Below are positions 1 to 64,000 of a stretch of 64,000 bases of DNA, one piece after another. A model generated the notes under the pieces. The model did no database searches and was not told where the DNA came from. It saw only the letters and a program-made list of their open reading frames with translations. Position 1 is the stretch's first letter. Each line of letters opens with the position of its first letter. Origin of the DNA: Thalassomonas haliotis (GTDB taxonomy: Bacteria > Pseudomonadota > Gammaproteobacteria > Enterobacterales > Alteromonadaceae); contig NZ_CP059693.1 in NCBI RefSeq assembly GCF_028657945.1, positions 5,332,001-5,396,000 of the forward strand, in the 5' to 3' direction. Both the position numbers and the translations under genes were made by a program.

Positions 1-1
1 T

Positions 2-1018
2 GTGCAGACCAAGATCCTGGTAAAACAGCAAACGTCCCTGCCGGACACCCCGACCCGCGCCAGTTATGACTGGAACGGCGTGCTCGACGAATCGGGTTTT
101 ATCGCCACACCGCTCAAAAATGACTTTAACGACTTCTTGCCCAGCTTCAGCGCTAACCTGGAAATAGCCGACGATATGTTTGTTAAATTTGCCGCCAGCA
201 AAACCATGGCCCGGCAAAACCTGAACGACCTGGCGGCGGCCTTTAACAAAAGCTACTCCAACGAGGTCATTAATAACCCGGACGGCAGCACCACCGAAAT
301 CCAGAACTTTATCGGCGGCAGCCGCGGCAACCCGGAATTAAAACCGGACCGCACCACAGCCTATGATCTGAGTTATGAATGGTATTTCGGCGACGAAAGC
401 CTGTTCAGCGCAGCGGTCTTCTATAAGGACATGACCAGCGTGGTTATACAGGAACAAAAAGACGAAGCCCATTTCAACGGCAACGGCGTAACCCTGAATA
501 CCGCACCGGTAACTTCTTACTTTAATACCGGCGGCGGTACGGTAGAAGGAGTGGAATTAGGACTGCAACACGTATTTGACAATGGCTTTGGTTTTAATAC
601 CAACTACACCTACTCAAACGGTGAAGCCAAAGATGATGTTGATGAAGACGGCACATCACAACTACCGTTGCAAAACCTGTCTGAGCACAGCGCTAACTTA
701 GGTGTGTTCTATGATAATGACGGCTTACGCGCCAATGTCAGCTATAACTGGCGCTCTGAGTTTATTATCGGTTACACCACCTACCACAGCTCTAACCAGG
801 ATCTTGCCCCGAGAACCCCGATATATTCTGACAGCTATGGCCAGGTGGATGCATCAATAGGCTATGAAGTTAACGAAAGCTTCACCATTTTAGCAGAAGT
901 AACCAACCTGTTTGGTGAAGATACCAACCAGTATCTGGGCACAGATGCCAGTGATCAGTTCTGGAACTACTATCAAGGTGAAGCCCGCTATTATCTGGGG
1001 GTAGCTTTTAAAATGTAG
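2..1018 (+). CDS. TonB-dependent receptor, C-terminal part (cut by window edge)
   Basis: This is the last 338 residues of an outer-membrane TonB-dependent receptor. The reading frame is open to the window edge, so the true start lies outside. The sequence shows alternating beta-strand patterns typical of a 22-strand barrel, the motif NPELKPDRTTAYDLSYEWYF that is common in proteobacterial TonB receptors, and a C-terminal strand ending in Phe-Lys-Met. The plug and TonB box are not in the window. Its position beside a mannan-degradation operon suggests uptake of manno-oligosaccharides, but 4 kb of accessory DNA separates it from the GH5 gene, so the substrate is inference. Confidence 0.9.
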   Translation: MQTKILVKQQTSLPDTPTRASYDWNGVLDESGFIATPLKNDFNDFLPSFSANLEIADDMFVKFAASKTMARQNLNDLAAAFNKSYSNEVINNPDGSTTEIQNFIGGSRGNPELKPDRTTAYDLSYEWYFGDESLFSAAVFYKDMTSVVIQEQKDEAHFNGNGVTLNTAPVTSYFNTGGGTVEGVELGLQHVFDNGFGFNTNYTYSNGEAKDDVDEDGTSQLPLQNLSEHSANLGVFYDNDGLRANVSYNWRSEFIIGYTTYHSSNQDLAPRTPIYSDSYGQVDASIGYEVNESFTILAEVTNLFGEDTNQYLGTDASDQFWNYYQGEARYYLGVAFKM

Positions 1019-1025
1019 CACTGGC

Positions 1026-1071
1026 TATCAGGCCCAGCTCCAGCACGTAATGCTGGAGCTGGCACCTGATA
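1026..1071. repeat. Long imperfect hairpin after the TonB receptor gene
   Basis: A 12-bp perfect stem (1034-1045 with 1051-1062, loop CGTAA) is extended by a second 7-bp stem, TATCAGG/CCTGATA (1026-1032 with 1065-1071). It starts eight bases after the receptor stop codon. No T-tract follows, so it is not a classical intrinsic terminator. It may protect the 3' end of the mRNA or be a REP-like element. Confidence 0.75.
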
Positions 1072-1126
1072 ACCTGGGTAAACCCGCTATTACTCCGGCG
1101 TTTAAAATGTACGCTTTCATGAAACA

Positions 1127-1196
1127 GGTATTGCCTCAGCAATCAATGCTGGAGCAATACCATTAATACCAAGCAAACAGGGATGTTATTGCTTGG
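1127..1196. repeat. Two further adjacent hairpins
   Basis: GGTATTGC (1127-1134) pairs with GCAATACC (1154-1161), with an inner CAGCA/TGCTG stem. Just after it CCAAGCAA (1169-1176) pairs with TTGCTTGG (1189-1196). With the hairpin at 1026-1071 this makes three stem-loops within 170 bp, a REP/BIME-like layout. No T-tract is present. Confidence 0.6.
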
Positions 1197-1538
1197 CTCC
1201 CAAAATCATACTATCCCTTGTTTATTTCAGTTATATCGGTTCATACTCGATCTTACGTATCTAAAATCAGGATGCTACTTCAGCTGACTGTGGGTACGAC
1301 TGCTAGTGCCATCAAACGGTCTAAATCTATCAGCAGAAGTTACTAGAAATTAGGTGTGCTATCGATACGTAAGCAGACAAAAATATTTGAAAGGTAATTC
1401 ACACTGAAGGCATTAATGCATAAGTTTTTACCATATGTTTTTATGGATTATTTTTTCGTACACAGCCCGACATTTAAGTAATTGTATTTTTGGGGTGTTT
1501 TCTTTGTGGCACTTTGTGGTTAAAAGGAGGTTCATTGG
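1197..1538. other. Non-coding AT-rich stretch
   Basis: I see no supported gene, RNA or clear promoter in these 340 bases. The composition becomes AT-rich, as in the following hypothetical genes, so the boundary between the receptor locus and the accessory DNA probably lies here. Confidence 0.4.
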
Positions 1539-1572
1539 GATTATAGCTGTAATTTAAATTACAGCTATAATC
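1539..1572. repeat. Perfect 34-bp palindrome
   Basis: The 17-base half GATTATAGCTGTAATTT (1539-1555) is followed directly by its exact reverse complement (1556-1572), with no spacer. It lies 57 bases before the start of the next gene. It could be an operator for a dimeric regulator, a recombination site or a cruciform. No terminator-like T-run follows. Confidence 0.85.
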
Positions 1573-1629
1573 AATTCGTTGAGCATAAGCTTACATCATT
1601 ATTGTATTTAATACATTAAGGGTAATCTA

Positions 1630-2088
1630 ATGAAATACGTTTTATATGTTTTAATTACTTTGCTATCAACTTCAACAGTTGCAGAATCAAGTAAATTCTT
1701 TCATGAACAAGCACTACCAAGCAATGCGGGTGATTTCGGTAATAAAAGTTCTCATAGATATGGAGACCATTTATTTGGATATTTACATTTACATTCCACA
1801 ATGAACGGACAGCAATATGCAAGAATTTTATTGTCTGATGGAACACGTAATGATACCCAGTTTTATGGCTCCTTAATATGCAAAGATAAGTCAGGAAACG
1901 TCATTGACGTTTTACAATGGAACCGTAGGTTAGGAGCTTCCATTAAAACGATGGAACATAACTACGTTTTCAAGGTAACCTGTCCTGGAGAATGGGGAGT
2001 TTCATGGGGAAAAGCAAATTTTAATGTAAATTACGGAAAAATGACAGAGGCTTTAAGTAAAGCAGCAATTATATGGATATCAGGCTAG
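1630..2088 (+). CDS. Unknown exported protein, 152 aa
   Basis: I do not recognise this protein. It starts with a typical signal peptide (Met-Lys, hydrophobic VLYVLITLLSTSTVA, then Glu-Ser), so it is probably periplasmic or secreted, with a mature part of about 133 residues. Two Cys (in SLICKDK and KVTCPGEW) could form a disulfide. The coding DNA is AT-rich, unlike the sugar genes nearby, which suggests transfer. The next gene begins six bases after the stop, so the two are probably co-transcribed. The 34-bp palindrome just upstream may regulate them. Confidence 0.6.
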   Translation: MKYVLYVLITLLSTSTVAESSKFFHEQALPSNAGDFGNKSSHRYGDHLFGYLHLHSTMNGQQYARILLSDGTRNDTQFYGSLICKDKSGNVIDVLQWNRRLGASIKTMEHNYVFKVTCPGEWGVSWGKANFNVNYGKMTEALSKAAIIWISG

Positions 2089-2094
2089 AGATGA

Positions 2095-3009
2095 ATGTTT
2101 GTGGAAGAACTGATAGGTAGAGTTGTAACCCATCGTGATAGATTTCAAGCTTGGGGGTTAGTAATAAGCATCCTTTCTTTATTTGCTGCTGTTTGGGTCA
2201 GAGCTCCAACCTTAGAAATATCTATCCCCCTAGCAGGCGGAGCTCAAGCAAGTCTGAACGCTGGTTACATTATTGCGCTTGGGCCAACAATTATTACATT
2301 TTCAATGTGTTGGTCAATTGGTGCACTTGTAGCAATGAGAAGATATCAATTGCTGGCTATTTTTGATACTAAAAAGCTTGAAAAGCATCAAGAGCTATCA
2401 ATTTTAGGGCCACTATCTGCACCTGATTTACTTCCCGAGAAAGATAAAATAACTAAGTTATTTCGAAAAAATCGTGCTGCGGTTTTCTTTATACTCCCCG
2501 TGCTAGCTCAAATAGCAATTATTTCAACTATGTTCAATGACTTACATTATTACAGCAAAGATTCTCTCATTGATAGTTTCAAAAAAGAAACTGTGTCACA
2601 GCTCAAAAAAAGAGCCTTGGTGAATATCGATACCAATGAGATTCATACACTTGATTTTTTCTACAAAGAACAGCCTGAAAGTAAAAGTCATTATACATTA
2701 GAAAATAGTAATCTAAATAAGCAGTGTGGAATGTTTTATTTGTTAGAGCATTTAAACGAATCAGTATTAACTCTAAATAAAGATAGAAGAGAGTTGAGAA
2801 AGGATTTGTTGGATATTAACCCAAAGTGTGTTCCAGCTGATTTTCCTCGGTTTACACTTTTTCTTAATACGTGGATAAATTTGCTTATGTTTGTCCTAAG
2901 CATTGTGTTAGCTATTTTCGGTAATAGGTTATATTCGTCTAAAAGAGTATCATTAGACCTTAATAAAAGTAGACAGGAAAGGTTAATCAGCGAAGATAGC
3001 GAGAAGTAG
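2095..3009 (+). CDS. Unknown membrane protein, 304 aa
   Basis: I do not recognise the family. Four hydrophobic segments are visible: about residues 20-37 (AWGLVISILSLFAAVWV), 58-82, 128-147 and 255-278. A soluble loop of about 100 residues lies between the third and fourth and contains two Cys. The tail is charged. It follows the exported protein at 1630-2088 with a six-base gap and no strong ribosome site, so translational coupling is likely. An exported protein plus a membrane partner in AT-rich DNA suggests an accessory two-gene unit of unknown job. Confidence 0.55.
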   Translation: MFVEELIGRVVTHRDRFQAWGLVISILSLFAAVWVRAPTLEISIPLAGGAQASLNAGYIIALGPTIITFSMCWSIGALVAMRRYQLLAIFDTKKLEKHQELSILGPLSAPDLLPEKDKITKLFRKNRAAVFFILPVLAQIAIISTMFNDLHYYSKDSLIDSFKKETVSQLKKRALVNIDTNEIHTLDFFYKEQPESKSHYTLENSNLNKQCGMFYLLEHLNESVLTLNKDRRELRKDLLDINPKCVPADFPRFTLFLNTWINLLMFVLSIVLAIFGNRLYSSKRVSLDLNKSRQERLISEDSEK

Positions 3010-3227
3010 CAAATTAACCAGTATAGGTTTTTGTATGCCCTATAGAAATGCAATTTTTGCTGTTAAGAGTAAAATGGCACAATTTGTCTTAAAAAAGGTT
3101 GTCTACACATCACTCCTAAATGATCCAAGACAAAACTGGACATATATGGTCACTCTGTTCTCTAGGCTTCGAGCCTCTGTAACTGCGCACTCTGATCGGT
3201 ATGCATAATTGTTTTACATTCAAATTA

Positions 3228-4187
3228 TTAGTCACCAAACATAATGTATGAACCTGTAGTAACGATGCCCCCAGCAATTAGTACGGGGGCGATTGAGCAA
3301 TGACCTAGTATATTTTTTTCTTGTGCCTTGATAATCGATTCAATCTTCTTAAGAGACGTTTTTTCGTCATGATTTTTATAATCATGACTTTCAACATACT
3401 TTGCCACATCTGCTGATATCGCAAGTGCTGTAGAAGGATTAATAACGCAATCATTCGCTATTATTTTATCACTTCCTACATGATTACTAGCCTTACAAGA
3501 CAACACAATGCACCTTTTCGAGGTCTTTATACAAGCGTCTTGTACAGTAGATAATGGAAGCGTTTGCTCAAACCCCGTGAGTTTTATAACCCCTTCATCA
3601 TTATGAGCGATGATAATAGGTGTACCTTTGAAATTACTTATGTCATCTATTAAAGCGTCACCATCATCATGTTGTTTTATTAATATTTTGTTTCCTGAGA
3701 TTTCTTGAATAAGTTCTTTACTAATTTTTGTTGATGTATCGTAAGATGGTGATCTGCCGAAGACGTTTACATATGCTTTATCATTGAGAGGCAAAGCATG
3801 GAATATTGCTACTGTTTCCTTAGAGTTCTTCAAAGACTCAAAATCTTCTCTTATGAATTGATTCATTGCACTCTCTAGGAAATCAGAATATTGACGGGGA
3901 TTTTTTACCATGAATTTTGATATTTCTGTTAACTCATCTAGAGTTTTTTGCGATATATCTACCCCCGCCATTATAAATTGAAACTGCAGAAGTGATGCCT
4001 GCATCGACGCTTCTTTTAGTTCTTCTGAACTTAAACTGCTACTTCCCTCACGAGAAAAAGTTTTGAAAGATTGACTCGAAAGTATTTTTGCCTGTACTTG
4101 AGGAAAAAACTCGGAGAACGCCCGACCGCAATGTGAGTGAGCTAAATTTGCCTGAAGCAAGAACAAAATCATAAACAATAGTTTCAT
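3228..4187 (-). CDS. Unknown secreted protein with possible His/Cys (clan CD-like) dyad, 319 aa
   Basis: The protein has a signal peptide (MKLLFMILFLLQANLAHSHC) and a hydrophobic, glycine-rich C-terminus (about 298-316). In the middle, a hydrophobic strand ends in His (GTPIIIAHNDEG, His195) and 36 residues later another ends in Cys (RCIVLSCKAS, Cys231). That layout recalls caspase/CHAT-type clan CD peptidases, where His and Cys each follow a hydrophobic strand. The usual Gly after His is Asn here, so this is inference. The stop of the membrane-protein gene upstream overlaps this start by four bases (ATGA), a tight two-gene operon. Confidence 0.55.
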   Translation of the reverse strand: MKLLFMILFLLQANLAHSHCGRAFSEFFPQVQAKILSSQSFKTFSREGSSSLSSEELKEASMQASLLQFQFIMAGVDISQKTLDELTEISKFMVKNPRQYSDFLESAMNQFIREDFESLKNSKETVAIFHALPLNDKAYVNVFGRSPSYDTSTKISKELIQEISGNKILIKQHDDGDALIDDISNFKGTPIIIAHNDEGVIKLTGFEQTLPLSTVQDACIKTSKRCIVLSCKASNHVGSDKIIANDCVINPSTALAISADVAKYVESHDYKNHDEKTSLKKIESIIKAQEKNILGHCSIAPVLIAGGIVTTGSYIMFGD

Positions 4188-4531
4188 GCTGTATACCCCC
4201 GTCTTATCGAGTCAAAAAATTCATTCCGTTTGGAGCTGCCTAAATGGTCACCAGGTTTCCCACCTATTTTTATAAAGGATGGTACTGATGCGCCAAATAT
4301 TACGACATTAAATGCGGCAAAGCCTTCTCTTCCTTCAAAATAAACAACAGCAAGTATTCCTGAAGCTAGTATGAACGCCGACACTATCAACAGATAGAAT
4401 ACAAGTCCTTTTCTATACTCTTTTATTCCGCTGTGCAGTATCACTTCACGTCTCTTATACCAGTGTATTATTTCTAACAGCGCTGCACCGAATGCACCAT
4501 AAGCAAACAGTAAAAGTTCATCCATAATCAC
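4184..4531 (-). CDS. Small membrane protein, 115 aa
   Basis: No family is recognised. Three hydrophobic segments are visible: about residues 4-22 (LLLFAYGAFGAALLEIIHW), 44-66 (LVFYLLIVSAFILASGILAVVYF) and 72-88. The tail is basic and polar. It shares a four-base ATGA overlap with the following gene for the His/Cys-containing secreted protein, so the two products are probably made in fixed ratio and may act together at the inner membrane. Confidence 0.55.
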   Translation of the reverse strand: MIMDELLLFAYGAFGAALLEIIHWYKRREVILHSGIKEYRKGLVFYLLIVSAFILASGILAVVYFEGREGFAAFNVVIFGASVPSFIKIGGKPGDHLGSSKRNEFFDSIRRGYTA

Positions 4532-4577
4532 CTCAAAACAAATTTTATTAATTTAATAAACACACAGTCGAAAAATA

Positions 4578-4763
4578 CTAGGTCTCAAGCAAACGCACAG
4601 TTGGCTTTTTGAAAAATTTAACTTTCAATATAGCAACTTTTTGATATTGATGCAGACCAGATTGGACATTGTCCCAATTTCTGAAAGGCACTAACCGGAC
4701 TGTATAGCTATATCCAGACTTAATCGTAAAACTGTCAAATGAAGTTTGAGGCAAACATTTCAT
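4578..4763 (-). CDS. Possible small protein, 61 aa
   Basis: A short basic protein with no recognised family. It starts 18 bases after the stop of the second BrnA-like gene, in the same direction, and no good Shine-Dalgarno sequence is visible. Operon position is the main support. It could also be a chance frame. Confidence 0.3.
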   Translation of the reverse strand: MKCLPQTSFDSFTIKSGYSYTVRLVPFRNWDNVQSGLHQYQKVAILKVKFFKKPTVRLLET

Positions 4764-4781
4764 TTAACCATTTCAATGTCG

Positions 4782-4964
4782 CTAATATTTGTCTGGCTCT
4801 CTTTCAGCTCTGTAAAACTGCGTCAATTCTAATTCAGTTAACAACTGAGCATCTTTTGATTTTAATGCCGACTGCGCAATGTCATCATCAGTTTGCCTTC
4901 TAACATTAGCCCAGTCTGTTGTCCCTCTACTATTTTTAACATCTTCTAATTTAATCTTTTTCAT
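4782..4964 (-). CDS. BrnA-like antitoxin, second tandem copy, 60 aa
   Basis: The protein begins KKIKLEDVKNSRGTTDWANV and continues with an acidic TDDDIA segment, the N-terminal layout of BrnA-type antitoxins (a Thr/Ser-Asp-Trp followed by DEDI-like residues). The C-terminal DNA-binding half of full BrnA is short or missing. It overlaps the first copy by 14 bases and shares the IKLEDV-x-x-S-x-GTTD block with it, so the pair arose by tandem duplication. The role would be to neutralise a BrnT toxin, but the adjacent toxin gene is truncated. Confidence 0.55.
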   Translation of the reverse strand: MKKIKLEDVKNSRGTTDWANVRRQTDDDIAQSALKSKDAQLLTELELTQFYRAEREPDKY

Positions 4965-5145
4965 TTTTACCCTCCTTGGAAACCTGCTTAAATTCCTTCA
5001 ATTCTTTATCTGTCAAATTAGGGGAATCAATGTCAGCTAATATGCCCTCGCTAATATCGGTTTCTGTCATATTATCTATAACTGCTTTATCTGTTGTCCC
5101 TTTTGACTTTTCAACATCTTCAAGCTTAATTCGTTTAATCGACAT
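4951..5145 (-). CDS. BrnA-like antitoxin, first tandem copy, 64 aa
   Basis: A small charged protein with IKRIKLEDVEKSKGTTD at the N-terminus and TETDISEG after it, paralogous to the next gene downstream. It lacks the Trp after TTD that the second copy keeps. It starts two bases after the stop of the BrnT-like gene, as expected for a brnT-brnA operon. The family call rests on the motif, the size and the toxin-like neighbour. Confidence 0.5.
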   Translation of the reverse strand: MSIKRIKLEDVEKSKGTTDKAVIDNMTETDISEGILADIDSPNLTDKELKEFKQVSKEGKNEKD

Positions 5146-5147
5146 TA

Positions 5148-5348
5148 TCAGGGTTCCTTATAAGGTTTTAAAAAACCTAAATCGTAAGCGCGCTTTTCAC
5201 GTTTATTGGCTTTTCTGGCGCTAATCAAGCGTACCACACCGGAATTATTTCTTATGGTATAGACAACCATAAGGATACCAACTTCAGTCATAGCTATAGC
5301 TTGATATCGCTCCTCCCCGCCTACATATACCAGCTGTTTTCGCAGCAA
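5148..5348 (-). pseudogene. BrnT-family toxin, N-terminally truncated
   Basis: The 66-residue frame contains the C-terminal half of a BrnT RNase toxin: GGEERYQAIAMTE, a VVYT strand, then RLISARKANKREKRAYD, which matches the RIISARKAT-x-RE signature of the family. BrnT is usually about 90 residues, and the N-terminal strand and helix (typically an FEWD-x-x-K start) are absent. The only start available is a TTG at 5348. Directly upstream, on the other strand, lies the end of a Crp/Fnr gene, so a rearrangement near 5340 probably removed the toxin's first 25-30 residues. It is likely inactive. Confidence 0.65.
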
Positions 5349-5450
5349 TTTCCCGATTTGGAGCAGCGCTTAACCAATTGTCAGGTAGCTGCTTATATCG
5401 GTATTAGCCCGATCAGTCTGAGCCGAATAAAAAAGCGCCTGGGATATTAA
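5343..5450 (+). pseudogene. C-terminal remnant of a Crp/Fnr-family regulator
   Basis: Read on the plus strand, these bases give 35 codons ending in a stop: QQFPDLEQRL, then TNCQVAAYIGISPISLSRIK and KRLGY. This matches the C-terminal helix-turn-helix of Crp/Fnr regulators (A-x-Y-L-G-I-x-x-x-x-L-S-R-I). No cyclic-nucleotide-binding domain precedes it; instead the DNA runs into the BrnT remnant on the opposite strand. It is a gene fragment left by a rearrangement. Confidence 0.7.
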
Positions 5451-5704
5451 CAAAGATTAACGCAAACTCTCGTTATTCGAGTAAAAGTACCCCTATCTTT
5501 TTCACTATCCAGATTAGTTCCGACCAAATCAGCCGATTTGAGGGGGTATGTGCTATCGGTTGAGATCTGATAATGAATAAAGGCATCCACCAGATAGATC
5601 TTGCTGTTGAGATAATTTTTACCGTAATGCCCCCCCAACTCCAGTCCGGTTGGCAGGTCAGAACTAAGCAATAACGGCAGGGAAATATCTAGCCAGTTAA
5701 CCAT
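5447..5704 (-). CDS. Uncertain ORF, 85 aa
   Basis: An 85-codon frame with no recognised domain, lying between the GH5 gene and the regulator remnant. The N-terminal part (VNWLDISLPLLLSSDLPTGLEL) looks like real protein and the C-terminal part less so. It may be another fragment from the rearrangement here. It lies just downstream of the GH5 stop but has no operon evidence. Confidence 0.25.
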   Translation of the reverse strand: MVNWLDISLPLLLSSDLPTGLELGGHYGKNYLNSKIYLVDAFIHYQISTDSTYPLKSADLVGTNLDSEKDRGTFTRITRVCVNLC

Positions 5705-5745
5705 TATCCAATCAACTGACCAGTTAAAAGTTAGGATAATTAGAA

Positions 5746-7236
5746 CTAGTCACTCACGGGAATAACTTGCACCACATTAGACGGCGCCGATTCACCACTT
5801 TCATTGCTGGCAATCACGCGGTAAAAGTAGCTTTTTCCCGGTTTAACCCCGGTTTTATCGCTAAATAAAGGTTTTACCTCAGGATCATAGCCATTTTCTC
5901 CGTCGGACACCTGGTTACCGACGATATACCAAGGGCCGTCCGGCGAAGTTGCCCGCTCGATACGGTAAAAACGGCCAAGCGGGGAGCCCATCCAGTTAAT
6001 CCAGTCTTTCGAGTTAATCGGCAATAACAGCGGCGGCTCAGGAACAGGTAGCGGCGGGGCGGCTTTTAACCCGTCCATTTGCGCCTGGCCCAGCCGGATA
6101 GCATCTATCACATACTGCTCTTCATTAAACTCGCCTTCGGGAAAACCGGGCAGGTGATAACTGAAATACTCATAATCCTGGTGCCAGTAAAAACCTCCCT
6201 CCTGCCTGTGTCCACGAAAGCCCCATAACAGGCCGCCAACGGACTTGGCGCCCTTATATTGTGAGTGCACCACCGACTGCATTATCGCGGCAATATCCTT
6301 GCCCGGCAATAAGCCGAATTCACCGACAAAGTAAGCCTTGCGGCCATTAATAAAGGTGAGATCTTCCAGTACCCGGGCGGCACAGTCGGTACAGACATTG
6401 GCATAATAATGGTTAGAAATAATATCGACATTAGGATCGTTCAGGGCAAATTCCTTGAGTTCGATATAGCTGCCGTCCATCACTAAATGATTGCTATCCT
6501 GCTGCTTGATAAAAGCAGAAGTTCGGTTTAAAAAGCTTTTATTGGTCTCAAATATTTCATTGCCGGTTTCCCAGGACATAATGGCCTTTTCATCTTTATA
6601 CAAACGGCCTGTCAGGGTATTTTTCCGGTTGATCACCTGCTCAATTATCGATAAATAGGCGGCATAGGTTTTACTGTTGATATCGTAAAAGTCCTGCTCC
6701 TTTTCACCATAAAAAGCCGCCAGTTGCTTGCGGCCCCCCCACCATTCCCAGTGGTCGATAAAAGGCAAAATCAGGCGTAAGTTATATTTATCCGCCAGGG
6801 CGATCATACGATCATAATGCACCATGGCGGTTTCATTTAACCTCGGCAAACCGCCTTTTGTTAACGGCGCCTGAATATGGGTATCCCGGTCGCAGGCAGC
6901 ATCAAACTCCTGCTCCACCGACAACACATAAGTGCGCATGGCTTTAAAGCCGGCGTAACTCAAGGCCTTGATCCAGTTTTCCTGCTCCAGCGCCGTCGGC
7001 CATTTAAAGTATTGCCCCCAGCCCCGGGGATCGGCGGCGCACTTGCCCCTGGCATCGTCTTCGATACGATGCAGCTCGGGGGCCTGGATACCGGCGAAAC
7101 GGAATTCCTGCTGCCCGTCTAATAACCTGTGGCCATCGCGGGTAATAAAATGCTCAAGTGCCATGGCTGACATCATTTGCCCTGATAACAGCAACAAAAA
7201 CAGGGTACTTTTTGCAGTACAAGAAAATCTTTTCAT
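5746..7236 (-). CDS. GH5-family beta-mannanase with C-terminal FnIII-like domain, 496 aa
   Basis: A secreted glycoside hydrolase predicted to cut beta-1,4-mannan backbones. A signal peptide (about 1-26, ending AMA) precedes a GH5/clan-A (beta/alpha)8 domain (about 30-380). The acid/base is Glu227 in SWETGNE and the nucleophile is Glu306 in FVGEFG. NHYYAN lies between them, as in mannanases. After a Pro-rich linker (392-406), residues about 407-496 look like a fibronectin type III module (GKSYFYRVIASNESG). It is the last gene of the GH130-epimerase-GH5 operon. Mannanase rather than another GH5 specificity follows from the neighbours. Confidence 0.85.
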   Translation of the reverse strand: MKRFSCTAKSTLFLLLLSGQMMSAMALEHFITRDGHRLLDGQQEFRFAGIQAPELHRIEDDARGKCAADPRGWGQYFKWPTALEQENWIKALSYAGFKAMRTYVLSVEQEFDAACDRDTHIQAPLTKGGLPRLNETAMVHYDRMIALADKYNLRLILPFIDHWEWWGGRKQLAAFYGEKEQDFYDINSKTYAAYLSIIEQVINRKNTLTGRLYKDEKAIMSWETGNEIFETNKSFLNRTSAFIKQQDSNHLVMDGSYIELKEFALNDPNVDIISNHYYANVCTDCAARVLEDLTFINGRKAYFVGEFGLLPGKDIAAIMQSVVHSQYKGAKSVGGLLWGFRGHRQEGGFYWHQDYEYFSYHLPGFPEGEFNEEQYVIDAIRLGQAQMDGLKAAPPLPVPEPPLLLPINSKDWINWMGSPLGRFYRIERATSPDGPWYIVGNQVSDGENGYDPEVKPLFSDKTGVKPGKSYFYRVIASNESGESAPSNVVQVIPVSD

Positions 7237-7263
7237 AACCTTATAACCTTTACTAAATACTGG

Positions 7264-8568
7264 TTAAATACTGGCGCCGACCAATTGCCCACGGCCGGCG
7301 GCTTGCTCTTTGGCCGGCATAGCGGCTAATAAACGGCAAATTTCCATCATGGCGCGGCCGTTATGATAAGGCGCCTTCCAGAAACCGGCTTTATAGCGGG
7401 CCGGTTTACTGGCTTGATCCTCAAGCGCCAGCCAGTGCCACTCGCCGTTTTCCCGGTCCAGGTGCTGCTGCCGGGTAAAGTGCCAGATACCCTCAAAAGC
7501 CTTGATATATTCAGTGTCTTGGGTCAGCTGATAGGCATTTAAGAAGCCCACCATGGCTTCCGCCTGTACCCACCAATCGCTACAGGGATCTATTTCTTTT
7601 TCTATAAAATCATAAGCTTCCAATACCCGGCCATTATCACTTAACCCTTGGCTTAAACCTTCTCTTAAACAAGTGCGCGCCAGCTTGATCACCAGCGGGG
7701 TTAAACCGGCCAATAACTCGGGCTCAGCCAATACCTGCAGGGCTTCATATAATAACCAGCTGCCTTCAATATCATGGCCAAAGGAATAATGCCGGGACTT
7801 ATCCTGCCAATCCATTTCCATAAACAGGCGTAAATGACCATTATCCGGGTTGATAATGTGCTCACTAAAATACCTGATATTGCGTGCCAGCGCTTCTCGG
7901 GTAGCCGGCGTCGGATTAGCCGAGTATAACGCGGTATAGGCTTCGAGCACATGCAGATGGGTGTTCATGGTTTTCGGCAAGTTATCATCTTTATTGCTCA
8001 AACGCATATCCTGCAAAGGCGACCAGTCGGCGGCGAAGGCTTCGCAATAACCGCCGTTAACCGTATCCAGTGCCCTGCTTTCCAGCAGTTGAAAATACCC
8101 CATGGCCTTGGCCAGCGCCTGTGACTCACGGGTCAACTTGTAATAGGCGCATAAACCATAAATGGCAAACGCCAGGGCATAGGTCTGTTTTTTACCGTCA
8201 AACAGGCGGCCTTTATAATCGAGCGACCAAAAAACCCCGCCATGTTGCGGATCGTCAAAGCATTCCAGCAGATAATAAAATGCCCGGCCTGCCAGGGCGG
8301 CACACTTATCCTGCTGCACATCATCTTTGAGTTCATCCCGGAAAAATAACGCCGCTTCGCTGAAAAACCATAATAACCGGGTATTGAGAATAATGCCCTT
8401 GTCGGCATTATCAACCACTTTACCCAAGTGATCGATTTCTCCGACAAAACCGCCATATTGCTTATCTACGGCATGTTGCTGCCACCAGCTGCTGATATTT
8501 TTCAGCTCCCGGTAAAACTCCCCCGCCGAAACCGATGTTATTGGTACTGCTGATGCCGTCATAAACAA
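7264..8568 (-). CDS. Mannobiose/cellobiose 2-epimerase, AGE superfamily, 434 aa
   Basis: A cytoplasmic (alpha/alpha)6-barrel epimerase. In mannan pathways this family turns beta-1,4-mannobiose into mannosyl-glucose, the substrate of GH130. Diagnostic sequences are KGIILNTRLLWFFSEAA (Arg64), MNTHLHVLEAY (His204), YSFGHDIEGSWL (His265) and APYHNGRAMME (His402). These match the Arg and catalytic His positions of cellobiose 2-epimerases. Its start overlaps the end of the GH130 gene by ten bases, so they are coupled. The length is slightly above the usual 390-410 because of short extensions at both ends. Confidence 0.88.
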   Translation of the reverse strand: MFMTASAVPITSVSAGEFYRELKNISSWWQQHAVDKQYGGFVGEIDHLGKVVDNADKGIILNTRLLWFFSEAALFFRDELKDDVQQDKCAALAGRAFYYLLECFDDPQHGGVFWSLDYKGRLFDGKKQTYALAFAIYGLCAYYKLTRESQALAKAMGYFQLLESRALDTVNGGYCEAFAADWSPLQDMRLSNKDDNLPKTMNTHLHVLEAYTALYSANPTPATREALARNIRYFSEHIINPDNGHLRLFMEMDWQDKSRHYSFGHDIEGSWLLYEALQVLAEPELLAGLTPLVIKLARTCLREGLSQGLSDNGRVLEAYDFIEKEIDPCSDWWVQAEAMVGFLNAYQLTQDTEYIKAFEGIWHFTRQQHLDRENGEWHWLALEDQASKPARYKAGFWKAPYHNGRAMMEICRLLAAMPAKEQAAGRGQLVGASI

Positions 8569-9740
8569 AATCCTTTGAGGGTTTGGGCATTGCGGTCAAT
8601 CAGTTCATTGCGCTTTCGTACCGACAAGGCAGAAAATAAACCGTCTTCCGGGGTATTGAGAACATAATCCACCAACTGCTCAACCGTGGAAGTGGCCACG
8701 TGCATCCGGGTATCGGAAGAAGCGTAATAAATAAACACCTGATTATCCTCATTCACTATCCAGCCGTTGCTGAACACGACATTGGAAACATCACCGACAC
8801 GTTCGCTTCCCTGGGGCGCGATCAGATGTCCCGCCGGTTTATGGCTTACCACCCAGGGGCGCTCCAGCTCGGTCATGAAGGTGTAAAGCACATAGCGCAA
8901 ACCGGCGGCGGTATTGCGCACCCCGTGTGCCAGGTGTAACCAGCCCTGCTCCGTTTTGATCGGCGCAGGCCCCTGGCCGTTTTTAATTTCCGTGATGGTG
9001 TGGTATTGCTTGGCATCAACAATCACTTCTTCCTTGATTTCGGCATTTTCCATCGACTCGGTTAACCCCCAGCCGATACCGCCGCCAGAGCCAACACTGA
9101 TAAAACCGTCCTGAGGCCGGGTAAAGAGCGCATATTTGCCATCCACGAATTCCGGGTGTAACACCACGTTACGCTGCTGGCCGGAATAAGTGATCAGATC
9201 CGGCAACCGCTCCCAGTTATCCAGATCTTTGGTGCGGGCGATACCACATTGGGCCACGGCGGCAGACAAGTCATCCGGCTGGGAAAAGTCTTTACGCTCG
9301 GTGCAGAACAAGCCGTAGATATAACCGTCTTCATGGGCCACCAAACGCATATCGTAGACATTAGTATCCGGATCATCTGTTTCCGACATAGTGATAGGTT
9401 TATCACGGAAGACAAAGTTATCGACCCCATTGGGACTTTCGGCAATGGCAAAGAAAGACTTACGGTCATCACCTTCAACCCGCACTGCCAAAACATATTT
9501 GCCGTTAAACAACATGGCGCCGGCATTAAAGGTGGCATTGATGCCCTGGCGCTCCATCAGAAAAGGATTGCTTTGTTCATTGAAGTCATAACGCCAACTG
9601 ACCGGGGCATGATCCCGGGTCAGCACTGGATTTTGCCAGCGCTGGTAAATGCCATTGTTGTCTGGTTCAGCAACATTTGGGGTTGCTAAAAATGCTTGTT
9701 GCCGGGTAATTAGTTGTTGTACTTTTTCTTGAAACTTCAT
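8559..9740 (-). CDS. GH130 4-O-beta-mannosyl-glucose phosphorylase, about 393 aa
   Basis: A cytoplasmic five-bladed beta-propeller enzyme that splits mannosyl-1,4-glucose with phosphate into mannose-1-phosphate and glucose. The signature NVYDMRLVAHEDGYIYGLFC contains the catalytic Asp, residue 130 counting from the start chosen here. GSGGGIGWGLTES and PAPIKTEQGWLHLAHG are also typical of GH130_1. The frame is open to 9836, but the first 32 residues do not fit the family. The Met pair at 9743/9740 gives the usual length and has an AGAAAG ribosome site upstream. Promoter and operators lie just beyond 9740. Confidence 0.9.
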   Translation of the reverse strand: MKFQEKVQQLITRQQAFLATPNVAEPDNNGIYQRWQNPVLTRDHAPVSWRYDFNEQSNPFLMERQGINATFNAGAMLFNGKYVLAVRVEGDDRKSFFAIAESPNGVDNFVFRDKPITMSETDDPDTNVYDMRLVAHEDGYIYGLFCTERKDFSQPDDLSAAVAQCGIARTKDLDNWERLPDLITYSGQQRNVVLHPEFVDGKYALFTRPQDGFISVGSGGGIGWGLTESMENAEIKEEVIVDAKQYHTITEIKNGQGPAPIKTEQGWLHLAHGVRNTAAGLRYVLYTFMTELERPWVVSHKPAGHLIAPQGSERVGDVSNVVFSNGWIVNEDNQVFIYYASSDTRMHVATSTVEQLVDYVLNTPEDGLFSALSVRKRNELIDRNAQTLKGFCL

Positions 9741-9838
9741 CATCTTTCTACCAAAAATCTCTGTAACCCGGGTGTCGTAACGCCTTAAGGGGATAAGCGA
9801 AAAACAGTCCCTAAGGTCAATGAAAAGACCACCCAATA

Positions 9839-9852
9839 AGCAACCGGTTACA
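9839..9852. promoter_or_regulatory. LacI-family operator, site 1
   Basis: AGCAACCGGTTACA fits the palindrome TGTAACCGGTTACA at its right half and centre. It lies about 100 bases before the GH130 start and probably controls the minus-strand GH130-epimerase-GH5 operon. Confidence 0.6.
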
Positions 9853-10004
9853 TTTTTAAGTTAATAACTGCCATGGCGAATTTTCCTTGCCATGACTGAC
9901 ATTTAGGATCACATTCCAGTCAATTGATTAGCACTGACTTTTCCTATTTACTTGAAAATAACTCTGCCATAAACCATCACGAGAGCGCTTTTCATAGATC
10001 ACAA

Positions 10005-10018
10005 TGTAACCGGTTACT
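10005..10018. promoter_or_regulatory. LacI-family operator, site 2
   Basis: TGTAACCGGTTACT differs from the perfect palindrome at the last base. It sits between the two divergent sugar operons and could act on both. Confidence 0.7.
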
Positions 10019-10126
10019 TCATTTTGTGCCAGTACTTTTCAAAAAAATGTCAAAGCAACAAAATGCCAGCAGACATCAGCTGTCACCAAATCTTAAAAAT
10101 TTATCTTCGGCTATTTAAATTTAAAA

Positions 10127-10140
10127 TGTAACCGGTTACC
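10127..10140. promoter_or_regulatory. LacI-family operator, site 3
   Basis: TGTAACCGGTTACC has one mismatch. It is about 90 bases before the phosphomannomutase start. Centre-to-centre it is 122 bases from site 2, a spacing that would allow looping by a dimer or tetramer. Confidence 0.7.
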
Positions 10141-10227
10141 ATCAATTGATATCGGAAACAACCCGTTCATTAAGCGGACATCCGCCAGTGCCGGATTTTT
10201 CTTTCAATCCAAAATAAGGATCAGCAG

Positions 10228-11580
10228 ATGCAGCCACTAACTTGCTTTAAAGCCTATGACATCAGGGGAAAAGTACCCGATGAACTCAACCCGCAACTGG
10301 CCTATAAAATAGGCCGGGCCACGGCTTTATTTTTAAATGCCCGCAAAATAGTGGTCGGTCACGATATCCGCTTAAGCAGCCCGATGATCACCGAGGCCCT
10401 GATAGACGGCCTTACTGATGGCGGCACCGATGTCTTTAATATCGGCCAGTGCGGCACTGAAGAAGTCTACTTCGCCACCTTCTCCCGGGAATTTTGCGGC
10501 GGTATCTGTGTTACCGCCAGCCATAACCCTAAAGCATATAACGGTATGAAGTTTGTCCGTGAAGGGGCGGCGCCCATCAGCGGTGATACCGGCTTAAATG
10601 CCATCAAAGAACTGGTACAAGCTGAGCCATTTTTTCCCCCGATACACAAAGGGCAAGTGATGCCGCTGGATATCAGTGCCGACTATACCCGGCATTTACT
10701 CGGTTATATCGATATCGCCAAACTGAAAAAACTAAAAATCGTGGTTAATGCCGGCAATGGCGGCGCCGGGGCCATCATCGACCGCCTGGCTCCCCACCTG
10801 CCCTTTGAGTTTATCCCCTTAAATCATGAGCCTGACGGCAACTTCCCCAATGGCGTCCCTAACCCGTTATTACCTGAAAACCGCACGGAAACCGTGGCTG
10901 CCATTAAGCTGCATAATGCCGATTTAGGTATCGCCTGGGACGGGGATTTTGACCGCTGCTTCTTCTTTGATGAACAAGGTGAATTCATTGAAGGCTATTA
11001 TATCGTTGGTTTACTGGCAGCGATGTTACTTGATGGCAAACAGGATGAAACCGTTATCCATGACCCCCGCCTGTACTGGAATACCCGGGATATCGTCCGC
11101 CAGCAAGATGGTAAAGCGCTGGCAAGTAAAACCGGCCACGCCTTTATTAAAGAGGCCATGCGCAAGCAAGATGCCATTTACGGCGGTGAAATAAGCGCCC
11201 ATCATTATTTCCGTGATTTCGCCTACTGTGATAACGGCAATATTCCCTGGCTGCTGATCACCGCCTTAATGTCCCGCACCGGCCAATCACTGTCATCCCT
11301 GATCAACGAGCGTAAAGCGCTTTATCCCTGTAGCGGGGAAATCAACAGCCAGGTGAAAGATCCTCAACAAGTGATCCGCGCCATAGCTGAAAAATATCAA
11401 GCACAGGCAAAAGCCAGTGATAATACCGACGGCCTGAGCATGAGTTTTCAGGAGTGGCGTTTTAACCTGCGAATGTCAAATACCGAGCCGGTGTTAAGAT
11501 TAAATGTCGAAGCAAGAAATGATCATGTCTTAATGCAGGAAAAAGCCAATGAATTACTTATGCTTATCAAAAGCAGTTAA
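10228..11580 (+). CDS. manB: Phosphomannomutase/phosphoglucomutase, 450 aa
   Basis: A cytoplasmic alpha-D-phosphohexomutase. Here it would turn the mannose-1-phosphate made by GH130 into mannose-6-phosphate. The active-site phosphoserine is in CVTASHNPKAYNG (Ser98), the Mg-binding loop is WDGDFDRC (Asp238, 240, 242), the sugar-binding loop is YGGEISAH, and the C-terminal phosphate-binding loop is RMSNTEPVLRLNVEA. Length and the start FKAYDIRG fit the ManB/CpsG group. An AAGGA ribosome site precedes the ATG. It is first in a two-gene operon with the CE2 esterase, opposite the GH130 operon and behind shared operators. Confidence 0.92.
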   Translation: MQPLTCFKAYDIRGKVPDELNPQLAYKIGRATALFLNARKIVVGHDIRLSSPMITEALIDGLTDGGTDVFNIGQCGTEEVYFATFSREFCGGICVTASHNPKAYNGMKFVREGAAPISGDTGLNAIKELVQAEPFFPPIHKGQVMPLDISADYTRHLLGYIDIAKLKKLKIVVNAGNGGAGAIIDRLAPHLPFEFIPLNHEPDGNFPNGVPNPLLPENRTETVAAIKLHNADLGIAWDGDFDRCFFFDEQGEFIEGYYIVGLLAAMLLDGKQDETVIHDPRLYWNTRDIVRQQDGKALASKTGHAFIKEAMRKQDAIYGGEISAHHYFRDFAYCDNGNIPWLLITALMSRTGQSLSSLINERKALYPCSGEINSQVKDPQQVIRAIAEKYQAQAKASDNTDGLSMSFQEWRFNLRMSNTEPVLRLNVEARNDHVLMQEKANELLMLIKSS

Positions 11581-11595
11581 CACAAGGAACAAGCC

Positions 11596-12696
11596 ATGAA
11601 CAGATTAGAACAACTACCGGTTTTATTTCTGCTGGTAGTAACATTTATGAGCATCCAGGTTATAGCAAAACCCCAAACGGTATCCGCCGATAATAAATTA
11701 TTACAATATACCGGCCGCATAGATTTCAGTGCCCCGAAAGCGCCAAAAATTTCCTGGCCCGGCACTTATATCAAGGCCAGGTTCACCGGCGATAAGTTAT
11801 CGGTATTACTCGACGATGAGTTTGGCAACAATTATTTCAATGTCTTTATCGACGAAGACTGGGATAACCCTGTGGTGATCCGGTGCAGCAAAGGGCCTAA
11901 ACCTTATGTTATCTCCCTTAAATTGCAGAAAAGGCTCAGCCAAGGCCCCCATTCCCTTATGATCAGCAAACGAACCGAAGGGGAGCAAGGCAACACTGTA
12001 TTTAAAGGATTAGTCTTGGCCGAAAACGGCAAATTACTCCCTCCGGCCCCCCGCCCTTCCCGGCGCATTGAATTTATCGGCGATTCAATCACCAGCGGCA
12101 TGGGCAATGAGGCTCCCCTGGACCAGGAAGACGGTAAGCTGGCAGAAAGAAATAACTTCCTGGCCTATGGCGCCATTACCGCACGTAACCTGGAAGCCGA
12201 ATATGTCAGCACCTCCCAAAGCGGCATCGGCATTATGGTGAGCTGGTTTGACTTTACCATGCCAAAATACTTCCTGCAGTTAAACGCCACTGGCTTAAAT
12301 GATTCCCGCTGGGACTTTAATCAATGGACTCCGGATGTGGCCGTTATAAACCTGTTTCAAAATGACCTCGCCCTGGCCGACATCCGGTTAACCCCGGTTC
12401 CCGATGATGAAGCACGCATACAAGCCTATTACCAGTTCCTTAAAACTGTCCGGGGTAAATATCCCGAGACCTTGATTATCGCCACCCTTGGCAGTATGAC
12501 TGCGGTAAAACCGGGATCGAAATGGCCGGGTTATATTGAGCAGGCAATCGCCCGGATAAAAGCAGAAACCGGCGATAAACGGCTAATGGCGATGATGTTT
12601 CCCTATACGGGTTATGACAAACATCCCAGGGTAAAACATCACAGAGAAAATGCCGCGCTGCTGACAAAATTTATCAGGCAACAAATGCGCTGGTAA
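11596..12696 (+). CDS. CE2-family acetyl esterase (SGNH hydrolase), 366 aa
   Basis: A predicted exported esterase that removes acetyl groups from mannan or other hemicellulose so mannanase can act. A signal peptide (about 1-24) is followed by a jelly-roll domain (about 35-145) and an SGNH hydrolase domain, the two-domain plan of carbohydrate esterase family 2. The catalytic Ser is Ser164 in EFIGDSITSG, the oxyanion residue is in NLFQND (Asn256), and the His is His343 in DKHPRVKHH. The last 102 bases are repeated 4 kb downstream at 16606-16707, which marks the left edge of inserted DNA. Confidence 0.85.
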   Translation: MNRLEQLPVLFLLVVTFMSIQVIAKPQTVSADNKLLQYTGRIDFSAPKAPKISWPGTYIKARFTGDKLSVLLDDEFGNNYFNVFIDEDWDNPVVIRCSKGPKPYVISLKLQKRLSQGPHSLMISKRTEGEQGNTVFKGLVLAENGKLLPPAPRPSRRIEFIGDSITSGMGNEAPLDQEDGKLAERNNFLAYGAITARNLEAEYVSTSQSGIGIMVSWFDFTMPKYFLQLNATGLNDSRWDFNQWTPDVAVINLFQNDLALADIRLTPVPDDEARIQAYYQFLKTVRGKYPETLIIATLGSMTAVKPGSKWPGYIEQAIARIKAETGDKRLMAMMFPYTGYDKHPRVKHHRENAALLTKFIRQQMRW

Positions 12697-12909
12697 ACAT
12701 CAATATCAGATAATGACAATCAACCCGTTACATTGATGCCGCTAATTTGATCATCTAATTTAGTTGATCAAGTTAGCATATTTAGTCACACTACCAAGCA
12801 GTTTAAAGTGGCATGTATTTCGTCATTATAATATCAACTCAAAACGCTTTATAGCTCGTATGGATAAGTTGATAAATGGAATTAAAAATAAGGCATCGAT
12901 GGATTGTTA

Positions 12910-14304
12910 ATGAAATGGACGTTTAAAAAAAAGCTCGCTTTTATTGCTCAACTTATACCGGTGGTATTACTTCTGGTTTTAGATCCTTTTGGGTTAACCT
13001 CTGCATTTGATAACGCCACTTCTGATGCACTAAACCGTATTAATAGCGTTGACTATTCCAGTGCCGGGCAAGATGAAATTACAGTCATATTGATCGATGA
13101 ACAATACCTGTCCTCCAACAACACTAGCTGGCCAATTAGTTATCGGGAACAGGCAAAAATTTATCGTAAAATATTGCACTATAAACCCAAGGCATTATTT
13201 TTAAACATTGCTTTTAGTCACGATCGCTCTACTGTTGATGACCCCATCAGTAAAGTTTTTAATACCTTTAAGCGCTATAAAAAAAGCCATAACACGCCTA
13301 TTTACTTAGCTGAAGTAGAATCTAAGTACAAAAATGCTCCCTTTGAATATCTTTCCGCAGTAGAGCAAAGTGTTATTAACTGGCAGGGGTTTGCATCAAA
13401 ATACCCCTTACAACTCAATAATAATGATACTGCTGCCCTATCTCTATACCGGGAATATTGTAAAAAAGAAACGAGTTGTGAGCTATTCGAGAATGGCGAC
13501 AATGCTCTTTTCGCGCCTTTAACAGTGCAGTGGGGCAGTCAAATTTCGGATAGTCAATCAAAGGAATATGACAATAGCCATTGCTACAAAAATAATTCAA
13601 ACTTTTCTTATTTGACTGACCTGATAAAAGGGGATTTATTGTGGCGCTTTCAAGAGCGGCTTTTTCAAAAATGTCCGTACACGAATACAATCATGGCATC
13701 GAGTTTAATTGGCAACGACAAGGAAGCTAACAGGTTTTTTAAAGACTTAATTAAAGACAAATTAGTACTGATTGGCACTATGATAGATAGTGCACCAGAC
13801 TTAATTAATTCCCCGGTTCACGGACAAGTTGCTGGAGTCTATTTCCATGCGATGGCATTAGATAACCTGATCACTTACGGAGAAAAATACAAGAGACAAC
13901 CACCCGATATTATTGCAAAAAACATAGGCGTCATTGATGCGATAGAAATGTTATTTGTCATTTGGGTCTTCGCCTTAAGGTATATTTTAGCGCATGGGGC
14001 CCACCCTACACATACACCTAAAAACACTGTTCAAAATAAAACAGCTGCCTACCTGTGGTTGTCTACATTTCTTATGCTCGCAATGATGAGTTACCTATCA
14101 AGTAATGTACTTCATTACCAAATGATTAATTGGGTAGGCCTGACGGCGCTGGCCTTCAGTGTCATGATCTATGGGATCAACTTCAACAAATTCTTTGAGT
14201 GGTTCAAAGGCATAATAGGGAACTTAAAAATCCTCATCATGGCACTCAACAATAAATTAAATAATCTCGAAATATTAAAAAATAACAATAAAGATCTCAG
14301 TTAA
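12910..14304 (+). CDS. CHASE2-domain membrane protein, about 464 aa
   Basis: One N-terminal membrane helix (about 11-30) is followed by a large extracytoplasmic domain with CHASE2 features: the FDNATSDALNRIN start, ITVILIDEQYL, WPISYREQAKIYRKIL and KLVLIGTMIDSAPDLINSPVHGQVAGVYFHAMALDNLI. Two or three C-terminal helices (about 345-365, 380-400, 408-425) and a short polar tail follow. No kinase or cyclase output domain is present, so any signal must pass to partners. Track-style start is TTG at 12904, but the ATG at 12910 is more likely. It is the first of three genes in the inserted segment. Confidence 0.75.
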   Translation: MKWTFKKKLAFIAQLIPVVLLLVLDPFGLTSAFDNATSDALNRINSVDYSSAGQDEITVILIDEQYLSSNNTSWPISYREQAKIYRKILHYKPKALFLNIAFSHDRSTVDDPISKVFNTFKRYKKSHNTPIYLAEVESKYKNAPFEYLSAVEQSVINWQGFASKYPLQLNNNDTAALSLYREYCKKETSCELFENGDNALFAPLTVQWGSQISDSQSKEYDNSHCYKNNSNFSYLTDLIKGDLLWRFQERLFQKCPYTNTIMASSLIGNDKEANRFFKDLIKDKLVLIGTMIDSAPDLINSPVHGQVAGVYFHAMALDNLITYGEKYKRQPPDIIAKNIGVIDAIEMLFVIWVFALRYILAHGAHPTHTPKNTVQNKTAAYLWLSTFLMLAMMSYLSSNVLHYQMINWVGLTALAFSVMIYGINFNKFFEWFKGIIGNLKILIMALNNKLNNLEILKNNNKDLS

Positions 14305-14327
14305 ACCATATAGTAAGGATAATTAGA

Positions 14328-14705
14328 ATGAAAAAATGGACATTGCCTCTGCTTACGATATTACTTAATACCCACGCTTTTGCAGAAAAAAAAGCGATAG
14401 AAATTGAGAATTATCAAATCAACCCTATAGATATTTTCGATGCTGACGGAAATCCTCTGAAAGAAGTTAATACTAAGACATTACCAAAACCTAATGTAAC
14501 GGTATTAGCCTCAAACGATGAGCTTGGTATTGTTAAAATACTAGATTTACAAGGAAAAGAAATCTGGCTTGATACTCTTGATTTAAAAATGAATATAGGA
14601 AAAACAGTCTCCCTTCCTTGTGTAAAACTAGCCATGAATTTACCTGAAGATAATACCAGAACAGGCACTTCAGGTTTTGGTTCCGCCTGTAAAAAAGGGA
14701 GCTGA
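14328..14705 (+). CDS. Small exported protein of the CHASE2/M48 module, 125 aa
   Basis: A signal peptide (MKKWTLPLLTILLNTHAFA) precedes about 105 residues. The middle (VLASNDELGIVKILDLQGKEIWLDTLDLKM) resembles a small SH3-like beta-barrel, though I cannot name a family. Two Cys (in LPCVKL and SACKKG) may form a disulfide. It sits 23 bases after the CHASE2 gene with a TAAGGA ribosome site and seven bases before the M48 lipoprotein start, so the three genes form an operon and probably work together in the periplasm. Confidence 0.6.
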   Translation: MKKWTLPLLTILLNTHAFAEKKAIEIENYQINPIDIFDADGNPLKEVNTKTLPKPNVTVLASNDELGIVKILDLQGKEIWLDTLDLKMNIGKTVSLPCVKLAMNLPEDNTRTGTSGFGSACKKGS

Positions 14706-14712
14706 AACAAGG

Positions 14713-16305
14713 ATGAATTCACTAAAACTCTCTTCTTTATCTCTGTTGCTACTATTAACAGGGTGTAAAACAGTCGATGGCATAACCAGCGCCGCCTCTA
14801 ATTTAATTGGTAATAATCTTTATGAAAATATAGAGGGTAAATATATTGATGATGAAGCTATTGAAGAATTTAAAATTAGAAAAGATGAACTAACCGGGCA
14901 AGGAGGACTCATTAGTTACTCCGGTATCCAGATACCGTTAGACCAGATAAGACAAACAAGTTTAATTCATTCACCTGAATTAACTACCTATCTACAAAAT
15001 ATAACCGATCACATTATCAAGCAGTGGCCAGGAACGCCAATCAAATCAAAAGTTGTTATTGTTAATAGCTATACTTTTGGGCCTTATGTCGATCAATTTG
15101 GTGTTATTCACGTGCCCTTGGGCATGTTAGAAAATGTTGAAAGCGAAGATGAAATTGCCAGTTTATTAAGCCATGAAGTGGGTCACATTTTATTACGGCA
15201 CCATGAAAGATCTGAAGTTGTTAAATCCCAACAGGAATATGTGAAGAATATAGCATCAACAGTCGTTGTCGTTAATACTGCAAAAAACACTAAGCTTAAT
15301 AAAGTTGGTGAAAATTACAAACTCATATACACACCAACAGAACAATCTAAAAATAATACCTCTAAAGCAGCTATCTACTCCTATTTGATTAATAGCCTTT
15401 CGGATAATGTTTGGAGCACCGCATGGGCTAGAAATCAAGAAGATGAGGCCGATTTATTAGGGCTTGATCTATTGGTTCATTCTGGATACTCCCCCAGAGC
15501 AGCTTCGCATACCTTAGACCGATTAAGTGACTTCCAAGGGAAACAGAAGAGTATTTTAAATACATTTATAGATAACAAAAAAGAAGCATTAGCCAATGCA
15601 TGGCAAGAGGGCGACATGGCTGCCCTTGGCCAGGAAGCGTCGACAACACTACTTGAGGGAACGGTTTCTCTCATCGACTCAACAACCGATTATTTAAAAA
15701 AATCACACATGTCACCTGCTGACAGAAATTTAAATTTACGTCATTACATTCGAAAAGAATATCGTTCTAAAAAAAGAAAGAGAGTCAACAAAACAACCTG
15801 GAAACAAATGAAATCCAGCCTTGCGGTAAGAAATATTTTAGAGGGATATAAATTTTCTTATCAGGCAACTAATGCCATTTCTCAATCAGAATATGCTTCA
15901 GCCAAAAAGCTATTTAGTCAATCACTTAACCCGCACACATCTAACCAACCAGCAATAAGGGAAGTGGCGTACACTCTAAATATGGCTCAGGGAAAGCCAA
16001 TCCAGGCAGAGCAACACTTAGCATTTATTGAACATTGGGGACTGGCATCCCCCAACTTTTATAAGTCTATTATTGAAGAAAAAATGAAGAAAAGTAACTT
16101 TGTTGAAGCATTAAAATATATAGAAAAAGCAGAGAAATACCTTCATAACAATGAAATGTTTATTGTTGAAAAATCAATAGCGCTTAATCAGGAATACCGT
16201 GAAGAAGATAGCATTAAATCGCTACATGAATGTACTTTATACTCAGATAAAAAAGCAACATGTGAAAATATGCTGAACAAGCTAGGAATAATAATAAATT
16301 CATAA
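14713..16305 (+). CDS. M48-family metalloprotease lipoprotein with C-terminal repeats, 530 aa
   Basis: A lipobox (LLLLTGC, Cys18) marks an envelope lipoprotein, so the ATG at 14713 is chosen over the longer frame from 14677. The zinc site is SHEVGHILLRHH (His154, Glu155, His158) and the third ligand is probably Glu in NQEDEADLLGLDLL, as in BepA/Oma1-type M48 peptidases. The C-terminal 140 residues look like TPR helices (YASAKKLFSQSL, FVEALKYIEKAEKYL), as in BepA. A terminator follows at 16331. It may process or degrade envelope proteins, possibly under control of the CHASE2 protein. Confidence 0.82.
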   Translation: MNSLKLSSLSLLLLLTGCKTVDGITSAASNLIGNNLYENIEGKYIDDEAIEEFKIRKDELTGQGGLISYSGIQIPLDQIRQTSLIHSPELTTYLQNITDHIIKQWPGTPIKSKVVIVNSYTFGPYVDQFGVIHVPLGMLENVESEDEIASLLSHEVGHILLRHHERSEVVKSQQEYVKNIASTVVVVNTAKNTKLNKVGENYKLIYTPTEQSKNNTSKAAIYSYLINSLSDNVWSTAWARNQEDEADLLGLDLLVHSGYSPRAASHTLDRLSDFQGKQKSILNTFIDNKKEALANAWQEGDMAALGQEASTTLLEGTVSLIDSTTDYLKKSHMSPADRNLNLRHYIRKEYRSKKRKRVNKTTWKQMKSSLAVRNILEGYKFSYQATNAISQSEYASAKKLFSQSLNPHTSNQPAIREVAYTLNMAQGKPIQAEQHLAFIEHWGLASPNFYKSIIEEKMKKSNFVEALKYIEKAEKYLHNNEMFIVEKSIALNQEYREEDSIKSLHECTLYSDKKATCENMLNKLGIIINS

Positions 16306-16320
16306 GCTGATATATCATTA

Positions 16321-16605
16321 TTAAAATACCCCCTGGATGGAAACATCCAGGGTTTTTAAATGGGGTTTTAGCTTGCTTAGTATCACAAATTTTTCTATGT
16401 AAAACCTTCTCCATCTAAATTGTTTTTCAGGGAGAATTGCCGGAGGAGCATAGCAACCTAAAAGAGGATAATATCTCAATGAACATTGCGGCAATTTATT
16501 ACATCCACCTAATTGTTCCAATATCACTTTAGCTAACTGTAAATCTTCAGGGTTTTGATTGTTTTTATATAAAGAAATATGGTGACTATTCAGCTCACGG
16601 CTATC
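16321..16605 (-). CDS. Possible gene fragment next to the duplicated CE2 end
   Basis: An open frame of about 95 codons (it continues antisense across the CE2 duplicate to 16695). Parts such as LQLAKVILEQLGGCNKLPQC look protein-like, but I recognise no family, and the 3' end overlaps the terminator hairpin. It may be the tail of a gene cut by the insertion or a chance frame. Confidence 0.2.
   Translation of the reverse strand, partial: DSRELNSHHISLYKNNQNPEDLQLAKVILEQLGGCNKLPQCSLRYYPLLGCYAPPAILPEKQFRWRRFYIEKFVILSKLKPHLKTLDVSIQGVF
16331..16357 (+). terminator. Intrinsic terminator of the CHASE2/M48 operon
   Basis: CCCTGGATG (16331-16339), loop GAAA, CATCCAGGG (16344-16352), then five T. It lies 26 bases after the M48 stop codon. 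Confidence 0.9.
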
Positions 16606-16707
16606 ATGTTTCCCTATACGGGTTATGACAAACACCCCAGGATAAAACATCACAGAGAAAATGCCGCGCTGCTGACAAAGTTTATCAAGAAACAAATGCG
16701 CTGGTAA
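16606..16707 (+). pseudogene. Duplicate of the last 33 codons of the CE2 esterase gene
   Basis: These 102 bases align without gaps to 12595-12696, the end of the CE2 gene including its stop codon, with five substitutions. Two are silent and the other three change Val to Ile, Arg to Lys and Gln to Lys. The conservative pattern suggests a homologous esterase allele or paralogue that evolved under selection, not random decay. With the intact gene it makes direct repeats bracketing a 3.9-kb segment. Confidence 0.9.
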
Positions 16708-16745
16708 CGTTTGCTATGCTGGCAAGTCAATTAAGCCGATTAATC

Positions 16746-17243
16746 TTATAACGTAGGCTGCTCAGCATTAACTTTTGGCCTTGCCTTAACTGCCGTCGCA
16801 TCAGTGCAATAACGCTGGCCATAATGCAAACAATCTATTTTCAGCTCGACACCGCCAACAAGCCTTTGCTCGTCTGGCATATCGGTTTTAACAAAGTTGA
16901 TATTTTTTTGCAAAATACGGTGAGCATCAGTCAATTGCTGATATTGCGCCGACGTGAAAACAACTTCACCCTGATTGAAAACCGGAGCCAAGCCAGCAAC
17001 CTGTTGTAGATGAAGCTTTATTTTTTGTTCAATAACCGCCTGTTCGCGCTCACTTGCCCCGCTATTTACGGCATTATTGTATTCCTGCAATAGCTGATAC
17101 GACTCATAAAAAGGCGCATCTTTGTACAGATTATCGACAACTTTTCTTTTCATTCTTTTTTCAATTAAAGAAGAAGCAATAACCACCAGCACGATGCCCG
17201 CTGCAAACAGCACAGGCAAATAATTAATAAACTGAATTTCCAT
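16746..17243 (-). CDS. Unknown single-pass membrane protein, 165 aa
   Basis: Counted from the ATG at 17243, the protein opens MEIQFINYLPVLFAAGIVLV, a membrane anchor at about residues 5-25. A basic stretch (EKRMKRK) and a soluble, partly helical domain follow. No family is recognised. The longer frame from 17390 would overlap the preceding gene heavily, so the 20-base overlap with that gene is preferred. It is the last gene of a three-gene minus-strand set with a polytopic protein and a small Gly-Gly peptide. Confidence 0.55.
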   Translation of the reverse strand: MEIQFINYLPVLFAAGIVLVVIASSLIEKRMKRKVVDNLYKDAPFYESYQLLQEYNNAVNSGASEREQAVIEQKIKLHLQQVAGLAPVFNQGEVVFTSAQYQQLTDAHRILQKNINFVKTDMPDEQRLVGGVELKIDCLHYGQRYCTDATAVKARPKVNAEQPTL

Positions 17244-17727
17244 TTCTGTTTTGAACTCCCTTAAGGCTGGCAAAAACCAAAATACCAACAATGATGTAAT
17301 TAACCGGCACGACCGTCCAGGTATACAAGTCCCAGGTCCAGTCAGGTTCATGTAACCCCATGATATTGCGCTGCCAGTGCATAAAGGCATAAAAGCAGAT
17401 ATTAACGGCCATCAGTACATAAATGGTTCTTATCGCCCTTGATGTATACCAAAGCAGCACTATATGCAAAGCCATAGAAATAATAAAAACGGCGATATAA
17501 AGATATTCAAAGGTTTGATACCAAAGGAAAACCTTATCTTCCTTTGGCAGCTCCGAATAATAACCAGTTAAAAAATGTCGTAAAACGATAGCAGCAAAAA
17601 ATAATGAGCTAAAACTGAGTATTTGTTTATTTTTATTCTTTATACTTATGAATACTGGAAACAACAACAGAGCCATAGCAGATAAGTCGCTATAATATAA
17701 AGCGTACTGCAGAAAATCACTCATCAT
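17224..17727 (-). CDS. Polytopic membrane protein, 167 aa
   Basis: No family is recognised. About five hydrophobic segments are visible: residues 12-28, 38-52, 70-90 (YLYIAVFIISMALHIVLLW), 98-114 and 138-156. The loop before the last contains several Trp. Its ATG overlaps the stop of the small peptide gene upstream (17724-17727), and its end overlaps the next gene, so all three are translationally coupled. A role in export, processing or immunity for the peptide is possible but unproven. Confidence 0.6.
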   Translation of the reverse strand: MMSDFLQYALYYSDLSAMALLLFPVFISIKNKNKQILSFSSLFFAAIVLRHFLTGYYSELPKEDKVFLWYQTFEYLYIAVFIISMALHIVLLWYTSRAIRTIYVLMAVNICFYAFMHWQRNIMGLHEPDWTWDLYTWTVVPVNYIIVGILVFASLKGVQNRNGNSVY

Positions 17728-17966
17728 TTGGGATGAATCCCATCGCTAGTAAAAAGTACAGTTTGCCCGCTTAAATCTTGATTTTCAGCTTCTTGAAGGT
17801 CTGGATTAGGTAAAATACCTGACGTGGTTTGTCCACAACCACCGGCCACTTTCATTAAATTTTGCTTATCAAGTACTTTGCCTAACAGCGGCTTTTCAGC
17901 TTGATTTTCGGGCTTAAATGAAGAGACATTAAGTTTTCGATAAAGGTTATCGCCATCTTGCTCCAT
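17724..17966 (-). CDS. Small double-glycine-type peptide, 80 aa
   Basis: The centre reads LLGKVLDKQNLMKVAGGCGQ. A Leu/Met-spaced stretch ending Val-Ala-Gly-Gly resembles the leader end of double-glycine peptides exported by C39-peptidase transporters. The segment after Gly-Gly (about 36 residues, CGQTTSGILPNPDL onward) would be the core. It has one Cys and is acidic. The leader part is longer than usual. No modifying enzyme or C39 transporter is next to it, only the two membrane-protein genes it overlaps or precedes. The peptide call is inference from the motif. Confidence 0.45.
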   Translation of the reverse strand: MEQDGDNLYRKLNVSSFKPENQAEKPLLGKVLDKQNLMKVAGGCGQTTSGILPNPDLQEAENQDLSGQTVLFTSDGIHPK

Positions 17967-17982
17967 GATGCTACAGCTCCTG

Positions 17983-18207
17983 CTATTCCATTAAGTTGGC
18001 ATTGTGCAAAACAACACGCCAGCTGTCAAATGTCTTAGTGCTCAGGATACTACCAAACAGGAAATATTCTTCCTCTGAGTTCTGCAGCTTCACCAGTTGC
18101 GTAAAACTGGCTAAGTCCTATTTGTATGCCTTAATGGTGTGTGGTGAGAGTTGTTTACCGTGTTGACAGTGAGATAAAAATTGTTCGCAAACTTCATTAT
18201 TCAGCAT
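17983..18207 (-). pseudogene. N-terminal remnant of a tyrosine recombinase/integrase
   Basis: From the ATG at 18207 the frame reads MLNNEVCEQFLSHC, then QHGKQLSPHTIKAYK, an in-frame stop (18118-18120), and DLASFTQLV. This matches the N-terminal SAM-like core-binding domain of phage-type integrases (L-S-x-x-T-x-x-A-Y-x-x-D-L-x-x-F). The rest of that domain decays and the catalytic domain is absent. It is evidence of past site-specific integration in this island. Confidence 0.7.
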
Positions 18208-18311
18208 TTATTTTTCTCTGATAATTCAATGAGGTGAGCATAATAACCTTAAAAAATAAAATGACATCTTTTAAACAAAAGAATCTTTTATTCTATAGCT
18301 GTTTGTTAGCA

Positions 18312-18354
18312 CTTGGTTTATCCTTTAACCACTTGGGTTAAAGGATAAACCAAG
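18312..18354. repeat. Perfect 19-bp hairpin upstream of the PAAR gene
   Basis: A 19-base arm (18312-18330) is followed by loop ACTTG and its exact reverse complement (18336-18354). Outer arms GTTTG (18301) and CAAAC extend the symmetry loosely. There is no T-tract. It lies between the integrase remnant and the PAAR gene and could be a structured recombination site, a terminator for leftward transcription or an mRNA leader element. Confidence 0.75.
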
Positions 18355-18434
18355 CTACAAGAAAAGTTTCAAACAGTTTAGCGCCTTCAGGCTGCTTGTA
18401 TCACAGAGTCAACTTGAAATAAGGAATGTTTCAA

Positions 18435-19331
18435 ATGGCATTACCCGCTGCAACCGCCACCCATATGCACGTTTGCCCAAAAACAACCGGCACAGTTCCC
18501 CACATTGGCGGCCCTATCGTTAGCGGCTCGCCGAATGTTTCAATTGGCAACTTACCCGCCGCCCGTATCGGTGATTCTATGGTTTGCGTTGGACCACCGG
18601 ATAAAATTACCCAAGGCTCAACCGGCGTATTCATTAATGGCAAAGGCGCAGCCCGACTGGGCGACAGCACCGCCCATGGCGGTAAAATAACAATAGGAAA
18701 TCCAACGGTATTAATTGGCGATAGCGCCGGTGCGCCTGACGCTACCTCTTCACTTCAGGCAAAAAAAGAAGGAACTTCCCTTGATAAAATGCAGGATGTA
18801 CTGCCGGCCGCATTAAAAAACAGCCGCTCGACCAGTGAAGCCCTGGGTAAGGCAGGCATGGAGCAAGCGAAAAACCGGTTAGACCTCAAAACAGATAAAA
18901 GGTATGTAGACCGTTACCACGGCCCTGATGATATATCGCAAGATAAAAGCGGCAATCTGACCGAAATAGAAGCCAAAGGAAACAACAAAAACAGCAAAGC
19001 GGTAACAGTAGATAACAAAGGGCACAAACAAAGCTCGAAAAAGAAAAACAAACGCAGGGCTGACAAAATGCTCGATCAAAAAGCCAAAAAAATTGATATC
19101 CCTTCTAAGCGCCAGGGCGGCCCCTATAACCAGGATGAAATTAATTTGTGGAATGAAATTGAACTGGATAAAGGCAATAAACGCCACTTGTCAACTCACA
19201 CCAATACAGAAAACGGCCAGGTTCTGGTGTTCGAGCGTGATGACGAGGGTGATATCATCGAGACCTTGGACGACTTTAAGATTGATGGTTTTGATGAGCT
19301 GAAACAAAACATCGGGGAGTTTTTTAAATGA
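18435..19331 (+). CDS. PAAR-domain effector with C-terminal PD-ExK-like nuclease candidate, 298 aa
   Basis: Residues about 1-95 form a PAAR repeat domain (ALPAATATHMHVCPK, then GNLPAARIGD, GAARLGD, PTVLIGD), the metal-stabilised tip that caps VgrG in type VI secretion. The C-terminal part is very Lys-rich and contains YHGPDD and TEIEAKG, a PD...ExK spacing found in restriction-type nucleases; this function is inference. The Met at 18435 is chosen because AAGGA is eight bases upstream, whereas the Met at 18426 has no room for it. Its end overlaps the immunity gene by four bases. No other T6SS gene is in the window. Confidence 0.82.
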   Translation: MALPAATATHMHVCPKTTGTVPHIGGPIVSGSPNVSIGNLPAARIGDSMVCVGPPDKITQGSTGVFINGKGAARLGDSTAHGGKITIGNPTVLIGDSAGAPDATSSLQAKKEGTSLDKMQDVLPAALKNSRSTSEALGKAGMEQAKNRLDLKTDKRYVDRYHGPDDISQDKSGNLTEIEAKGNNKNSKAVTVDNKGHKQSSKKKNKRRADKMLDQKAKKIDIPSKRQGGPYNQDEINLWNEIELDKGNKRHLSTHTNTENGQVLVFERDDEGDIIETLDDFKIDGFDELKQNIGEFFK

Positions 19332-20176
19332 ATACACCAGAACAGGAGCAAATAGCTCATTGGCTGTCCACATCAATGGAAAATATAAGAGCCACTGAAC
19401 AGGCCCTAAGCGATGGCTATTACCTCCAAAAAAAAATTTCCCTGCAAAGTGTTTATACCGGTACGGCATCAGATTACGCACGTCTTGCCCGGGCCAAGTT
19501 CCTCAATGACGAGACTCTGGCCTCGGTCCGGCACGAGTTTAATACTGCGGCGCTTTGTATCAATAAAAGCTTTAGCATGGCTTACGATGTAAGTGATGCT
19601 GATTATGTAGGCGACAAACTGCCCCCTGAAAAGGCCTCCCAAACTCCCTGGGGCTGTGTCAGCTGGTCTGATGTTAGTGAAACAGATGGCATTGACGGTT
19701 TTAACTTTGCCCTTATGGCGGCAAATATCGATACTGCGAAAAGATTGGCAAATTTATTTCAAGACCGTAAAAACGGGAAAAAAATGTTTCCCTGCATCAA
19801 CCGTTACGCACATGCCCTAAAACATGCACTTTTACAGGAGCAAGTACAGGGCCTGGCTTTATTAAAACCAACGCTCGATACCTTTACCGCCAAACCGCCC
19901 AAACAGGGTTATAAGATTAACTACCTTAACTTAAGTCTTACCTTATCTGGAATCCTCTCCGGTGATGAAGCACTATTTAACCAAGGGTTAGAGCAAATAT
20001 TAAACTTCTACAAAAAGGTGATGATCCCCGCGGATGATTATTGGGATACAGCCTACGAGTTCATCTGTGACGATGCCGTTGCTTTAGCCAACCTGGGGCT
20101 GAGTTATAACCTTGAGGTAACCATAGATCATGAGCTTTTACCCAAACGACTGCTTGCTTATCCGTCAAGTACATGA
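19328..20176 (+). CDS. Probable immunity protein for the PAAR effector, 282 aa
   Basis: The gene starts inside the effector stop (ATGA), the usual layout of effector-immunity pairs. The protein is soluble and mostly helical with no signal peptide, so it would act in the cytoplasm, consistent with a nuclease toxin. The C-terminal part (DDYWDTAYEFICDDAVALANLGL) resembles Imm49-type immunity proteins, in which a late Asp-Ala-Val-Ala-Leu-Ala-Asn block is common. The family name is tentative, but the role is well supported by position. Confidence 0.65.
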   Translation: MNTPEQEQIAHWLSTSMENIRATEQALSDGYYLQKKISLQSVYTGTASDYARLARAKFLNDETLASVRHEFNTAALCINKSFSMAYDVSDADYVGDKLPPEKASQTPWGCVSWSDVSETDGIDGFNFALMAANIDTAKRLANLFQDRKNGKKMFPCINRYAHALKHALLQEQVQGLALLKPTLDTFTAKPPKQGYKINYLNLSLTLSGILSGDEALFNQGLEQILNFYKKVMIPADDYWDTAYEFICDDAVALANLGLSYNLEVTIDHELLPKRLLAYPSST

Positions 20177-20390
20177 GTATTTAAGTAAGTACACGGCAAC
20201 CGAGTACGGGTAATATTTGCGTAATGCCGACTCATCTTAGTGGATACAGGGAACACTTATCCATGTATTTACAAAATAAATAAGGGTAATGTCTCTCATA
20301 TTTTATCTCACTCACCTCCTGTTCCCTGTCGCTTGACAGGATACACCTCTGTGCTAGTATCAATAGCATAACAACGAAGGAATAGCTGGC

Positions 20391-20678
20391 TTGATAATAA
20401 ATTTTAACTCCAGTGTATTAGAAAAGTTGTGGACTACGGGTGACATTAGCCTATTACCTAGTGCCTATGTGCATGAAGTAGTAGAGATACTAACCATTAT
20501 GGATGCAGCAGAAAAAGCCACTGATTTAGCACTGCTCGGAGGGTTCAAGATAGATGAATATGCCCCTGACAATTGGGCTGTCACTATCACAGTTAACAGC
20601 GTTGAACCCGTAGGCAGCATTACTTGTTATTTTACCCGTGGCAATGCTCACGATGTAGACTTAAATGTATATGATTAG
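20391..20678 (+). CDS. higB: HigB-type toxin (RelE/ParE superfamily), 95 aa
   Basis: A small toxin expected to cleave mRNA at the ribosome. It has the HigB order: LEKLWTTGD near the N-terminus, a helix with MDAAEKATDLALLGGFK, NWAVTITV, then ITCYFTRGNAHDVDLNVYD, which matches the F-x-x-G-x-A-x-D-V-D end of the family. The start is TTG at 20391, or translation begins further in. The antitoxin gene follows 11 bases later. It probably stabilises the island. Confidence 0.82.
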   Translation: MIINFNSSVLEKLWTTGDISLLPSAYVHEVVEILTIMDAAEKATDLALLGGFKIDEYAPDNWAVTITVNSVEPVGSITCYFTRGNAHDVDLNVYD

Positions 20679-20689
20679 GGGTTAAGATT

Positions 20690-20995
20690 ATGGCTTTAGT
20701 CAGAAGTAATCAGTTACCAGTGACCCATGCTGGAATTATCTTTAAAAAACGTATTCTGGAGCGCCACAACATAACTGTCTCAGATGCAGCAAAACTAATG
20801 CATATTGGCAGACCTCATTTATCTAAATTCGCAAGTGGTAAGGTCGCAGTAACGGCTCCTTTAGCAATGAAGCTTGAAAAAAGCACGGGGATCTCTGCCG
20901 GCTTCTGGATGAATATTCAGAAATCCTATGATTTGTATATACATCGAGATTTAGAAATTGAGGCCGAACCTTTGCCTATGGTGGCCACTGGCTAA
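20690..20995 (+). CDS. higA: HigA-type antitoxin (XRE family), 101 aa
   Basis: A helix-turn-helix antitoxin of the HigA/VapI group. THAGIIFKKRILERHNITVSDAAKLM is the family's N-terminal part, then HIGRPHLSKFASGK is the recognition helix region, and LEKSTGISAGFWMNIQKSYDL is the conserved C-terminal block (x-x-x-FW-x-x-x-Q-x-x-YDL). It follows the toxin gene, the usual higBA order, and would repress its own promoter upstream of 20391. Confidence 0.9.
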   Translation: MALVRSNQLPVTHAGIIFKKRILERHNITVSDAAKLMHIGRPHLSKFASGKVAVTAPLAMKLEKSTGISAGFWMNIQKSYDLYIHRDLEIEAEPLPMVATG

Positions 20996-21131
20996 TTAAA
21001 ATATACCGTTTAGCGGATTGAAAATTTATCGCCTACATTGCCTCTATATTTCATAGCTATAAGTTCAGCCACATGAAAATAAAGGAAATAAAACGAGAAT
21101 CCTCATAGATAGGCAACAGAAGCCAATACAA

Positions 21132-21160
21132 ACGGCCCGGATAATTTTTATCCGGGCCGT
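21132..21160 (-). terminator. Strong hairpin after the symporter/dehydrogenase operon
   Basis: A 13-bp perfect stem (ACGGCCCGGATAA, 21132-21144, with 21148-21160) lies 27 bases beyond the TIM-barrel gene stop. The following T-run is short on the minus strand. Confidence 0.7.
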
Positions 21161-21186
21161 GCTGATTTAATCTACTGGCAAAATCA

Positions 21187-22080
21187 TTAGTTAGCTTTTT
21201 CGTCCACTTTAGTAATCACCTTTTCAAAACCTTTTAATGAAGCAGCCACACTCTGCATTACGGAAAGCCCTTGCGGGTATTCTTCCTGCTCGACGATAAA
21301 CCATAAGGTGCCGCCCACCGCCAGATTGGCTTTTAATAATTTGTCCCAAGCTATTACATCCTGGCCGATTAACGGCAGTTTACCTTGGGTGCCTTTTGGC
21401 AGTTTCGCCTTGTAATGTGTGGTTAAAGTACGGCCCGGGTATTTATGCACATAAGCCACCGGATCTTTGCCTGCATAGGTAGTCCAACCGACATCCTGCT
21501 GTAAGATCACTTCTGAGTGCGTGGTTTTGGCCAAGATATCCCAGTAAGTAGTGTTATCAAAGTCCTGCAATTCTTCGGCATGGTTATGATAACCTACTTT
21601 TAAACCGGCACTTTTAAGGCGTCCGGCGACATAAGATAACTCCTTGGCTACCTGATAAACCCCTTGTGGATCAAAAGCTCTTTCGTCCCAGGGCACAATC
21701 AGGAAACGGCAGTCCAAAGCCTTGTAGAAAGCTATAGTCTGGTCAATTTTATCATCACTTAGCTGGTCAAAACCTAAATGGGCACCGGCAGCTTTTAAGC
21801 CTAACTTGTCCAGCAACTTTTTCAGCCCTTGGGGATTATTACCATAAGGGCCAAAATCTCCGGCAAATTCAACACCGTTAAAGCCCATTTTCGCCAACCG
21901 GGTCAGCGTACCGACAAAGTCATTTTTAAGTTCGTCTTTTACCGACCATAACTGGATGCCAACATTGACTTGGTTATTTATTTTACTTTCAGCTTTACTT
22001 TCGGCATGTACCGCTTTTGTTGCCAGCAAGCCAGCCAACATCAGCGCAATAAAGCCACCAAACACTTTGTTTAAATTCAT
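21187..22080 (-). CDS. Exported TIM-barrel sugar isomerase/epimerase-like protein, about 297 aa
   Basis: A member of the xylose isomerase-like TIM-barrel family (AP endonuclease 2 fold). NVGIQLWSVKDEL, GFNGVEFAGDFG, LKVGYHNHAEEL, LQQDVGW and FIVEQEEYP carry the metal-binding Glu, His and Asp positions. A signal peptide (LNKVFGGFIALMLAGLLATKAVHA) puts it in the periplasm. The ATG at 22080 is preferred because AAGAAG precedes it; a start at 22107 is possible. It is the last gene of the symporter-dehydrogenase operon. Relatives accompany GMC dehydrogenases in 3-keto-glycoside pathways, and that role is inferred here. Confidence 0.82.
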   Translation of the reverse strand: MNLNKVFGGFIALMLAGLLATKAVHAESKAESKINNQVNVGIQLWSVKDELKNDFVGTLTRLAKMGFNGVEFAGDFGPYGNNPQGLKKLLDKLGLKAAGAHLGFDQLSDDKIDQTIAFYKALDCRFLIVPWDERAFDPQGVYQVAKELSYVAGRLKSAGLKVGYHNHAEELQDFDNTTYWDILAKTTHSEVILQQDVGWTTYAGKDPVAYVHKYPGRTLTTHYKAKLPKGTQGKLPLIGQDVIAWDKLLKANLAVGGTLWFIVEQEEYPQGLSVMQSVAASLKGFEKVITKVDEKAN

Positions 22081-22109
22081 GTTATTTTCACTTCTTGTTA
22101 AGCTCATGA

Positions 22110-23846
22110 TTAAATCCTGCCCGCCTTCATTTCTTTAACCGCAAAGTCACAAGCCCTGACCGTCAACGCCATATAGGTCAGTGACGGATTTTGCCAGGCA
22201 GAAGAGGCCATACAGGCGCCGTCGGTGACAAATAAATTAGGGATATCATGGGCCTGGTTAAAACCGTTTAAAATAGAGGTTTTCGGGTCTTTACCCATGC
22301 GCGCCGTGCCCATTTCGTGGATGGCGATGCCCATAGGTCTGTCGTTAGTATATTTGTGAACGTTTTTCAGCCCTATGGCCTCAAACATTTCCGCGGCGGT
22401 ATCGGCGGCGCTTTGCATCATTTTCTTTTCATTATCGCTATAGCTGCAATCAAAATGCAGCTGAGGTATGCCCCATTTGTCTTTTTTAGTGGCGTGCAGC
22501 GATACCTGGTTTTCATACCTGGGCAGCATTTCCCCCGAGGCATGTAAGCCAAATTTCCAACCGCCGGCTTGCTGGATCGCTTTTTTATAATCAACACCAA
22601 AGCCTTTTTTACCGCCAAACTCCCACCAGGCTTCACGGTAAGCCTGGCCGGAAAAAGCGTATCCGCGCAAAAAGTCAGGATTTTTATCCACCAGGTTCTG
22701 GAATCTCGGCATATAAACGCCTGTGGGACGGCGGCCGGAATAAAACTCGTCTTCAAAACCGGGAATGTCGGCATAGGCCCCGGCGTTATAGCAGTGATCC
22801 ATCAGATAATGTCCCAATACCCCAGAGCTGTTGGCGATACCATTAGGGAAAGTTTCACTGACAGAATTTAACATGATCTGGGTGGTGCCCAGGGTTGAGG
22901 CGCACAGGAACACGACTTTGCCATAGTATTCCCGAGTCTGCATGGTTTCACTGTCGATGATACGCACCCCGGTTGCCCGGTTGCTGTTGGCATCATAAAT
23001 CACGCTGTGTACTATCGAGTTGGTGGCGACGGTTAAATTACCGGTTTTTTGCGCCGCCGGTAAGGTAGAGCTTTGCGTGGAGAAATAAGCGCCGAATGAA
23101 CAGCCTTTCTGGCATTCATTCCTGGCCATACAAGGGCCACGCCCCTGTTCCAGGTGATGCTGCGCCGGTTTACTCAAATGGGCACAACGCCCCATAATGA
23201 GTTTACGATCACTGTAGTTTTGCTCAATTTTCGCTTTCAGGCGCTTTTCTACGGTATTAAATTCAAACGGCGGTAAAAACTTGCTGTCCGGCAACTGGGG
23301 AATATTTTCGACACTGCCGCTGATGCCGACATGGTGCTCGACATAATCGTACCAATCCTGAATATCTTTATAACGGATGGGCCAATCGGTGCCGTAGCCG
23401 TCTTTAGCATTGGCGTTAAAGTCAAAATCGCTCCAGCGATAAGACTGCCGGTGCCAGAGCAGAGATTTGCCCCCCAACTGGTTGCCGCGGATCCAGCTAA
23501 AAGGCTTGTCTTTTTCCGTGCTGTAGGGGTAGTCGTGATCATTGCCGAAGAAATGCTTGGTGGCATCGTTAAAGGCATAACATTGCGCCTGGACTGGATA
23601 CTGTTTTTCCACCAGCGCCTTTTCTACCTGGCCGCGAAACGGCATTTCCCAGGTTTTCACTCCTTCGCCGATATAATCTTTTTTATGCTCTACCGGCCGG
23701 CCCCGCTCCACCAACAGGGTTTTCAGGCCTTTTTCGCAAAACTCTTTTGCCGCCCAGCCGCCGGTAATGCCCGATCCCACTACTATGGCGTCATACTCTA
23801 GGGGCTGAGTTTTAATGTGTATGCTTTTGTTAGTTATTTTAGTCAT
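22110..23846 (-). CDS. GMC-family FAD sugar dehydrogenase, 578 aa
   Basis: A flavin oxidoreductase of the glucose-methanol-choline family. The N-terminal Rossmann motif is VVGSGITGGWAA (residues 22-33), the FAD loop is IRGNQLGGKSLLWHRQSYRWS, and the C-terminal catalytic pair is His near 510 (IAIHEMGTARMG) and Asn near 553 (SSAWQNPSLTYMAL). Together with the small subunit encoded upstream and the TIM-barrel protein downstream it resembles the membrane-linked glycoside 3-dehydrogenases (LacABC type) that oxidise the sugar C3. Substrate here is probably a manno-sugar, by context only. Confidence 0.88.
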   Translation of the reverse strand: MTKITNKSIHIKTQPLEYDAIVVGSGITGGWAAKEFCEKGLKTLLVERGRPVEHKKDYIGEGVKTWEMPFRGQVEKALVEKQYPVQAQCYAFNDATKHFFGNDHDYPYSTEKDKPFSWIRGNQLGGKSLLWHRQSYRWSDFDFNANAKDGYGTDWPIRYKDIQDWYDYVEHHVGISGSVENIPQLPDSKFLPPFEFNTVEKRLKAKIEQNYSDRKLIMGRCAHLSKPAQHHLEQGRGPCMARNECQKGCSFGAYFSTQSSTLPAAQKTGNLTVATNSIVHSVIYDANSNRATGVRIIDSETMQTREYYGKVVFLCASTLGTTQIMLNSVSETFPNGIANSSGVLGHYLMDHCYNAGAYADIPGFEDEFYSGRRPTGVYMPRFQNLVDKNPDFLRGYAFSGQAYREAWWEFGGKKGFGVDYKKAIQQAGGWKFGLHASGEMLPRYENQVSLHATKKDKWGIPQLHFDCSYSDNEKKMMQSAADTAAEMFEAIGLKNVHKYTNDRPMGIAIHEMGTARMGKDPKTSILNGFNQAHDIPNLFVTDGACMASSAWQNPSLTYMALTVRACDFAVKEMKAGRI

Positions 23847-23899
23847 ATCGTCATTCTGCTTAATGTGCGCTATTGATGATTTTTGCCTGGCTTTTGATC

Positions 23900-23943
23900 A
23901 GCTCTTTATTCGCTCTCTATTAGCTTTTTATTAGCTCTCTATT
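23900..23943. repeat. Four tandem 11-bp repeats
   Basis: Four units of consensus AGCTCTYTATT run head to tail between the small-subunit and large-subunit dehydrogenase genes. The last unit reaches into the stop codon of the small subunit (23942-23944). Copy number could vary by slippage and would change the intergenic spacing. Confidence 0.8.
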
Positions 23944-24607
23944 AGTTAAGCGCCCAGGCCTTGCCTACTTCGTCAAAGGGCACATTGCCCCGGTAACCGC
24001 CTGGAATAGGCAGATAAGCCAATTCCCGGGTAGCCCCTATTTCTGAGGTGTAATACCCCAGTAAGGTCAGTGATTTAGTGCGGTAAAAGAAATCTTTATC
24101 CTTGCTATCAAAATCACCGCTGGCATCTTCCAGGTCACTTAGCAAATTATTGAGCAAATCAACTTGCTGCGCCTGATGGCATTTGGCAAAAGCTTGTCCC
24201 AGTTGTTTAACGGCAGTGCTTTGCAGTTTTTCCAGTCCGCGGATAAAGGCCAGCTGCTCTTCTTTGCTAAAGCAAAAAGCCAGCTGGTTATCGATAAAAC
24301 CATGGACATCGACATCGGATGCCGAGGGTGTCTCTGTCGCCGGAATAATCAAACCCACTAAAATACGCAGCAGGTTTAGCTGCTGTGGGTTGAGTATTTT
24401 CCCGGTCCGGCCCGGGATATCTTTTTGCGCTTGATACCCCTGTACCGCCAGTGAAATCGAACTCATGGAAAGCGCACCGCCAAACAGGGCCGTCAATTGT
24501 TTCATGGCCCGGCGGCGGGAAGTATCCACCTGACTAAGCGTTTCGCTTGCTGTTAACTTATCTGTTACCTGATCCGCAGCATTGTCCATCACATTTTCCT
24601 TCATCAT
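23942..24607 (-). CDS. Gluconate 2-dehydrogenase subunit 3-family protein, 221 aa
   Basis: The small subunit partner of GMC dehydrogenases. The N-terminus has a twin-arginine-type signal (TSRRRAMKQLTALFGGALSMSSISLAV), so the folded complex is exported by Tat and may carry the large subunit along, which has no signal of its own. The mature part contains LNLLRILVGLIIPATETPSASDVDVHGFID, typical of this family, and ends with LGYYTSEIGATRELAYLPIPGGYRG. It lies 22 bases after the symporter gene and 95 bases before the GMC gene in one operon. Confidence 0.85.
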   Translation of the reverse strand: MMKENVMDNAADQVTDKLTASETLSQVDTSRRRAMKQLTALFGGALSMSSISLAVQGYQAQKDIPGRTGKILNPQQLNLLRILVGLIIPATETPSASDVDVHGFIDNQLAFCFSKEEQLAFIRGLEKLQSTAVKQLGQAFAKCHQAQQVDLLNNLLSDLEDASGDFDSKDKDFFYRTKSLTLLGYYTSEIGATRELAYLPIPGGYRGNVPFDEVGKAWALN

Positions 24608-24629
24608 TAGCCTTATTGTTATCCGGTGT

Positions 24630-26525
24630 TCAGCTTGTAGCCTTAGCCTGTTTGATGTCCTGTATCGACCCCGGTGTTAACGCCTGGTTTTCTTCTTGTG
24701 CGATATCACTGGGATAATCCTGCATCTTGTCCCACCAGTTTATTTTTAAATACCAGGAAGTCACGGCAATAGTTACCAGGGCATAACCGAAATATTGCCA
24801 TTGCTGGATCACCATAAATATCGGTGCTGCCGTCAGGGCCGAATGCCAGACAATGCCTATGATCACATTCGACATATCCCGCTTAAACTCCCGGTTCGGC
24901 TGTACAGCCGGATGGGTTTTGCGGATCTCATCCAGCACCGGCTGCCAAAAACCCCAGGGACGGGTTTTCAGGTAAAAACGTTTCAGCACTTCGATATCAT
25001 CCGGTTTAGTCAATAGGGTACCGGCTATGCTGCCCGCCAGGCACATGGCAAACAAAATAGGAAAGCCGTATAAAGGCGACAGCGTGGTAAACATCATCAA
25101 AAATGCGCCGACGATACCGGTTAACATACCGTAGAAATAACCGAAACCATTAAAGCGCCACCAGTACCATTTCAGCATATTCGCCGCGGTATAACCGCCG
25201 TAAAGGGCCGACACTATCCATAAAATAGCCTCGTTTAATGACGGTACAAATAAACCTATGCAGGTCCCCGCCACCACAAACACGATGGAGACGATATAAC
25301 TGAGGTAAACATAGGTTTTATCCGCAGCATTGGGGTTAATATATTTTTTATAGATATCATTGACCACATAGGCCGGGGCGGCATTGGTGGTGGCGGCGAA
25401 GGTCGACATAAAGGTGGCCAGCAAGCCGGCGATCATTAATCCCAGCAAGCCGGAAGGCACATAGTTCATCAGGGCAAACGGCAGAATTTGTTCAAAGTCG
25501 ACCTCGCTGCCCATGGCCCTGAGATCCCCCATAAAAAACACCAGGGCAAGCATGGCCAGGCCGGTGATCATCATATAGCGGGGAAATAACAGCACCAGGT
25601 TCACTATCCAGCTCATTTTCGCGGCATCTGTGGGGCTTTTCGCCGACAGCACCCTTTGCATATCAAAGTTTGGCGCAGGCCCCGCCAGGCTTTGCAGGAA
25701 ACCTTTAAACAGCACCAGCATAAAAAACACCGAAAACAGCGACCAGCCGTCTTCGATAATTTTATCATTGGCAGACGCCAGTATGCCGGACCAGTCAAGG
25801 TCTAAGGTCCAGGAGAATAACATGCTGTCCCAGCCATCGGGCGTCACCTTAGCCAGCATTTCCGGAGAAACCTGCATCATGGCAATCACACCTATGGCGA
25901 TACTGGCCAATGTCATGATCACAAACTGCACCACTTCGGTAATAACGACACTGAACATGCCCCCCTTGACCACATAGATAGTGGTAATAAAGGTAATGAT
26001 CAGGCCGTAGAGAATTTCATTGCTATGGGGATCCGCCGATAACTGCCAGGGCAAAAAGGCCACCGCAAACTTACCGGCGCCGACAAAGCCATAGGCCAGG
26101 AACCCCAGCACTCCGAGCAGGGCAAAGACCACCACGATAATATGGCTGAGCCTGGCCCCCAGGTTTTCACCAAAGCGGAAGGTGATCCATTCTGCGCCCG
26201 TCATCACCCCGGAGCGGCGCAGCCAGATAGATAAAAAAACCATCAGGAAAATCTGGTTAAAGGCCGGCCATAACCAGGGGATAAAAATACTTTTTAAACC
26301 GTAGATAAACAGCAGGTATACCATCCACATGGTGCCGCTGATATCAAACATGCCGGAGGCATTCGATAACCCCAGGTAATACCAGGGGAGTTCGTTGCCG
26401 CCGAGGAAATACCCTTTGATATTTTTAGACGCCCGGCTGGAAATCCAGAAACCTATGCCGAGAGAAACTAATATGTATAAGGCGATGATGCCTATATCTA
26501 AGGGTGACAAATTCATAGCTTTCAC
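24630..26525 (-). CDS. Sodium:solute symporter (SSS family), 631 aa
   Basis: An inner-membrane Na+-coupled transporter with about 13-14 hydrophobic helices. Family features are the N-terminal SPLDIGIIALYILVSLGIGFW, the glycine-rich GYFLGGNELPWYYLGLSNAS, the MTGAEWITFRFG stretch, and STFAATTNAAPAYVVNDIYK in the Na+-binding region. The long C-terminal extension is common in sugar-transporting members. It is the first gene of the operon and directly follows two LacI-type operators, so it likely imports the manno-oligosaccharides released by the GH5 enzyme. Confidence 0.88.
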   Translation of the reverse strand: MKAMNLSPLDIGIIALYILVSLGIGFWISSRASKNIKGYFLGGNELPWYYLGLSNASGMFDISGTMWMVYLLFIYGLKSIFIPWLWPAFNQIFLMVFLSIWLRRSGVMTGAEWITFRFGENLGARLSHIIVVVFALLGVLGFLAYGFVGAGKFAVAFLPWQLSADPHSNEILYGLIITFITTIYVVKGGMFSVVITEVVQFVIMTLASIAIGVIAMMQVSPEMLAKVTPDGWDSMLFSWTLDLDWSGILASANDKIIEDGWSLFSVFFMLVLFKGFLQSLAGPAPNFDMQRVLSAKSPTDAAKMSWIVNLVLLFPRYMMITGLAMLALVFFMGDLRAMGSEVDFEQILPFALMNYVPSGLLGLMIAGLLATFMSTFAATTNAAPAYVVNDIYKKYINPNAADKTYVYLSYIVSIVFVVAGTCIGLFVPSLNEAILWIVSALYGGYTAANMLKWYWWRFNGFGYFYGMLTGIVGAFLMMFTTLSPLYGFPILFAMCLAGSIAGTLLTKPDDIEVLKRFYLKTRPWGFWQPVLDEIRKTHPAVQPNREFKRDMSNVIIGIVWHSALTAAPIFMVIQQWQYFGYALVTIAVTSWYLKINWWDKMQDYPSDIAQEENQALTPGSIQDIKQAKATS

Positions 26526-26629
26526 TTCTTATAATTGTTAACCGGGCTTTATGCCGCTGCAAAACTGCACCAGGCATATTCGTCATATAATCACCTTAAC
26601 CCGTTCAAGCATTGCAAACAAGCACTTTT

Positions 26630-26643
26630 TGTAACCGGTTACA
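26630..26643. promoter_or_regulatory. LacI-family operator, site 4 (perfect)
   Basis: TGTAACCGGTTACA is an exact 14-bp palindrome 105 bases before the symporter start. It is the best copy in the window. Confidence 0.8.
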
Positions 26644-26761
26644 ATGTTTGTTTTAGCTTTTGCCAAGTGACTGAACTTAAGGACAATTGCCAAAGCCAGG
26701 CAAAATAAGCGGGTAAAATAACACTAAGTACTTGAAAGAATTCGCGCATCTGTGATACATC

Positions 26762-26775
26762 TGTAACCGGTAACC
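26762..26775. promoter_or_regulatory. LacI-family operator, site 5
   Basis: TGTAACCGGTAACC, two mismatches, is 39 bases before the lacI-type gene start. This is a good position for autorepression. Site 4 lies 132 bases away on the symporter side. Confidence 0.65.
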
Positions 26776-26813
26776 CTTTATCTGTCATCACCTAGCATAA
26801 GACCGGACTCCCC

Positions 26814-27806
26814 ATGTCAACAATAAGAGATGTTGCAAAAGAAGTAGGATGCTCTACTGCAACGGTTTCCAGGGCGCTGAGTCACCCTGAAAAAGTATCC
26901 AAAGCCAGCCTGAAACGTATTCATGCCGCCATAGAGAAATTACAATACCGGCCCAATATGCTGTCGCAGCAGTTTCGCAACAAGCAGGCCAATACCATAG
27001 TGATCCTGGTACCGGATATCGCCAACCTGTTTTTTTCCACCGTGATCAGCGGCATTGAAAATGTCGCCCAAAGCAAAGGTTTCAACGTCTTACTGGGGGA
27101 TACCCGGGATTCTTCCGAGCGGGAAAAAAACTTCATTAAGCTGGTAGAAACCAAACAGGCAGACGGTGTTATTCAGCTGCGTCCCTACAGCAAAAACAGC
27201 ATGTTGCCGAAAAAATTCGTCACCGCGGTCAATGCCTGTGGTTGTGAAGATACCCCCTACCCGGCGGTGCGCATCGACAATGCCGATGCCGCCCGCCAGG
27301 TAACCGAACACCTGATTTCTCTGGGGCATAAAAAAATCGGCCTGATTTCCGGCCTGACAGACAATCCCCATACGATAGACAGGTTGAAGGGCTACAAGCA
27401 GGCACTGGCGCAGGCGGGTATCGAATTTGATCCTGCCTTAGTGGCAGAGGGGGATTTCACCTTATGGTCCGGGCTTAATGCCAGCGAACATTTTATCCGT
27501 ATGACCGACAGGCCTACCGCCATTTTCAGCATGAATGACGAAATGGCGATAGGGGCGATGAAAGGCCTCAAAGCAAAGGGCCTGAAGATACCGGAAGATA
27601 TTTCCATTGCCGGCTTCGACGATCTGGAGTTTTCCAAGTACAGCGATCCACCGCTGACCACGGTTGCCCAACCCGCCGAGAAGCTCGGCGAAAAATCGGC
27701 GGAATTGCTGTTCCAGCTGATCGACGGCGAAACCAGTGCGCAAAATGAATATGTGCTTCCGGTGGAATTTATCATACGCCAGAGCACGGCGCCGCCACGC
27801 AGCTAA
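26814..27806 (+). CDS. LacI-family regulator of the mannan locus, 330 aa
   Basis: A repressor with the LacI helix-turn-helix at residues 1-22 (STIRDVAKEVGCSTATVSRAL), a hinge helix (QYRPNMLSQQFRNKQ) and a periplasmic-binding-protein-like sugar domain (IVILVPDIANLFFSTVISGIE, GFDDLEFSKYSDPPLTTVAQP). The gene diverges from the symporter operon with operators between them. Palindromes of the same sequence also flank the GH130 and mutase operons 16 kb away and precede the mannose isomerase gene, so this protein is the likely regulator of the whole locus. The inducer is probably a manno-oligosaccharide. Confidence 0.9.
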   Translation: MSTIRDVAKEVGCSTATVSRALSHPEKVSKASLKRIHAAIEKLQYRPNMLSQQFRNKQANTIVILVPDIANLFFSTVISGIENVAQSKGFNVLLGDTRDSSEREKNFIKLVETKQADGVIQLRPYSKNSMLPKKFVTAVNACGCEDTPYPAVRIDNADAARQVTEHLISLGHKKIGLISGLTDNPHTIDRLKGYKQALAQAGIEFDPALVAEGDFTLWSGLNASEHFIRMTDRPTAIFSMNDEMAIGAMKGLKAKGLKIPEDISIAGFDDLEFSKYSDPPLTTVAQPAEKLGEKSAELLFQLIDGETSAQNEYVLPVEFIIRQSTAPPRS

Positions 27807-27910
27807 CTTTAGAAGTCGGGCACAGGCCGGTAGTATCAGCTGCCAGCCTTTGTCTGAGATAACTTACCCGAAATAACTTTCCCGCCCACATCTCGCCTAA
27901 ACAGGCATAA

Positions 27911-27957
27911 CTGAAAATAAGTGCTGAAAATAAGTGCTGAAAATAAGCGCTGAAAAC
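27911..27957. repeat. 13-bp tandem repeat, 3.6 copies
   Basis: CTGAAAATAAGTG is repeated at 27911, 27924 and 27937 (the last with one change), then a partial copy follows to 27957. It lies between the lacI-type gene and the mannose isomerase gene, about 70 bases before operator site 6. Confidence 0.85.
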
Positions 27958-28026
27958 AAAAACTGAAGGCAATAGCTCAAGCAGATACGGCTATACTTTT
28001 TATTTCGCAAGTATTGCAAACAAAAA

Positions 28027-28040
28027 TGTAACGGGTTACA
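28027..28040. promoter_or_regulatory. LacI-family operator, site 6
   Basis: TGTAACGGGTTACA, one central change from the palindrome, is 61 bases before the ATG of the AGE-family isomerase. It suggests a separate, co-regulated promoter for the isomerase-pgi pair. Confidence 0.7.
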
Positions 28041-28100
28041 TTTGTTTTATCTTATCCATTTACACATTGCGGCGCTCATCCCGCCGGGATTAAAAACCCT

Positions 28101-29255
28101 ATGACAATATCAAACCGATTAGTCGACGCCAGTAAAAAACTTGAACTCTGGATGCAGCAACAGGCATTGCCTTTATGGTCTACCCGGGGCATCAACCCGA
28201 ATAACGGCTCGGTATTCGAGCGCTTATTAGCCGATGGCCAACCCGACTTAAGTGCCAATAACAGAACCCGGGTGCAGGCCAGGCAAATCTATGTGTTTTC
28301 GGTTGCTGCCCAGCAGGGCTGGTTCAAGCAGGGCTTGCCCGTGATCGCCGATATCGTGAACTACCTGGATAACAGCGCCCGGCTGGAGCAACATCAGGCA
28401 GGTTACGCCCATTTATTATCCAATAAAGGCAAGATACTCGATGATAAACTCGATGCCTATGATTTTGCCTTTTTTATTCTTGCCTGCGCCTATCGCTACC
28501 AGGCCTTTGGCGATCTGCATGCCCTGCACCAGCTTAACCAGTTGTTAGCCTTGGTGGACCTGGAGTTTAAAAAAGATCCCGGCGGCTGGATGGAGGGCAA
28601 TTATGCCAGCAACAAGCGGCGGCAGAATCCCCATATGCACCTGTTTGAAGCCTTTATCGCCTGTTATAAAGCCACTAGAGAAGGCAAATGGCTGGCCCGC
28701 GCCGGGGAAATATTCACCCTGTTTGAAACGGTCTTTTACGATGGGAAAAACCAGGTGATTTTAGAATACTTCCACCATAACTGGCAGCCCTTTAGCCAGG
28801 CACAGGGCCAGGTAGTAGAGCCGGGACATATGTTTGAATGGATCTGGCTATTACGTGAATACCATGCCCTGACCGGTACCCCGGTAAGCCAGTACTGCGA
28901 TGCCCTGTATCAAAAAGCCCTTAGCTTTGGCAGGGAGCCTGGCTCGGGTTTGATCTTTGATGAAATCGGCCAACACGGAGAAACACTGAGTGCGACCAAG
29001 CGCTGCTGGCCGGTCACGGAATGTATCAAGGCCAGCCTGGCGCAGGCCAAAGCCGGTGATAAACAGGCGGAAGTGCTGGCGGCAGAAGCTATAGAATTGT
29101 TATTTGAATTTTACTTGTCAAAAAATGTAACCGGTTCCTATATCGACCAACTGGACGCAAACAACCGTCCCATGGCAGAGCACGCTCCCGCCAGTACCTT
29201 GTACCATATTATGTGTGCGACGGTAGAGGCCGTGAACTATTGTCGGCAGCACTAA
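28101..29255 (+). CDS. AGE-family mannose isomerase/2-epimerase, 384 aa
   Basis: An (alpha/alpha)6-barrel enzyme that most likely converts free mannose to fructose. Conserved features are NRTRVQARQIYVFS (Arg55/Arg57), QNPHMHLFEA (His178, His180), EPGHMFEWIWLL (His243), RCWPVTE, and PASTLYHI (His369), the layout shared by mannose isomerases and N-acylglucosamine epimerases. It is distinct from the disaccharide epimerase at 7264-8568. Its operator and its place beside pgi support a sugar-catabolic role. A further operator-like palindrome lies inside the gene at 29126. Confidence 0.82.
   Translation: MTISNRLVDASKKLELWMQQQALPLWSTRGINPNNGSVFERLLADGQPDLSANNRTRVQARQIYVFSVAAQQGWFKQGLPVIADIVNYLDNSARLEQHQAGYAHLLSNKGKILDDKLDAYDFAFFILACAYRYQAFGDLHALHQLNQLLALVDLEFKKDPGGWMEGNYASNKRRQNPHMHLFEAFIACYKATREGKWLARAGEIFTLFETVFYDGKNQVILEYFHHNWQPFSQAQGQVVEPGHMFEWIWLLREYHALTGTPVSQYCDALYQKALSFGREPGSGLIFDEIGQHGETLSATKRCWPVTECIKASLAQAKAGDKQAEVLAAEAIELLFEFYLSKNVTGSYIDQLDANNRPMAEHAPASTLYHIMCATVEAVNYCRQH
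29126..29139. promoter_or_regulatory. Operator-like site inside the mannose isomerase gene, site 7
   Basis: TGTAACCGGTTCCT keeps the left half and centre of the LacI-type palindrome. It is 223 bases upstream of the pgi start and could control pgi or block read-through. It may also be chance, because it lies in coding sequence. Confidence 0.35.
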
Positions 29256-29348
29256 GCTTGATACCAACAAAAATGCAGACTCCCGGTTATGTCGGGGGTC
29301 GGTAAACCCTATTCAGCCAGAATCACTTTATATCTAACCGGGGATCCC

Positions 29349-31001
29349 ATGACAGCCAGAACCTCGCTTGCCAGCTGGCAGGCTTTATCCGAGCATGCCG
29401 GGCAAATGAAACAAGCCCATATGAATGACTTGTTTAACCAGGACAAGCAACGCTTTAACAAGTTCTCTCTCCAGCTGCCTGCCCTGCTGCTGGATTATTC
29501 GAAAAACCTGGTCACTGAGCATACCATGGAAAAACTGTTCGCCCTGGCAAGAGACTGCGATGTCAGCGGCTGGCAAAAGAAGATGTTCGCCGGTGAAGCC
29601 ATTAACCGCACTGAAAACAGGGCGGTTTTACACACGGCACTACGTAATCGCAACTTGGATCCGCTTTATGTTGACGGTGAAAACATCAGCGCCCGGGTGG
29701 AGCAAACCCTGGGCAAAATAAAAAGCTTCACCGAAAAAGTCCGCCAGGGGCACTGGCTGGGATACTCGGGAAAGCGCATCACAGATGTGGTCAACATCGG
29801 TGTCGGCGGCTCCAACCTGGGACCGCAAACCGTCACCGAGGCACTAAAACAATACAGTGATAACAGCATCAAGGTCCATTATGTCTCCAACGTTGACGGC
29901 GCACAAATCGCCGAGGTATTGAGGCCGTTAAATCCGGAAAAGGTCTTGTTTATTATTTCCAGCAAAACCTTTACCACCACGGAAACCATGACCAATGCCA
30001 GCACCGCAGTAAAATGGCTGGTGTCTGCTTCCTTTGATGAACAGGCCATCGGCAAGCATTTTGTCGCGGTCACCGCCAATAAAAGCAATGCCAGGGAATT
30101 TGGCATAGCGCAAGAAAATATTTTTGATATCTGGGACTGGGTCGGCGGCCGATTTTCCCTGTGGTCTGCCATAGGCTTACCTGTTGCCCTGGATCTGGGC
30201 TTTGATAAGTTTGTTGAACTGCTTGAAGGGGCTTATGAGATGGATGAGCATTTCAAGCAAGCACCGTTGGCAGAAAATGCCCCGGTGATCCTGGCGCTGC
30301 TCAGTGTCTGGAACTGTACCTTTTTGGGGGCGCAATCACAGGCGATCTTACCCTATGATCAATCATTACATATGCTCAGCGCCTACCTGCAACAGGCGGA
30401 AATGGAAAGTAACGGCAAATCGGTGACCTGGAACGGGGAGCCGGTAGATTATGCCACGGTACCGTCAATATGGGGCGAGCTGGGCATTAACGGTCAACAC
30501 GCCTTTTACCAGTACCTGCACCAAAGCAATAATGTGGTACCGGCAGATTTTATCGGCTCGGTAGAAAGCGTGACCCCGGTAAAAGGACACCATGAAACCC
30601 TGATGGCCAACTTCTTTGCCCAAACCCAGGCCTTAATGTGCGGGGTAGACGAAGCCCAGGTGCGGGCAGACTTAAAAGCCAGTGGCCGCCAATCCGATTA
30701 TATCGACAAGGTTGCCCCCCATAAGGTGCATAAAGGCAACCGCCCCACCAATACCATTTTGATGAAACGTATTACCCCAAAAACGCTCGGTTCATTGATC
30801 GCCCTTTACGAGCATAAGATTTTTGTCCAGGGGATCATCTTGCAAATCTGCTCTTTTGACCAGTGGGGCGTTGAGCTGGGCAAAGGCCTGGCCAATAAAA
30901 TACAGCAGGAGCTGACAAACCAGGGGCTTGAGGGGGAACATGACAGCTCTACCGCTGAGCTGATCCGTTTTTATAAAAACATAAAAGCCGCAGCCGGTTA
31001 A
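29349..31001 (+). CDS. pgi: Glucose-6-phosphate isomerase, 550 aa
   Basis: Interconverts glucose-6-phosphate and fructose-6-phosphate in the cytoplasm. VNIGVGGSNLGPQTVTEAL, the phosphate-binding SSKTFTTTETMTNA, WDWVGGRFSLWSAIGLPV, SLHMLSAYLQQAEMESNGK and the C-terminal FDQWGVELGKGLA are all present. The ATG at 29349 gives 550 residues, the usual length, and has GGGGA upstream; the longer frame from 29289 does not fit. It follows the mannose isomerase and ends at a terminator, so it links this sugar locus to central metabolism. It may be the only pgi of the genome or a locus-specific copy. Confidence 0.96.
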   Translation: MTARTSLASWQALSEHAGQMKQAHMNDLFNQDKQRFNKFSLQLPALLLDYSKNLVTEHTMEKLFALARDCDVSGWQKKMFAGEAINRTENRAVLHTALRNRNLDPLYVDGENISARVEQTLGKIKSFTEKVRQGHWLGYSGKRITDVVNIGVGGSNLGPQTVTEALKQYSDNSIKVHYVSNVDGAQIAEVLRPLNPEKVLFIISSKTFTTTETMTNASTAVKWLVSASFDEQAIGKHFVAVTANKSNAREFGIAQENIFDIWDWVGGRFSLWSAIGLPVALDLGFDKFVELLEGAYEMDEHFKQAPLAENAPVILALLSVWNCTFLGAQSQAILPYDQSLHMLSAYLQQAEMESNGKSVTWNGEPVDYATVPSIWGELGINGQHAFYQYLHQSNNVVPADFIGSVESVTPVKGHHETLMANFFAQTQALMCGVDEAQVRADLKASGRQSDYIDKVAPHKVHKGNRPTNTILMKRITPKTLGSLIALYEHKIFVQGIILQICSFDQWGVELGKGLANKIQQELTNQGLEGEHDSSTAELIRFYKNIKAAAG

Positions 31002-31016
31002 TTGCCGCTAAAAAGC

Positions 31017-31043
31017 AAAAAGGCCGATCATTTCGGCCTTTTT
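31017..31043. terminator. Bidirectional terminator after pgi
   Basis: AAAAAGGCCGA (31017-31027), loop TCATT, TCGGCCTTTTT (31033-31043). A/T runs on both sides let it serve pgi and the convergent VOC gene. Confidence 0.9.
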
Positions 31044-31078
31044 ATTATTTTTACAACATAACCCTTCGGCACAAGTTA

Positions 31079-31474
31079 TCAATCTTTATACTGGATCAGA
31101 TCCCATAAATTGCCATACAGATCGGCAAATACCGCAACAGTTCCGTATTCCTGCTCTGCAGGCTCGCGGACAAAGTTAATTCCCCGGGCCGTCATCTGCT
31201 TATAATCACGCCAGAAATCATCGGTTTTAAGGAACAAGAACACCCGGCCGCCGGTCTGGTTGCCGACACTGGCCTGCTGCTCGGGAGTAGAAGCCCTGCC
31301 CAGTAATAGCGACACCCCTTGGGAGCCAGGAGGCGCGATTACCACCCAACGTTTATCCTGCTCAGCCTGATAACTGTCTTCAAGCAGTTCAAAGTTAAGT
31401 TTTTTGGTATAGAAGGCTATCGCTTCATCATAATCATTGACGACCAGGGTGATATGGCCAATGGATTGTTTCAC
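31079..31474 (-). CDS. VOC-family (glyoxalase-like) protein, 131 aa
   Basis: A single vicinal-oxygen-chelate module: GHITLVVNDYDEAIAFYTKKLNFELLED, then VSLLLG, GGRVFLFLKTDDF and the final EQEYGTVAVFADLYGNLWDLIQ. Metal ligands would be His in GHITL and Glu in the EYGT region, as in many bacterial VOC proteins annotated as glyoxalase or bleomycin-resistance-like. Substrate unknown. It stands alone and converges on pgi. Confidence 0.88.
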   Translation of the reverse strand: MKQSIGHITLVVNDYDEAIAFYTKKLNFELLEDSYQAEQDKRWVVIAPPGSQGVSLLLGRASTPEQQASVGNQTGGRVFLFLKTDDFWRDYKQMTARGINFVREPAEQEYGTVAVFADLYGNLWDLIQYKD

Positions 31475-31846
31475 GCTTTTTCTCCTTAATTACAGCCGCT
31501 GATGGATAACTCACACAAGATTTACCGGCATTAAAGTCGGTGAATGGCTAATTTTATCCGAAGATCTTAGCCCGATACAGAATTAACAGCGGCATTTGCT
31601 AAAAATGAAAAAAACTAAAAAAAAATTTAAAAGATTAATTAGTGGCAACAACTTGTATATACAAAGGTTTTTATTTGTTCAAAAAATAAACAGTGAAAAC
31701 TTTGATTTCGATCTATTGCTTCTTGGAAAAAATACTATATCATGCGCCGCAACTAAAGCGTAAAACACCTGTTTAACTGCCCTGCAGCCCAGAGTGTATG
31801 CGCTTTTAAAAATATTTTTATTCATGCTAATGATGTAGGTAAGCTA
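31475..31846. other. Intergenic promoter region
   Basis: No gene is supported. The segment 31600-31750 is very A/T-rich and probably holds the promoter of the exported protein that starts at 31847. Confidence 0.4.
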
Positions 31847-32344
31847 ATGAAAAATGTTATTATTGTTGCACTATCTTTTCTTTTCTTCGCACACAACGCC
31901 ACGGCAAAACAACTTCAGTTTGTTACCAAAAATGCCAGCAATGAATCTCAATTATGCATGGAAGCCGCTACCGGGGTATTAAGCTTAAAAGAAATCGCCG
32001 AGATGTCGGGTATCAGCCAAAAAACATTGGATAAGCAAATCAAATGTAATGGCCAGGATATTTCTAAGTTTGCCGGTAAATTTAACCACAAAACAGTAAA
32101 AGAAAACGCCGTTGTTACCGAAAACAACTTTGCTTTAACAGCAGGCCATGCCAACAAAGATGCGCAATTATGTGTTATTGCCGCCTCCGGCGACCTGGCA
32201 AAATTAAAACGTGCGGTACGTGCCCAGGGCATGAGTGTTAAGCGTTTTGCCCAATACAGCAGCTGTAACCAGCAGTCGGTTAATGACTTTGTTCGCCAGT
32301 ACGGCAGTGAGCAAGCCGCCAGCCAGTTGCAGAAGTACATCTAA
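31847..32344 (+). CDS. Exported DUF3718-like protein with duplicated domain, 165 aa
   Basis: A signal peptide (about 1-20, ending ATA) precedes two similar units. The first has ESQLCMEAATG ... KQIKCNGQDISKFAGKF and the second has DAQLCVIAASGD ... YSSCNQQSVNDFVRQYG. Each unit has two Cys, which suggests two disulfides, and the L-C-x-x-A-A/T pattern fits DUF3718 proteins of marine gammaproteobacteria. Function is unknown. It is monocistronic with its own terminator. Confidence 0.7.
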   Translation: MKNVIIVALSFLFFAHNATAKQLQFVTKNASNESQLCMEAATGVLSLKEIAEMSGISQKTLDKQIKCNGQDISKFAGKFNHKTVKENAVVTENNFALTAGHANKDAQLCVIAASGDLAKLKRAVRAQGMSVKRFAQYSSCNQQSVNDFVRQYGSEQAASQLQKYI

Positions 32345-32403
32345 TTACTGTTCGCTAAGCTTTCAATTAAATAACAATAATAACAGCACCGGCGCCTTAA
32401 AAA

Positions 32404-32439
32404 GAAAACCGCCAGAATAGAAATATTCTGGCGGTTTTT
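32404..32439 (+). terminator. Intrinsic terminator
   Basis: A 15-bp stem (32404-32418 with 32423-32437, loop GAAA) followed by T. It ends the DUF3718-like gene and, read the other way, could end the DUF3334 gene. Confidence 0.9.
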
Positions 32440-32499
32440 TGTTGATAAGCACTTTAAAATTTTCCCTGGCGCTGACAACCAGCTTTATAAAGAAATGCC

Positions 32500-33177
32500 T
32501 TATAACCCCAGCTCGGCGAGGAAATCATCATCCGCTTCATCAGCATCTCCTCCCCCGGCATCTTCCTCTGCTCCAGCCAGCGACTCTTCCATGACTTTAT
32601 CGGGATCTATACTGTCGGCACTTTCAAACTCATGCAGCTGGATGAATTCGGTTCTGTCCATGGCAAATTCAAGATAAAAAATATTGTGATTTTTTGTGGT
32701 GAAAGTCACCCGGCGCATTTGCGGCCTGTCCATCGCGGTATCTACCGATATCTGCACCAGCTTGCTGATCGCCATCATTTTCGGCTGACTTTGGGTGATA
32801 GAGGTTTGTAAGCGCTCCCTAACTTTAAAAGTAAAGTCACCTACGATCTGGTTCATCAATTCGCCCATAACATTGGCGACGTCATCCGCCAGATGCGACT
32901 GGGAGATTTCTTCCTCCGGCATCCCCATATTACGCATGTAGTCCTGGTATATTTCCAGCGCCGCAACAGAGGTTAAATTAATAACCACTATACCGTTAAA
33001 ACCACCGTCAAATAACACAAAACTGCCGATATCGGGACGTAAACAAGTACTGGTAATTTTTTGCACCATGGCTGAATAGGTAATTTTATTGCCGCTGGCC
33101 TTGGATAATACTTCGGTAACCGATTGACATAAATTAATAAGAACATCATCGGTGGTGATCGATTTATTTTTTTTCAC
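32500..33177 (-). CDS. DUF3334 (CheX-like) protein, 225 aa
   Basis: Residues about 1-185 match DUF3334 of Vibrio/Shewanella-type bacteria: VLINLCQSVTEVLSKASG, IGSFVLFDGGFNGIVVINLT and HLADDVANVMGELMNQIVGDF. The ELMNQIVG segment resembles the CheX/CheC phosphatase helix (E-x-x-N), so it may act on a phosphorylated response regulator; that is inference. The C-terminal 35 residues are Asp/Glu-rich and probably disordered. Cytoplasmic, monocistronic. Confidence 0.82.
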   Translation of the reverse strand: MKKNKSITTDDVLINLCQSVTEVLSKASGNKITYSAMVQKITSTCLRPDIGSFVLFDGGFNGIVVINLTSVAALEIYQDYMRNMGMPEEEISQSHLADDVANVMGELMNQIVGDFTFKVRERLQTSITQSQPKMMAISKLVQISVDTAMDRPQMRRVTFTTKNHNIFYLEFAMDRTEFIQLHEFESADSIDPDKVMEESLAGAEEDAGGGDADEADDDFLAELGL

Positions 33178-33649
33178 TCCGTTGATTTCCTGCGTTTATC
33201 TAACCTGATGTAACTATAGCAGAACGGGAGCAAGTCAAGGTTTAATCAGCTAATATTTCCCGTAGGTTAGGGTTAAAACTTTATTCCGCCGGGCAGTTAT
33301 CCCTTTTCTTTGATAATAACCGCTGGCTACAGCTCTTGTTCACACAGAAAAATCTCTCCCCTTCCTGCCGAGGCACTTGCTGCCGGTGTACTTGCTAACG
33401 GCTTTATTCACACAAGGCAGGTAGAAGACCTCGCCACTTGTGTGTTCATACCGGCGGTGCCGTAACTGTCAATAATATTTCACTACAGGCTGGGACAACA
33501 AATAATAAGCACAATAAAAAAACAAATAAATAACAAACTCATTGAAACATTTTGTTACCTGTGCAATATTTATTCGGCAAGCAAACTTGCAGGAAAGATT
33601 AAAATAATAACTAAAAGCCCAAATTCAGGGCAGAAATTAAGGAAGATAT
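33178..33649. other. Intergenic region with a hairpin
   Basis: No gene is supported upstream of 33650. CACACAAG (33409-33416) pairs with CTTGTGTG (33437-33444), with AGG/CCT inside. The last 150 bases are A/T-rich and likely hold the promoter of the small peptide gene. Confidence 0.45.
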
Positions 33650-33811
33650 ATGAAAAAGAAAATACTACTGGCATTAGCTGCTATGGGTTTTAGCCTGGCA
33701 TCATCTGTTAATGCAACTCCTGGCGATTGGGAGCAAAGATATTGTGCTGAAAACCCAAGAGACTGTTATTGTGAATATCGAGGCGGTCGCACTTACTGCT
33801 TTATTTTATAA
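33650..33811 (+). CDS. Small secreted four-cysteine peptide, 53 aa
   Basis: The frame encodes a clear signal peptide (MKKKILLALAAMGFSLASSV, then NA) and a mature peptide of about 31 residues with four Cys (32, 39, 41, 50), GDWEQRYCAENPRDCYC onward. Four Cys in so short a peptide suggests two disulfides. The ATG has AAGGAAG upstream at good spacing, and a strong terminator follows at 33848, so it is a complete one-gene unit. The family is unknown. It could be a secreted antimicrobial, a protease inhibitor or an envelope micro-protein. Confidence 0.7.
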   Translation: MKKKILLALAAMGFSLASSVNATPGDWEQRYCAENPRDCYCEYRGGRTYCFIL

Positions 33812-33847
33812 GTAAAAACATTAACCGCTTCCCTAAAAGCAGTTGAT

Positions 33848-33871
33848 AAAGGGGGAATTTATCCCCCTTTT
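33848..33871. terminator. Terminator of the small peptide gene
   Basis: AAAGGGGGA, loop ATTTA, TCCCCCTTT, with T at the end. It lies between convergent genes (33650-33811 and elbB) and can serve both. Confidence 0.85.
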
Positions 33872-33876
33872 CCCGG

Positions 33877-34530
33877 CTAAGCCATAGCCAGCACTTCTTT
33901 CACCAACAAGTTAATACCCGATGCCGCCTCAACCATATTATTGGCCAGCATATACGCCGGGGTAGAAACCAGCTTGTGATCTTTATCAATGACGATGTCA
34001 TTAACCGGGCAATTAAGGTGCTCCGCTCCCATGGCAGTTACTGCCGCCGCCGTGTCACTGTCCGTGCCTATGGTCATTTTAGTCCCTTTGCCGTACACCA
34101 GGGGGATCATTGCCGGGGCAATACAGATATAACCGGCCGCTTTGTTTGCCCTGGCAAAGGCCTGACAGGCTGTTAATACATCCGCCTGCAGCCGGCATTT
34201 ATCGCCGTTAACGGCAAAGTCCGACAGATTTTTCGCCGCGCCAAAACCCCCGGGTAAAATCAGGCCATCAAAATCATCAACCACCAGGGTTTTAACATCT
34301 GCCACTTCACCGCGGGCGATACGTGCCGATTCCACCAGCACATTGCGGCTTTCATCTTCGCTTACTTCACCGGTCAAATGATTGATCACATGGTACTGGT
34401 TAATATCGGGAGCAAAACAGCTATATTGTGCCCCCTGCTGGTTTATCGCTAACATGGTAAGTACGGCTTCATGTATTTCACTGCCGTCAAAAACACCACA
34501 ACCACTTAAGATCACTGCAATTTTTTTCAT
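33877..34530 (-). CDS. elbB: ElbB, isoprenoid-biosynthesis glyoxalase of the DJ-1 family, 217 aa
   Basis: A class I glutamine-amidotransferase-like (DJ-1/PfpI) protein. ILSGCGVFDGSEIHEAVLTMLAI at the N-terminus, FDGLILPGGFGAAKNLSDFA, and YICIAPAMIPLVYG with the nucleophile-elbow Cys are diagnostic. It has glyoxalase activity in E. coli and was linked to isoprenoid synthesis. The length is normal. It stands alone. Confidence 0.93.
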   Translation of the reverse strand: MKKIAVILSGCGVFDGSEIHEAVLTMLAINQQGAQYSCFAPDINQYHVINHLTGEVSEDESRNVLVESARIARGEVADVKTLVVDDFDGLILPGGFGAAKNLSDFAVNGDKCRLQADVLTACQAFARANKAAGYICIAPAMIPLVYGKGTKMTIGTDSDTAAAVTAMGAEHLNCPVNDIVIDKDHKLVSTPAYMLANNMVEAASGINLLVKEVLAMA

Positions 34531-34615
34531 TGTTATTCCCTATATCACGCATTTAACTCTGGACGGAATTTTAGCCCAGTTAAGTACAAGTTTCATGTTA
34601 ATTCATTCGCCGCTA

Positions 34616-36073
34616 TTACTTAACCGAGCTGGGCCGAGCCGAGCCGTGTACCAAGTCTCCTAATACGACTATCGCCTCTTCGATACGCTCGCACCACTGC
34701 ACCCCGTAACTGATGCGCATGTAATTATGATATTTGCCAGAAGGAGAGAAGATGCTGCCGGGGGCAAAGCTCACGCCCCGGGCAATGGCCTGGCGGAAAA
34801 AGTCTCCGCTATTGACATAGGAGCGGCAGCGGACCCAGAGTACACTGCCCCCCCGGGGCTTGGAAATGCAGATATCATCGGGGAAATGCTCGGCAATAAA
34901 TGCCCGCATGCGCTCACAGTTATAACTGAGTTTTTTCCTGAGCACGGTTAAATGGCGGTCATATTCGCCGCTCATCAGGTATTCGTTTAAAGTCCATTGC
35001 TGCAACATAGGGGTCGAGCAGGATTGTGCCCGTTTGATCCTTTTTGCCTGCTCGGCAAACTTACCCGGCACCAGCCAGCCGATACGATAACCCGGGGCGG
35101 CAGTTTTCGAAAAAGAAGAACAAGTGATCACCAGGCCTTTTTCCGAATACAGCTGCGCGGGTTTAGGTCTTTGTTCGCCAAAATAGAGTTCGCTGTAAAC
35201 ATCATCTTCGATCAGGGGAATATCCTGCTGCTCCAGCAAATTAACTATGGTTTGGCGTCTATCATCCGGCATAAGAGATCCCAGGGGATTATTGATGGCG
35301 GTAGAAAACAGACAGGCCTTCACCGGGTACTGTTTGATCACCCTGGCCAGTTCATCGGGACAAATTCCCTGCTCGGTGCAGGTGTATACCTCCAGTGCCT
35401 TCATGCCTAAACTTTCGATCAGCTCGATCATGCCAAAAAAGCACGGGGATTCTATCGCAATAACATCACCTTTTTCGGCAACACATTGCAAGGCAATGGC
35501 CAGGGCTTCCTGGGCGCCGTTGGTGATGACTATATCTTCATGATTAACATCTACCCCGAGCTCCTGATAGCGAAACCCCAGCTGCATACGCAACTTGGGA
35601 TCGCCGTTGATGGGACCGTAACTGACAGCTTTTTCCGCCACTTTACTGATCACCGCGCGCATTAACCTTGCCAGCGCCTTGTCAGGCGGGTGGCTGTTCA
35701 CCGGGTTGGAAATCCCCAGCGCCACGGTATCGGGTAAATGAATGGCTTCATGCACCTGCTCAATCAGGCTGCGGCATTCTATTTCCACCGGATCGCAGCA
35801 AGCCCATTTTGCCCGCATTGGCATCAGTTTACGCGCCTGTTGCGCCTGCAGGTAATAACCGGACTGGGGCCTGGCACATATGCTGCCCTGGCGCTCAAGC
35901 TCAACATAAGCCTGTTTGACCGTCGGCACACTGATTTCCAGCTGACTACTGAGTTTGCGCAGGCTCGGCAGCTTATCTCCCGGGCGTAAGACCCCGGATT
36001 CCTGCTGCTTTTCGATGAAGTCGATCACTTGCTGGTATAAAAAGTCCGATGAAGATCTGTTCAGTAAACGCAT
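34616..36073 (-). CDS. MocR-type regulator (GntR HTH fused to PLP aminotransferase), 485 aa
   Basis: A winged helix of the GntR family (residues about 8-75, KLPSLRKLSSQLEISVPTVKQAYVELERQG) is fused to a type I aminotransferase domain. ITNGAQEALAIAL, LIEDDVYSELYFG and TCSSFSKTAAPGYRIGWLV (the PLP Lys) are present. MocR proteins usually use PLP or an amino compound as effector. It is divergent from a 51-aa peptide gene and an EamA transporter, which it probably controls from the 150-base shared promoter region. Confidence 0.92.
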   Translation of the reverse strand: MRLLNRSSSDFLYQQVIDFIEKQQESGVLRPGDKLPSLRKLSSQLEISVPTVKQAYVELERQGSICARPQSGYYLQAQQARKLMPMRAKWACCDPVEIECRSLIEQVHEAIHLPDTVALGISNPVNSHPPDKALARLMRAVISKVAEKAVSYGPINGDPKLRMQLGFRYQELGVDVNHEDIVITNGAQEALAIALQCVAEKGDVIAIESPCFFGMIELIESLGMKALEVYTCTEQGICPDELARVIKQYPVKACLFSTAINNPLGSLMPDDRRQTIVNLLEQQDIPLIEDDVYSELYFGEQRPKPAQLYSEKGLVITCSSFSKTAAPGYRIGWLVPGKFAEQAKRIKRAQSCSTPMLQQWTLNEYLMSGEYDRHLTVLRKKLSYNCERMRAFIAEHFPDDICISKPRGGSVLWVRCRSYVNSGDFFRQAIARGVSFAPGSIFSPSGKYHNYMRISYGVQWCERIEEAIVVLGDLVHGSARPSSVK

Positions 36074-36227
36074 AACTGTATAGGTTGCATTTTCAATTTT
36101 TTGTATATGTTATTAAAACAAAACATAGGTAAACTGTCTATCCATCACCGCCACCTTGGCTGGAAATTGCCTAAACCGGGCCGGATGTAAAGCCCAAAAA
36201 ACCTTTAACCTAAAACAGGAGCTCATT

Positions 36228-36383
36228 ATGAATATTGTTACAGCTATCAAAAAAACCGTAGTACTCGCGTTTGAACTGATCACTAAAACCGCCCTGTTTA
36301 ACGGTTTGGCCGCACAAGAAACCCAGTCGCTGCAAATTACAGCCAAACCGGAGCAGCATGCCTGTTGCTCTCCCTGTTGCTAG
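36228..36383 (+). CDS. Mini-protein with Cys-rich tail, 51 aa
   Basis: The peptide opens MNIVTAIKKTVVLAFELITK and ends EQHACCSPCC. The start at 36228 has AGGAG seven bases upstream, better than the longer frame from 36156. The four C-terminal Cys in a CC-x-x-CC arrangement suggest metal binding or redox chemistry; the N-terminal helix is amphipathic. The transporter gene starts 28 bases after its stop, so the two are co-transcribed, divergent from the MocR regulator. No family is known to me. Confidence 0.6.
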   Translation: MNIVTAIKKTVVLAFELITKTALFNGLAAQETQSLQITAKPEQHACCSPCC

Positions 36384-36411
36384 AAAAAATGATGAGAAGA
36401 AGGGGGTAAAA

Positions 36412-37377
36412 ATGAATAATACGGTTTTATATGTGTTAACTGTGCTGATCTGGGGCTCCACCTGGATCGCCATCAACTACCAGTTAGGGGAAGTTGCCCC
36501 GGAAGCCTCCCTGGTCTACCGTTTCGGCCTGGCTGCGGCCGTACTGTTTTTATTTTGCCGGATAAAAAGTTTGCCTTTGGCCTTTAGTTTGCGCCAGCAC
36601 GCCCAGCTGATGGCCTTTGGCCTGTGCCTGTTTGGCGTCAACTACTACTTTTTATACCTGGCCCAGCAGCATATTAACTCGGCACTGACCTGCATCGGTT
36701 TTTCAACCATGATGATAATCAATATCCTCAACGCCAGGTTCTGGTATAAAACGAAAATCACCAAACAGGTCTATTACGGCGCCGCCCTTGGTCTGTTCGG
36801 CATTATCACCCTGTTCTGGCCGCAGATTAACGATATCAATATCGGCGCCGACACCTTGCTGGGTTTATCCCTGTGTCTAATCGGTACAGTGTTCGCATCC
36901 GGCGGTAATATGCTGTCGATAAAAAACCAGCAAATGAGGTTGCCTGTGATGCAAACCAATGCCTGGGGCATGGCCTACGGCACTATATTTATGGCGCTGC
37001 TGGCGGTACTGCGCGGGGTTGAATTTAACTTCTCCCTGACCTTGCCTTATGTCGGCTCGCTGCTTTATTTGTCAATTTTTGGCTCAGTGATCGCCTTTGG
37101 CTGTTACCTGACCTTACTTGGCCGCATCGGCGCCCACAAAGCCTCGTACGCCACTGTGATGTTTCCCGCGGTTGCCGTAGTGATCTCAACTTTTGTTGAA
37201 GGTTTTATCTGGGATCTGACCACAATCACAGGTTTTATCTGCATTATGCTCGGAAATCTCGTGGTATTGTCGCCTTCAAAACAAGGCGCTAAAAAAGAAG
37301 CTGATAGCAAAAACCGTCAGCAGCACGTATCACAAGAGGAAATAGCAGAAAAGGACATGAGACCGGCTAAAGCCTAG
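36412..37377 (+). CDS. EamA/DMT-family transporter, 321 aa
   Basis: A ten-helix drug/metabolite transporter with two EamA repeats. VLIWGSTWIAINYQLGEVAP is the typical start, the loop ends with the LFGVNYYFLYLAQQHINSALT block, and the second repeat contains YVGSLLYLSIFGSVIAFGCYLTLLGRIGAHKASYA. The ATG at 36412 follows AGAAGGGGG; the frame upstream to 36358 overlaps the mini-protein gene. It probably exports an amino acid or metabolite in response to the MocR regulator. It ends with a polar tail of about 35 residues. Confidence 0.9.
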   Translation: MNNTVLYVLTVLIWGSTWIAINYQLGEVAPEASLVYRFGLAAAVLFLFCRIKSLPLAFSLRQHAQLMAFGLCLFGVNYYFLYLAQQHINSALTCIGFSTMMIINILNARFWYKTKITKQVYYGAALGLFGIITLFWPQINDINIGADTLLGLSLCLIGTVFASGGNMLSIKNQQMRLPVMQTNAWGMAYGTIFMALLAVLRGVEFNFSLTLPYVGSLLYLSIFGSVIAFGCYLTLLGRIGAHKASYATVMFPAVAVVISTFVEGFIWDLTTITGFICIMLGNLVVLSPSKQGAKKEADSKNRQQHVSQEEIAEKDMRPAKA

Positions 37378-37440
37378 CTGGTTATGGAAAACAATTAACT
37401 CAAGCTTTCAGTTAACAAACCTTTCAGTGCTCGCTGCACC

Positions 37441-37477
37441 ACGGCATGGGATTTCCTTCCCCCCATGCCGTTTTTTT
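37441..37477. terminator. Intrinsic terminator after the EamA gene
   Basis: ACGGCATGGG (37441-37450) pairs with CCCATGCCGT (37462-37471), followed by seven T. It separates the transporter from the convergent protease gene. Confidence 0.9.
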
Positions 37478-37497
37478 ACTCTTTAAAAAAGCGCTAA

Positions 37498-39915
37498 CTA
37501 GTTTCCTATCGGCGACCCCGGGGCCATTTTTATCTCGGAAGGCATCACCACTTGTTTGCCTTTGGTTAAACCAAAATCGATTTGTTGTGCTAACAGCTGG
37601 TAATGACCAGAAAGCGGTTTATCCATTGCGCCTTTTACCTTAGCGCTAAGCCAGCCTTGCAACTTCAGCAGGGCAGCATAGATATCCGAACGTACTTCCG
37701 GCACCAGCTCCTTTTTAAGCCAAAGCTGCAGCAGTTGATCCACCACTTGCTGGTTCACCCTTTGCTGTACCAGGCTTGCCAAGCCGGGTTTTACCTGCGC
37801 CCCCAATGTGCCGGCCAGCAACTGTTTCACCACAGCGCTTACCCCGGGGATATTACTGTCCAGTGCGGCTTGCTGTTGCAGCCTGGCCAGGCGTTCGGCA
37901 TTTAACAATAAACCTATGCTGTGTTTGGCGCTGGCTTCGGCAGCGCTGACCGCATCAAAAGTTAATCCGGTATGGGCGCTAAAGCTTTCCCGGTTTCTTT
38001 GATAGCCGTAGGCCTTGGGTGGGATCAGCGCCAAAATATTTTCCGGCATAGTTAAAAAGTCGCTGCTAAGGGTAGATAACAGGGCCGTTAAAGCCGCCTG
38101 TTGCTGTTCGCCGCTGATATTAGTCACCCCTTTGATGGTGTCATCATCCCGGGTTTCATAGAAATAATCGACACCGGCGATAAATTTCACCACAGCTTCA
38201 AGCTGATACCTGTGATAGTTATAAACCGGTACTAACACCTGCTCCAACTCGGATAACGGGCGGTCATAAGCCAGGCTGTTAATACCAAAATCTGCCAGGG
38301 CTTTTTTCCTGACTTTAACCACCTGCTCAAAACCGCTGACGGCATCTTTACCGTTATCCCATAAGTGACCGGCAAGCTGGCCGCCGGATACAGGGCGGGC
38401 ATCGGGGTCTGAGCTGTATTTCAGTCCGCGATCTTGTACCTGACGGATAAGCTCTGTGCGCTGTTTTTTATTTTCATCGCCATAACCATAGGCAATCACA
38501 TATTTATCCCATTCACCGATATCTGTGGCATAAGCCTGGCTTAAATCTATCTTGCCTTGCTTAAGTTTGATATCCGGGTGCGGGTAATCCATTACCGAAG
38601 CGCGGTTATTGGTACTGGCGGCAAAGTTATGGGCAATACCTAAGGTATGGCCGACTTCATGGGCCGATAACTGGCGGATACGGGCCAGCGCCATTGCTTT
38701 CATTTTCCTGGTATCGGCATTGCGGCTTTTATAGGGAGAAGTTAGTCCGGTGGCGATCAGGTAGTCCTGTCTGACCCGCAGTGAACCCAGGGTCACATGC
38801 CCTTTGAGAATTTCACCGCTGCGGGGGTCGATAACGCTTGAGCCGTAAGACCAGCCACGGGTCGCCCGGTGCACCCATTGGATCACGTTGTAACGCACAT
38901 CCATAGGATCGGCATCTTCCGGCAAAATTTTCACCTGGAAAGCATTTTTATAGCCTAAGGCACTAAAGGCCTGATCCCACCATAAGGCGCCGTCAATTAA
39001 CGCCGAGCGCACCGGCTCGGGTACGCCGGGATCCAGGTAATAAACTATCGGCTCAACCGCTTCACTGACTCTGGCATTGGGATTTTTCTTCTCCAAACGG
39101 TGGCGGGGGATAACCCTTTTCAGCAAAGGTTCGTCTATGGCACTGGCATAATCGGCATATTCGATGGACCAGAAACCGCTATAGGGATGAAATTCCCGGG
39201 TCTGGTAATCAGTATCGGGCAGTTGGATCAGGGAGTGGTGCATATGCACGCTGACGATATTGGCATCCGGGGTCACCGAGCGCAGGTAGTCACCGGCTTT
39301 ACTGCCTTTAAAGGTAACTATGGCTTCAAACTCGGTATTTTCAGGAAAAGCCTTGCTGCGCTTTGGATATAAGCCGCTGCGGCTGGCATCGATTTTAAAG
39401 CTGCCCTGCTTGCGTTTATCCAGACTGATCGCCAGATTGTGAATATCCGATAATAAAAACGGGGTGTAATCAATAAACACGCTGTTTTGCTGTTTTTGAT
39501 CGTCAAGCTTCACCAGTTCAAACCCCCAAAGAATCGAGGTGGCAAAAGCTTCATCCACCGCCTGCCTTTCCAGGGCATTGTCGGAGTCGGCGCGGTAGTA
39601 GGTATTTAGCTGGCGCAAGAACACCTTATTGCCGGAACGCTCAAAGCGCACCAACCGGGTATCCCCAAGTTGGCCGCGGTCCAGGCCGATATCGTTTGAG
39701 CCTATGCCGTGGGGCAAGCTGCTTTGAAATAAGAACTCCTGATTGAAATTCTTTATTTCCAGGTAAACCTTGCCCTGGCTTTCATCATGGTAAAACGAGT
39801 AAAAACCCGGGTGATAGCTTTTATCCTTGATAAAGTCGCTAAAGCTGGTCCCGGCATAGACAGCATGGATACTGCACAAAAACAGCAGCATTACAGGTCG
39901 GAAAAAATTCATCAA
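37498..39915 (-). CDS. Large secreted zinc metalloprotease (DUF5117/DUF4953 type), 805 aa
   Basis: A signal peptide (about 1-21) precedes a DUF5117-like domain (about 70-260), the metzincin-like zinc site [15 protein letters not shown] (His419, Glu420, His423, His429), and a helical C-terminal DUF4953-like part. [14 protein letters not shown] after the zinc site is also typical. These proteins are common in Bacteroidetes and marine gammaproteobacteria and act outside the cytoplasm; substrates are poorly known. It diverges from fbp. Confidence 0.88.
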
Positions 39916-40065
39916 TTGTCCTTATTATTTGCTGAAAAACAGCACACTATTGTTATAATTGGCGAAATAGATACGTTATTAATTTTCACAAGCTAACGTA
40001 TTATACATAATTAACTGACACCGTCAGATTATACAATATACACTTTAAGGCAATTAGGTAACCCT

Positions 40066-41034
40066 ATGCAACGACTAGCGCCCGCTTTACGTCAAGATAA
40101 TGTTCCGTTAGATCTTATTTCCCTGATCAAAACCGTACTCGCCGCCACCAAAGAAATTTCATTTCGGGTGAGCCAGGCCCACTTGGGTGGCCTGATGGGA
40201 TCAACTTTGGATGAAAACATCCAGGGTGAGGTACAAAAACAGCTGGACGTAGTCGCCAACCAGCTGATCAAGGATGTCCTGCTCGAATCAGGTTTTGTTA
40301 AAGCCATTTCGTCGGAGGAAGAAGATACCTCGGTACCCGGCGATGAAAACGGTCACTTTATTGTCTCTTTCGACCCCCTCGACGGCAGCTCGAATATCGA
40401 TATCAACTCATTGATCGGCACGATTTTCTCCATCCATGAAGCGCCGAAAGATATGGCTGCCGATGATCCGGATATGTTCAAACAAGCCGGCAACAAGCAG
40501 GTTTGTGCCGGTTATGTGCTGTACGGCCCGTCAACCATGCTGGTGATGACCACAGGCAGCGGTACCCACTTTTATGTACTGGACCGCACCCACGGCGGTT
40601 ATTTGCTGGTTGAGCGCAATGTGCAAATCCCGCAGGAAACCCAGGAATTTGCCATCAACATGTCGAACCAGAGATTCTGGCAGGCGCCGATGCAGGATTA
40701 TATTGCCGACCTGCTCAAGGGCGATCAGGGGCCAAGGGGGAAAAACTTTAATATGCGCTGGATTGCCGCTATGGTCGGCGATGTCCACCGGGTATTAACC
40801 CGCGGCGGTATCTTTACCTATCCTGCCGATAACCGCAACGCCGAAAAACCTTATAAATTACGCCTGATGTACGAAGCCAACCCGATGAGCTTTTTAATCG
40901 AACAGGCCGGCGGTTTAAGCATGACCAGCGAAGGCCGTATCATGGATATTGAGCCCAGCAGCATACACCAGCGGGTAGAAGTGATTTTAGGTTCGAAAAA
41001 AGAAGTGGAAGCCTGCCTGGGCTACTACAAATAA
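40066..41034 (+). CDS. fbp: Fructose-1,6-bisphosphatase class I, 322 aa
   Basis: Removes the C1 phosphate of fructose-1,6-bisphosphate in gluconeogenesis. The Mg-binding block [21 protein letters not shown] and SSEEEDT upstream are diagnostic, and the C-terminal [15 protein letters not shown] is present. Length is normal. Control by AMP is expected for the family. A hairpin terminator follows at 41057. Confidence 0.96.
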
Positions 41035-41056
41035 GCTAAATAGATATTTCCCTTAC

Positions 41057-41094
41057 TTTGCCCGGCGTTAGCCAAGAGCTGATATCCGGGCAAA
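41057..41094 (+). terminator. Terminator-like hairpin after fbp
   Basis: TTTGCCCGG (41057-41065) pairs with CCGGGCAAA (41086-41094) around a 20-base loop, with a short T-rich tail. Confidence 0.6.
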
Positions 41095-41216
41095 TTTCCT
41101 GTTCTCTCCCCTGTCTTCACCATTGCAGATAAAATAGCCAATATTATTTCATCGCCGCTATGGCATGGCAGTTATTTTTTGCTAGAATGTGCGCCAATTA
41201 AAGGAGAGGTCTGTTT

Positions 41217-42137
41217 ATGCCAGATTATGTAGTGGGACATAAGATCCCTGATTCTGATTCAATTTGTTCTGCGATAGCTTTATCGTACCTGCAAACCACC
41301 TTAGGTAAAGATACCGTGCCGGCACGTTTGGGCGAGCTGTCACCGGAAACCAACTTTATCCTGGATAAATTCGGTTTTGAAGCACCTATGCTGAAAACCA
41401 GCTATGCCGGAGAAAGCCTGTATATCGTCGATCACTCAGATCGCGTTCAGGGCCCGGACGATATCGATGACGCCACGATTTTAGGCATTATCGACCACCA
41501 TAAACTTGGCGATATCACCACATCTACCCCGTTAGAGTGCTGGATCCGCCCGGTAGGCTGTACCAATACCATCATCAAGATGATGTATGACTTCCACGGC
41601 GTAGAGATCCCGAAAAACATCGCCGGCGCCATGATGTGCGCCATTTTAAGCGATACCGTGATTTTCAAATCACCAACCTGTACCACGGCCGACATCAAAT
41701 GTGTTGAAGCCCTGGCTGAGATCGCCGGCATCGAAGACTACAAAGCACTTGGCATGGAAATGTTTAAAGTGAAATCCGCCGTTGACGGTACCCCGGTACG
41801 CGACCTGGTCTTACGCGACTTTAAAGATTTCAATATGAACGGCAACCTGGTAGGCATAGGCCAGCTGGAAGTTATCGACCTGAGTGTTTTTGACGAAATG
41901 AAAGCCGAACTTGAAGCGGATATCGCGGCATTAAAAGCCGAAGGCGAGCGCCACAGCGTGATTTTACTGCTGACCGACATCATGAAAGAAGGCTCAGAGT
42001 TGCTGGTGGTCAGCGATGATGACAGCTTAACCGAGCGTGCTTACGGTAAAGCCACGGTGGACGGTAAAGTCTGGATTGACGGTTTCTTAAGCCGTAAAAA
42101 ACAGGTCGTGCCGCCGCTGCAGGAGTCTTTTGCTTAA
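41217..42137 (+). CDS. ppaC: Mn-dependent family II inorganic pyrophosphatase, 306 aa
   Basis: A DHH-superfamily enzyme that hydrolyses pyrophosphate. The metal motifs are VVGHKIPDSDSICSA, YIVDHSD and GIIDHHKLGD, and the C-terminal DHHA2 domain ends with WIDGFLSRKKQVVPPL. No CBS domains are present, so it is the short constitutive form. An AAAGGAGAGG ribosome site is strong. The genome also carries the unrelated family I enzyme at 49636-50175 in this window. Confidence 0.95.
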   Translation: MPDYVVGHKIPDSDSICSAIALSYLQTTLGKDTVPARLGELSPETNFILDKFGFEAPMLKTSYAGESLYIVDHSDRVQGPDDIDDATILGIIDHHKLGDITTSTPLECWIRPVGCTNTIIKMMYDFHGVEIPKNIAGAMMCAILSDTVIFKSPTCTTADIKCVEALAEIAGIEDYKALGMEMFKVKSAVDGTPVRDLVLRDFKDFNMNGNLVGIGQLEVIDLSVFDEMKAELEADIAALKAEGERHSVILLLTDIMKEGSELLVVSDDDSLTERAYGKATVDGKVWIDGFLSRKKQVVPPLQESFA

Positions 42138-42185
42138 CCAAGAGACTGATTAGCAAGCAACTAAAAAGTCCTGTTTAATATAATT

Positions 42186-42210
42186 GCCCGGCCTAAGTGC
42201 CGGGCTTTTT
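42186..42210 (+). terminator. Intrinsic terminator of ppaC
   Basis: GCCCGGC, loop CTAAGT, GCCGGGC, then five T. Confidence 0.92.
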
Positions 42211-42285
42211 ATTGGCTTGATAACCTGATGCCAACTGACAGCTAACTTGCCGGTTTAATACCAGTCAATGCCTTCAAGGTTTGCC

Positions 42286-42498
42286 TTAACGACTGGGATT
42301 ATCGATATTTAAACGGACCTTAGTGAGCTTTTCTTCAGCCATTCCCACCATAGCGGTATAGCCTTGCTCACGATGAAAGTCTGGCCCAATATTGGCATTT
42401 TCCCCAACCCGATACCAGCTACTGTGGCACATCACCCCGGCAGACAATGGTTGTAAACCTGTTTGCCAATACTTTGGCACAAGCATTGCTAAAAACAA
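42286..42498 (-). CDS. Possible gene fragment, 70 aa
   Basis: The frame reads like true protein in its centre (MCHSSWYRVGENANIGPDFH, then GYTAMVGMAEEKLTKVRL), but I recognise no family, there is no good ribosome site, and it lies in the promoter region of the PEP-CTERM gene. It may be the tail of a lost gene. The rest of 42211-42543 shows nothing clear except an imperfect inverted repeat, CCAGTC/GACTGG, near 42260-42295. Confidence 0.3.
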   Translation of the reverse strand: MFLAMLVPKYWQTGLQPLSAGVMCHSSWYRVGENANIGPDFHREQGYTAMVGMAEEKLTKVRLNIDNPSR

Positions 42499-42543
42499 TT
42501 ACAAAACAATAAATTTACTTTATATCAACAAAAAGGATAAGTT

Positions 42544-43179
42544 ATGCGTTTATTTAAAAGCATTGCCGTGGTAGCCACATTAGCATTGACCTCTTTAACA
42601 GCCCATGCCGGTATTATCACCGCAGACTGGAAAACAGCAGGGGATAACAAAGTTTCTATTGATACGACCACAGGGCTGGAATGGTTAAAAATCACCGAAA
42701 CCCGAAGTTATACTTTTAACTCAATACAAGGAGAGTTGGCACAAGGCGGGGCTTTCGAAGGATGGCGCTTACCAACGGAGCAGGAAATAACCAGCCTGTG
42801 GAGAAGCTTTTTTCCTGATGCTCCTGCCACCTATTACCATTATACCGATATGGATACCATAGCCGGAGTTGGTTCGGCTGCCGCACTGGCCTGGACCGAT
42901 GCCCTGGGATATGGCTATTGGGGGACAACCGGGTTCCGCTATTCCTACGGATTATTTTTAGATGATAACAACCAATCTAAAGCATACGGTTTTATCATCA
43001 ATAACAATGCCTATGGCCATATGACACCAGGCCTGGCACAAGGCAGCCATAACTACAACGGACTCTTTTTAGTCGCCGGAGACAGCCAGCCAAGTTCGGT
43101 GCCTGTGCCCGGCAGCGCCATATTAATGGTACTGGGTTTATCCGGACTGGCTTTCGCCCGCAAACGTAAGGCTAAGTAA
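42544..43179 (+). CDS. PEP-CTERM-sorted secreted protein, 211 aa
   Basis: A signal peptide (about 1-22, ending AHA) and a C-terminal sorting tail, VPVPGSAILMVLGLSGLAFA followed by RKRKAK, mark a PEP-CTERM/exosortase substrate: the Pro-rich motif, a membrane helix and a basic end. The body has a Trp/Gly/Tyr-rich domain (TTGLEWLKITETRSYTFNSI, EGWRLPTEQEITSLW) like the DUF1566-type or lectin-like domains often seen on such proteins. It would be exported and anchored or released by exosortase, which is not in this window. Confidence 0.82.
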   Translation: MRLFKSIAVVATLALTSLTAHAGIITADWKTAGDNKVSIDTTTGLEWLKITETRSYTFNSIQGELAQGGAFEGWRLPTEQEITSLWRSFFPDAPATYYHYTDMDTIAGVGSAAALAWTDALGYGYWGTTGFRYSYGLFLDDNNQSKAYGFIINNNAYGHMTPGLAQGSHNYNGLFLVAGDSQPSSVPVPGSAILMVLGLSGLAFARKRKAK

Positions 43180-43466
43180 AATCGACACCTGGTTCCCTGG
43201 ACTCCCGGCAAGAAAAGACCACTGAGCCGGTAAACCTTTGCTGCAAGGAAGCAGCCCCTTAATGACCCTGCAATTTCCCTGTCCATAGTGAGCGACGGAT
43301 TATTTTCCCGTAACGCCTCGCCCGCGACTGCGGGCGGCCCGCTCACTTGTCATCCGCTTTTCCTGCTTCTCACCCCGACGGCAATTTTTAACCACTTAAC
43401 CGGCAATCTTCTTAGCAAACATGGCATAAACCTGCCGATAGCGGCAATTGCGCCCTTTTTCCGGGC
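43180..43466. other. Intergenic, no gene seen
   Basis: These bases between the PEP-CTERM gene and the fadA terminator show no supported coding frame or site. Confidence 0.4.
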
Positions 43467-43490
43467 AAAAAAAACCCGGCTATGCCGGGC
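43467..43490 (-). terminator. Intrinsic terminator of fadBA
   Basis: On the minus strand GCCCGGC, loop ATA, GCCGGG is followed by eight T (43474 down to 43467). It lies 26 bases after the fadA stop. Confidence 0.9.
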
Positions 43491-43515
43491 TTTAAAATGG
43501 TTATTTTTTTGAAGG

Positions 43516-44694
<1,179 letters not shown>

Positions 44695-46863
44695 TTAAGC
44701 TTTTTTAACGTCAGTGGAAAAGTAGGATTGACCAGATTTGGCCATTTCACGCAGCCCATCGGTTACCTGATAAATTTCACCTAAGTGGGCGTATTTATCC
44801 GCCATGGCAATAAAGTTATCTAAGCCAAGCGTTTCCAGGTAACGGATAGGACCGCCCCTGAACGGAGGGAAACCTAAACCATATAATAAGCCCATATCGG
44901 CCTCAGCGGCACTGGCAACCACGCCTTCTTCTAAACAGCGAACCACTTCGTTCACTAAGGGGATCATCAGGCGGGCGATGATGTCATCGGCGGCAAAATC
45001 TTTTTTATCGCTGCAGCTTGCAGCAAATAATTCAAAGGCAGTCTCGGCCGGTACTTTAGTCGGCTTACCGCGCTTGTCGGTGCCATAGTCATAGAAGCCT
45101 TTACCGTTCTTCTGACCGTATCTTTCATTGCGATACAAGGTGCTGACCGGATCGTTTTCCAGTTTAGCCATACGGGTCGGGAAACCGGCAGACATGACGC
45201 CGGTACAGTGATCGGCTGTATCGATACCAACAACGTCAAGCAGGTAAGCAGGACCCATAGGCCAGCCAAACTGCTTCTCCATGACTTTATCAACCGCGGT
45301 AAAGTCTGCGCCTTCCAGCACTAAGTGGCTGAAACCGGCAAAGTAAGGGAATAATACCCGGTTAACATAGAAACCCGGACAGTCGTTAACGACAATAGGA
45401 GATTTACCCATTTTCGCCGCGTAGGCAACAACCGCAGCCACGGTTTCATCTGAGGTGTCTTTACCGCGGATAACTTCAACCAGCGGCATTTTGTGCACAG
45501 GATTGAAGAAGTGCATGCCACAGAAATTTTCAGGGCGCTTTAAATCTTTGGCCAATAAATCGATAGAAATAGTAGAGGTATTGGAAGTAACGATAGCATC
45601 ATCGCTGACGACACTTTCAACTTCCGCCAGTACCGCAGCTTTCACTTTCGGATTCTCGACTACGGCTTCAACCACGACATCGACGTCTTTGACGCTGTCA
45701 TAGCTTAACGTCGGGGTAATATTGTTCAGCACTTTAGCCATTTTCTTGGCATTAGAGCGGCCACGTTCCACTTGCTTGGTTAAAATACCAGCGGCTGTGG
45801 TTAAGCCAAGGTCAAGCGCCTGGTCATTGATGTCTTTCATGATAATAGGCGTGCCTTTATAGGCCGACTGGTAGGCAATACCGCCGCCCATAATACCGGC
45901 ACCTAACACCGCCGCTTTGTTAACGGCTTTTGTCGCCTGCTTGCCGGCTTTTTTCGCCTTACCTTTAATGACCTGATCCGCCATAAAGATACCGATTTGC
46001 GCCGTGGCTGCTTCGGTTTTCGCCAGTTTGGCAAAACCGGCATTTTCCATCGCCATGGCGCCGGCGCGATCTAAACCTGCCGCCGCTTCGATGGTGTTTA
46101 CGGTAACCATAGGCGCCGGGTAATGTTTGCCCGCTTTCGCCGCTATCATGCCTTTACAGGTATTAAAGGTCATCATATGTTCGATTTTACTTAAGCGTAA
46201 CGGCTCAAGTTTTGGTTGACGCTTGGCGCGCCAGTCCAGCTTGCCGTCGATAGCCGATTTTAACATACTAAGGGCAGCATCGCGCAACGCTTCCGGCTTC
46301 ACCACCGCATCCAGTACGCCTACCGCTAATGCCTGCTCGGCTTTATGTGCCTTGCCGGTAGACATCCATTCAACGGCATTGTCCGCACCGATAAGACGAG
46401 GTAAACGTACCGTACCGCCAAAGCCCGGCATCAGGCCTAATTTCACTTCAGGAAGGCCTATGTTCACTGTAGTATCTGCCACACGGTAATCACAGGCTAA
46501 GGTCATTTCACAACCGCCGCCCAGGGCAAAGCCATTGATGGCAGCGATAGTAGGTAATTGAATATCTTCAAACGAATCGAAAACATCAGAAGCAGTTTTG
46601 ACCCAAGGGATCAGCTGATCTTCCGGTTGTTTAAAGGTTTCTAAAAATTCCGTGATGTCGGCACCGACGATAAATGCCGGCTTGCCAGAGGTAACCATAA
46701 CGCCCTTGGCGTCTGCACAGTTATTGATGGCGTCTACTGCAGCCCTGAAATCTTCAAATGTTGCCTGATCAAATTTATTAACCGATCCCTGCGCATCGTA
46801 TTTAAGTTCAACGATACCATCGTCTAATAATTGGGCAGAAAGGCTGTTGCCTTGAAATATCAT
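44695..46863 (-). CDS. fadB: Fatty-acid oxidation complex alpha subunit, 722 aa
   Basis: Residues about 1-190 are an enoyl-CoA hydratase/isomerase domain ([20 protein letters not shown] with the catalytic Glu) and about 310-720 a 3-hydroxyacyl-CoA dehydrogenase ([21 protein letters not shown] site; [19 protein letters not shown] with the catalytic His). Length matches FadB. It is the first gene of the operon. The 540 bases upstream should hold a fatty-acid-responsive promoter, but I did not identify a regulator site. Confidence 0.96.
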
Positions 46864-47357
46864 GCCTATACTCCTTCACCATTTAGTGGCGTCGATTATT
46901 GATGATTTACTGATAAATAATTAGTTTAAAATATTAGCTGTCTGAGTGTGCCCTGAAAAAAAGCTGAAAGCAAATACTTTTAAACAAGTGTTTTAATTGT
47001 ACGTATCAATTTTGATCTATACCGCTGTCAGCGCCAGGTAAATACTCTCAGTGATAAATGCTTTAAACTTTATTCCCTCCTTTCCGGCACAATAAACCTC
47101 TTTAAATTTAAAAGATGAATAAGGCAAAAAAAGGTAAGTTCAAATAAGTAAAGCGTTTTTAAGTTACCCGGGTCATAGATAAATAAAACAATATTATTAA
47201 AGGAATTAAAGGGCTAAATGTTTTTATTCTTCCCCTCAAAAAAGTGACCTTTAAGGGTCTGTCATCTGGCCAAAGTGAAATATGAACAACTGACTTGGTT
47301 ACACTTGAATCGTTGCGGACGCATTTTTATTCCCGCACGAACAGAGTCTTTAAAGGT
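46864..47357. other. Intergenic region upstream of fadB
   Basis: No gene is supported. The fadB promoter should lie in the first 150 bases. The remainder is A/T-rich and shows nothing I can name. Confidence 0.4.
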
Positions 47358-47379
47358 AAAAAGCGCACCGGGCGCTTTT
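47358..47379 (-). terminator. Terminator of the double-glycine peptide gene
   Basis: On the minus strand AAAAGCGC, loop CCGGT, GCGCTTTTT ends in five T, 23 bases after the peptide stop. Confidence 0.85.
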
Positions 47380-47401
47380 ATTTGGGCCTTCATCAACCAG
47401 G

Positions 47402-47581
47402 TTAACAAACCCCTGTAGGGCCACACCACTGGTTTACAGTAAAACAAGCTTTGTAAGTTGGCAAACAGGTATCTGTTGCATAATCTCCCCCGCCAGCAAC
47501 TTTCGGCGTCATATCAGCCGGCAATATTTTTTTATCTTGGGAAAGTTTTTTGAGATTTGTCTTTTTTAATTTTATTTTCAT
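47402..47581 (-). CDS. Double-glycine leader peptide with four-Cys core (RiPP/bacteriocin-like), 59 aa
   Basis: The leader reads MKIKLKKTNLKKLSQDKKIL, then PADMTPKVAGG: basic N-terminus, Leu-spaced helix, and a Val-Ala-Gly-Gly end like the double-glycine leaders cut by C39-type peptidases. The core of 28 residues starts GDYATDTCLPTYKACF and ends WCGPTGVC, with Cys at 39, 46, 53 and 59, including the last residue. AAGGAAGAG lies just before the ATG and a terminator follows. No modification enzyme or transporter is adjacent, so the export and processing system must be elsewhere. Product type (lanthipeptide, other RiPP, unmodified bacteriocin) cannot be told. Confidence 0.75.
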   Translation of the reverse strand: MKIKLKKTNLKKLSQDKKILPADMTPKVAGGGDYATDTCLPTYKACFTVNQWCGPTGVC

Positions 47582-47761
47582 GACTCTTCCTTAACTGAAA
47601 ATTTCGGGTGTTTTTTGTACAAGTCCATACTACACAAAAAAGATAAGAAAGAAAGCGCTGCCGCAGGTAAGGAGAAAAAATAATAGAGTGTTAAATAACT
47701 CTTATGCTGCTCCGCCAAAAAGTAGCAATAAAAACCAGTAAAGAACCTTTTGCCCCCTGCC

Positions 47762-48688
47762 CTAAGTTGATGCCGTCAGGGCTTTAAGATGTTGCACCAC
47801 AGAGCGGGACAAGGCCTGAAGCTGATAACCTCCCTCAAGCAGAGAAACGACTCGTGCCCGGGCGCTTTCCATGGCAAGTTCTGCGATTAACTGAGTGATA
47901 TATAAAAAGTCTCCGTCATCCAAATTAAGCCCTCCCAGGGGATCATCACGATGGGCATCAAAACCCGCAGAAACAAAAATCATTTCCGGCTGGTGCTGAC
48001 GTACCGCCTGTGTCCACTGGGGCTCTACCGCTGCACGAAAAGCCGCACCGTCACTGCCCGCCTTTAAAGGGGTCAGACAAATATTGGGACGGATAACATT
48101 ATCAAAACGTCCCGGATAAAACGGATATTGAAAGCTCGAACACACCAGGACTTCGGGGCGATCCTGAAAGATTTCTACCGTACCGTTTCCGTGATGCACA
48201 TCAAAATCTACAATTGCCACCCGTGACATGCCCGATGCCAATGCCCGTTCAGCCGCCAGGGCGACACTGTTAAACAAACAAAAACCCATGGCAATTGCCG
48301 ACTCGGCATGGTGCCCCGGCGGACGCACCGCACAAAAGGCATTTTTGGCCCGTCCCGCAATGACTTCGTCTGTGGCATGCAAGGCCGCTCCTACCGCATA
48401 AAGTGCTGCGTCCAGACTATAGGGGTTTAACCGGGTATCGCCGTCAATATCAGCAAAGCCATGTTGCGGCACAAGCTCCATCAGGGCCTGGATATGATGT
48501 TTGGGATGAATGCTGCTAAGGCTACTTAAGTCAATTTTAGGGGCGTCGACAAAAGCCAGCTTTTCCCGCCAGTCGGTGGCCCGCACCAGCTGTTCAATGG
48601 CCTGCAAGCGCAGTGGTGACTCGGGATGTCCTTGCCCCATATCATGACGCTGGCAATTTTTATGACTCAGCAATAAAGTATTTGGCAC
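47762..48688 (-). CDS. Histone deacetylase-family hydrolase, 308 aa
   Basis: A class II HDAC-like zinc amidohydrolase (acetoin utilisation/polyamine deacetylase group). GQGHPESPLRL, RPPGHHAES (His126, His127), VDFDVHHGNGTVEIF (zinc ligands Asp163, His165), SAGFDAHRDDPLGGL and LLEGGY give the full active site. The bacterial substrate is not known; acetylated polyamines or other small amides are likely. Monocistronic. Confidence 0.92.
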   Translation of the reverse strand: MPNTLLLSHKNCQRHDMGQGHPESPLRLQAIEQLVRATDWREKLAFVDAPKIDLSSLSSIHPKHHIQALMELVPQHGFADIDGDTRLNPYSLDAALYAVGAALHATDEVIAGRAKNAFCAVRPPGHHAESAIAMGFCLFNSVALAAERALASGMSRVAIVDFDVHHGNGTVEIFQDRPEVLVCSSFQYPFYPGRFDNVIRPNICLTPLKAGSDGAAFRAAVEPQWTQAVRQHQPEMIFVSAGFDAHRDDPLGGLNLDDGDFLYITQLIAELAMESARARVVSLLEGGYQLQALSRSVVQHLKALTAST

Positions 48689-48885
48689 AGTCGAACATTC
48701 CCGCTAAAAACTCACACGCTATTGATAATAATCAAATGATGTTATAGACGAGAACTTACCAGTTAAGCAATATATCCATCAACTTTAGCAGCAAAAGCTC
48801 TGCCGGCTAAAGTTAATGAATTGTCTTCGGCTCAATGCCTGATAGGTTTTAAATCCTGCAGGCAGCGCTTGTGCCCGGTATCAGG

Positions 48886-49110
48886 TTAAGCTTGAGGGGC
48901 GGGAATAATATTTTTTGCATGAAAGCCCGTGGGAGTTTCTTCGACATTAAAGGTCACGGATTGTCCCGCCTTTAAGGTTAAGTATCCCTCCATCTGAATA
49001 GATGAATAATGTGCAAAAATATCACCGGTTAAGCTTTCGGTATTAATAAAACCAAATCCTTTAGTATTATTAAACCATTTTACGATACCTTGAAGATTTT
49101 CTACTGCCAT
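48886..49110 (-). CDS. Cold-shock domain protein, 74 aa
   Basis: A single CspA-type OB-fold: GIVKWFNNTKGFGFI carries RNP1 (KGFGFI), and DIFAHYSSI corresponds to RNP2 (usual D-x-F-V-H, here D-I-F-A-H). It binds single-stranded RNA/DNA. It is slightly longer and less basic than CspA, closer to the CspD side of the family. The 525 bases upstream could include a structured cold-shock leader. Confidence 0.93.
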   Translation of the reverse strand: MAVENLQGIVKWFNNTKGFGFINTESLTGDIFAHYSSIQMEGYLTLKAGQSVTFNVEETPTGFHAKNIIPAPQA

Positions 49111-49635
49111 TTTAAATTCCTTTTAAATAAACCAACGGCCAACCATGGATAGAACCTCAGATTTTACCCCTTTGTTCAGCCGTGAACTATTAAGTTAATG
49201 CTATTAAAACAATTAAGTTATTCTTTAATTTATATTTTTGACGGGATAAAACTGAAAATATCAAGCAAAGACTGCGTTAAACAGTGCTTTACCAGGATTT
49301 TACAGAAAGAGGAATTGCCGCTAAGGTAACGCTGATGGTCGTACTTTGAAGACACTACTAAATTACAACTAAGCCAGTCGATTTCCATTCATCCATGGTC
49401 AAATTTAAACCAAGGGAATGGCGGAGCGTATAAAAACAGTCCATTTACATTTATTCATTCCCTTTAACAGCTATTTTACTATTAAACCGTGGGCGAAGCC
49501 ATACTCAAATGACAGGAATTTCAACAAGCACCGGGATTAGATTACAACAAAGTTTTCCCCTATGATGGGAAAGCCCCCTGATCGGCAGCTTTTCTGATCT
49601 TTAATCACTTTCCCGGTAGCAGGCAGGTGCGTTAT
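49111..49635. other. Intergenic, possible cold-shock leader
   Basis: No gene is supported. The part next to 49110 is the leader of the cold-shock gene. Nothing else is clear up to the ppa stop. Confidence 0.35.
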
Positions 49636-50175
49636 TTAACTTATTTCACTGTCTTGAAAACGTTTCACACTGGCCAATATTTCTGCCCTGGCAGCGGCGG
49701 CATTGCCCCAGCCGGAAATTTTAACCCACTTGCCCGGTTCGAGATCTTTATAACGTTCAAAAAAGTGACTGATTTGATTAAGCAGTAACGGCGGCAGCTC
49801 ACTCGCCTCAGAAATACTGCTGTATATCGGGGTTAATTTATCCAGCGGTAATGCCAGCACCTTGGCATCCTGGCCGGCTTCATCCGACATATTCAAGACA
49901 CCTACCGGGCGGCAGCGGATCACCGCCCCAGGGATCAAAGGGTAAGGGGTCGGCACCAGGACATCTACCGGGTCGCCATCCTCTGAAAGCGTATGGTTGA
50001 TATAGCCATAATTGCAGGGATAAAACATGCAACTTGACATAAAGCGGTCAACAAAAATGGCCCCGGTGTCCTTATCCACTTCATACTTTATCGGTGAAGC
50101 ACAAGCGGGGATCTCAATGATCACATTAATGTCTTCCGGAATACTTTTACCTGCCGGTACCTGATTTAAGCTCAT
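49636..50175 (-). CDS. ppa: Family I inorganic pyrophosphatase, 179 aa
   Basis: A Mg-dependent cytoplasmic enzyme. [45 protein letters not shown] (with the D-x-D-P-x-D metal motif) and [14 protein letters not shown] are diagnostic. The Met at 50175 is chosen because it gives the usual length and has GGGAG upstream; the frame extends to 50202. It is unrelated to the family II enzyme at 41217-42137. Confidence 0.95.
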
Positions 50176-50350
50176 AGCCACTCCCGGTTTTACTGATAAC
50201 AAAAACGGTAACTATTATTACTCTAGTCGTTATTTCAGCAGCAATGGTTAATTTTTTGGCTGAATTTTCCGCTATTAATGTTATAGACGGCGAATTCACG
50301 TACAATCTCCCTGCCCACATCCAAGCACAGCCAACAAGGAAACTTTTTCG

Positions 50351-51541
50351 ATGAAACTCGTCAGCAGATTTAACCAGCCTGAACATTTACTCCTGGCAAT
50401 GGCGTTTATTATGCCGCTGGTCTTTTCTGTGTGGATGGTATTGCTTAATAACTTTGTCGTGGAAAAAGCAGCCTTTACCGGCACCGAAATAGGAATATTG
50501 CAAAGCTTGCGGGAAATCCCCGGCTTTCTTGCCTTTACCGTAGTTTATGTTTTGCTTTTTCTCAAAGAGCAGCGCCTGGCCATTGCCGCCCTGGCCGTGA
50601 CCAGTTTAGGGGTGGCCCTGACCGGTTATTTTCCTTCTGCCGCCGGCCTGTATTTCACCACGGTACTGATGTCTGTTGGTTTTCATTATTTTGAAACGGT
50701 TAACCAGTCACTGAGCTTACAGTGGATCAAAAAAGAGCAAACGGCACATTTTATGGGAAAAATGTTATCGGTTAAATCCGCCGCCTCGTTAATGGCCTTT
50801 AGCGGCGTATGGTTGCTGATGGAGCATTTCACTTGGTCCTACCAAGCCACCTATTTGTTATTCGGCTCGCTGGCACTGATTTTTACCTGCTTTATCGCCC
50901 TGTCTTTTAAACAATTTACCCCCCATACCGAGCAAAGTAAAAAACTCGTTTTAAGAAAACGCTACTGGCTATTTTATGCCTTAACCTTTTTCAGCGGCGC
51001 CCGCCGGCAAATTTTTGTGGTCTTTGCCGGCTTTTTAATGGTTGAAAAATTTCATTACAGTGTTGCCGAAATCAGCAGCCTATTCCTGATCAACTATGTC
51101 TTTAACTGGCTCTTTGCCGCCAAAATAGGAAAACTTATCGGCAAGCTGGGAGAGCGTAAGATACTCAAATTTGAATACATAGGTTTGATCGCCGTATTTA
51201 TTGCCTATGGCCTGGTAGAAAATGCCACGATTGCTGCTGTGCTTTATGTGGTCGACCACCTGTTTTTCGCCCTGGCCATCGCTATCAAGACCTATTTCCA
51301 GAAAATTGCCGCCCCGGAAGACATAGCTTCTACCGCCGGTGTCAGCTTCTCCATCAACCACATTGCTGCCGTTGTTATTCCGGCATTGCTGGGCATGTTA
51401 TGGGTGGTAAACAGCTCCTGGGTATTTTATATCGGGGCAGGATTTGCTGCCTGCTCTTTGCTGTTATCTTTGTTGATCCCCATAGCGCCCAAGTCAGGCA
51501 TAGAACTGCGTTACCAGGAAAAGCGCCTGGCAACCAGGTAA
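50351..51541 (+). CDS. Major facilitator superfamily transporter, 396 aa
   Basis: A polytopic inner-membrane protein with about 11-12 helices. MPLVFSVWMVLLNNFVVEKAAFTGTEIGILQSLREIPGF begins like the MFS group of uncharacterised marine transporters, and HFMGKMLSVKSAASL lies in the second bundle of the first half. GKLIGKLGERKILKFEYIG is a variant of the inter-helix loop motif. Substrate unknown. It diverges from ppa and ends at a hairpin. Confidence 0.85.
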   Translation: MKLVSRFNQPEHLLLAMAFIMPLVFSVWMVLLNNFVVEKAAFTGTEIGILQSLREIPGFLAFTVVYVLLFLKEQRLAIAALAVTSLGVALTGYFPSAAGLYFTTVLMSVGFHYFETVNQSLSLQWIKKEQTAHFMGKMLSVKSAASLMAFSGVWLLMEHFTWSYQATYLLFGSLALIFTCFIALSFKQFTPHTEQSKKLVLRKRYWLFYALTFFSGARRQIFVVFAGFLMVEKFHYSVAEISSLFLINYVFNWLFAAKIGKLIGKLGERKILKFEYIGLIAVFIAYGLVENATIAAVLYVVDHLFFALAIAIKTYFQKIAAPEDIASTAGVSFSINHIAAVVIPALLGMLWVVNSSWVFYIGAGFAACSLLLSLLIPIAPKSGIELRYQEKRLATR

Positions 51542-51562
51542 TTCAGGGCTGACAACGAGAAA

Positions 51563-51593
51563 CGCCACTTAGCCGGTTAACGGTTAAGTGGCG
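51563..51593. terminator. Hairpin between convergent genes
   Basis: CGCCACTTA (51563-51571) pairs with TAAGTGGCG (51585-51593). T-runs are weak. It separates the MFS gene from the REC-GGDEF-EAL gene. Confidence 0.55.
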
Positions 51594-51630
51594 CTATAAA
51601 GTTGTATTTAATAATAAAGGTAAAAAGGGC

Positions 51631-53856
51631 TTATTTATTTTTTTGCAAAAAAGCTAAAAAGTCTTTTTCCGGCATAGGCTTGGCGTAATAATACCCCTGA
51701 ACTTCATGACAGCCCTGCTCTTTCAGGTGCGCTTCCTGGGCAAGTTCTTCAACCCCTTCGGCAATCACCTTAAGGTTCATTTGCTTACCTAAGTTGATAA
51801 TAGTGTCGGCAATCAAAGATTGTCCCGGCTGGGTAATATCATTGACAAAAGAACGGTCAACTTTTAAGCGGTCAAAAGGCAGCTTTTGCAGGTAACTTAA
51901 AGAAGAATAACCTGTGCCGAAATCATCCAGGGCAATACTGATCCCCTGCTCTTTTAGCCTTAATAAAGAATCGATGACCACCTGAGGTTCGTCCATCAGG
52001 ATGTTTTCGGTGATTTCCAGTTCTAACTTGCTCGCTTGTACCTTATGGGCCTTAGTGGTGTCGATAATATTATCGACAAAATTACTGCGCCTGAACTGGG
52101 GAATGGAGACATTAACGGAAATACTGACCTGATCAAACCCTTGCTCTTCCAGGGTGGTAATTTGCAAACAGGCCTGATTAATGACCCAGTCGCCGATTTC
52201 GATGATCAAGCCGGAATATTCTGCCAGCGGAATAAAAATCTCAGGAGAAATAAAGGCGCCGTCGGCGGTACGCCAACGCAACAAGGCTTCGGCGCCGATC
52301 ACTTTTCCCGTTTCCAAACTCAGCTGAGGCTGATACCAAAGCTCCAGGCGGTTTTCGGAAAAATCGGTTCTTAACTGGCGTATCATGCCCAGCCGCCACA
52401 GGGTTTTGTCTTCCATTTCCTGCATGTAGTACATGCAGTGTTGTTCACGGTTTTTCTTGGCCAAATTCAGGGCGATATTAATTTGGTTTAATACCTTAAC
52501 TCCCGGCAGGCGGGCATACTCTTTAGTGCAAAAGCCGATGCAGGCATTGATAGGCAACTTCTGCTCGCCGGCATCAAAAGGCTGATAAAACAAGGCGCTG
52601 AGGCACTCTGGATTGATAAATTCATTCGGCCCGATCACACCGAAAACATCGGCACCGACACGGGCAATCTGACAATCTTCACTTAACCCGGACAGACGTC
52701 TTGCCACAGCCGCCAGCAAGAGATTACCGACATCTTGTCCCAAGCCGTCATTGATATCGCTGAAATGATTGATATCGACCAGGGCCGCAACCAGGTCCTG
52801 GTTATTACTGTTGGAAAACTGATCTAATAAATTTACAAACTCCAAGCGGTTGGGCAGTTCGGTTAGCCAGTCTTTATAGGCGGCATTACGCAACTTCTGA
52901 AATAAATGTACATTCTCATAACCAATGGCGATATTGGTGAGAAAAACCTCGATCAGTTGCTGCTGGGTCTCGGTTAACTCATTAGCTAACTCTAAATAAA
53001 TAACCGCACGATAACCGCCGCTGGCCAGGTATAAGCTGACATTTTGCTCATCGAAGTTATGTTGCTTTTGCCCAAAACAAGAAGCGACCTGCGCACTGAT
53101 CAGCTCGCTTTTAAGGGTATCAAGTTTTTGATTAACAATAACCGAGGAGTGGCCCTGCTGGCCTAAAATATAAAAACTTAAATCATCTGCGCTGCTGATA
53201 ATGCCCTGGCCGCGGGCACAGAATAAACCACTGACGTCATCTCCCAACAAGCGGTTTAGTTGTTGCAGTACGCCCTGTCCGAACGCCTGCACAGAATGCA
53301 GCTCAAGTAAATCGGCAGCGGCTTCGATAATTTTTTCCAGCCCGATACGGTTTTGGCTGACGGTAGAAATTTGCTGATAGGAGCGAATAGCCGCGTAAAC
53401 TGTGGTCACCAGTTTTCTGCGGGTCAATTCTGTTTTGGTTTTATAGTCATTAATATCATAGTCTTTAATGACACTTTCTTCCGGGGCATAACCCGGTTGT
53501 CCGGTACGCAGCACTATACGTATATCTTCGCGGCACAATTCTTCACGGATATGCTTAACGACATTTAAACCGGCGTCATCCGTTTCCATGACCACATCGA
53601 GTAAAACCAGCACGATATCATCATGTTCTTCAATAAGTTCACAGGCATCCTTGCCGGAATAGGCATGTAAATATTCCAGGCGACGTCCCAGTACCACCAG
53701 GTCGGATAAGGCTAATTGAGTGACAGAATGTATTTCCGGGTCATCATCAACGATCAACACTTTCCAAGCATCACCATTTAGTTCATCGATAATGTCATCT
53801 TCGTCGCTATCATCAATAAACAAAAAATCGTCGTTAGTGTTTTCTGTAGCCTGCAT
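51631..53856 (-). CDS. Response regulator with DUF3369, degenerate GGDEF and EAL domains, 741 aa
   Basis: Order: acidic N-terminus, REC domain (about 32-155; phospho-acceptor Asp87 in LVLLDVVME), DUF3369 (about 160-325), GGDEF domain (about 335-480) in which the signature is RVGADVFGV and so probably not cyclase-active, and EAL domain (about 495-740) with EALLRW, ELEITEN and LDDFGTGYSSLSYL intact. It is therefore a predicted phosphorylation-controlled cyclic-di-GMP phosphodiesterase. No cognate kinase is adjacent. Confidence 0.93.
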   Translation of the reverse strand: MQATENTNDDFLFIDDSDEDDIIDELNGDAWKVLIVDDDPEIHSVTQLALSDLVVLGRRLEYLHAYSGKDACELIEEHDDIVLVLLDVVMETDDAGLNVVKHIREELCREDIRIVLRTGQPGYAPEESVIKDYDINDYKTKTELTRRKLVTTVYAAIRSYQQISTVSQNRIGLEKIIEAAADLLELHSVQAFGQGVLQQLNRLLGDDVSGLFCARGQGIISSADDLSFYILGQQGHSSVIVNQKLDTLKSELISAQVASCFGQKQHNFDEQNVSLYLASGGYRAVIYLELANELTETQQQLIEVFLTNIAIGYENVHLFQKLRNAAYKDWLTELPNRLEFVNLLDQFSNSNNQDLVAALVDINHFSDINDGLGQDVGNLLLAAVARRLSGLSEDCQIARVGADVFGVIGPNEFINPECLSALFYQPFDAGEQKLPINACIGFCTKEYARLPGVKVLNQINIALNLAKKNREQHCMYYMQEMEDKTLWRLGMIRQLRTDFSENRLELWYQPQLSLETGKVIGAEALLRWRTADGAFISPEIFIPLAEYSGLIIEIGDWVINQACLQITTLEEQGFDQVSISVNVSIPQFRRSNFVDNIIDTTKAHKVQASKLELEITENILMDEPQVVIDSLLRLKEQGISIALDDFGTGYSSLSYLQKLPFDRLKVDRSFVNDITQPGQSLIADTIINLGKQMNLKVIAEGVEELAQEAHLKEQGCHEVQGYYYAKPMPEKDFLAFLQKNK

Positions 53857-54212
53857 ACTGTCCTCAAATAACTAGTAAAAACTTCAACTAGTTAAGTCTG
53901 CTTCTCGTTGGATTATTATCACTGTAACTTGAAACTATTTTTATATAACATTCTACTACATAATAAAAGTCAGATTCTAAATATTCAACAAATCAATGTA
54001 ATAAAATACAATCTTTCAATGCTTTGTTCTAAGTATATTAAAAAATGAAAGGTAAACAAGACACTTATATAGGAATTGCCGTTAAATACGATTACACTGG
54101 AGCAGGCAAAAATCACCCGATTTTATCCGGAGTTTGCTGTGAATATTCCTTTTATTTGCCGCTGTTAATCACATTGACCGCATAAACACAGTATTGAGTT
54201 TAAGGTAGCAAA
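53857..54212. other. Intergenic promoter region
   Basis: An A/T-rich divergent region between the REC-GGDEF-EAL gene and the TIGR03899 gene. No specific site is recognised. Confidence 0.4.
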
Positions 54213-55118
54213 ATGAAGATAACGAAACCCGCAACGACCCCCCCGGCAGTGGTACCGGCAAGCAGTTCAACACTGGAAGCATCCCCGGCCAAAGTTTCGG
54301 GTAAAGAAAGCAGCCATCAAACATCGGTTTCCGGCGCCAGCTCGCAAATGCAACTGCTCAACCTGGCCAAACAATTTATTTTAGACGGCCACCTGGTATC
54401 GCCCGACAAGCAGATGCCGTTAGAAGACAGATCCCGCAAACGCGAACGCCTGCTTAGCTTGCGAAAACAACAAAATATGGAAAGTATCATTCAAAAAGCC
54501 CTGGCTTACTGCTCAGAAAGCGAGATCACAGACAAGGCGGATCAGGACTGGTTTAACCGCTTTACTTCACTGGCGGAAGAAGTCAGCAATAAAACCATGC
54601 AGGAGTTATGGGCAAAAATACTCGCCGGAGAAATCAGCCAACCCGGAAGCTTTTCATTAAAGGCGTTGAAAATATTTCGCAATATGAGTATCAATGACGC
54701 CAAGCTGCTGGCCAAGGCCTGCTCGCTGGCGGTAAAGGATCACGGCAAGAAAAACATCAGGATCATTTCCGGCAGCTACATACAACCCGGCTTATTTAAT
54801 TTTTTCGATAAGAACCGCGAGCAAAATCTCAATTTAAGCCATCACGGCTTAAGTTATGCCGACCTGCTGGCCTTATCGGAAAATAACCTGCTCTTTATTC
54901 AGGAAACCGAATCCAGCTCTCTGGCCAAAGAGGAGCAAATACACTTCCTTTATAATGGCTCGCCGCTGAATTTAACGGCCAAAAACGCCAATACCGTTAT
55001 CCGCTTTTATAAGTTTACCCCTGTTGGCAGCGAATTGGCTTCTCTGATCGGCGATAATGGCGAAGCTAACTATCTAAACGAATTAAAACTGAAACTCGGC
55101 CATCATTTTCAGTTATAA
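54213..55118 (+). CDS. TIGR03899-family protein, 301 aa
   Basis: A cytoplasmic protein of a family found in Vibrio, Shewanella and Colwellia relatives. After a Ser/Pro/Thr-rich, probably disordered N-terminus (about 1-45), RKRERLLSLRKQQNMESIIQKAL and the block DWFNRFTSLAEEVSNKTMQELWAKILAGEI follow, a pattern shared with DUF2806-type proteins. The function is unknown. Monocistronic and divergent from the cyclic-di-GMP gene. Confidence 0.8.
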   Translation: MKITKPATTPPAVVPASSSTLEASPAKVSGKESSHQTSVSGASSQMQLLNLAKQFILDGHLVSPDKQMPLEDRSRKRERLLSLRKQQNMESIIQKALAYCSESEITDKADQDWFNRFTSLAEEVSNKTMQELWAKILAGEISQPGSFSLKALKIFRNMSINDAKLLAKACSLAVKDHGKKNIRIISGSYIQPGLFNFFDKNREQNLNLSHHGLSYADLLALSENNLLFIQETESSSLAKEEQIHFLYNGSPLNLTAKNANTVIRFYKFTPVGSELASLIGDNGEANYLNELKLKLGHHFQL

Positions 55119-55187
55119 CATTCCCTTTCTTATTTTTATTTCTACTTAACGCACAGGTTTCAGCCCCTGATATAAACAGGCAAGGGG

Positions 55188-55928
55188 CTAAATACCATCA
55201 CCATCGGTATGCAGGCCACATTCCCGTTGCATGCCTGAAAAACGGGTATCGCTTTCGTCCATGCCTAAGGTTAACGGCCTGGTGCTGTGCACATCCCCTA
55301 CGGAAACATAACCTTGATCCCATAAAGGATGATAAGGCAGGCCGTGTTTAGTCAGATACTGGTGAATGTCTTTATTGCTCCAGTCGATGATCGGATGTAC
55401 TTTAAAACGTCCCCTTAAAATACTGACCACAGACAAACCTTTCCTGTGCTCCGTTTGCTGACGGCGTACGCCGGAAAACCAGGTACCGGCATTTAACTCC
55501 GATAAGCCACGTTCAAGCGGCTCTACCTTGTTAAGACGGTTGTATTTTTTCAGCGCATCGCTGCCCTGTTCCCACGCCTTGCCGTATTTGGCCAGCTGCC
55601 AGGAAGCACTTTCTTTGGCACTGTAAACTTGCAGGTTTAAGTTAAAGCGCTCGGTCAGCTCATCGATAAAGCGATAGGTTTCCGGAAATAAATGCCCGGT
55701 ATCAGTCACCAGTACCGGAATATCGGCGTCGATTTGCGTCATCATATGCAACATCACCGCCGACTGGATACCGAAACTGGATGACAGTACAAAGTGGCCG
55801 GGCAAGTTTTCCATTGCCCATTCCACCCGCTCCATAGGAGACTGTTTTTCCAGCAATTCATTCCACTGATTTAACCAGGGCTCCGGCAAAGATGCCGGAA
55901 ACCTGCTATTAATCGCCGTTTTAGTCAT
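55188..55928 (-). CDS. cysH: Phosphoadenylyl-sulfate reductase, 246 aa
   Basis: Reduces PAPS to sulfite with thioredoxin. [18 protein letters not shown] is the PP-loop nucleotide site, [14 protein letters not shown] follows, and the C-terminal catalytic Cys is in [13 protein letters not shown]. The absence of the paired CC/C motifs of APS reductases supports the PAPS-dependent, cluster-free type. It overlaps cysI by eight bases, giving the order cysJ-cysI-cysH. Confidence 0.95.
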
Positions 55929-57645
55929 GGAAGTCCCTTACGCTGACGATGACTTCGGCCACTACCCCGACACGGATAACAAAGTCGCCAAAGTCTTCGT
56001 TTTCATTGCGTTCACGTCCCCAACGGCCAATCAGCTGATCTAACTCCGCCAGTATTGCCTGTTCGTCGAGGTTCTCTTTAAACAACTTAGGGATACGGGT
56101 ACCCTTCTTATTTCCCCCCAGGTAGACATTATATTTACCCGGCCCTTTGCCCACTAAACCGATTTCCGCCAGCATCGCCCGGCCGCAACCGTTAGGGCAG
56201 CCGACAATACGAAATATAATATGCTCATCCGATAATTCATGTTTGGCCAGTAAACCTTCAACATGCCCTATCATAGTCGGCAGATAACGCTCCGCTTCTG
56301 CCATAGCTAACGGACATGTCGGCAATGACACACAAGCCATGGAGTTTTCCCGTTGCGCGGTATTATGGTCATCAATCAGGCCATGGACTCGGGCAATTTC
56401 TTCAATTTTTGCCTTATCCTGCTCGGCAACACCGGCAATGATCAGGTTCTGGTTGGCGGTCATGCGAAAATCCCCTTTATGGATTTTGGCAATTTCCGCA
56501 ACACCGGTTTTCAACGGTTTATCCGGATAGTCCAGTAAGCGGCCGCTTTGGATAAACAAGGTTAAATGATGTTTGTTATCTATACCTTCAACCCAGCCGA
56601 TACGATCGCCGCGGCCGGTAAATTCATAAGGCCGGCTGTAGCTGAACTTAACCCCGGCTCTTTCTTCGACTTCCGCCTTAAAAACATCTACACCGATACG
56701 GTCTAAGGTGTATTTGGTTTTGGCGTTTTTCCGGTTAACCCGGTTGCCATAGTCCCGCTGGGTCGTCACCACGGCTGCGGCAACGTCTAAAGTATTTTCC
56801 AGCGTAACAAAGCCAAAATCTTCCGCTTTACGCGGGTAAGTGCTTTTATCACCATGGGTCATAGCCAGGCCGCCGCCGACCAGGACGTTAAAACCTACCA
56901 GCTTGCCGTTTTCGGCAATGGCAACAAAGTTGAGATCATTGGCATGAACATCAACATCATTTTGCGGCGGGATCACGACTGTAGTTTTAAATTTACGGGG
57001 TAAATAGTTATTACCTAAAATAGGTTCATCTTCAACCTTGCCCCCTTGCATTTTCTCACCGTCTAACCAGATTTCCGCATAAGCCTTAGTCTTAGGTAAT
57101 AAATGCTCACTGATTTTTTTGGCCCATTCATAGGCTTCCTGGTGCAGCTCAGACTCCACCGGGTTAGAAGTACAAAGTACATTGCGGTTCACATCCCCCG
57201 CGGTGGCAATAGAATCTATGCCGTAGTCGTTCAGGGTTTGGTGCATCAGCTTAATATTCGGCTTTAATACCCCGTGAAACTGGAAGGTTTGCCGGGTAGT
57301 AATACGGATACTGCCGTAACTGGTTTTTTCCTGGGAAAACTTATCGATCGCCAGCCACTGCTTAGGGGTAATAATACCGCCAGGCATACGGGCGCGTAAC
57401 ATCACGTTATGCAAAGGTTCAAGTTTTTGCTTTTGGCGCTCGGCGCGGATATCCCTGTCGTCCTGCTGGTACATGCCGTGGAAACGGATCAGCTGGAAAT
57501 TATCGGCGGTAAAACCACCTGTCATCTGATCGCCTAAATCCTGGGTAATAGTGCCGCGTAACAAGTCACTCTGGCCTTTTAAACGCTCGTTGTCCGCCAA
57601 TTTGCCGTCAACAACGAGATCCTGATTAATTTCTGTAGTGCTCAT
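55921..57645 (-). CDS. cysI: Sulfite reductase hemoprotein beta subunit, 574 aa
   Basis: Six-electron reduction of sulfite to sulfide. The siroheme and Fe4S4 ligands are in [19 protein letters not shown] and [16 protein letters not shown]. Typical internal blocks are [18 protein letters not shown] and MGFVTLE-like [18 protein letters not shown]. The ATG shares one base with the stop of cysJ. Confidence 0.96.
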
Positions 57646-59456
57646 TAGTACACATCCTTCTGGTAACGCTTACTTACCCGTAACGTTTTTAAATAATCTT
57701 CGGCCTGCTCTGCTGATAAACCGCCTTGTTCGGCAATGATCTCAAGCAAGCTATTATGGACATCTTTGGCCATACGGTTGGCATCACCACAGACATATAA
57801 ATGAGCGCCACGCTCTAACCAGGCAAACACACCTTTCGCCTGCTCTTTTAACCTGTCCTGAACATAGATTTTCTCTGCCTGATCGCGGGAGAAAGCGACA
57901 TTCATCTTAGTCAGCAAGCCGGATTTAAGATAATTCTGCCATTCCACCTGGTAAAGGAAGTCCTGGGTAAAAGTTTGCTCGCCAAAGAACATCCAGTTAT
58001 CGCCACCGGCATCCCGGGCTTCACGCTCCTGCATAAAGGCACGAAACGGTGCAACACCTGTACCCGGCCCTATCATGATCACCGGCGTCTCGTCACTTTC
58101 CGGCAAACGGAAATTATCGTTATGCTCGATAAACACTTTGACTTTAGCACCTTCTTCCAGGCGCTGAGCCAGATAACCGGAAGCGCCGCCAAGGCGGATT
58201 TTTCCGTCTTTTTCATAGCTCACCAGGCCCACGGTTAGGTGGACTTCTTCATCCACTTCAGCCTGGCTTGAGGCGATAGAGTATAAACGCGGAGTAATTT
58301 TTCGTAACGTATCAACCAGCTCCTGCGGAGTCACTTTTGCCGGTGCTAGTTTCAGAATATCCACCAGCTGATGATTGGCAGCAAACTCTCTTAAGGCATT
58401 CTTATCTTCGGTAAGAGCCAACAACTCGGCAGAAGCGGATGTTTGTGCCCAAAAATCAACAAATGACGGCGCCGTCTGGGTAATTTCAAAAACAGAAACC
58501 AGGGCTTCACGGATAGTCAGCGTTTGCTCACTATCATCTTTGGTGAAAGTGACAGGTTCATCCCCGGCAAAAGCCAATAGCTGCAATAATTCATCAACCA
58601 GTTGTTGATCATTTTCAAACCAGACCCCCAAGGCATCACCCGGCTGATACTGTAACCCAGACTCGCCCAGATCAATTTCTACATGGCGGACATCTTTTGC
58701 CGACTCCCGGCCGGTGATTTTCTGGCTCACCAAAAACTCAGCGGCATAAGGGTTTTGCTTGTTATAAACACTGGTAGCTGTGTTTGACACAGGCAAGTTC
58801 ACCACAGGCGCCAGGGCATCATCAGATGATGTCAGCTCTTCTTTCAGGCTTTCAACAATTTGTGTGCTCCAGGCTTTGGCATCGCTGTCGTAGTCGACAT
58901 CGCAATCAACCCTGGCACTTACCTGAGTTGCACCTAAGGCTTTAAGGCGTTCATCAAAATCTTTACCTGTCTGACAGAAAAATTCATAACTGCTGTCTCC
59001 TAACGCCAAAACACTGTATTTCAGGTTCAACAGTTTAGGCGCCTTTTTCGAAAACAGGAATTCATGGAATTCAATACCATCATCCGGCGCTTCACCCTCA
59101 CCGTTAGTGCTGGCAACGATTAACAGGTGTGTTTCCGATTTCAACGATTTCGCTTTATAGTCGGCAACATTTTTCAAGTTAACGCTGATACCCGCCGCTT
59201 CGGCGTTTTGCGCCAGCTGCTGCGCCACACCTTTGGCATTGCCGGTCTGGGAAACATATAAAATGGTTAATGTCGATGACACCGCCGCTTGCGCCGCCGG
59301 TAATACAGCAACCGAAGACTGCTCGCTTTTCGCGGCCAAATAACCGCTGGCCCAGGCAAGCTGAAGCGGAGAATAACTACCTATGGTTTGTTGAAGGGAT
59401 GCCAATTGATCCGCATCCAACATGGTTTGACTTAAATTTCGCTGCTTTGGCAACAT
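57645..59456 (-). CDS. cysJ: Sulfite reductase flavoprotein alpha subunit, about 603 aa
   Basis: The NADPH-dependent electron donor of sulfite reductase. An N-terminal helix region ([20 protein letters not shown]) is followed by a flavodoxin domain ([18 protein letters not shown]), an FAD/connecting domain and an NADP-binding domain ending in the [12 protein letters not shown]-terminus of CysJ. The Met at 59456 gives the usual length; a longer start to 59501 adds 15 unrelated residues. It is the first gene of the cysJIH operon. Confidence 0.94.
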
Positions 59457-59716
59457 AACAGATACTTCGCCCATTAAATTTGATAGCAACAGGATAGACA
59501 AAGCAAAACGAAATTAAAAAGAATAGAAAATGATTTTTTATTCCAAAAGTGTATATAAGAAGTAATGAAGTGAAAAAGTGCTTTTTGTTCAGATAACAAG
59601 CAGATTTATTCTTTTAAATCCCTGCTTTAACAAGTGAAAACGCAAGGTAGCACTCGCCCTCCATATTACCACGTTTTCATCTCCATATGATTGCGGCATA
59701 CCGCTCCTCCTGAGCA
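59457..59716. other. cysJ promoter region
   Basis: About 260 bases that should hold the cysJ promoter and any CysB site. No site could be identified with confidence. Confidence 0.4.
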
Positions 59717-59742
59717 TAAAAAAAGAGGCCGCCACCTCTTTT
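59717..59742 (-). terminator. Intrinsic terminator of the FabY-like gene
   Basis: On the minus strand AAAAGAGG, a six-base loop and CCTCTTTT run into a T-tract. It begins 28 bases after the stop. Confidence 0.88.
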
Positions 59743-59769
59743 CAATTAACAGATGCTTAGTTATAAAAC

Positions 59770-61665
59770 TTAAACCATATCCTCAAACGGGTTAGTGGTA
59801 GGTAAAGTAATATCATGCTTAAACCCGGGTACGGAAATCGACTGTTCACTGATTTTGATATCATTTTCATCTATTTGCCCCTGACCGAACTTATAAATCA
59901 GGCCAAATAAACCGTTGTCGGCATTTTGCTGGTAGCGGGCCTGAGCCTGCTCTACTTGCTGCAATTTCTCCTGATAGCCGGCAAATGCTGCTTTACCGTA
60001 GCGTTTCTCCATCATGGCCAAGGTAACCTTAGGTGAGAAAATCGCTGCGGTAGCATTATTGCCGCCAAAACCTTTAGAGTTGATAAAAGCCACATCCATA
60101 TCCGGGCAAGTCCAATGCTCGGTAGCAATGTTTAACCTTTGATCATAAACATCATCCGCCACCTTATCGATAGTTGTGACTCCGGGCATAATATTATGGG
60201 CGAAAACTCCCAACGCCATCGCAAGCTGATCGCCGCTGGCCGGGCCTATGGTATGGCCGACAAATGCTTTCGGCGCTGCAACCGGCCAGTTGCTGATATT
60301 AAAGCTGTCGGCAATGCGATCATAAATCAAGGATTCGGTTACCCTGTTTTGCGGAGTACTGGAGCCGTGGGCAAGAATAAAACTGCGCTGCTCCAGCGCC
60401 TCGCCTCCTAAAATGCTTTTTACCAGCGCCACGGATTTTGCCATGGTGATATAATTACCCGGACCCGGGGCAGTAATGGATTTTTTAAAACCATCGGCAT
60501 TGACAAAAACATCGGCCACGGACCCCATTACCTGAGCCCCCATTTCCAGTGCCAGTTTATCATCCATTAATACCGCAAACTGGGCCCCTTCACCTATGGT
60601 AAAGCCACAGTTTTCCCCGAAAGGACGGCTGGTTCTGCGGTGATCGACACTGTCTGTACCATCGAGCCTTTTCAGACCTTCTTCATTGGCCAGCGCGCTC
60701 ATATTACCAAAACCTTCTACGACTTCAGGAGTCAGGGCCGCTTCGGCACTGCCGACAATCGCCACCCGGATCCGGCCCGCCTGCATATCCTGCACGGCGG
60801 CGCGCATATTGTATAAGAAAGTGGCACAGGCGCCGGAAGCGGTAAAGGTGGTACCGACATTACCTGTAACATAGGCATTGATGAAATCGGTAGACATGGT
60901 ATTTAAACCTAACGCCAGGTTTTTCGTCGATACCCGGTCGCCGCGTAAACGGTTATTCATCATGCCGCCCAGGCCTTCATTTTGCACCTGCCCCATCACG
61001 GAAGCAGAATAAACCCCGATCTGATCGGCGCCGATCTTTTCCAGGATGTCTTCCCAGGCAATTCCGGTTGAGTGTATGGCATCACTGGCGCCAAAAATAG
61101 TCGCCTGTAAACCTCTGGGCTGATAACGGCTGTTGTAGAGGTTTTCCGGCTTAAAGCCGGTAGGAAACTGTCCCGCCGCTTTTATTGGGTTGTCGCGCAC
61201 CGAATGGTGCTTAATCTCTAAATTATCCGGAATATCCACTTTAACCCGGCCATCATCCAGCTCAGAAACCTGCCAGCTTGATGGCAATGGCGTAGGAAGA
61301 TCGCGTTTACGGGTTTCAAAACTAAAGCCCTGTTCGCTTGGGGTCAGGGTCATTTTCTGGTGCCAGGGAGTCGCATCCGGATCAAAATGGTTGCTTTCTA
61401 TTTTCCGGATCAGGGTCCCCTTGAGAATTTGCTCGCCAAACTCTTTTTCAATATCGGCAGGTGCTATGGCCTGGTCTTCTTGATCCACCAGCTGACCTTC
61501 GCGGTAGCTCACCAGGTTCATTAATGTCGCCAAACCAACAAAAGTTTCCTGCCGTGCCCGGGCATTAAGTTTATCGATAACAATTCGACGAAAGCCCTGA
61601 TGAAACGATGTACGTCCTGCAGCGTTGATGCCGCCCATGCCAACAATAAGAGGTAAAGCCGTCAT
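59770..61665 (-). CDS. fabY: FabY-like beta-ketoacyl-ACP synthase, 631 aa
   Basis: A long ketosynthase with Cys280 (TASGACATFLYNM), His433 (LAHGSSTPQNRVTES) and His471 (FVGHTIGPASGDQ) as the Cys-His-His triad. Its length of about 630 residues and extended N-terminal part match FabY, which in Pseudomonas condenses acetyl-CoA with malonyl-ACP to start fatty-acid synthesis. The assignment to FabY is by length and motif pattern; another large KS subgroup is possible. Monocistronic with its own terminator. Confidence 0.8.
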   Translation of the reverse strand: MTALPLIVGMGGINAAGRTSFHQGFRRIVIDKLNARARQETFVGLATLMNLVSYREGQLVDQEDQAIAPADIEKEFGEQILKGTLIRKIESNHFDPDATPWHQKMTLTPSEQGFSFETRKRDLPTPLPSSWQVSELDDGRVKVDIPDNLEIKHHSVRDNPIKAAGQFPTGFKPENLYNSRYQPRGLQATIFGASDAIHSTGIAWEDILEKIGADQIGVYSASVMGQVQNEGLGGMMNNRLRGDRVSTKNLALGLNTMSTDFINAYVTGNVGTTFTASGACATFLYNMRAAVQDMQAGRIRVAIVGSAEAALTPEVVEGFGNMSALANEEGLKRLDGTDSVDHRRTSRPFGENCGFTIGEGAQFAVLMDDKLALEMGAQVMGSVADVFVNADGFKKSITAPGPGNYITMAKSVALVKSILGGEALEQRSFILAHGSSTPQNRVTESLIYDRIADSFNISNWPVAAPKAFVGHTIGPASGDQLAMALGVFAHNIMPGVTTIDKVADDVYDQRLNIATEHWTCPDMDVAFINSKGFGGNNATAAIFSPKVTLAMMEKRYGKAAFAGYQEKLQQVEQAQARYQQNADNGLFGLIYKFGQGQIDENDIKISEQSISVPGFKHDITLPTTNPFEDMV

Positions 61666-61817
61666 TAATAAACCTTTTACTTAATTCAATAGTTTTCTCA
61701 GATATTACTAGTTTATGTGCTTTACCCTAAAAATAATTAGCATATTAGGCCATATAAGATGCAAAAAAGGCCAATTAAAAGTAAACTGGTTCAATATAAA
61801 GAAAAAACATAACATTC

Positions 61818-62816
61818 ATGAGTCAAAAGCAAATCACCATAGCCCTGCCGATTTATCAACATGTGCTGGCAACCAGCTTAACCCTGCCGATTGAAATGTT
61901 ACTTGCCGGAGAAGCTTTTGCCAGACGCCATAACAGGCGCGCCCCCTCATTAAATATCCGCCTGGTCAGCCAGGATAACCGGGAGATCGCCTCCCGTGCC
62001 GGTATAAAGCTGACAGCAGATGCCTGCATCCGGGACTGTCCTCCCCCTGATATCGTGATAGTGCCCAGCCTGTGGCGCAATCCCAGACCGGTTTTACGTC
62101 AGCAGCAGGAGTTAATTCAGTGGTTACATGACTTATGGCAGCAGGGAACCACCCTGATAGGCACAGGCACCGGGGTATGTTTTCTGGCGCAATCCGGGTT
62201 GCTCGACAGGCATTCCGCCACCACCCACTGGCATTATGTTGAACAATTTAAACGTGACTATCCGGCCGTGGTGCTTAAACCGGACTTTTTTATCACCCAG
62301 TCAGAGCGGATTTTTTGCGCCGCCAGTTTAAATGCCCTGGCAGATATTATTGTTCATATCATAGACCAGACTTATGGCCGCGCGGCAGCCCAGCAGGTAG
62401 AGCGTAACTTTTCCCACGAGATCAGAAAACCCTATGAAGAACAGAGATACAGGGAAGGGGCAGTAGATCGCCACCCCGATGAACTGATTTCTCAGATCCA
62501 GTTCTGGCTAAAAACCAATCTTACTTCTCCCCTGACCTTAAACCAGGTCGCCGCCCAGTTTGGCCTGAGCCAGCGCTCTTTCACCCGGCGTTTTAAAACG
62601 GCTACCGGCAGCAGCGCCGGGGACTACTGGCAGCAGCTTAAGCTGGAAAGCGCCAAGGAGCTATTATCCTCTAGCAATTTATCAATCCAGGAAGTGTCTT
62701 ATCAGGTGGGATATCCGAATCAGGGGGATCTGACCCGGTTGTTTAAAAAACACCTGGCGCTGACCCCCAAGGATTACCGCCAGATGGTACGTAAAAAGCT
62801 TTTTAGCCAGGAATAA
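61818..62816 (+). CDS. GlxA-type AraC regulator with DJ-1/PfpI domain, 332 aa
   Basis: Residues about 5-180 form a class I amidotransferase-like domain with the elbow GTGTGVCFLAQSGLLD, as in GlxA and related regulators. Residues about 225-325 form an AraC-type double helix-turn-helix (LNQVAAQFGLSQRSFTRRFK; IQEVSYQVGYPNQGDLTRLFKKH). Such proteins often sense small nitrogenous or other metabolites. It diverges from the FabY-like gene, which may be a target. Confidence 0.93.
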   Translation: MSQKQITIALPIYQHVLATSLTLPIEMLLAGEAFARRHNRRAPSLNIRLVSQDNREIASRAGIKLTADACIRDCPPPDIVIVPSLWRNPRPVLRQQQELIQWLHDLWQQGTTLIGTGTGVCFLAQSGLLDRHSATTHWHYVEQFKRDYPAVVLKPDFFITQSERIFCAASLNALADIIVHIIDQTYGRAAAQQVERNFSHEIRKPYEEQRYREGAVDRHPDELISQIQFWLKTNLTSPLTLNQVAAQFGLSQRSFTRRFKTATGSSAGDYWQQLKLESAKELLSSSNLSIQEVSYQVGYPNQGDLTRLFKKHLALTPKDYRQMVRKKLFSQE

Positions 62817-62830
62817 AGCCAAGCTTTATT
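62812..62830. terminator. Short bidirectional terminator
   Basis: AATAAAGC, loop CAA, GCTTTATT spans the end of the GlxA-type gene and lies before the convergent DUF6351 gene. Confidence 0.6.
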
Positions 62831-62839
62831 TAACCCAAG

Positions 62840-64000
62840 TCAGATATCATCCGGACGGCCGAGATCTGCTTGTTGATAATCACAAACGCCATCGGGAAAA
62901 ACCGCTTCAAGCAGCTCTATGTGCCCGCTCATATCATGCTGGCCGTAAAGGCCTGCTTTTATTGCCTGCTTCACCGGCATCAGCTGACATTTGAAGACAT
63001 CTCCGGCCCAGCCGCCGCCGGCCTGGATACGACTGGTACTGTACATAGGATATACCTGCTGACAGCTGCCGTTGCTTTTCTGATTCCACTGACCGTCCCA
63101 GACATGCTGTCCCCGGTGTAAAACAGCACCATCGGCCGCAAAGCAAGTATCCTGTAGCCGGTCAGGCTTAGCCTCAAGCACACCGGCAAAAGAATCCTCT
63201 TTTTTATTTAGCAACCAGCTGTCCATCATGTTAAACGCCTGCTGCACCGGATTATGCTCTTTGTGGGAGATCCAAATCACATGATTATCCGCATGGCCGT
63301 TGGCTTGCTGCATCCTTAGCCGGCTATAGAATGACGCGGAAACATGGTGCATATCCAGATCATCCTCCAGATAATGGCGCACATCGATCACCGGCAAGGC
63401 CAGCTTACCGATAAAAACCTGACCGGAACGGTAGGCCGCCTGCATAGCAGAAAGGGAGCCGGCCCTTCTTTTCGCCGCATGCCCGTTCACCTTGGTAATG
63501 TTCTGATTGCCCCATAAAGAAAGCCATAAAGGAAGTTTTTTGCCAAATGGCGTGATCAGCGACTCTGCTTCCATTTCAGGCTGGGGTTTCCAGCTGCCGA
63601 TATTTTTATTGATATCCAAAAATTCTTCGAAACTGATATTGTTATCCACAAAAGCCGATAAACCGTATTGCACCCCGACATTATCCCAGGTCGTCAAACC
63701 AAATCCCTGCTCATCCTTACCAAACAGGTTGGCCATATCCTGCCAGTAACTCCAGTTTACCTTCTCCACTATCTCGGGGTGGAAAAAATCACGGATAAAA
63801 CCCTGCCTGGGATTATTAATAAAACTGGATAAGCCAAAGTAGCCGTTGATGCACTCACTGTTGCCCTGTGGCAGGGAAGGAACAAAACCCGCCATCAACT
63901 GGTTAACCGGCTGCAGGAAGCCCGCTTTTTGAGGGAAATCGTTGATGGCATTCATGCCTTCAATCAGTTGCCTTTTTTGCCAGTCGTTCCAGGTCGCCTT
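62840..64000 (-). CDS. DUF6351-family protein, C-terminal part (cut by window edge)
   Basis: The frame stays open beyond 63955 to the edge of the window, so the real start lies outside and only about 386 residues are seen. The end VFPDGVCDYQQADLGRP is typical of DUF6351 proteins, as are the WDNVGVQYGLSAF and IDVRHYLEDDLDMHHVSASFYSRLRM regions. These are often large secreted alpha/beta-hydrolase-like proteins with unclear substrates. Its direction converges on the GlxA-type regulator gene. Confidence 0.78.
   Translation of the reverse strand, partial: KATWNDWQKRQLIEGMNAINDFPQKAGFLQPVNQLMAGFVPSLPQGNSECINGYFGLSSFINNPRQGFIRDFFHPEIVEKVNWSYWQDMANLFGKDEQGFGLTTWDNVGVQYGLSAFVDNNISFEEFLDINKNIGSWKPQPEMEAESLITPFGKKLPLWLSLWGNQNITKVNGHAAKRRAGSLSAMQAAYRSGQVFIGKLALPVIDVRHYLEDDLDMHHVSASFYSRLRMQQANGHADNHVIWISHKEHNPVQQAFNMMDSWLLNKKEDSFAGVLEAKPDRLQDTCFAADGAVLHRGQHVWDGQWNQKSNGSCQQVYPMYSTSRIQAGGGWAGDVFKCQLMPVKQAIKAGLYGQHDMSGHIELLEAVFPDGVCDYQQADLGRPDDI

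What the first reader, a model, noticed from the sequence alone, without database searches (positions are those of the whole stretch)
12595..16707. 3.9-kb insert bracketed by a 102-bp duplicate of the CE2 gene 3' end
12595-12696 and 16606-16707 match without gaps at 97 of 102 bases, both ending at the stop codon. The second copy carries only the last 33 codons. Two changes are silent and three are conservative, so it came from a functional relative, not simple decay. Integrating elements that target a gene 3' end leave exactly this pattern, as does unequal recombination with a paralogue. The insert carries the CHASE2/M48 operon.
Basis: partly seen in the sequence, partly recalled or inferred. 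Interest (0 to 1): 0.7.

Follow-up and report, generated by a model that had tools for sequence, protein, structure and literature searches.

The report
Stranded gene end between acquired genes
A sugar-esterase gene in a marine bacterium has a second, stranded copy of its last 115 bases about 4 kb away, most likely a scar left where foreign genes were slotted in behind it by ordinary recombination; the region also holds the dead end of a DNA-recombining enzyme gene.

Summary
The repeat is real: 97 of 102 bases (106 of 115 from 12582/16593), the only repeat of 60 bp or more found in the window. Two of the three other held Thalassomonas species have one complete CE2, no second copy and no insert; the third has no CE2. 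A decayed paralogue is unlikely.

The repeats do not mark the ends of one element. DNA not shared with the nearest relative runs from 12.7 to 20.3 kb and is a mosaic: a patchy CHASE2/SH3-like/M48 operon, the CE2 stub, two minus-strand genes, a dead recombinase fragment, a PAAR protein and its partner. No integrase was found between the repeats.

The CE2 3' part (12331-12668) and HigB (20365-20667), which border the block, are the two most G002-like stretches in 18 kb. This points to exchange by homologous recombination at the borders, with another CE2 end stranded at an illegitimate join; the order of events is open.

The dead fragment belongs to recombinases that sit beside inverted sites overlapping the starts of swappable cargo genes, the most novel lead.

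The parts
11596..12696 (+). CE2 acetylesterase gene, full length, orthologous to G002/G003; its last 115 bp (12582-12696) are copy 1
   Evidence: Pfam CE2_N E 1.7e-28; 90% aa identity to G002 and G003
12331..12668 (+). G002-like stretch in the CE2 3' part (2 differences in 338 bp; 83 in the 735 bp just upstream), read as a recombination tract
12697..12736 (+). Copy-1 3' flank; shares 13 of 14 bases (ATCAACCC(R)TTACA) with the CE2 3' flank of G002 and G003
   Evidence: local alignment score reached by 20 and 12 of 3000 shuffles; global score reached by 374 and 516
12904..14304 (+). CHASE2-domain membrane protein, first gene of a patchy three-gene operon
   Evidence: Pfam CHASE2 E 5.2e-21; 6 of 295 family genomes, this one included
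14328..14705 (+). Small protein, probably exported, with a predicted SH3-like beta core
   Evidence: adjacent homologue in 5 of 5 other operons; AlphaFold residues 31-90 confident, tail not; weak SH3-type fold hits, none with E below 0.001
14713..16305 (+). M48 zinc-metalloprotease, probable lipoprotein, BepA/LoiP-like
   Evidence: Pfam M48 E 6.8e-13; NCBIfam BepA and LoiP matches far below cut-off; HExxH and Cys18 invariant in 6 of 6
16591..16707 (+). Copy 2: stranded 3' end of a different CE2 allele (stub)
16746..17243 (-). Minus-strand gene A, with a homologue beside a gene-B homologue elsewhere in each of the four genus genomes
17224..17727 (-). Minus-strand gene B, overlapping gene A
18080..18337 (-). 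Relic: about the first 43 codons (in-frame stop at codon 30) and upstream region of a tyrosine recombinase gene that is intact in G001 and G003
   Evidence: 84-85% DNA identity; Pfam Phage_integrase on the intact homologues
18313..18353 (.). Hairpin with perfect 18-bp arms, partly inside the relic region
   Evidence: z -7.5
18426..19331 (+). PAAR-domain protein, likely T6SS effector
   Evidence: Pfam PAAR E 8.3e-23; 68% aa homologue with its partner in G001
19328..20176 (+). Putative immunity gene (Imm49 match below the curated cut-off)
20365..20667 (+). G002-like stretch over the HigB-like gene at the right edge of the block (2 differences in 303 bp)
20391..20995 (+). HigB-like toxin (match below cut-off) and HTH antitoxin, shared with G002, missing from the corresponding G003 interval

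Best explanation
The DNA behind CE2 is a variable slot refilled by recombination between strains. Incoming DNA pairs with the conserved CE2 3' end (left anchor) and with HigBA or the next conserved gene (right anchor). At least one join was not homologous: a piece that began as 'CE2 3' end plus CHASE2 operon' was fused at 16590/16591 to the last ~117 bp of another CE2 allele, which stayed behind as a stub with its own downstream DNA (minus-strand genes, recombinase relic, PAAR/immunity pair). The preferred order, inferred and not shown, is that copy 2 is the older CE2 end of this lineage and the present 3' end of the full gene came with the insert. Shown: single-copy relatives, extent of the block, mosaic content, G002-like edges, allele differences. 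Inferred: order, donor and the anchored-plus-illegitimate join.
For: G002 and G003 carry one CE2 and no insert. The block 12.7-20.3 kb is absent from this place in both. The two most G002-like stretches in 18,189 aligned bases lie at the two block edges, 12331-12668 and 20365-20667; 0 of 4000 block shuffles reproduced both at each of four block sizes (test chosen after seeing the pattern). Copy 2 keeps between-species distance to every allele (9, 9, 11 of 115) while copy 1 is 2 of 115 from G002, and in the 117 bp compared copy 2 has the G003 base at 3 sites where copy 1 has the G002 base. The 16590/16591 junction is abrupt. The CHASE2 operon is patchy (6 of 295 genomes) and has no direct repeats around it in 4 of 5 other sites. 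G+C is 32-41% in 12.5-18.5 kb against 43-51% in 16 of the 18 other 500-bp windows from 9 to 24 kb.
Against: The G002-like tract ends at 12668, 28 bp before the stop, and the flank after copy 1 is only locally like G002 (global alignment not significant), so tract and insert may be separate events. Taken singly, neither low-divergence segment exceeds 90-bp block shuffles (95% limit 17.8; observed 14.0 and 12.2), and only the first just exceeds 30-bp block shuffles (limit 13.8). The flank after copy 2 shows no similarity to relatives, so it cannot be shown to be native. One base (12688 C) is shared by the two copies only. Only four species of the genus, and no second strain of this species, were available; no donor was found.
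Confidence: 0.55

Rival explanations
1. The whole block from 12331 to about 20667, stub included, was imported in one piece from a strain with G002-like edges by a double crossover; the stub arose earlier in the donor lineage.
For: Both edges are G002-like; a single double crossover explains both.
Against: G002 itself has a SymE-like segment there instead, so a donor with G002-like edges and this block must be assumed; 12669-12736 is not G002-like.
Confidence: 0.2
2. Partial duplication or unequal recombination with a second CE2 gene that has since been lost or decayed.
For: The stub stays in frame and differs by few, mostly mild changes; one base (12688 C) is shared by the two copies only.
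Against: One CE2 match each in G002 and G003 and none in G001; CE2 similarity of copy 2 stops abruptly at 16591.
Confidence: 0.12
3. Site-specific integration of an element into the CE2 3' end, the repeats being attL and attR, with the integrase now lost.
For: Direct repeats ending at a stop codon, and empty sites in relatives; a recombinase relic lies 1.4 kb beyond copy 2.
Against: No recombinase family on the frames scanned between the repeats; the intact homologues of the relic sit beside inverted 22-26-bp sites unrelated to CE2, and that site is absent from the window with up to 3 mismatches; the CHASE2 operon elsewhere lacks direct repeats in 4 of 5 places.
Confidence: 0.08
4. Misassembly placed a CE2 fragment there.
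For: None found.
Against: Single 6.45-Mb contig; copy 2 is a distinct allele, not an identical copy.
Confidence: 0.03

Closest known systems
Anchored displacement by homology-facilitated illegitimate recombination (proposed for Vibrio cholerae T6SS effector/immunity arrays, PMC5361080)
   Same: One homologous anchor, one non-homologous join, a displaced 3' end of the old gene kept behind the new cargo, repeated at one address; [quoted passage not shown]
   Different: Here the anchor is a carbohydrate-esterase gene, not a T6SS gene, and the cargo directly behind it is a CHASE2/M48 operon; a PAAR/immunity pair is present further on.
Genomic islands integrated at gene 3' ends (recalled, no call)
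   Same: Direct repeat of a gene 3' end around foreign DNA.
   Different: No integrase found between the repeats; foreign-looking tract reaches upstream of the repeat; no other CE2 found occupied in this way.
BepA/LoiP-type M48 envelope proteases (NCBIfam)
   Same: M48 domain, HExxH, N-terminal cysteine as in a lipoprotein.
   Different: Scores far below the family cut-offs (50.8 against 570; 44.4 against 365); beside CHASE2 and an SH3-like protein in 5 of the 5 other loci examined.

Membership tests
Element integrated site-specifically into a gene 3' end | Direct repeats of the gene 3' end at both ends | tested here: met
   106 of 115
Element integrated site-specifically into a gene 3' end | Integrase gene inside the bracketed DNA | tested here: not met
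   No recombinase family on the four frames scanned between the repeats; a ~43-codon relic lies outside, at 18080-18207
Element integrated site-specifically into a gene 3' end | Exchange confined to the repeated core | tested here: inconclusive
   G002-like tract begins at 12331, 250 bp upstream of the repeat, but may be a separate event
Element integrated site-specifically into a gene 3' end | Native flank follows the distal copy | tested here: inconclusive
   Flank 2 unlike G002/G003 flanks; flank 1 shares 13 of 14 bases with them
Element integrated site-specifically into a gene 3' end | Excised circular form | not testable with these tools
   needs PCR or reads
Anchored illegitimate recombination scar | Relatives with one copy and no insert | tested here: met
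   G002 and G003, 2 of the 3 other held species of the genus; the third (G001) has no CE2 match
Anchored illegitimate recombination scar | Homologous anchor at the edges | tested here: met
   low-divergence tracts at both edges; singly not beyond 90-bp block shuffles
Anchored illegitimate recombination scar | Abrupt non-homologous join and displaced 3' stub | tested here: met
   16590/16591
Anchored illegitimate recombination scar | Donor genome with the same junctions (supporting, not defining) | tested here: inconclusive
   none in 4 genus genomes, in 295 family genomes searched with CE2 or in genome contigs; few relatives are held
Decayed complete CE2 paralogue | Complete second gene in a relative | tested here: not met
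   one CE2 match each in G002 and G003, none in G001

The most novel reading that the evidence does not exclude
The relic at 18080-18337 is the dead end of a unit from an undescribed natural cassette switch. A tyrosine recombinase flips, and over time exchanges, a cassette of two converging genes or gene sets. The ~22-26-bp inverted recombination sites carry a ribosome-binding-site-like AGGA and mostly the start codon (AGGAATTATG) of the cargo genes, so any cassette dropped in is read from one of two ends. Cargo includes SIR2-NACHT and CHAT proteins of the kind found in phage defence. The slot behind CE2 lies in the interval where G001 still has an intact unit.
Probability: 0.4. Interest if true: 0.75.

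Novelty: new member of a known kind. Interest (0 to 1): 0.35.

Why it matters
As a scar, it is a readable record of how accessory genes can be stacked behind a conserved gene without a dedicated integrase, outside the T6SS loci where the process was proposed. It also warns that a gene-end repeat alone does not prove an integrating element. The side lead matters more: the same slot holds the remains of a recombinase unit. If its intact relatives flip and exchange defence-like cassettes through sites that overlap the start codon, that would be a natural counterpart of recombinase-mediated cassette exchange, and it can be tested directly by PCR. The start of the abstract of PMC12529663, seen in a search listing, says that recombinases are often found next to anti-phage genes and that their function in phage defence is unknown.

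Tried and rejected
Decayed paralogue: judged unlikely, no second CE2 in relatives. Phage or plasmid origin of the block: by distant blastn, no phage match and only two PAAR matches on Pseudoalteromonas plasmids. The 89-residue minus-strand frame at 16324-16590 gave no match in plasmids; the longer 124-residue frame gave none in Pfam, NCBIfam or PHROGs. One PHROG match of the M48 protein is labelled HNH endonuclease (E 5.6e-6); it covers the M48 region and I take it for a label problem. tRNA or Rfam RNA genes as integration target: none in the window. Known defence families in the block: no PADLOC hit at E up to 0.01 for 9 proteins. A donor CE2 with the copy-2 sequence: not found; genome contigs returned only G003 (Thalassomonas sp. 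RHCl1) at 89% and two distant genes at 55% and 48%. Recombination site of the relic's relatives in the window: none with up to 3 mismatches. Recombinase relatives in viral contigs: 8 loci, best 26% over most of the protein, 55% only over 40 residues. Literature, all from listings (title and start of abstract) except passages of PMC5361080: no paper holds the words CHASE2, M48 and operon together; five searches around recombinase switches, cassette exchange and defence (15 of 16, 10 of 15, 5 of 5, 15 of 26 and 10 of 51 papers listed) and one on anchored recombination listed no paper that visibly describes the recombinase unit. The library lacks bioRxiv preprints and most subscription papers, so this is weak evidence of novelty. 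The order of events (copy 2 older, or copy 2 imported) could not be settled.
Full report
Observation. The two stretches match at 97 of 102 bases, and the match extends 13 bases further 5' (106 of 115). It is the only repeat of 60 bp or more that the repeat finder gives for the window. The genome, one 6.45-Mb contig, gives only these two CE2 matches.

Relatives. Four genomes of the genus are held. One of them, G003, has a contig of the same length as a record of Thalassomonas sp. RHCl1 found, so the genus is Thalassomonas. G002 and G003 have one complete CE2 each (90% aa identity) and no insert; G001 has no CE2 match. In G002 homology stops at the CE2 stop codon and resumes at window 20298; in G003 it resumes at 21151. 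In between they carry 0.6-0.7 kb with a SymE-like gene (Pfam and NCBIfam on the G002 copy). The insert relative to G002 is therefore about 7.6 kb, and the repeats enclose only its first half.

Content of the block. 12904-16305 is an operon of a CHASE2 membrane protein, a small protein and an M48 protease. The same three genes in the same order occur in 5 other genomes among 295 of the family (6 with this one); M48 proteases in general are found in 284 of 295. In 369 genomes drawn from the class, the CHASE2 protein has matches in 5 others at 26-34% identity; their neighbourhoods were not examined. The protease keeps Cys18 and HExxH in 6 of 6. The small protein is predicted to have an SH3-like beta core (mean pLDDT above 90 over residues 31-90, tail unreliable), but fold matches are weak (best E 0.006, none below 0.001). 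A periplasmic sensor, adaptor and protease module is the natural guess; its function was not tested. Behind the stub come two minus-strand genes with a homologous pair elsewhere in each of the four genus genomes, a recombinase relic, and a PAAR protein with a partner gene whose pair in G001 is 68% and 70% identical. G+C is 32-41% across 12.5-18.5 kb, against 43-51% in 16 of the 18 other windows from 9 to 24 kb.

Which copy is which. Copy 1 differs from G002 at 2 of 115 bases and from G003 at 8. Copy 2 differs from copy 1, G002 and G003 at 9, 9 and 11. Over 117 bp, copy 2 has the G003 base at 3 sites where copy 1 has the G002 base; 6 changes are unique to copy 2, one is unique to copy 1, and one base is shared by the two copies only. 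The CE2 gene is 83 of 735 bases different from G002 up to 12330 and then 2 of 338 (12331-12668), while G003 has 18 differences in that stretch. So the 3' part of the full gene looks overwritten by G002-like DNA, whereas copy 2 has the distance expected of a separate lineage.

Edges. Scoring 18,189 aligned bases against G002 for unusually low divergence, the best segment is 12331-12668 and the second is 20365-20667, over the HigB-like gene: one on each side of the block. Taken singly, neither exceeds shuffles in 90-bp blocks, and only the first just exceeds the 95% limit for 30-bp blocks. Their joint position at both edges was reproduced by 0 of 4000 shuffles at each of four block sizes, and by 4 of 728 rotations, which include the real one and its near neighbours. 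I chose this test after seeing the pattern. The likely meaning is that the slot was exchanged through its conserved borders.

Mechanism. The anatomy fits anchored insertion: homologous pairing in CE2 on one side and a non-homologous join at 16590/16591 on the other, leaving the last ~117 bp of a CE2 allele as a stub. [quoted passage not shown] An integrase-made bracket is less likely: no integrase found inside; around the operon elsewhere there is no direct repeat of 35 bp or more in 4 of 5 regions (in the fifth, G276, repeats are frequent and one 40-nt family lies on both sides); and the G002-like tract reaches 250 bp upstream of the repeat. Against my reading: the tract stops 28 bp before the stop codon, flank 1 resembles the relatives only over 14 bases (local score reached by 20 and 12 of 3000 shuffles; the global score by 374 and 516), and flank 2 resembles nothing. 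The order of events therefore remains open.

Wider setting. L104 of G001 is the same chromosomal interval: its left part matches G000 at 5291077-5292860 and its right part matches window 31091 onward. There G001 has a SymE-like gene and an intact recombinase unit within about 5 kb, where the window's genome has about 70 kb including the CE2 cluster.

Side lead. 18080-18337 is the start of a tyrosine recombinase gene with an in-frame stop after codon 29; homology ends at about codon 43. Intact homologues in G003 and G001 sit next to a 26-bp sequence that occurs as a perfect inverted pair in G003. A 22-base core with up to 2 mismatches is found in 8 of 295 family genomes, 15 places; the reversed control pattern shows none in the table. 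A recombinase borders a site in 8 of 8 of these genomes; in G246 it lies on a contig that begins with the site, and in G001 and G099 the recombinase-side site is degenerate. Seven recombinases align at 46-91% identity with the residues I recall as catalytic conserved. Of 16 cassette ends, the longest frame starts at the ATG of the site in 10, about four bases further in 5, and much further in one (read; frames are mechanical ORFs). Cargo differs: SIR2-NACHT with a PLP decarboxylase, CHAT-EamA, AAA with carbamoyltransferase, PAP2 and others; PADLOC matched CHAT and SIR2 models, weakly SspA on the decarboxylase, and nothing in the AAA, ATP-grasp or carbamoyltransferase proteins. Two genomes of one genus, G282 and G258, have the unit behind the same genes (they look like an ABC exporter, recalled) with different cargo. 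In G246 and G258 the cassette is a contig of its own running from site to site, as expected if both orientations exist in the culture; reads were not available to prove it.

Noticed in passing
window 18080-18337; intact relatives L103:1964-6496, L104:3571-6843, L142, L143/L145, L146, L147, L148, L141/L162: Relic of a tyrosine recombinase whose intact homologues border cargo genes lying between inverted 22-26-bp sites that overlap the RBS and, in 10 of 16 ends, hold the start codon; cargo differs between genomes and includes SIR2-NACHT and CHAT proteins; in two assemblies the cassette forms its own contig.
   Followed up: partly
window 12904-16305; L097-L101: CHASE2 / SH3-like / M48 three-gene operon, patchy (6 of 295 family genomes) and with different neighbouring genes in the five other genomes examined; no paper in the library holds CHASE2, M48 and operon together.
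   Followed up: partly
L104:2154-2686; G000, G002, G003 genome-wide: A SymE-like segment is a dispersed repeat with tens of matches in each of these Thalassomonas genomes (40 candidates scored per genome).
   Followed up: no
window 17724-17966, minus strand: 80-residue reading frame whose stop overlaps the start of gene B, with a KVAGGCGQ stretch that recalls a double-glycine leader of a secreted peptide (frame read; motif recalled).
   Followed up: no
window 18313-18353: Inverted repeat with perfect 18-bp arms (folding z -7.5), next to the recombinase relic; role unknown.
   Followed up: no
L149 positions 1-18 (IMG/VR contig): A viral-collection stretch begins exactly at the recombinase site, as some bacterial contigs do; no recombinase match in it.
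   Followed up: no
L101:12577-13274: Exact 300-bp duplication 398 bp apart just downstream of the CHASE2 operon in G276.
   Followed up: no
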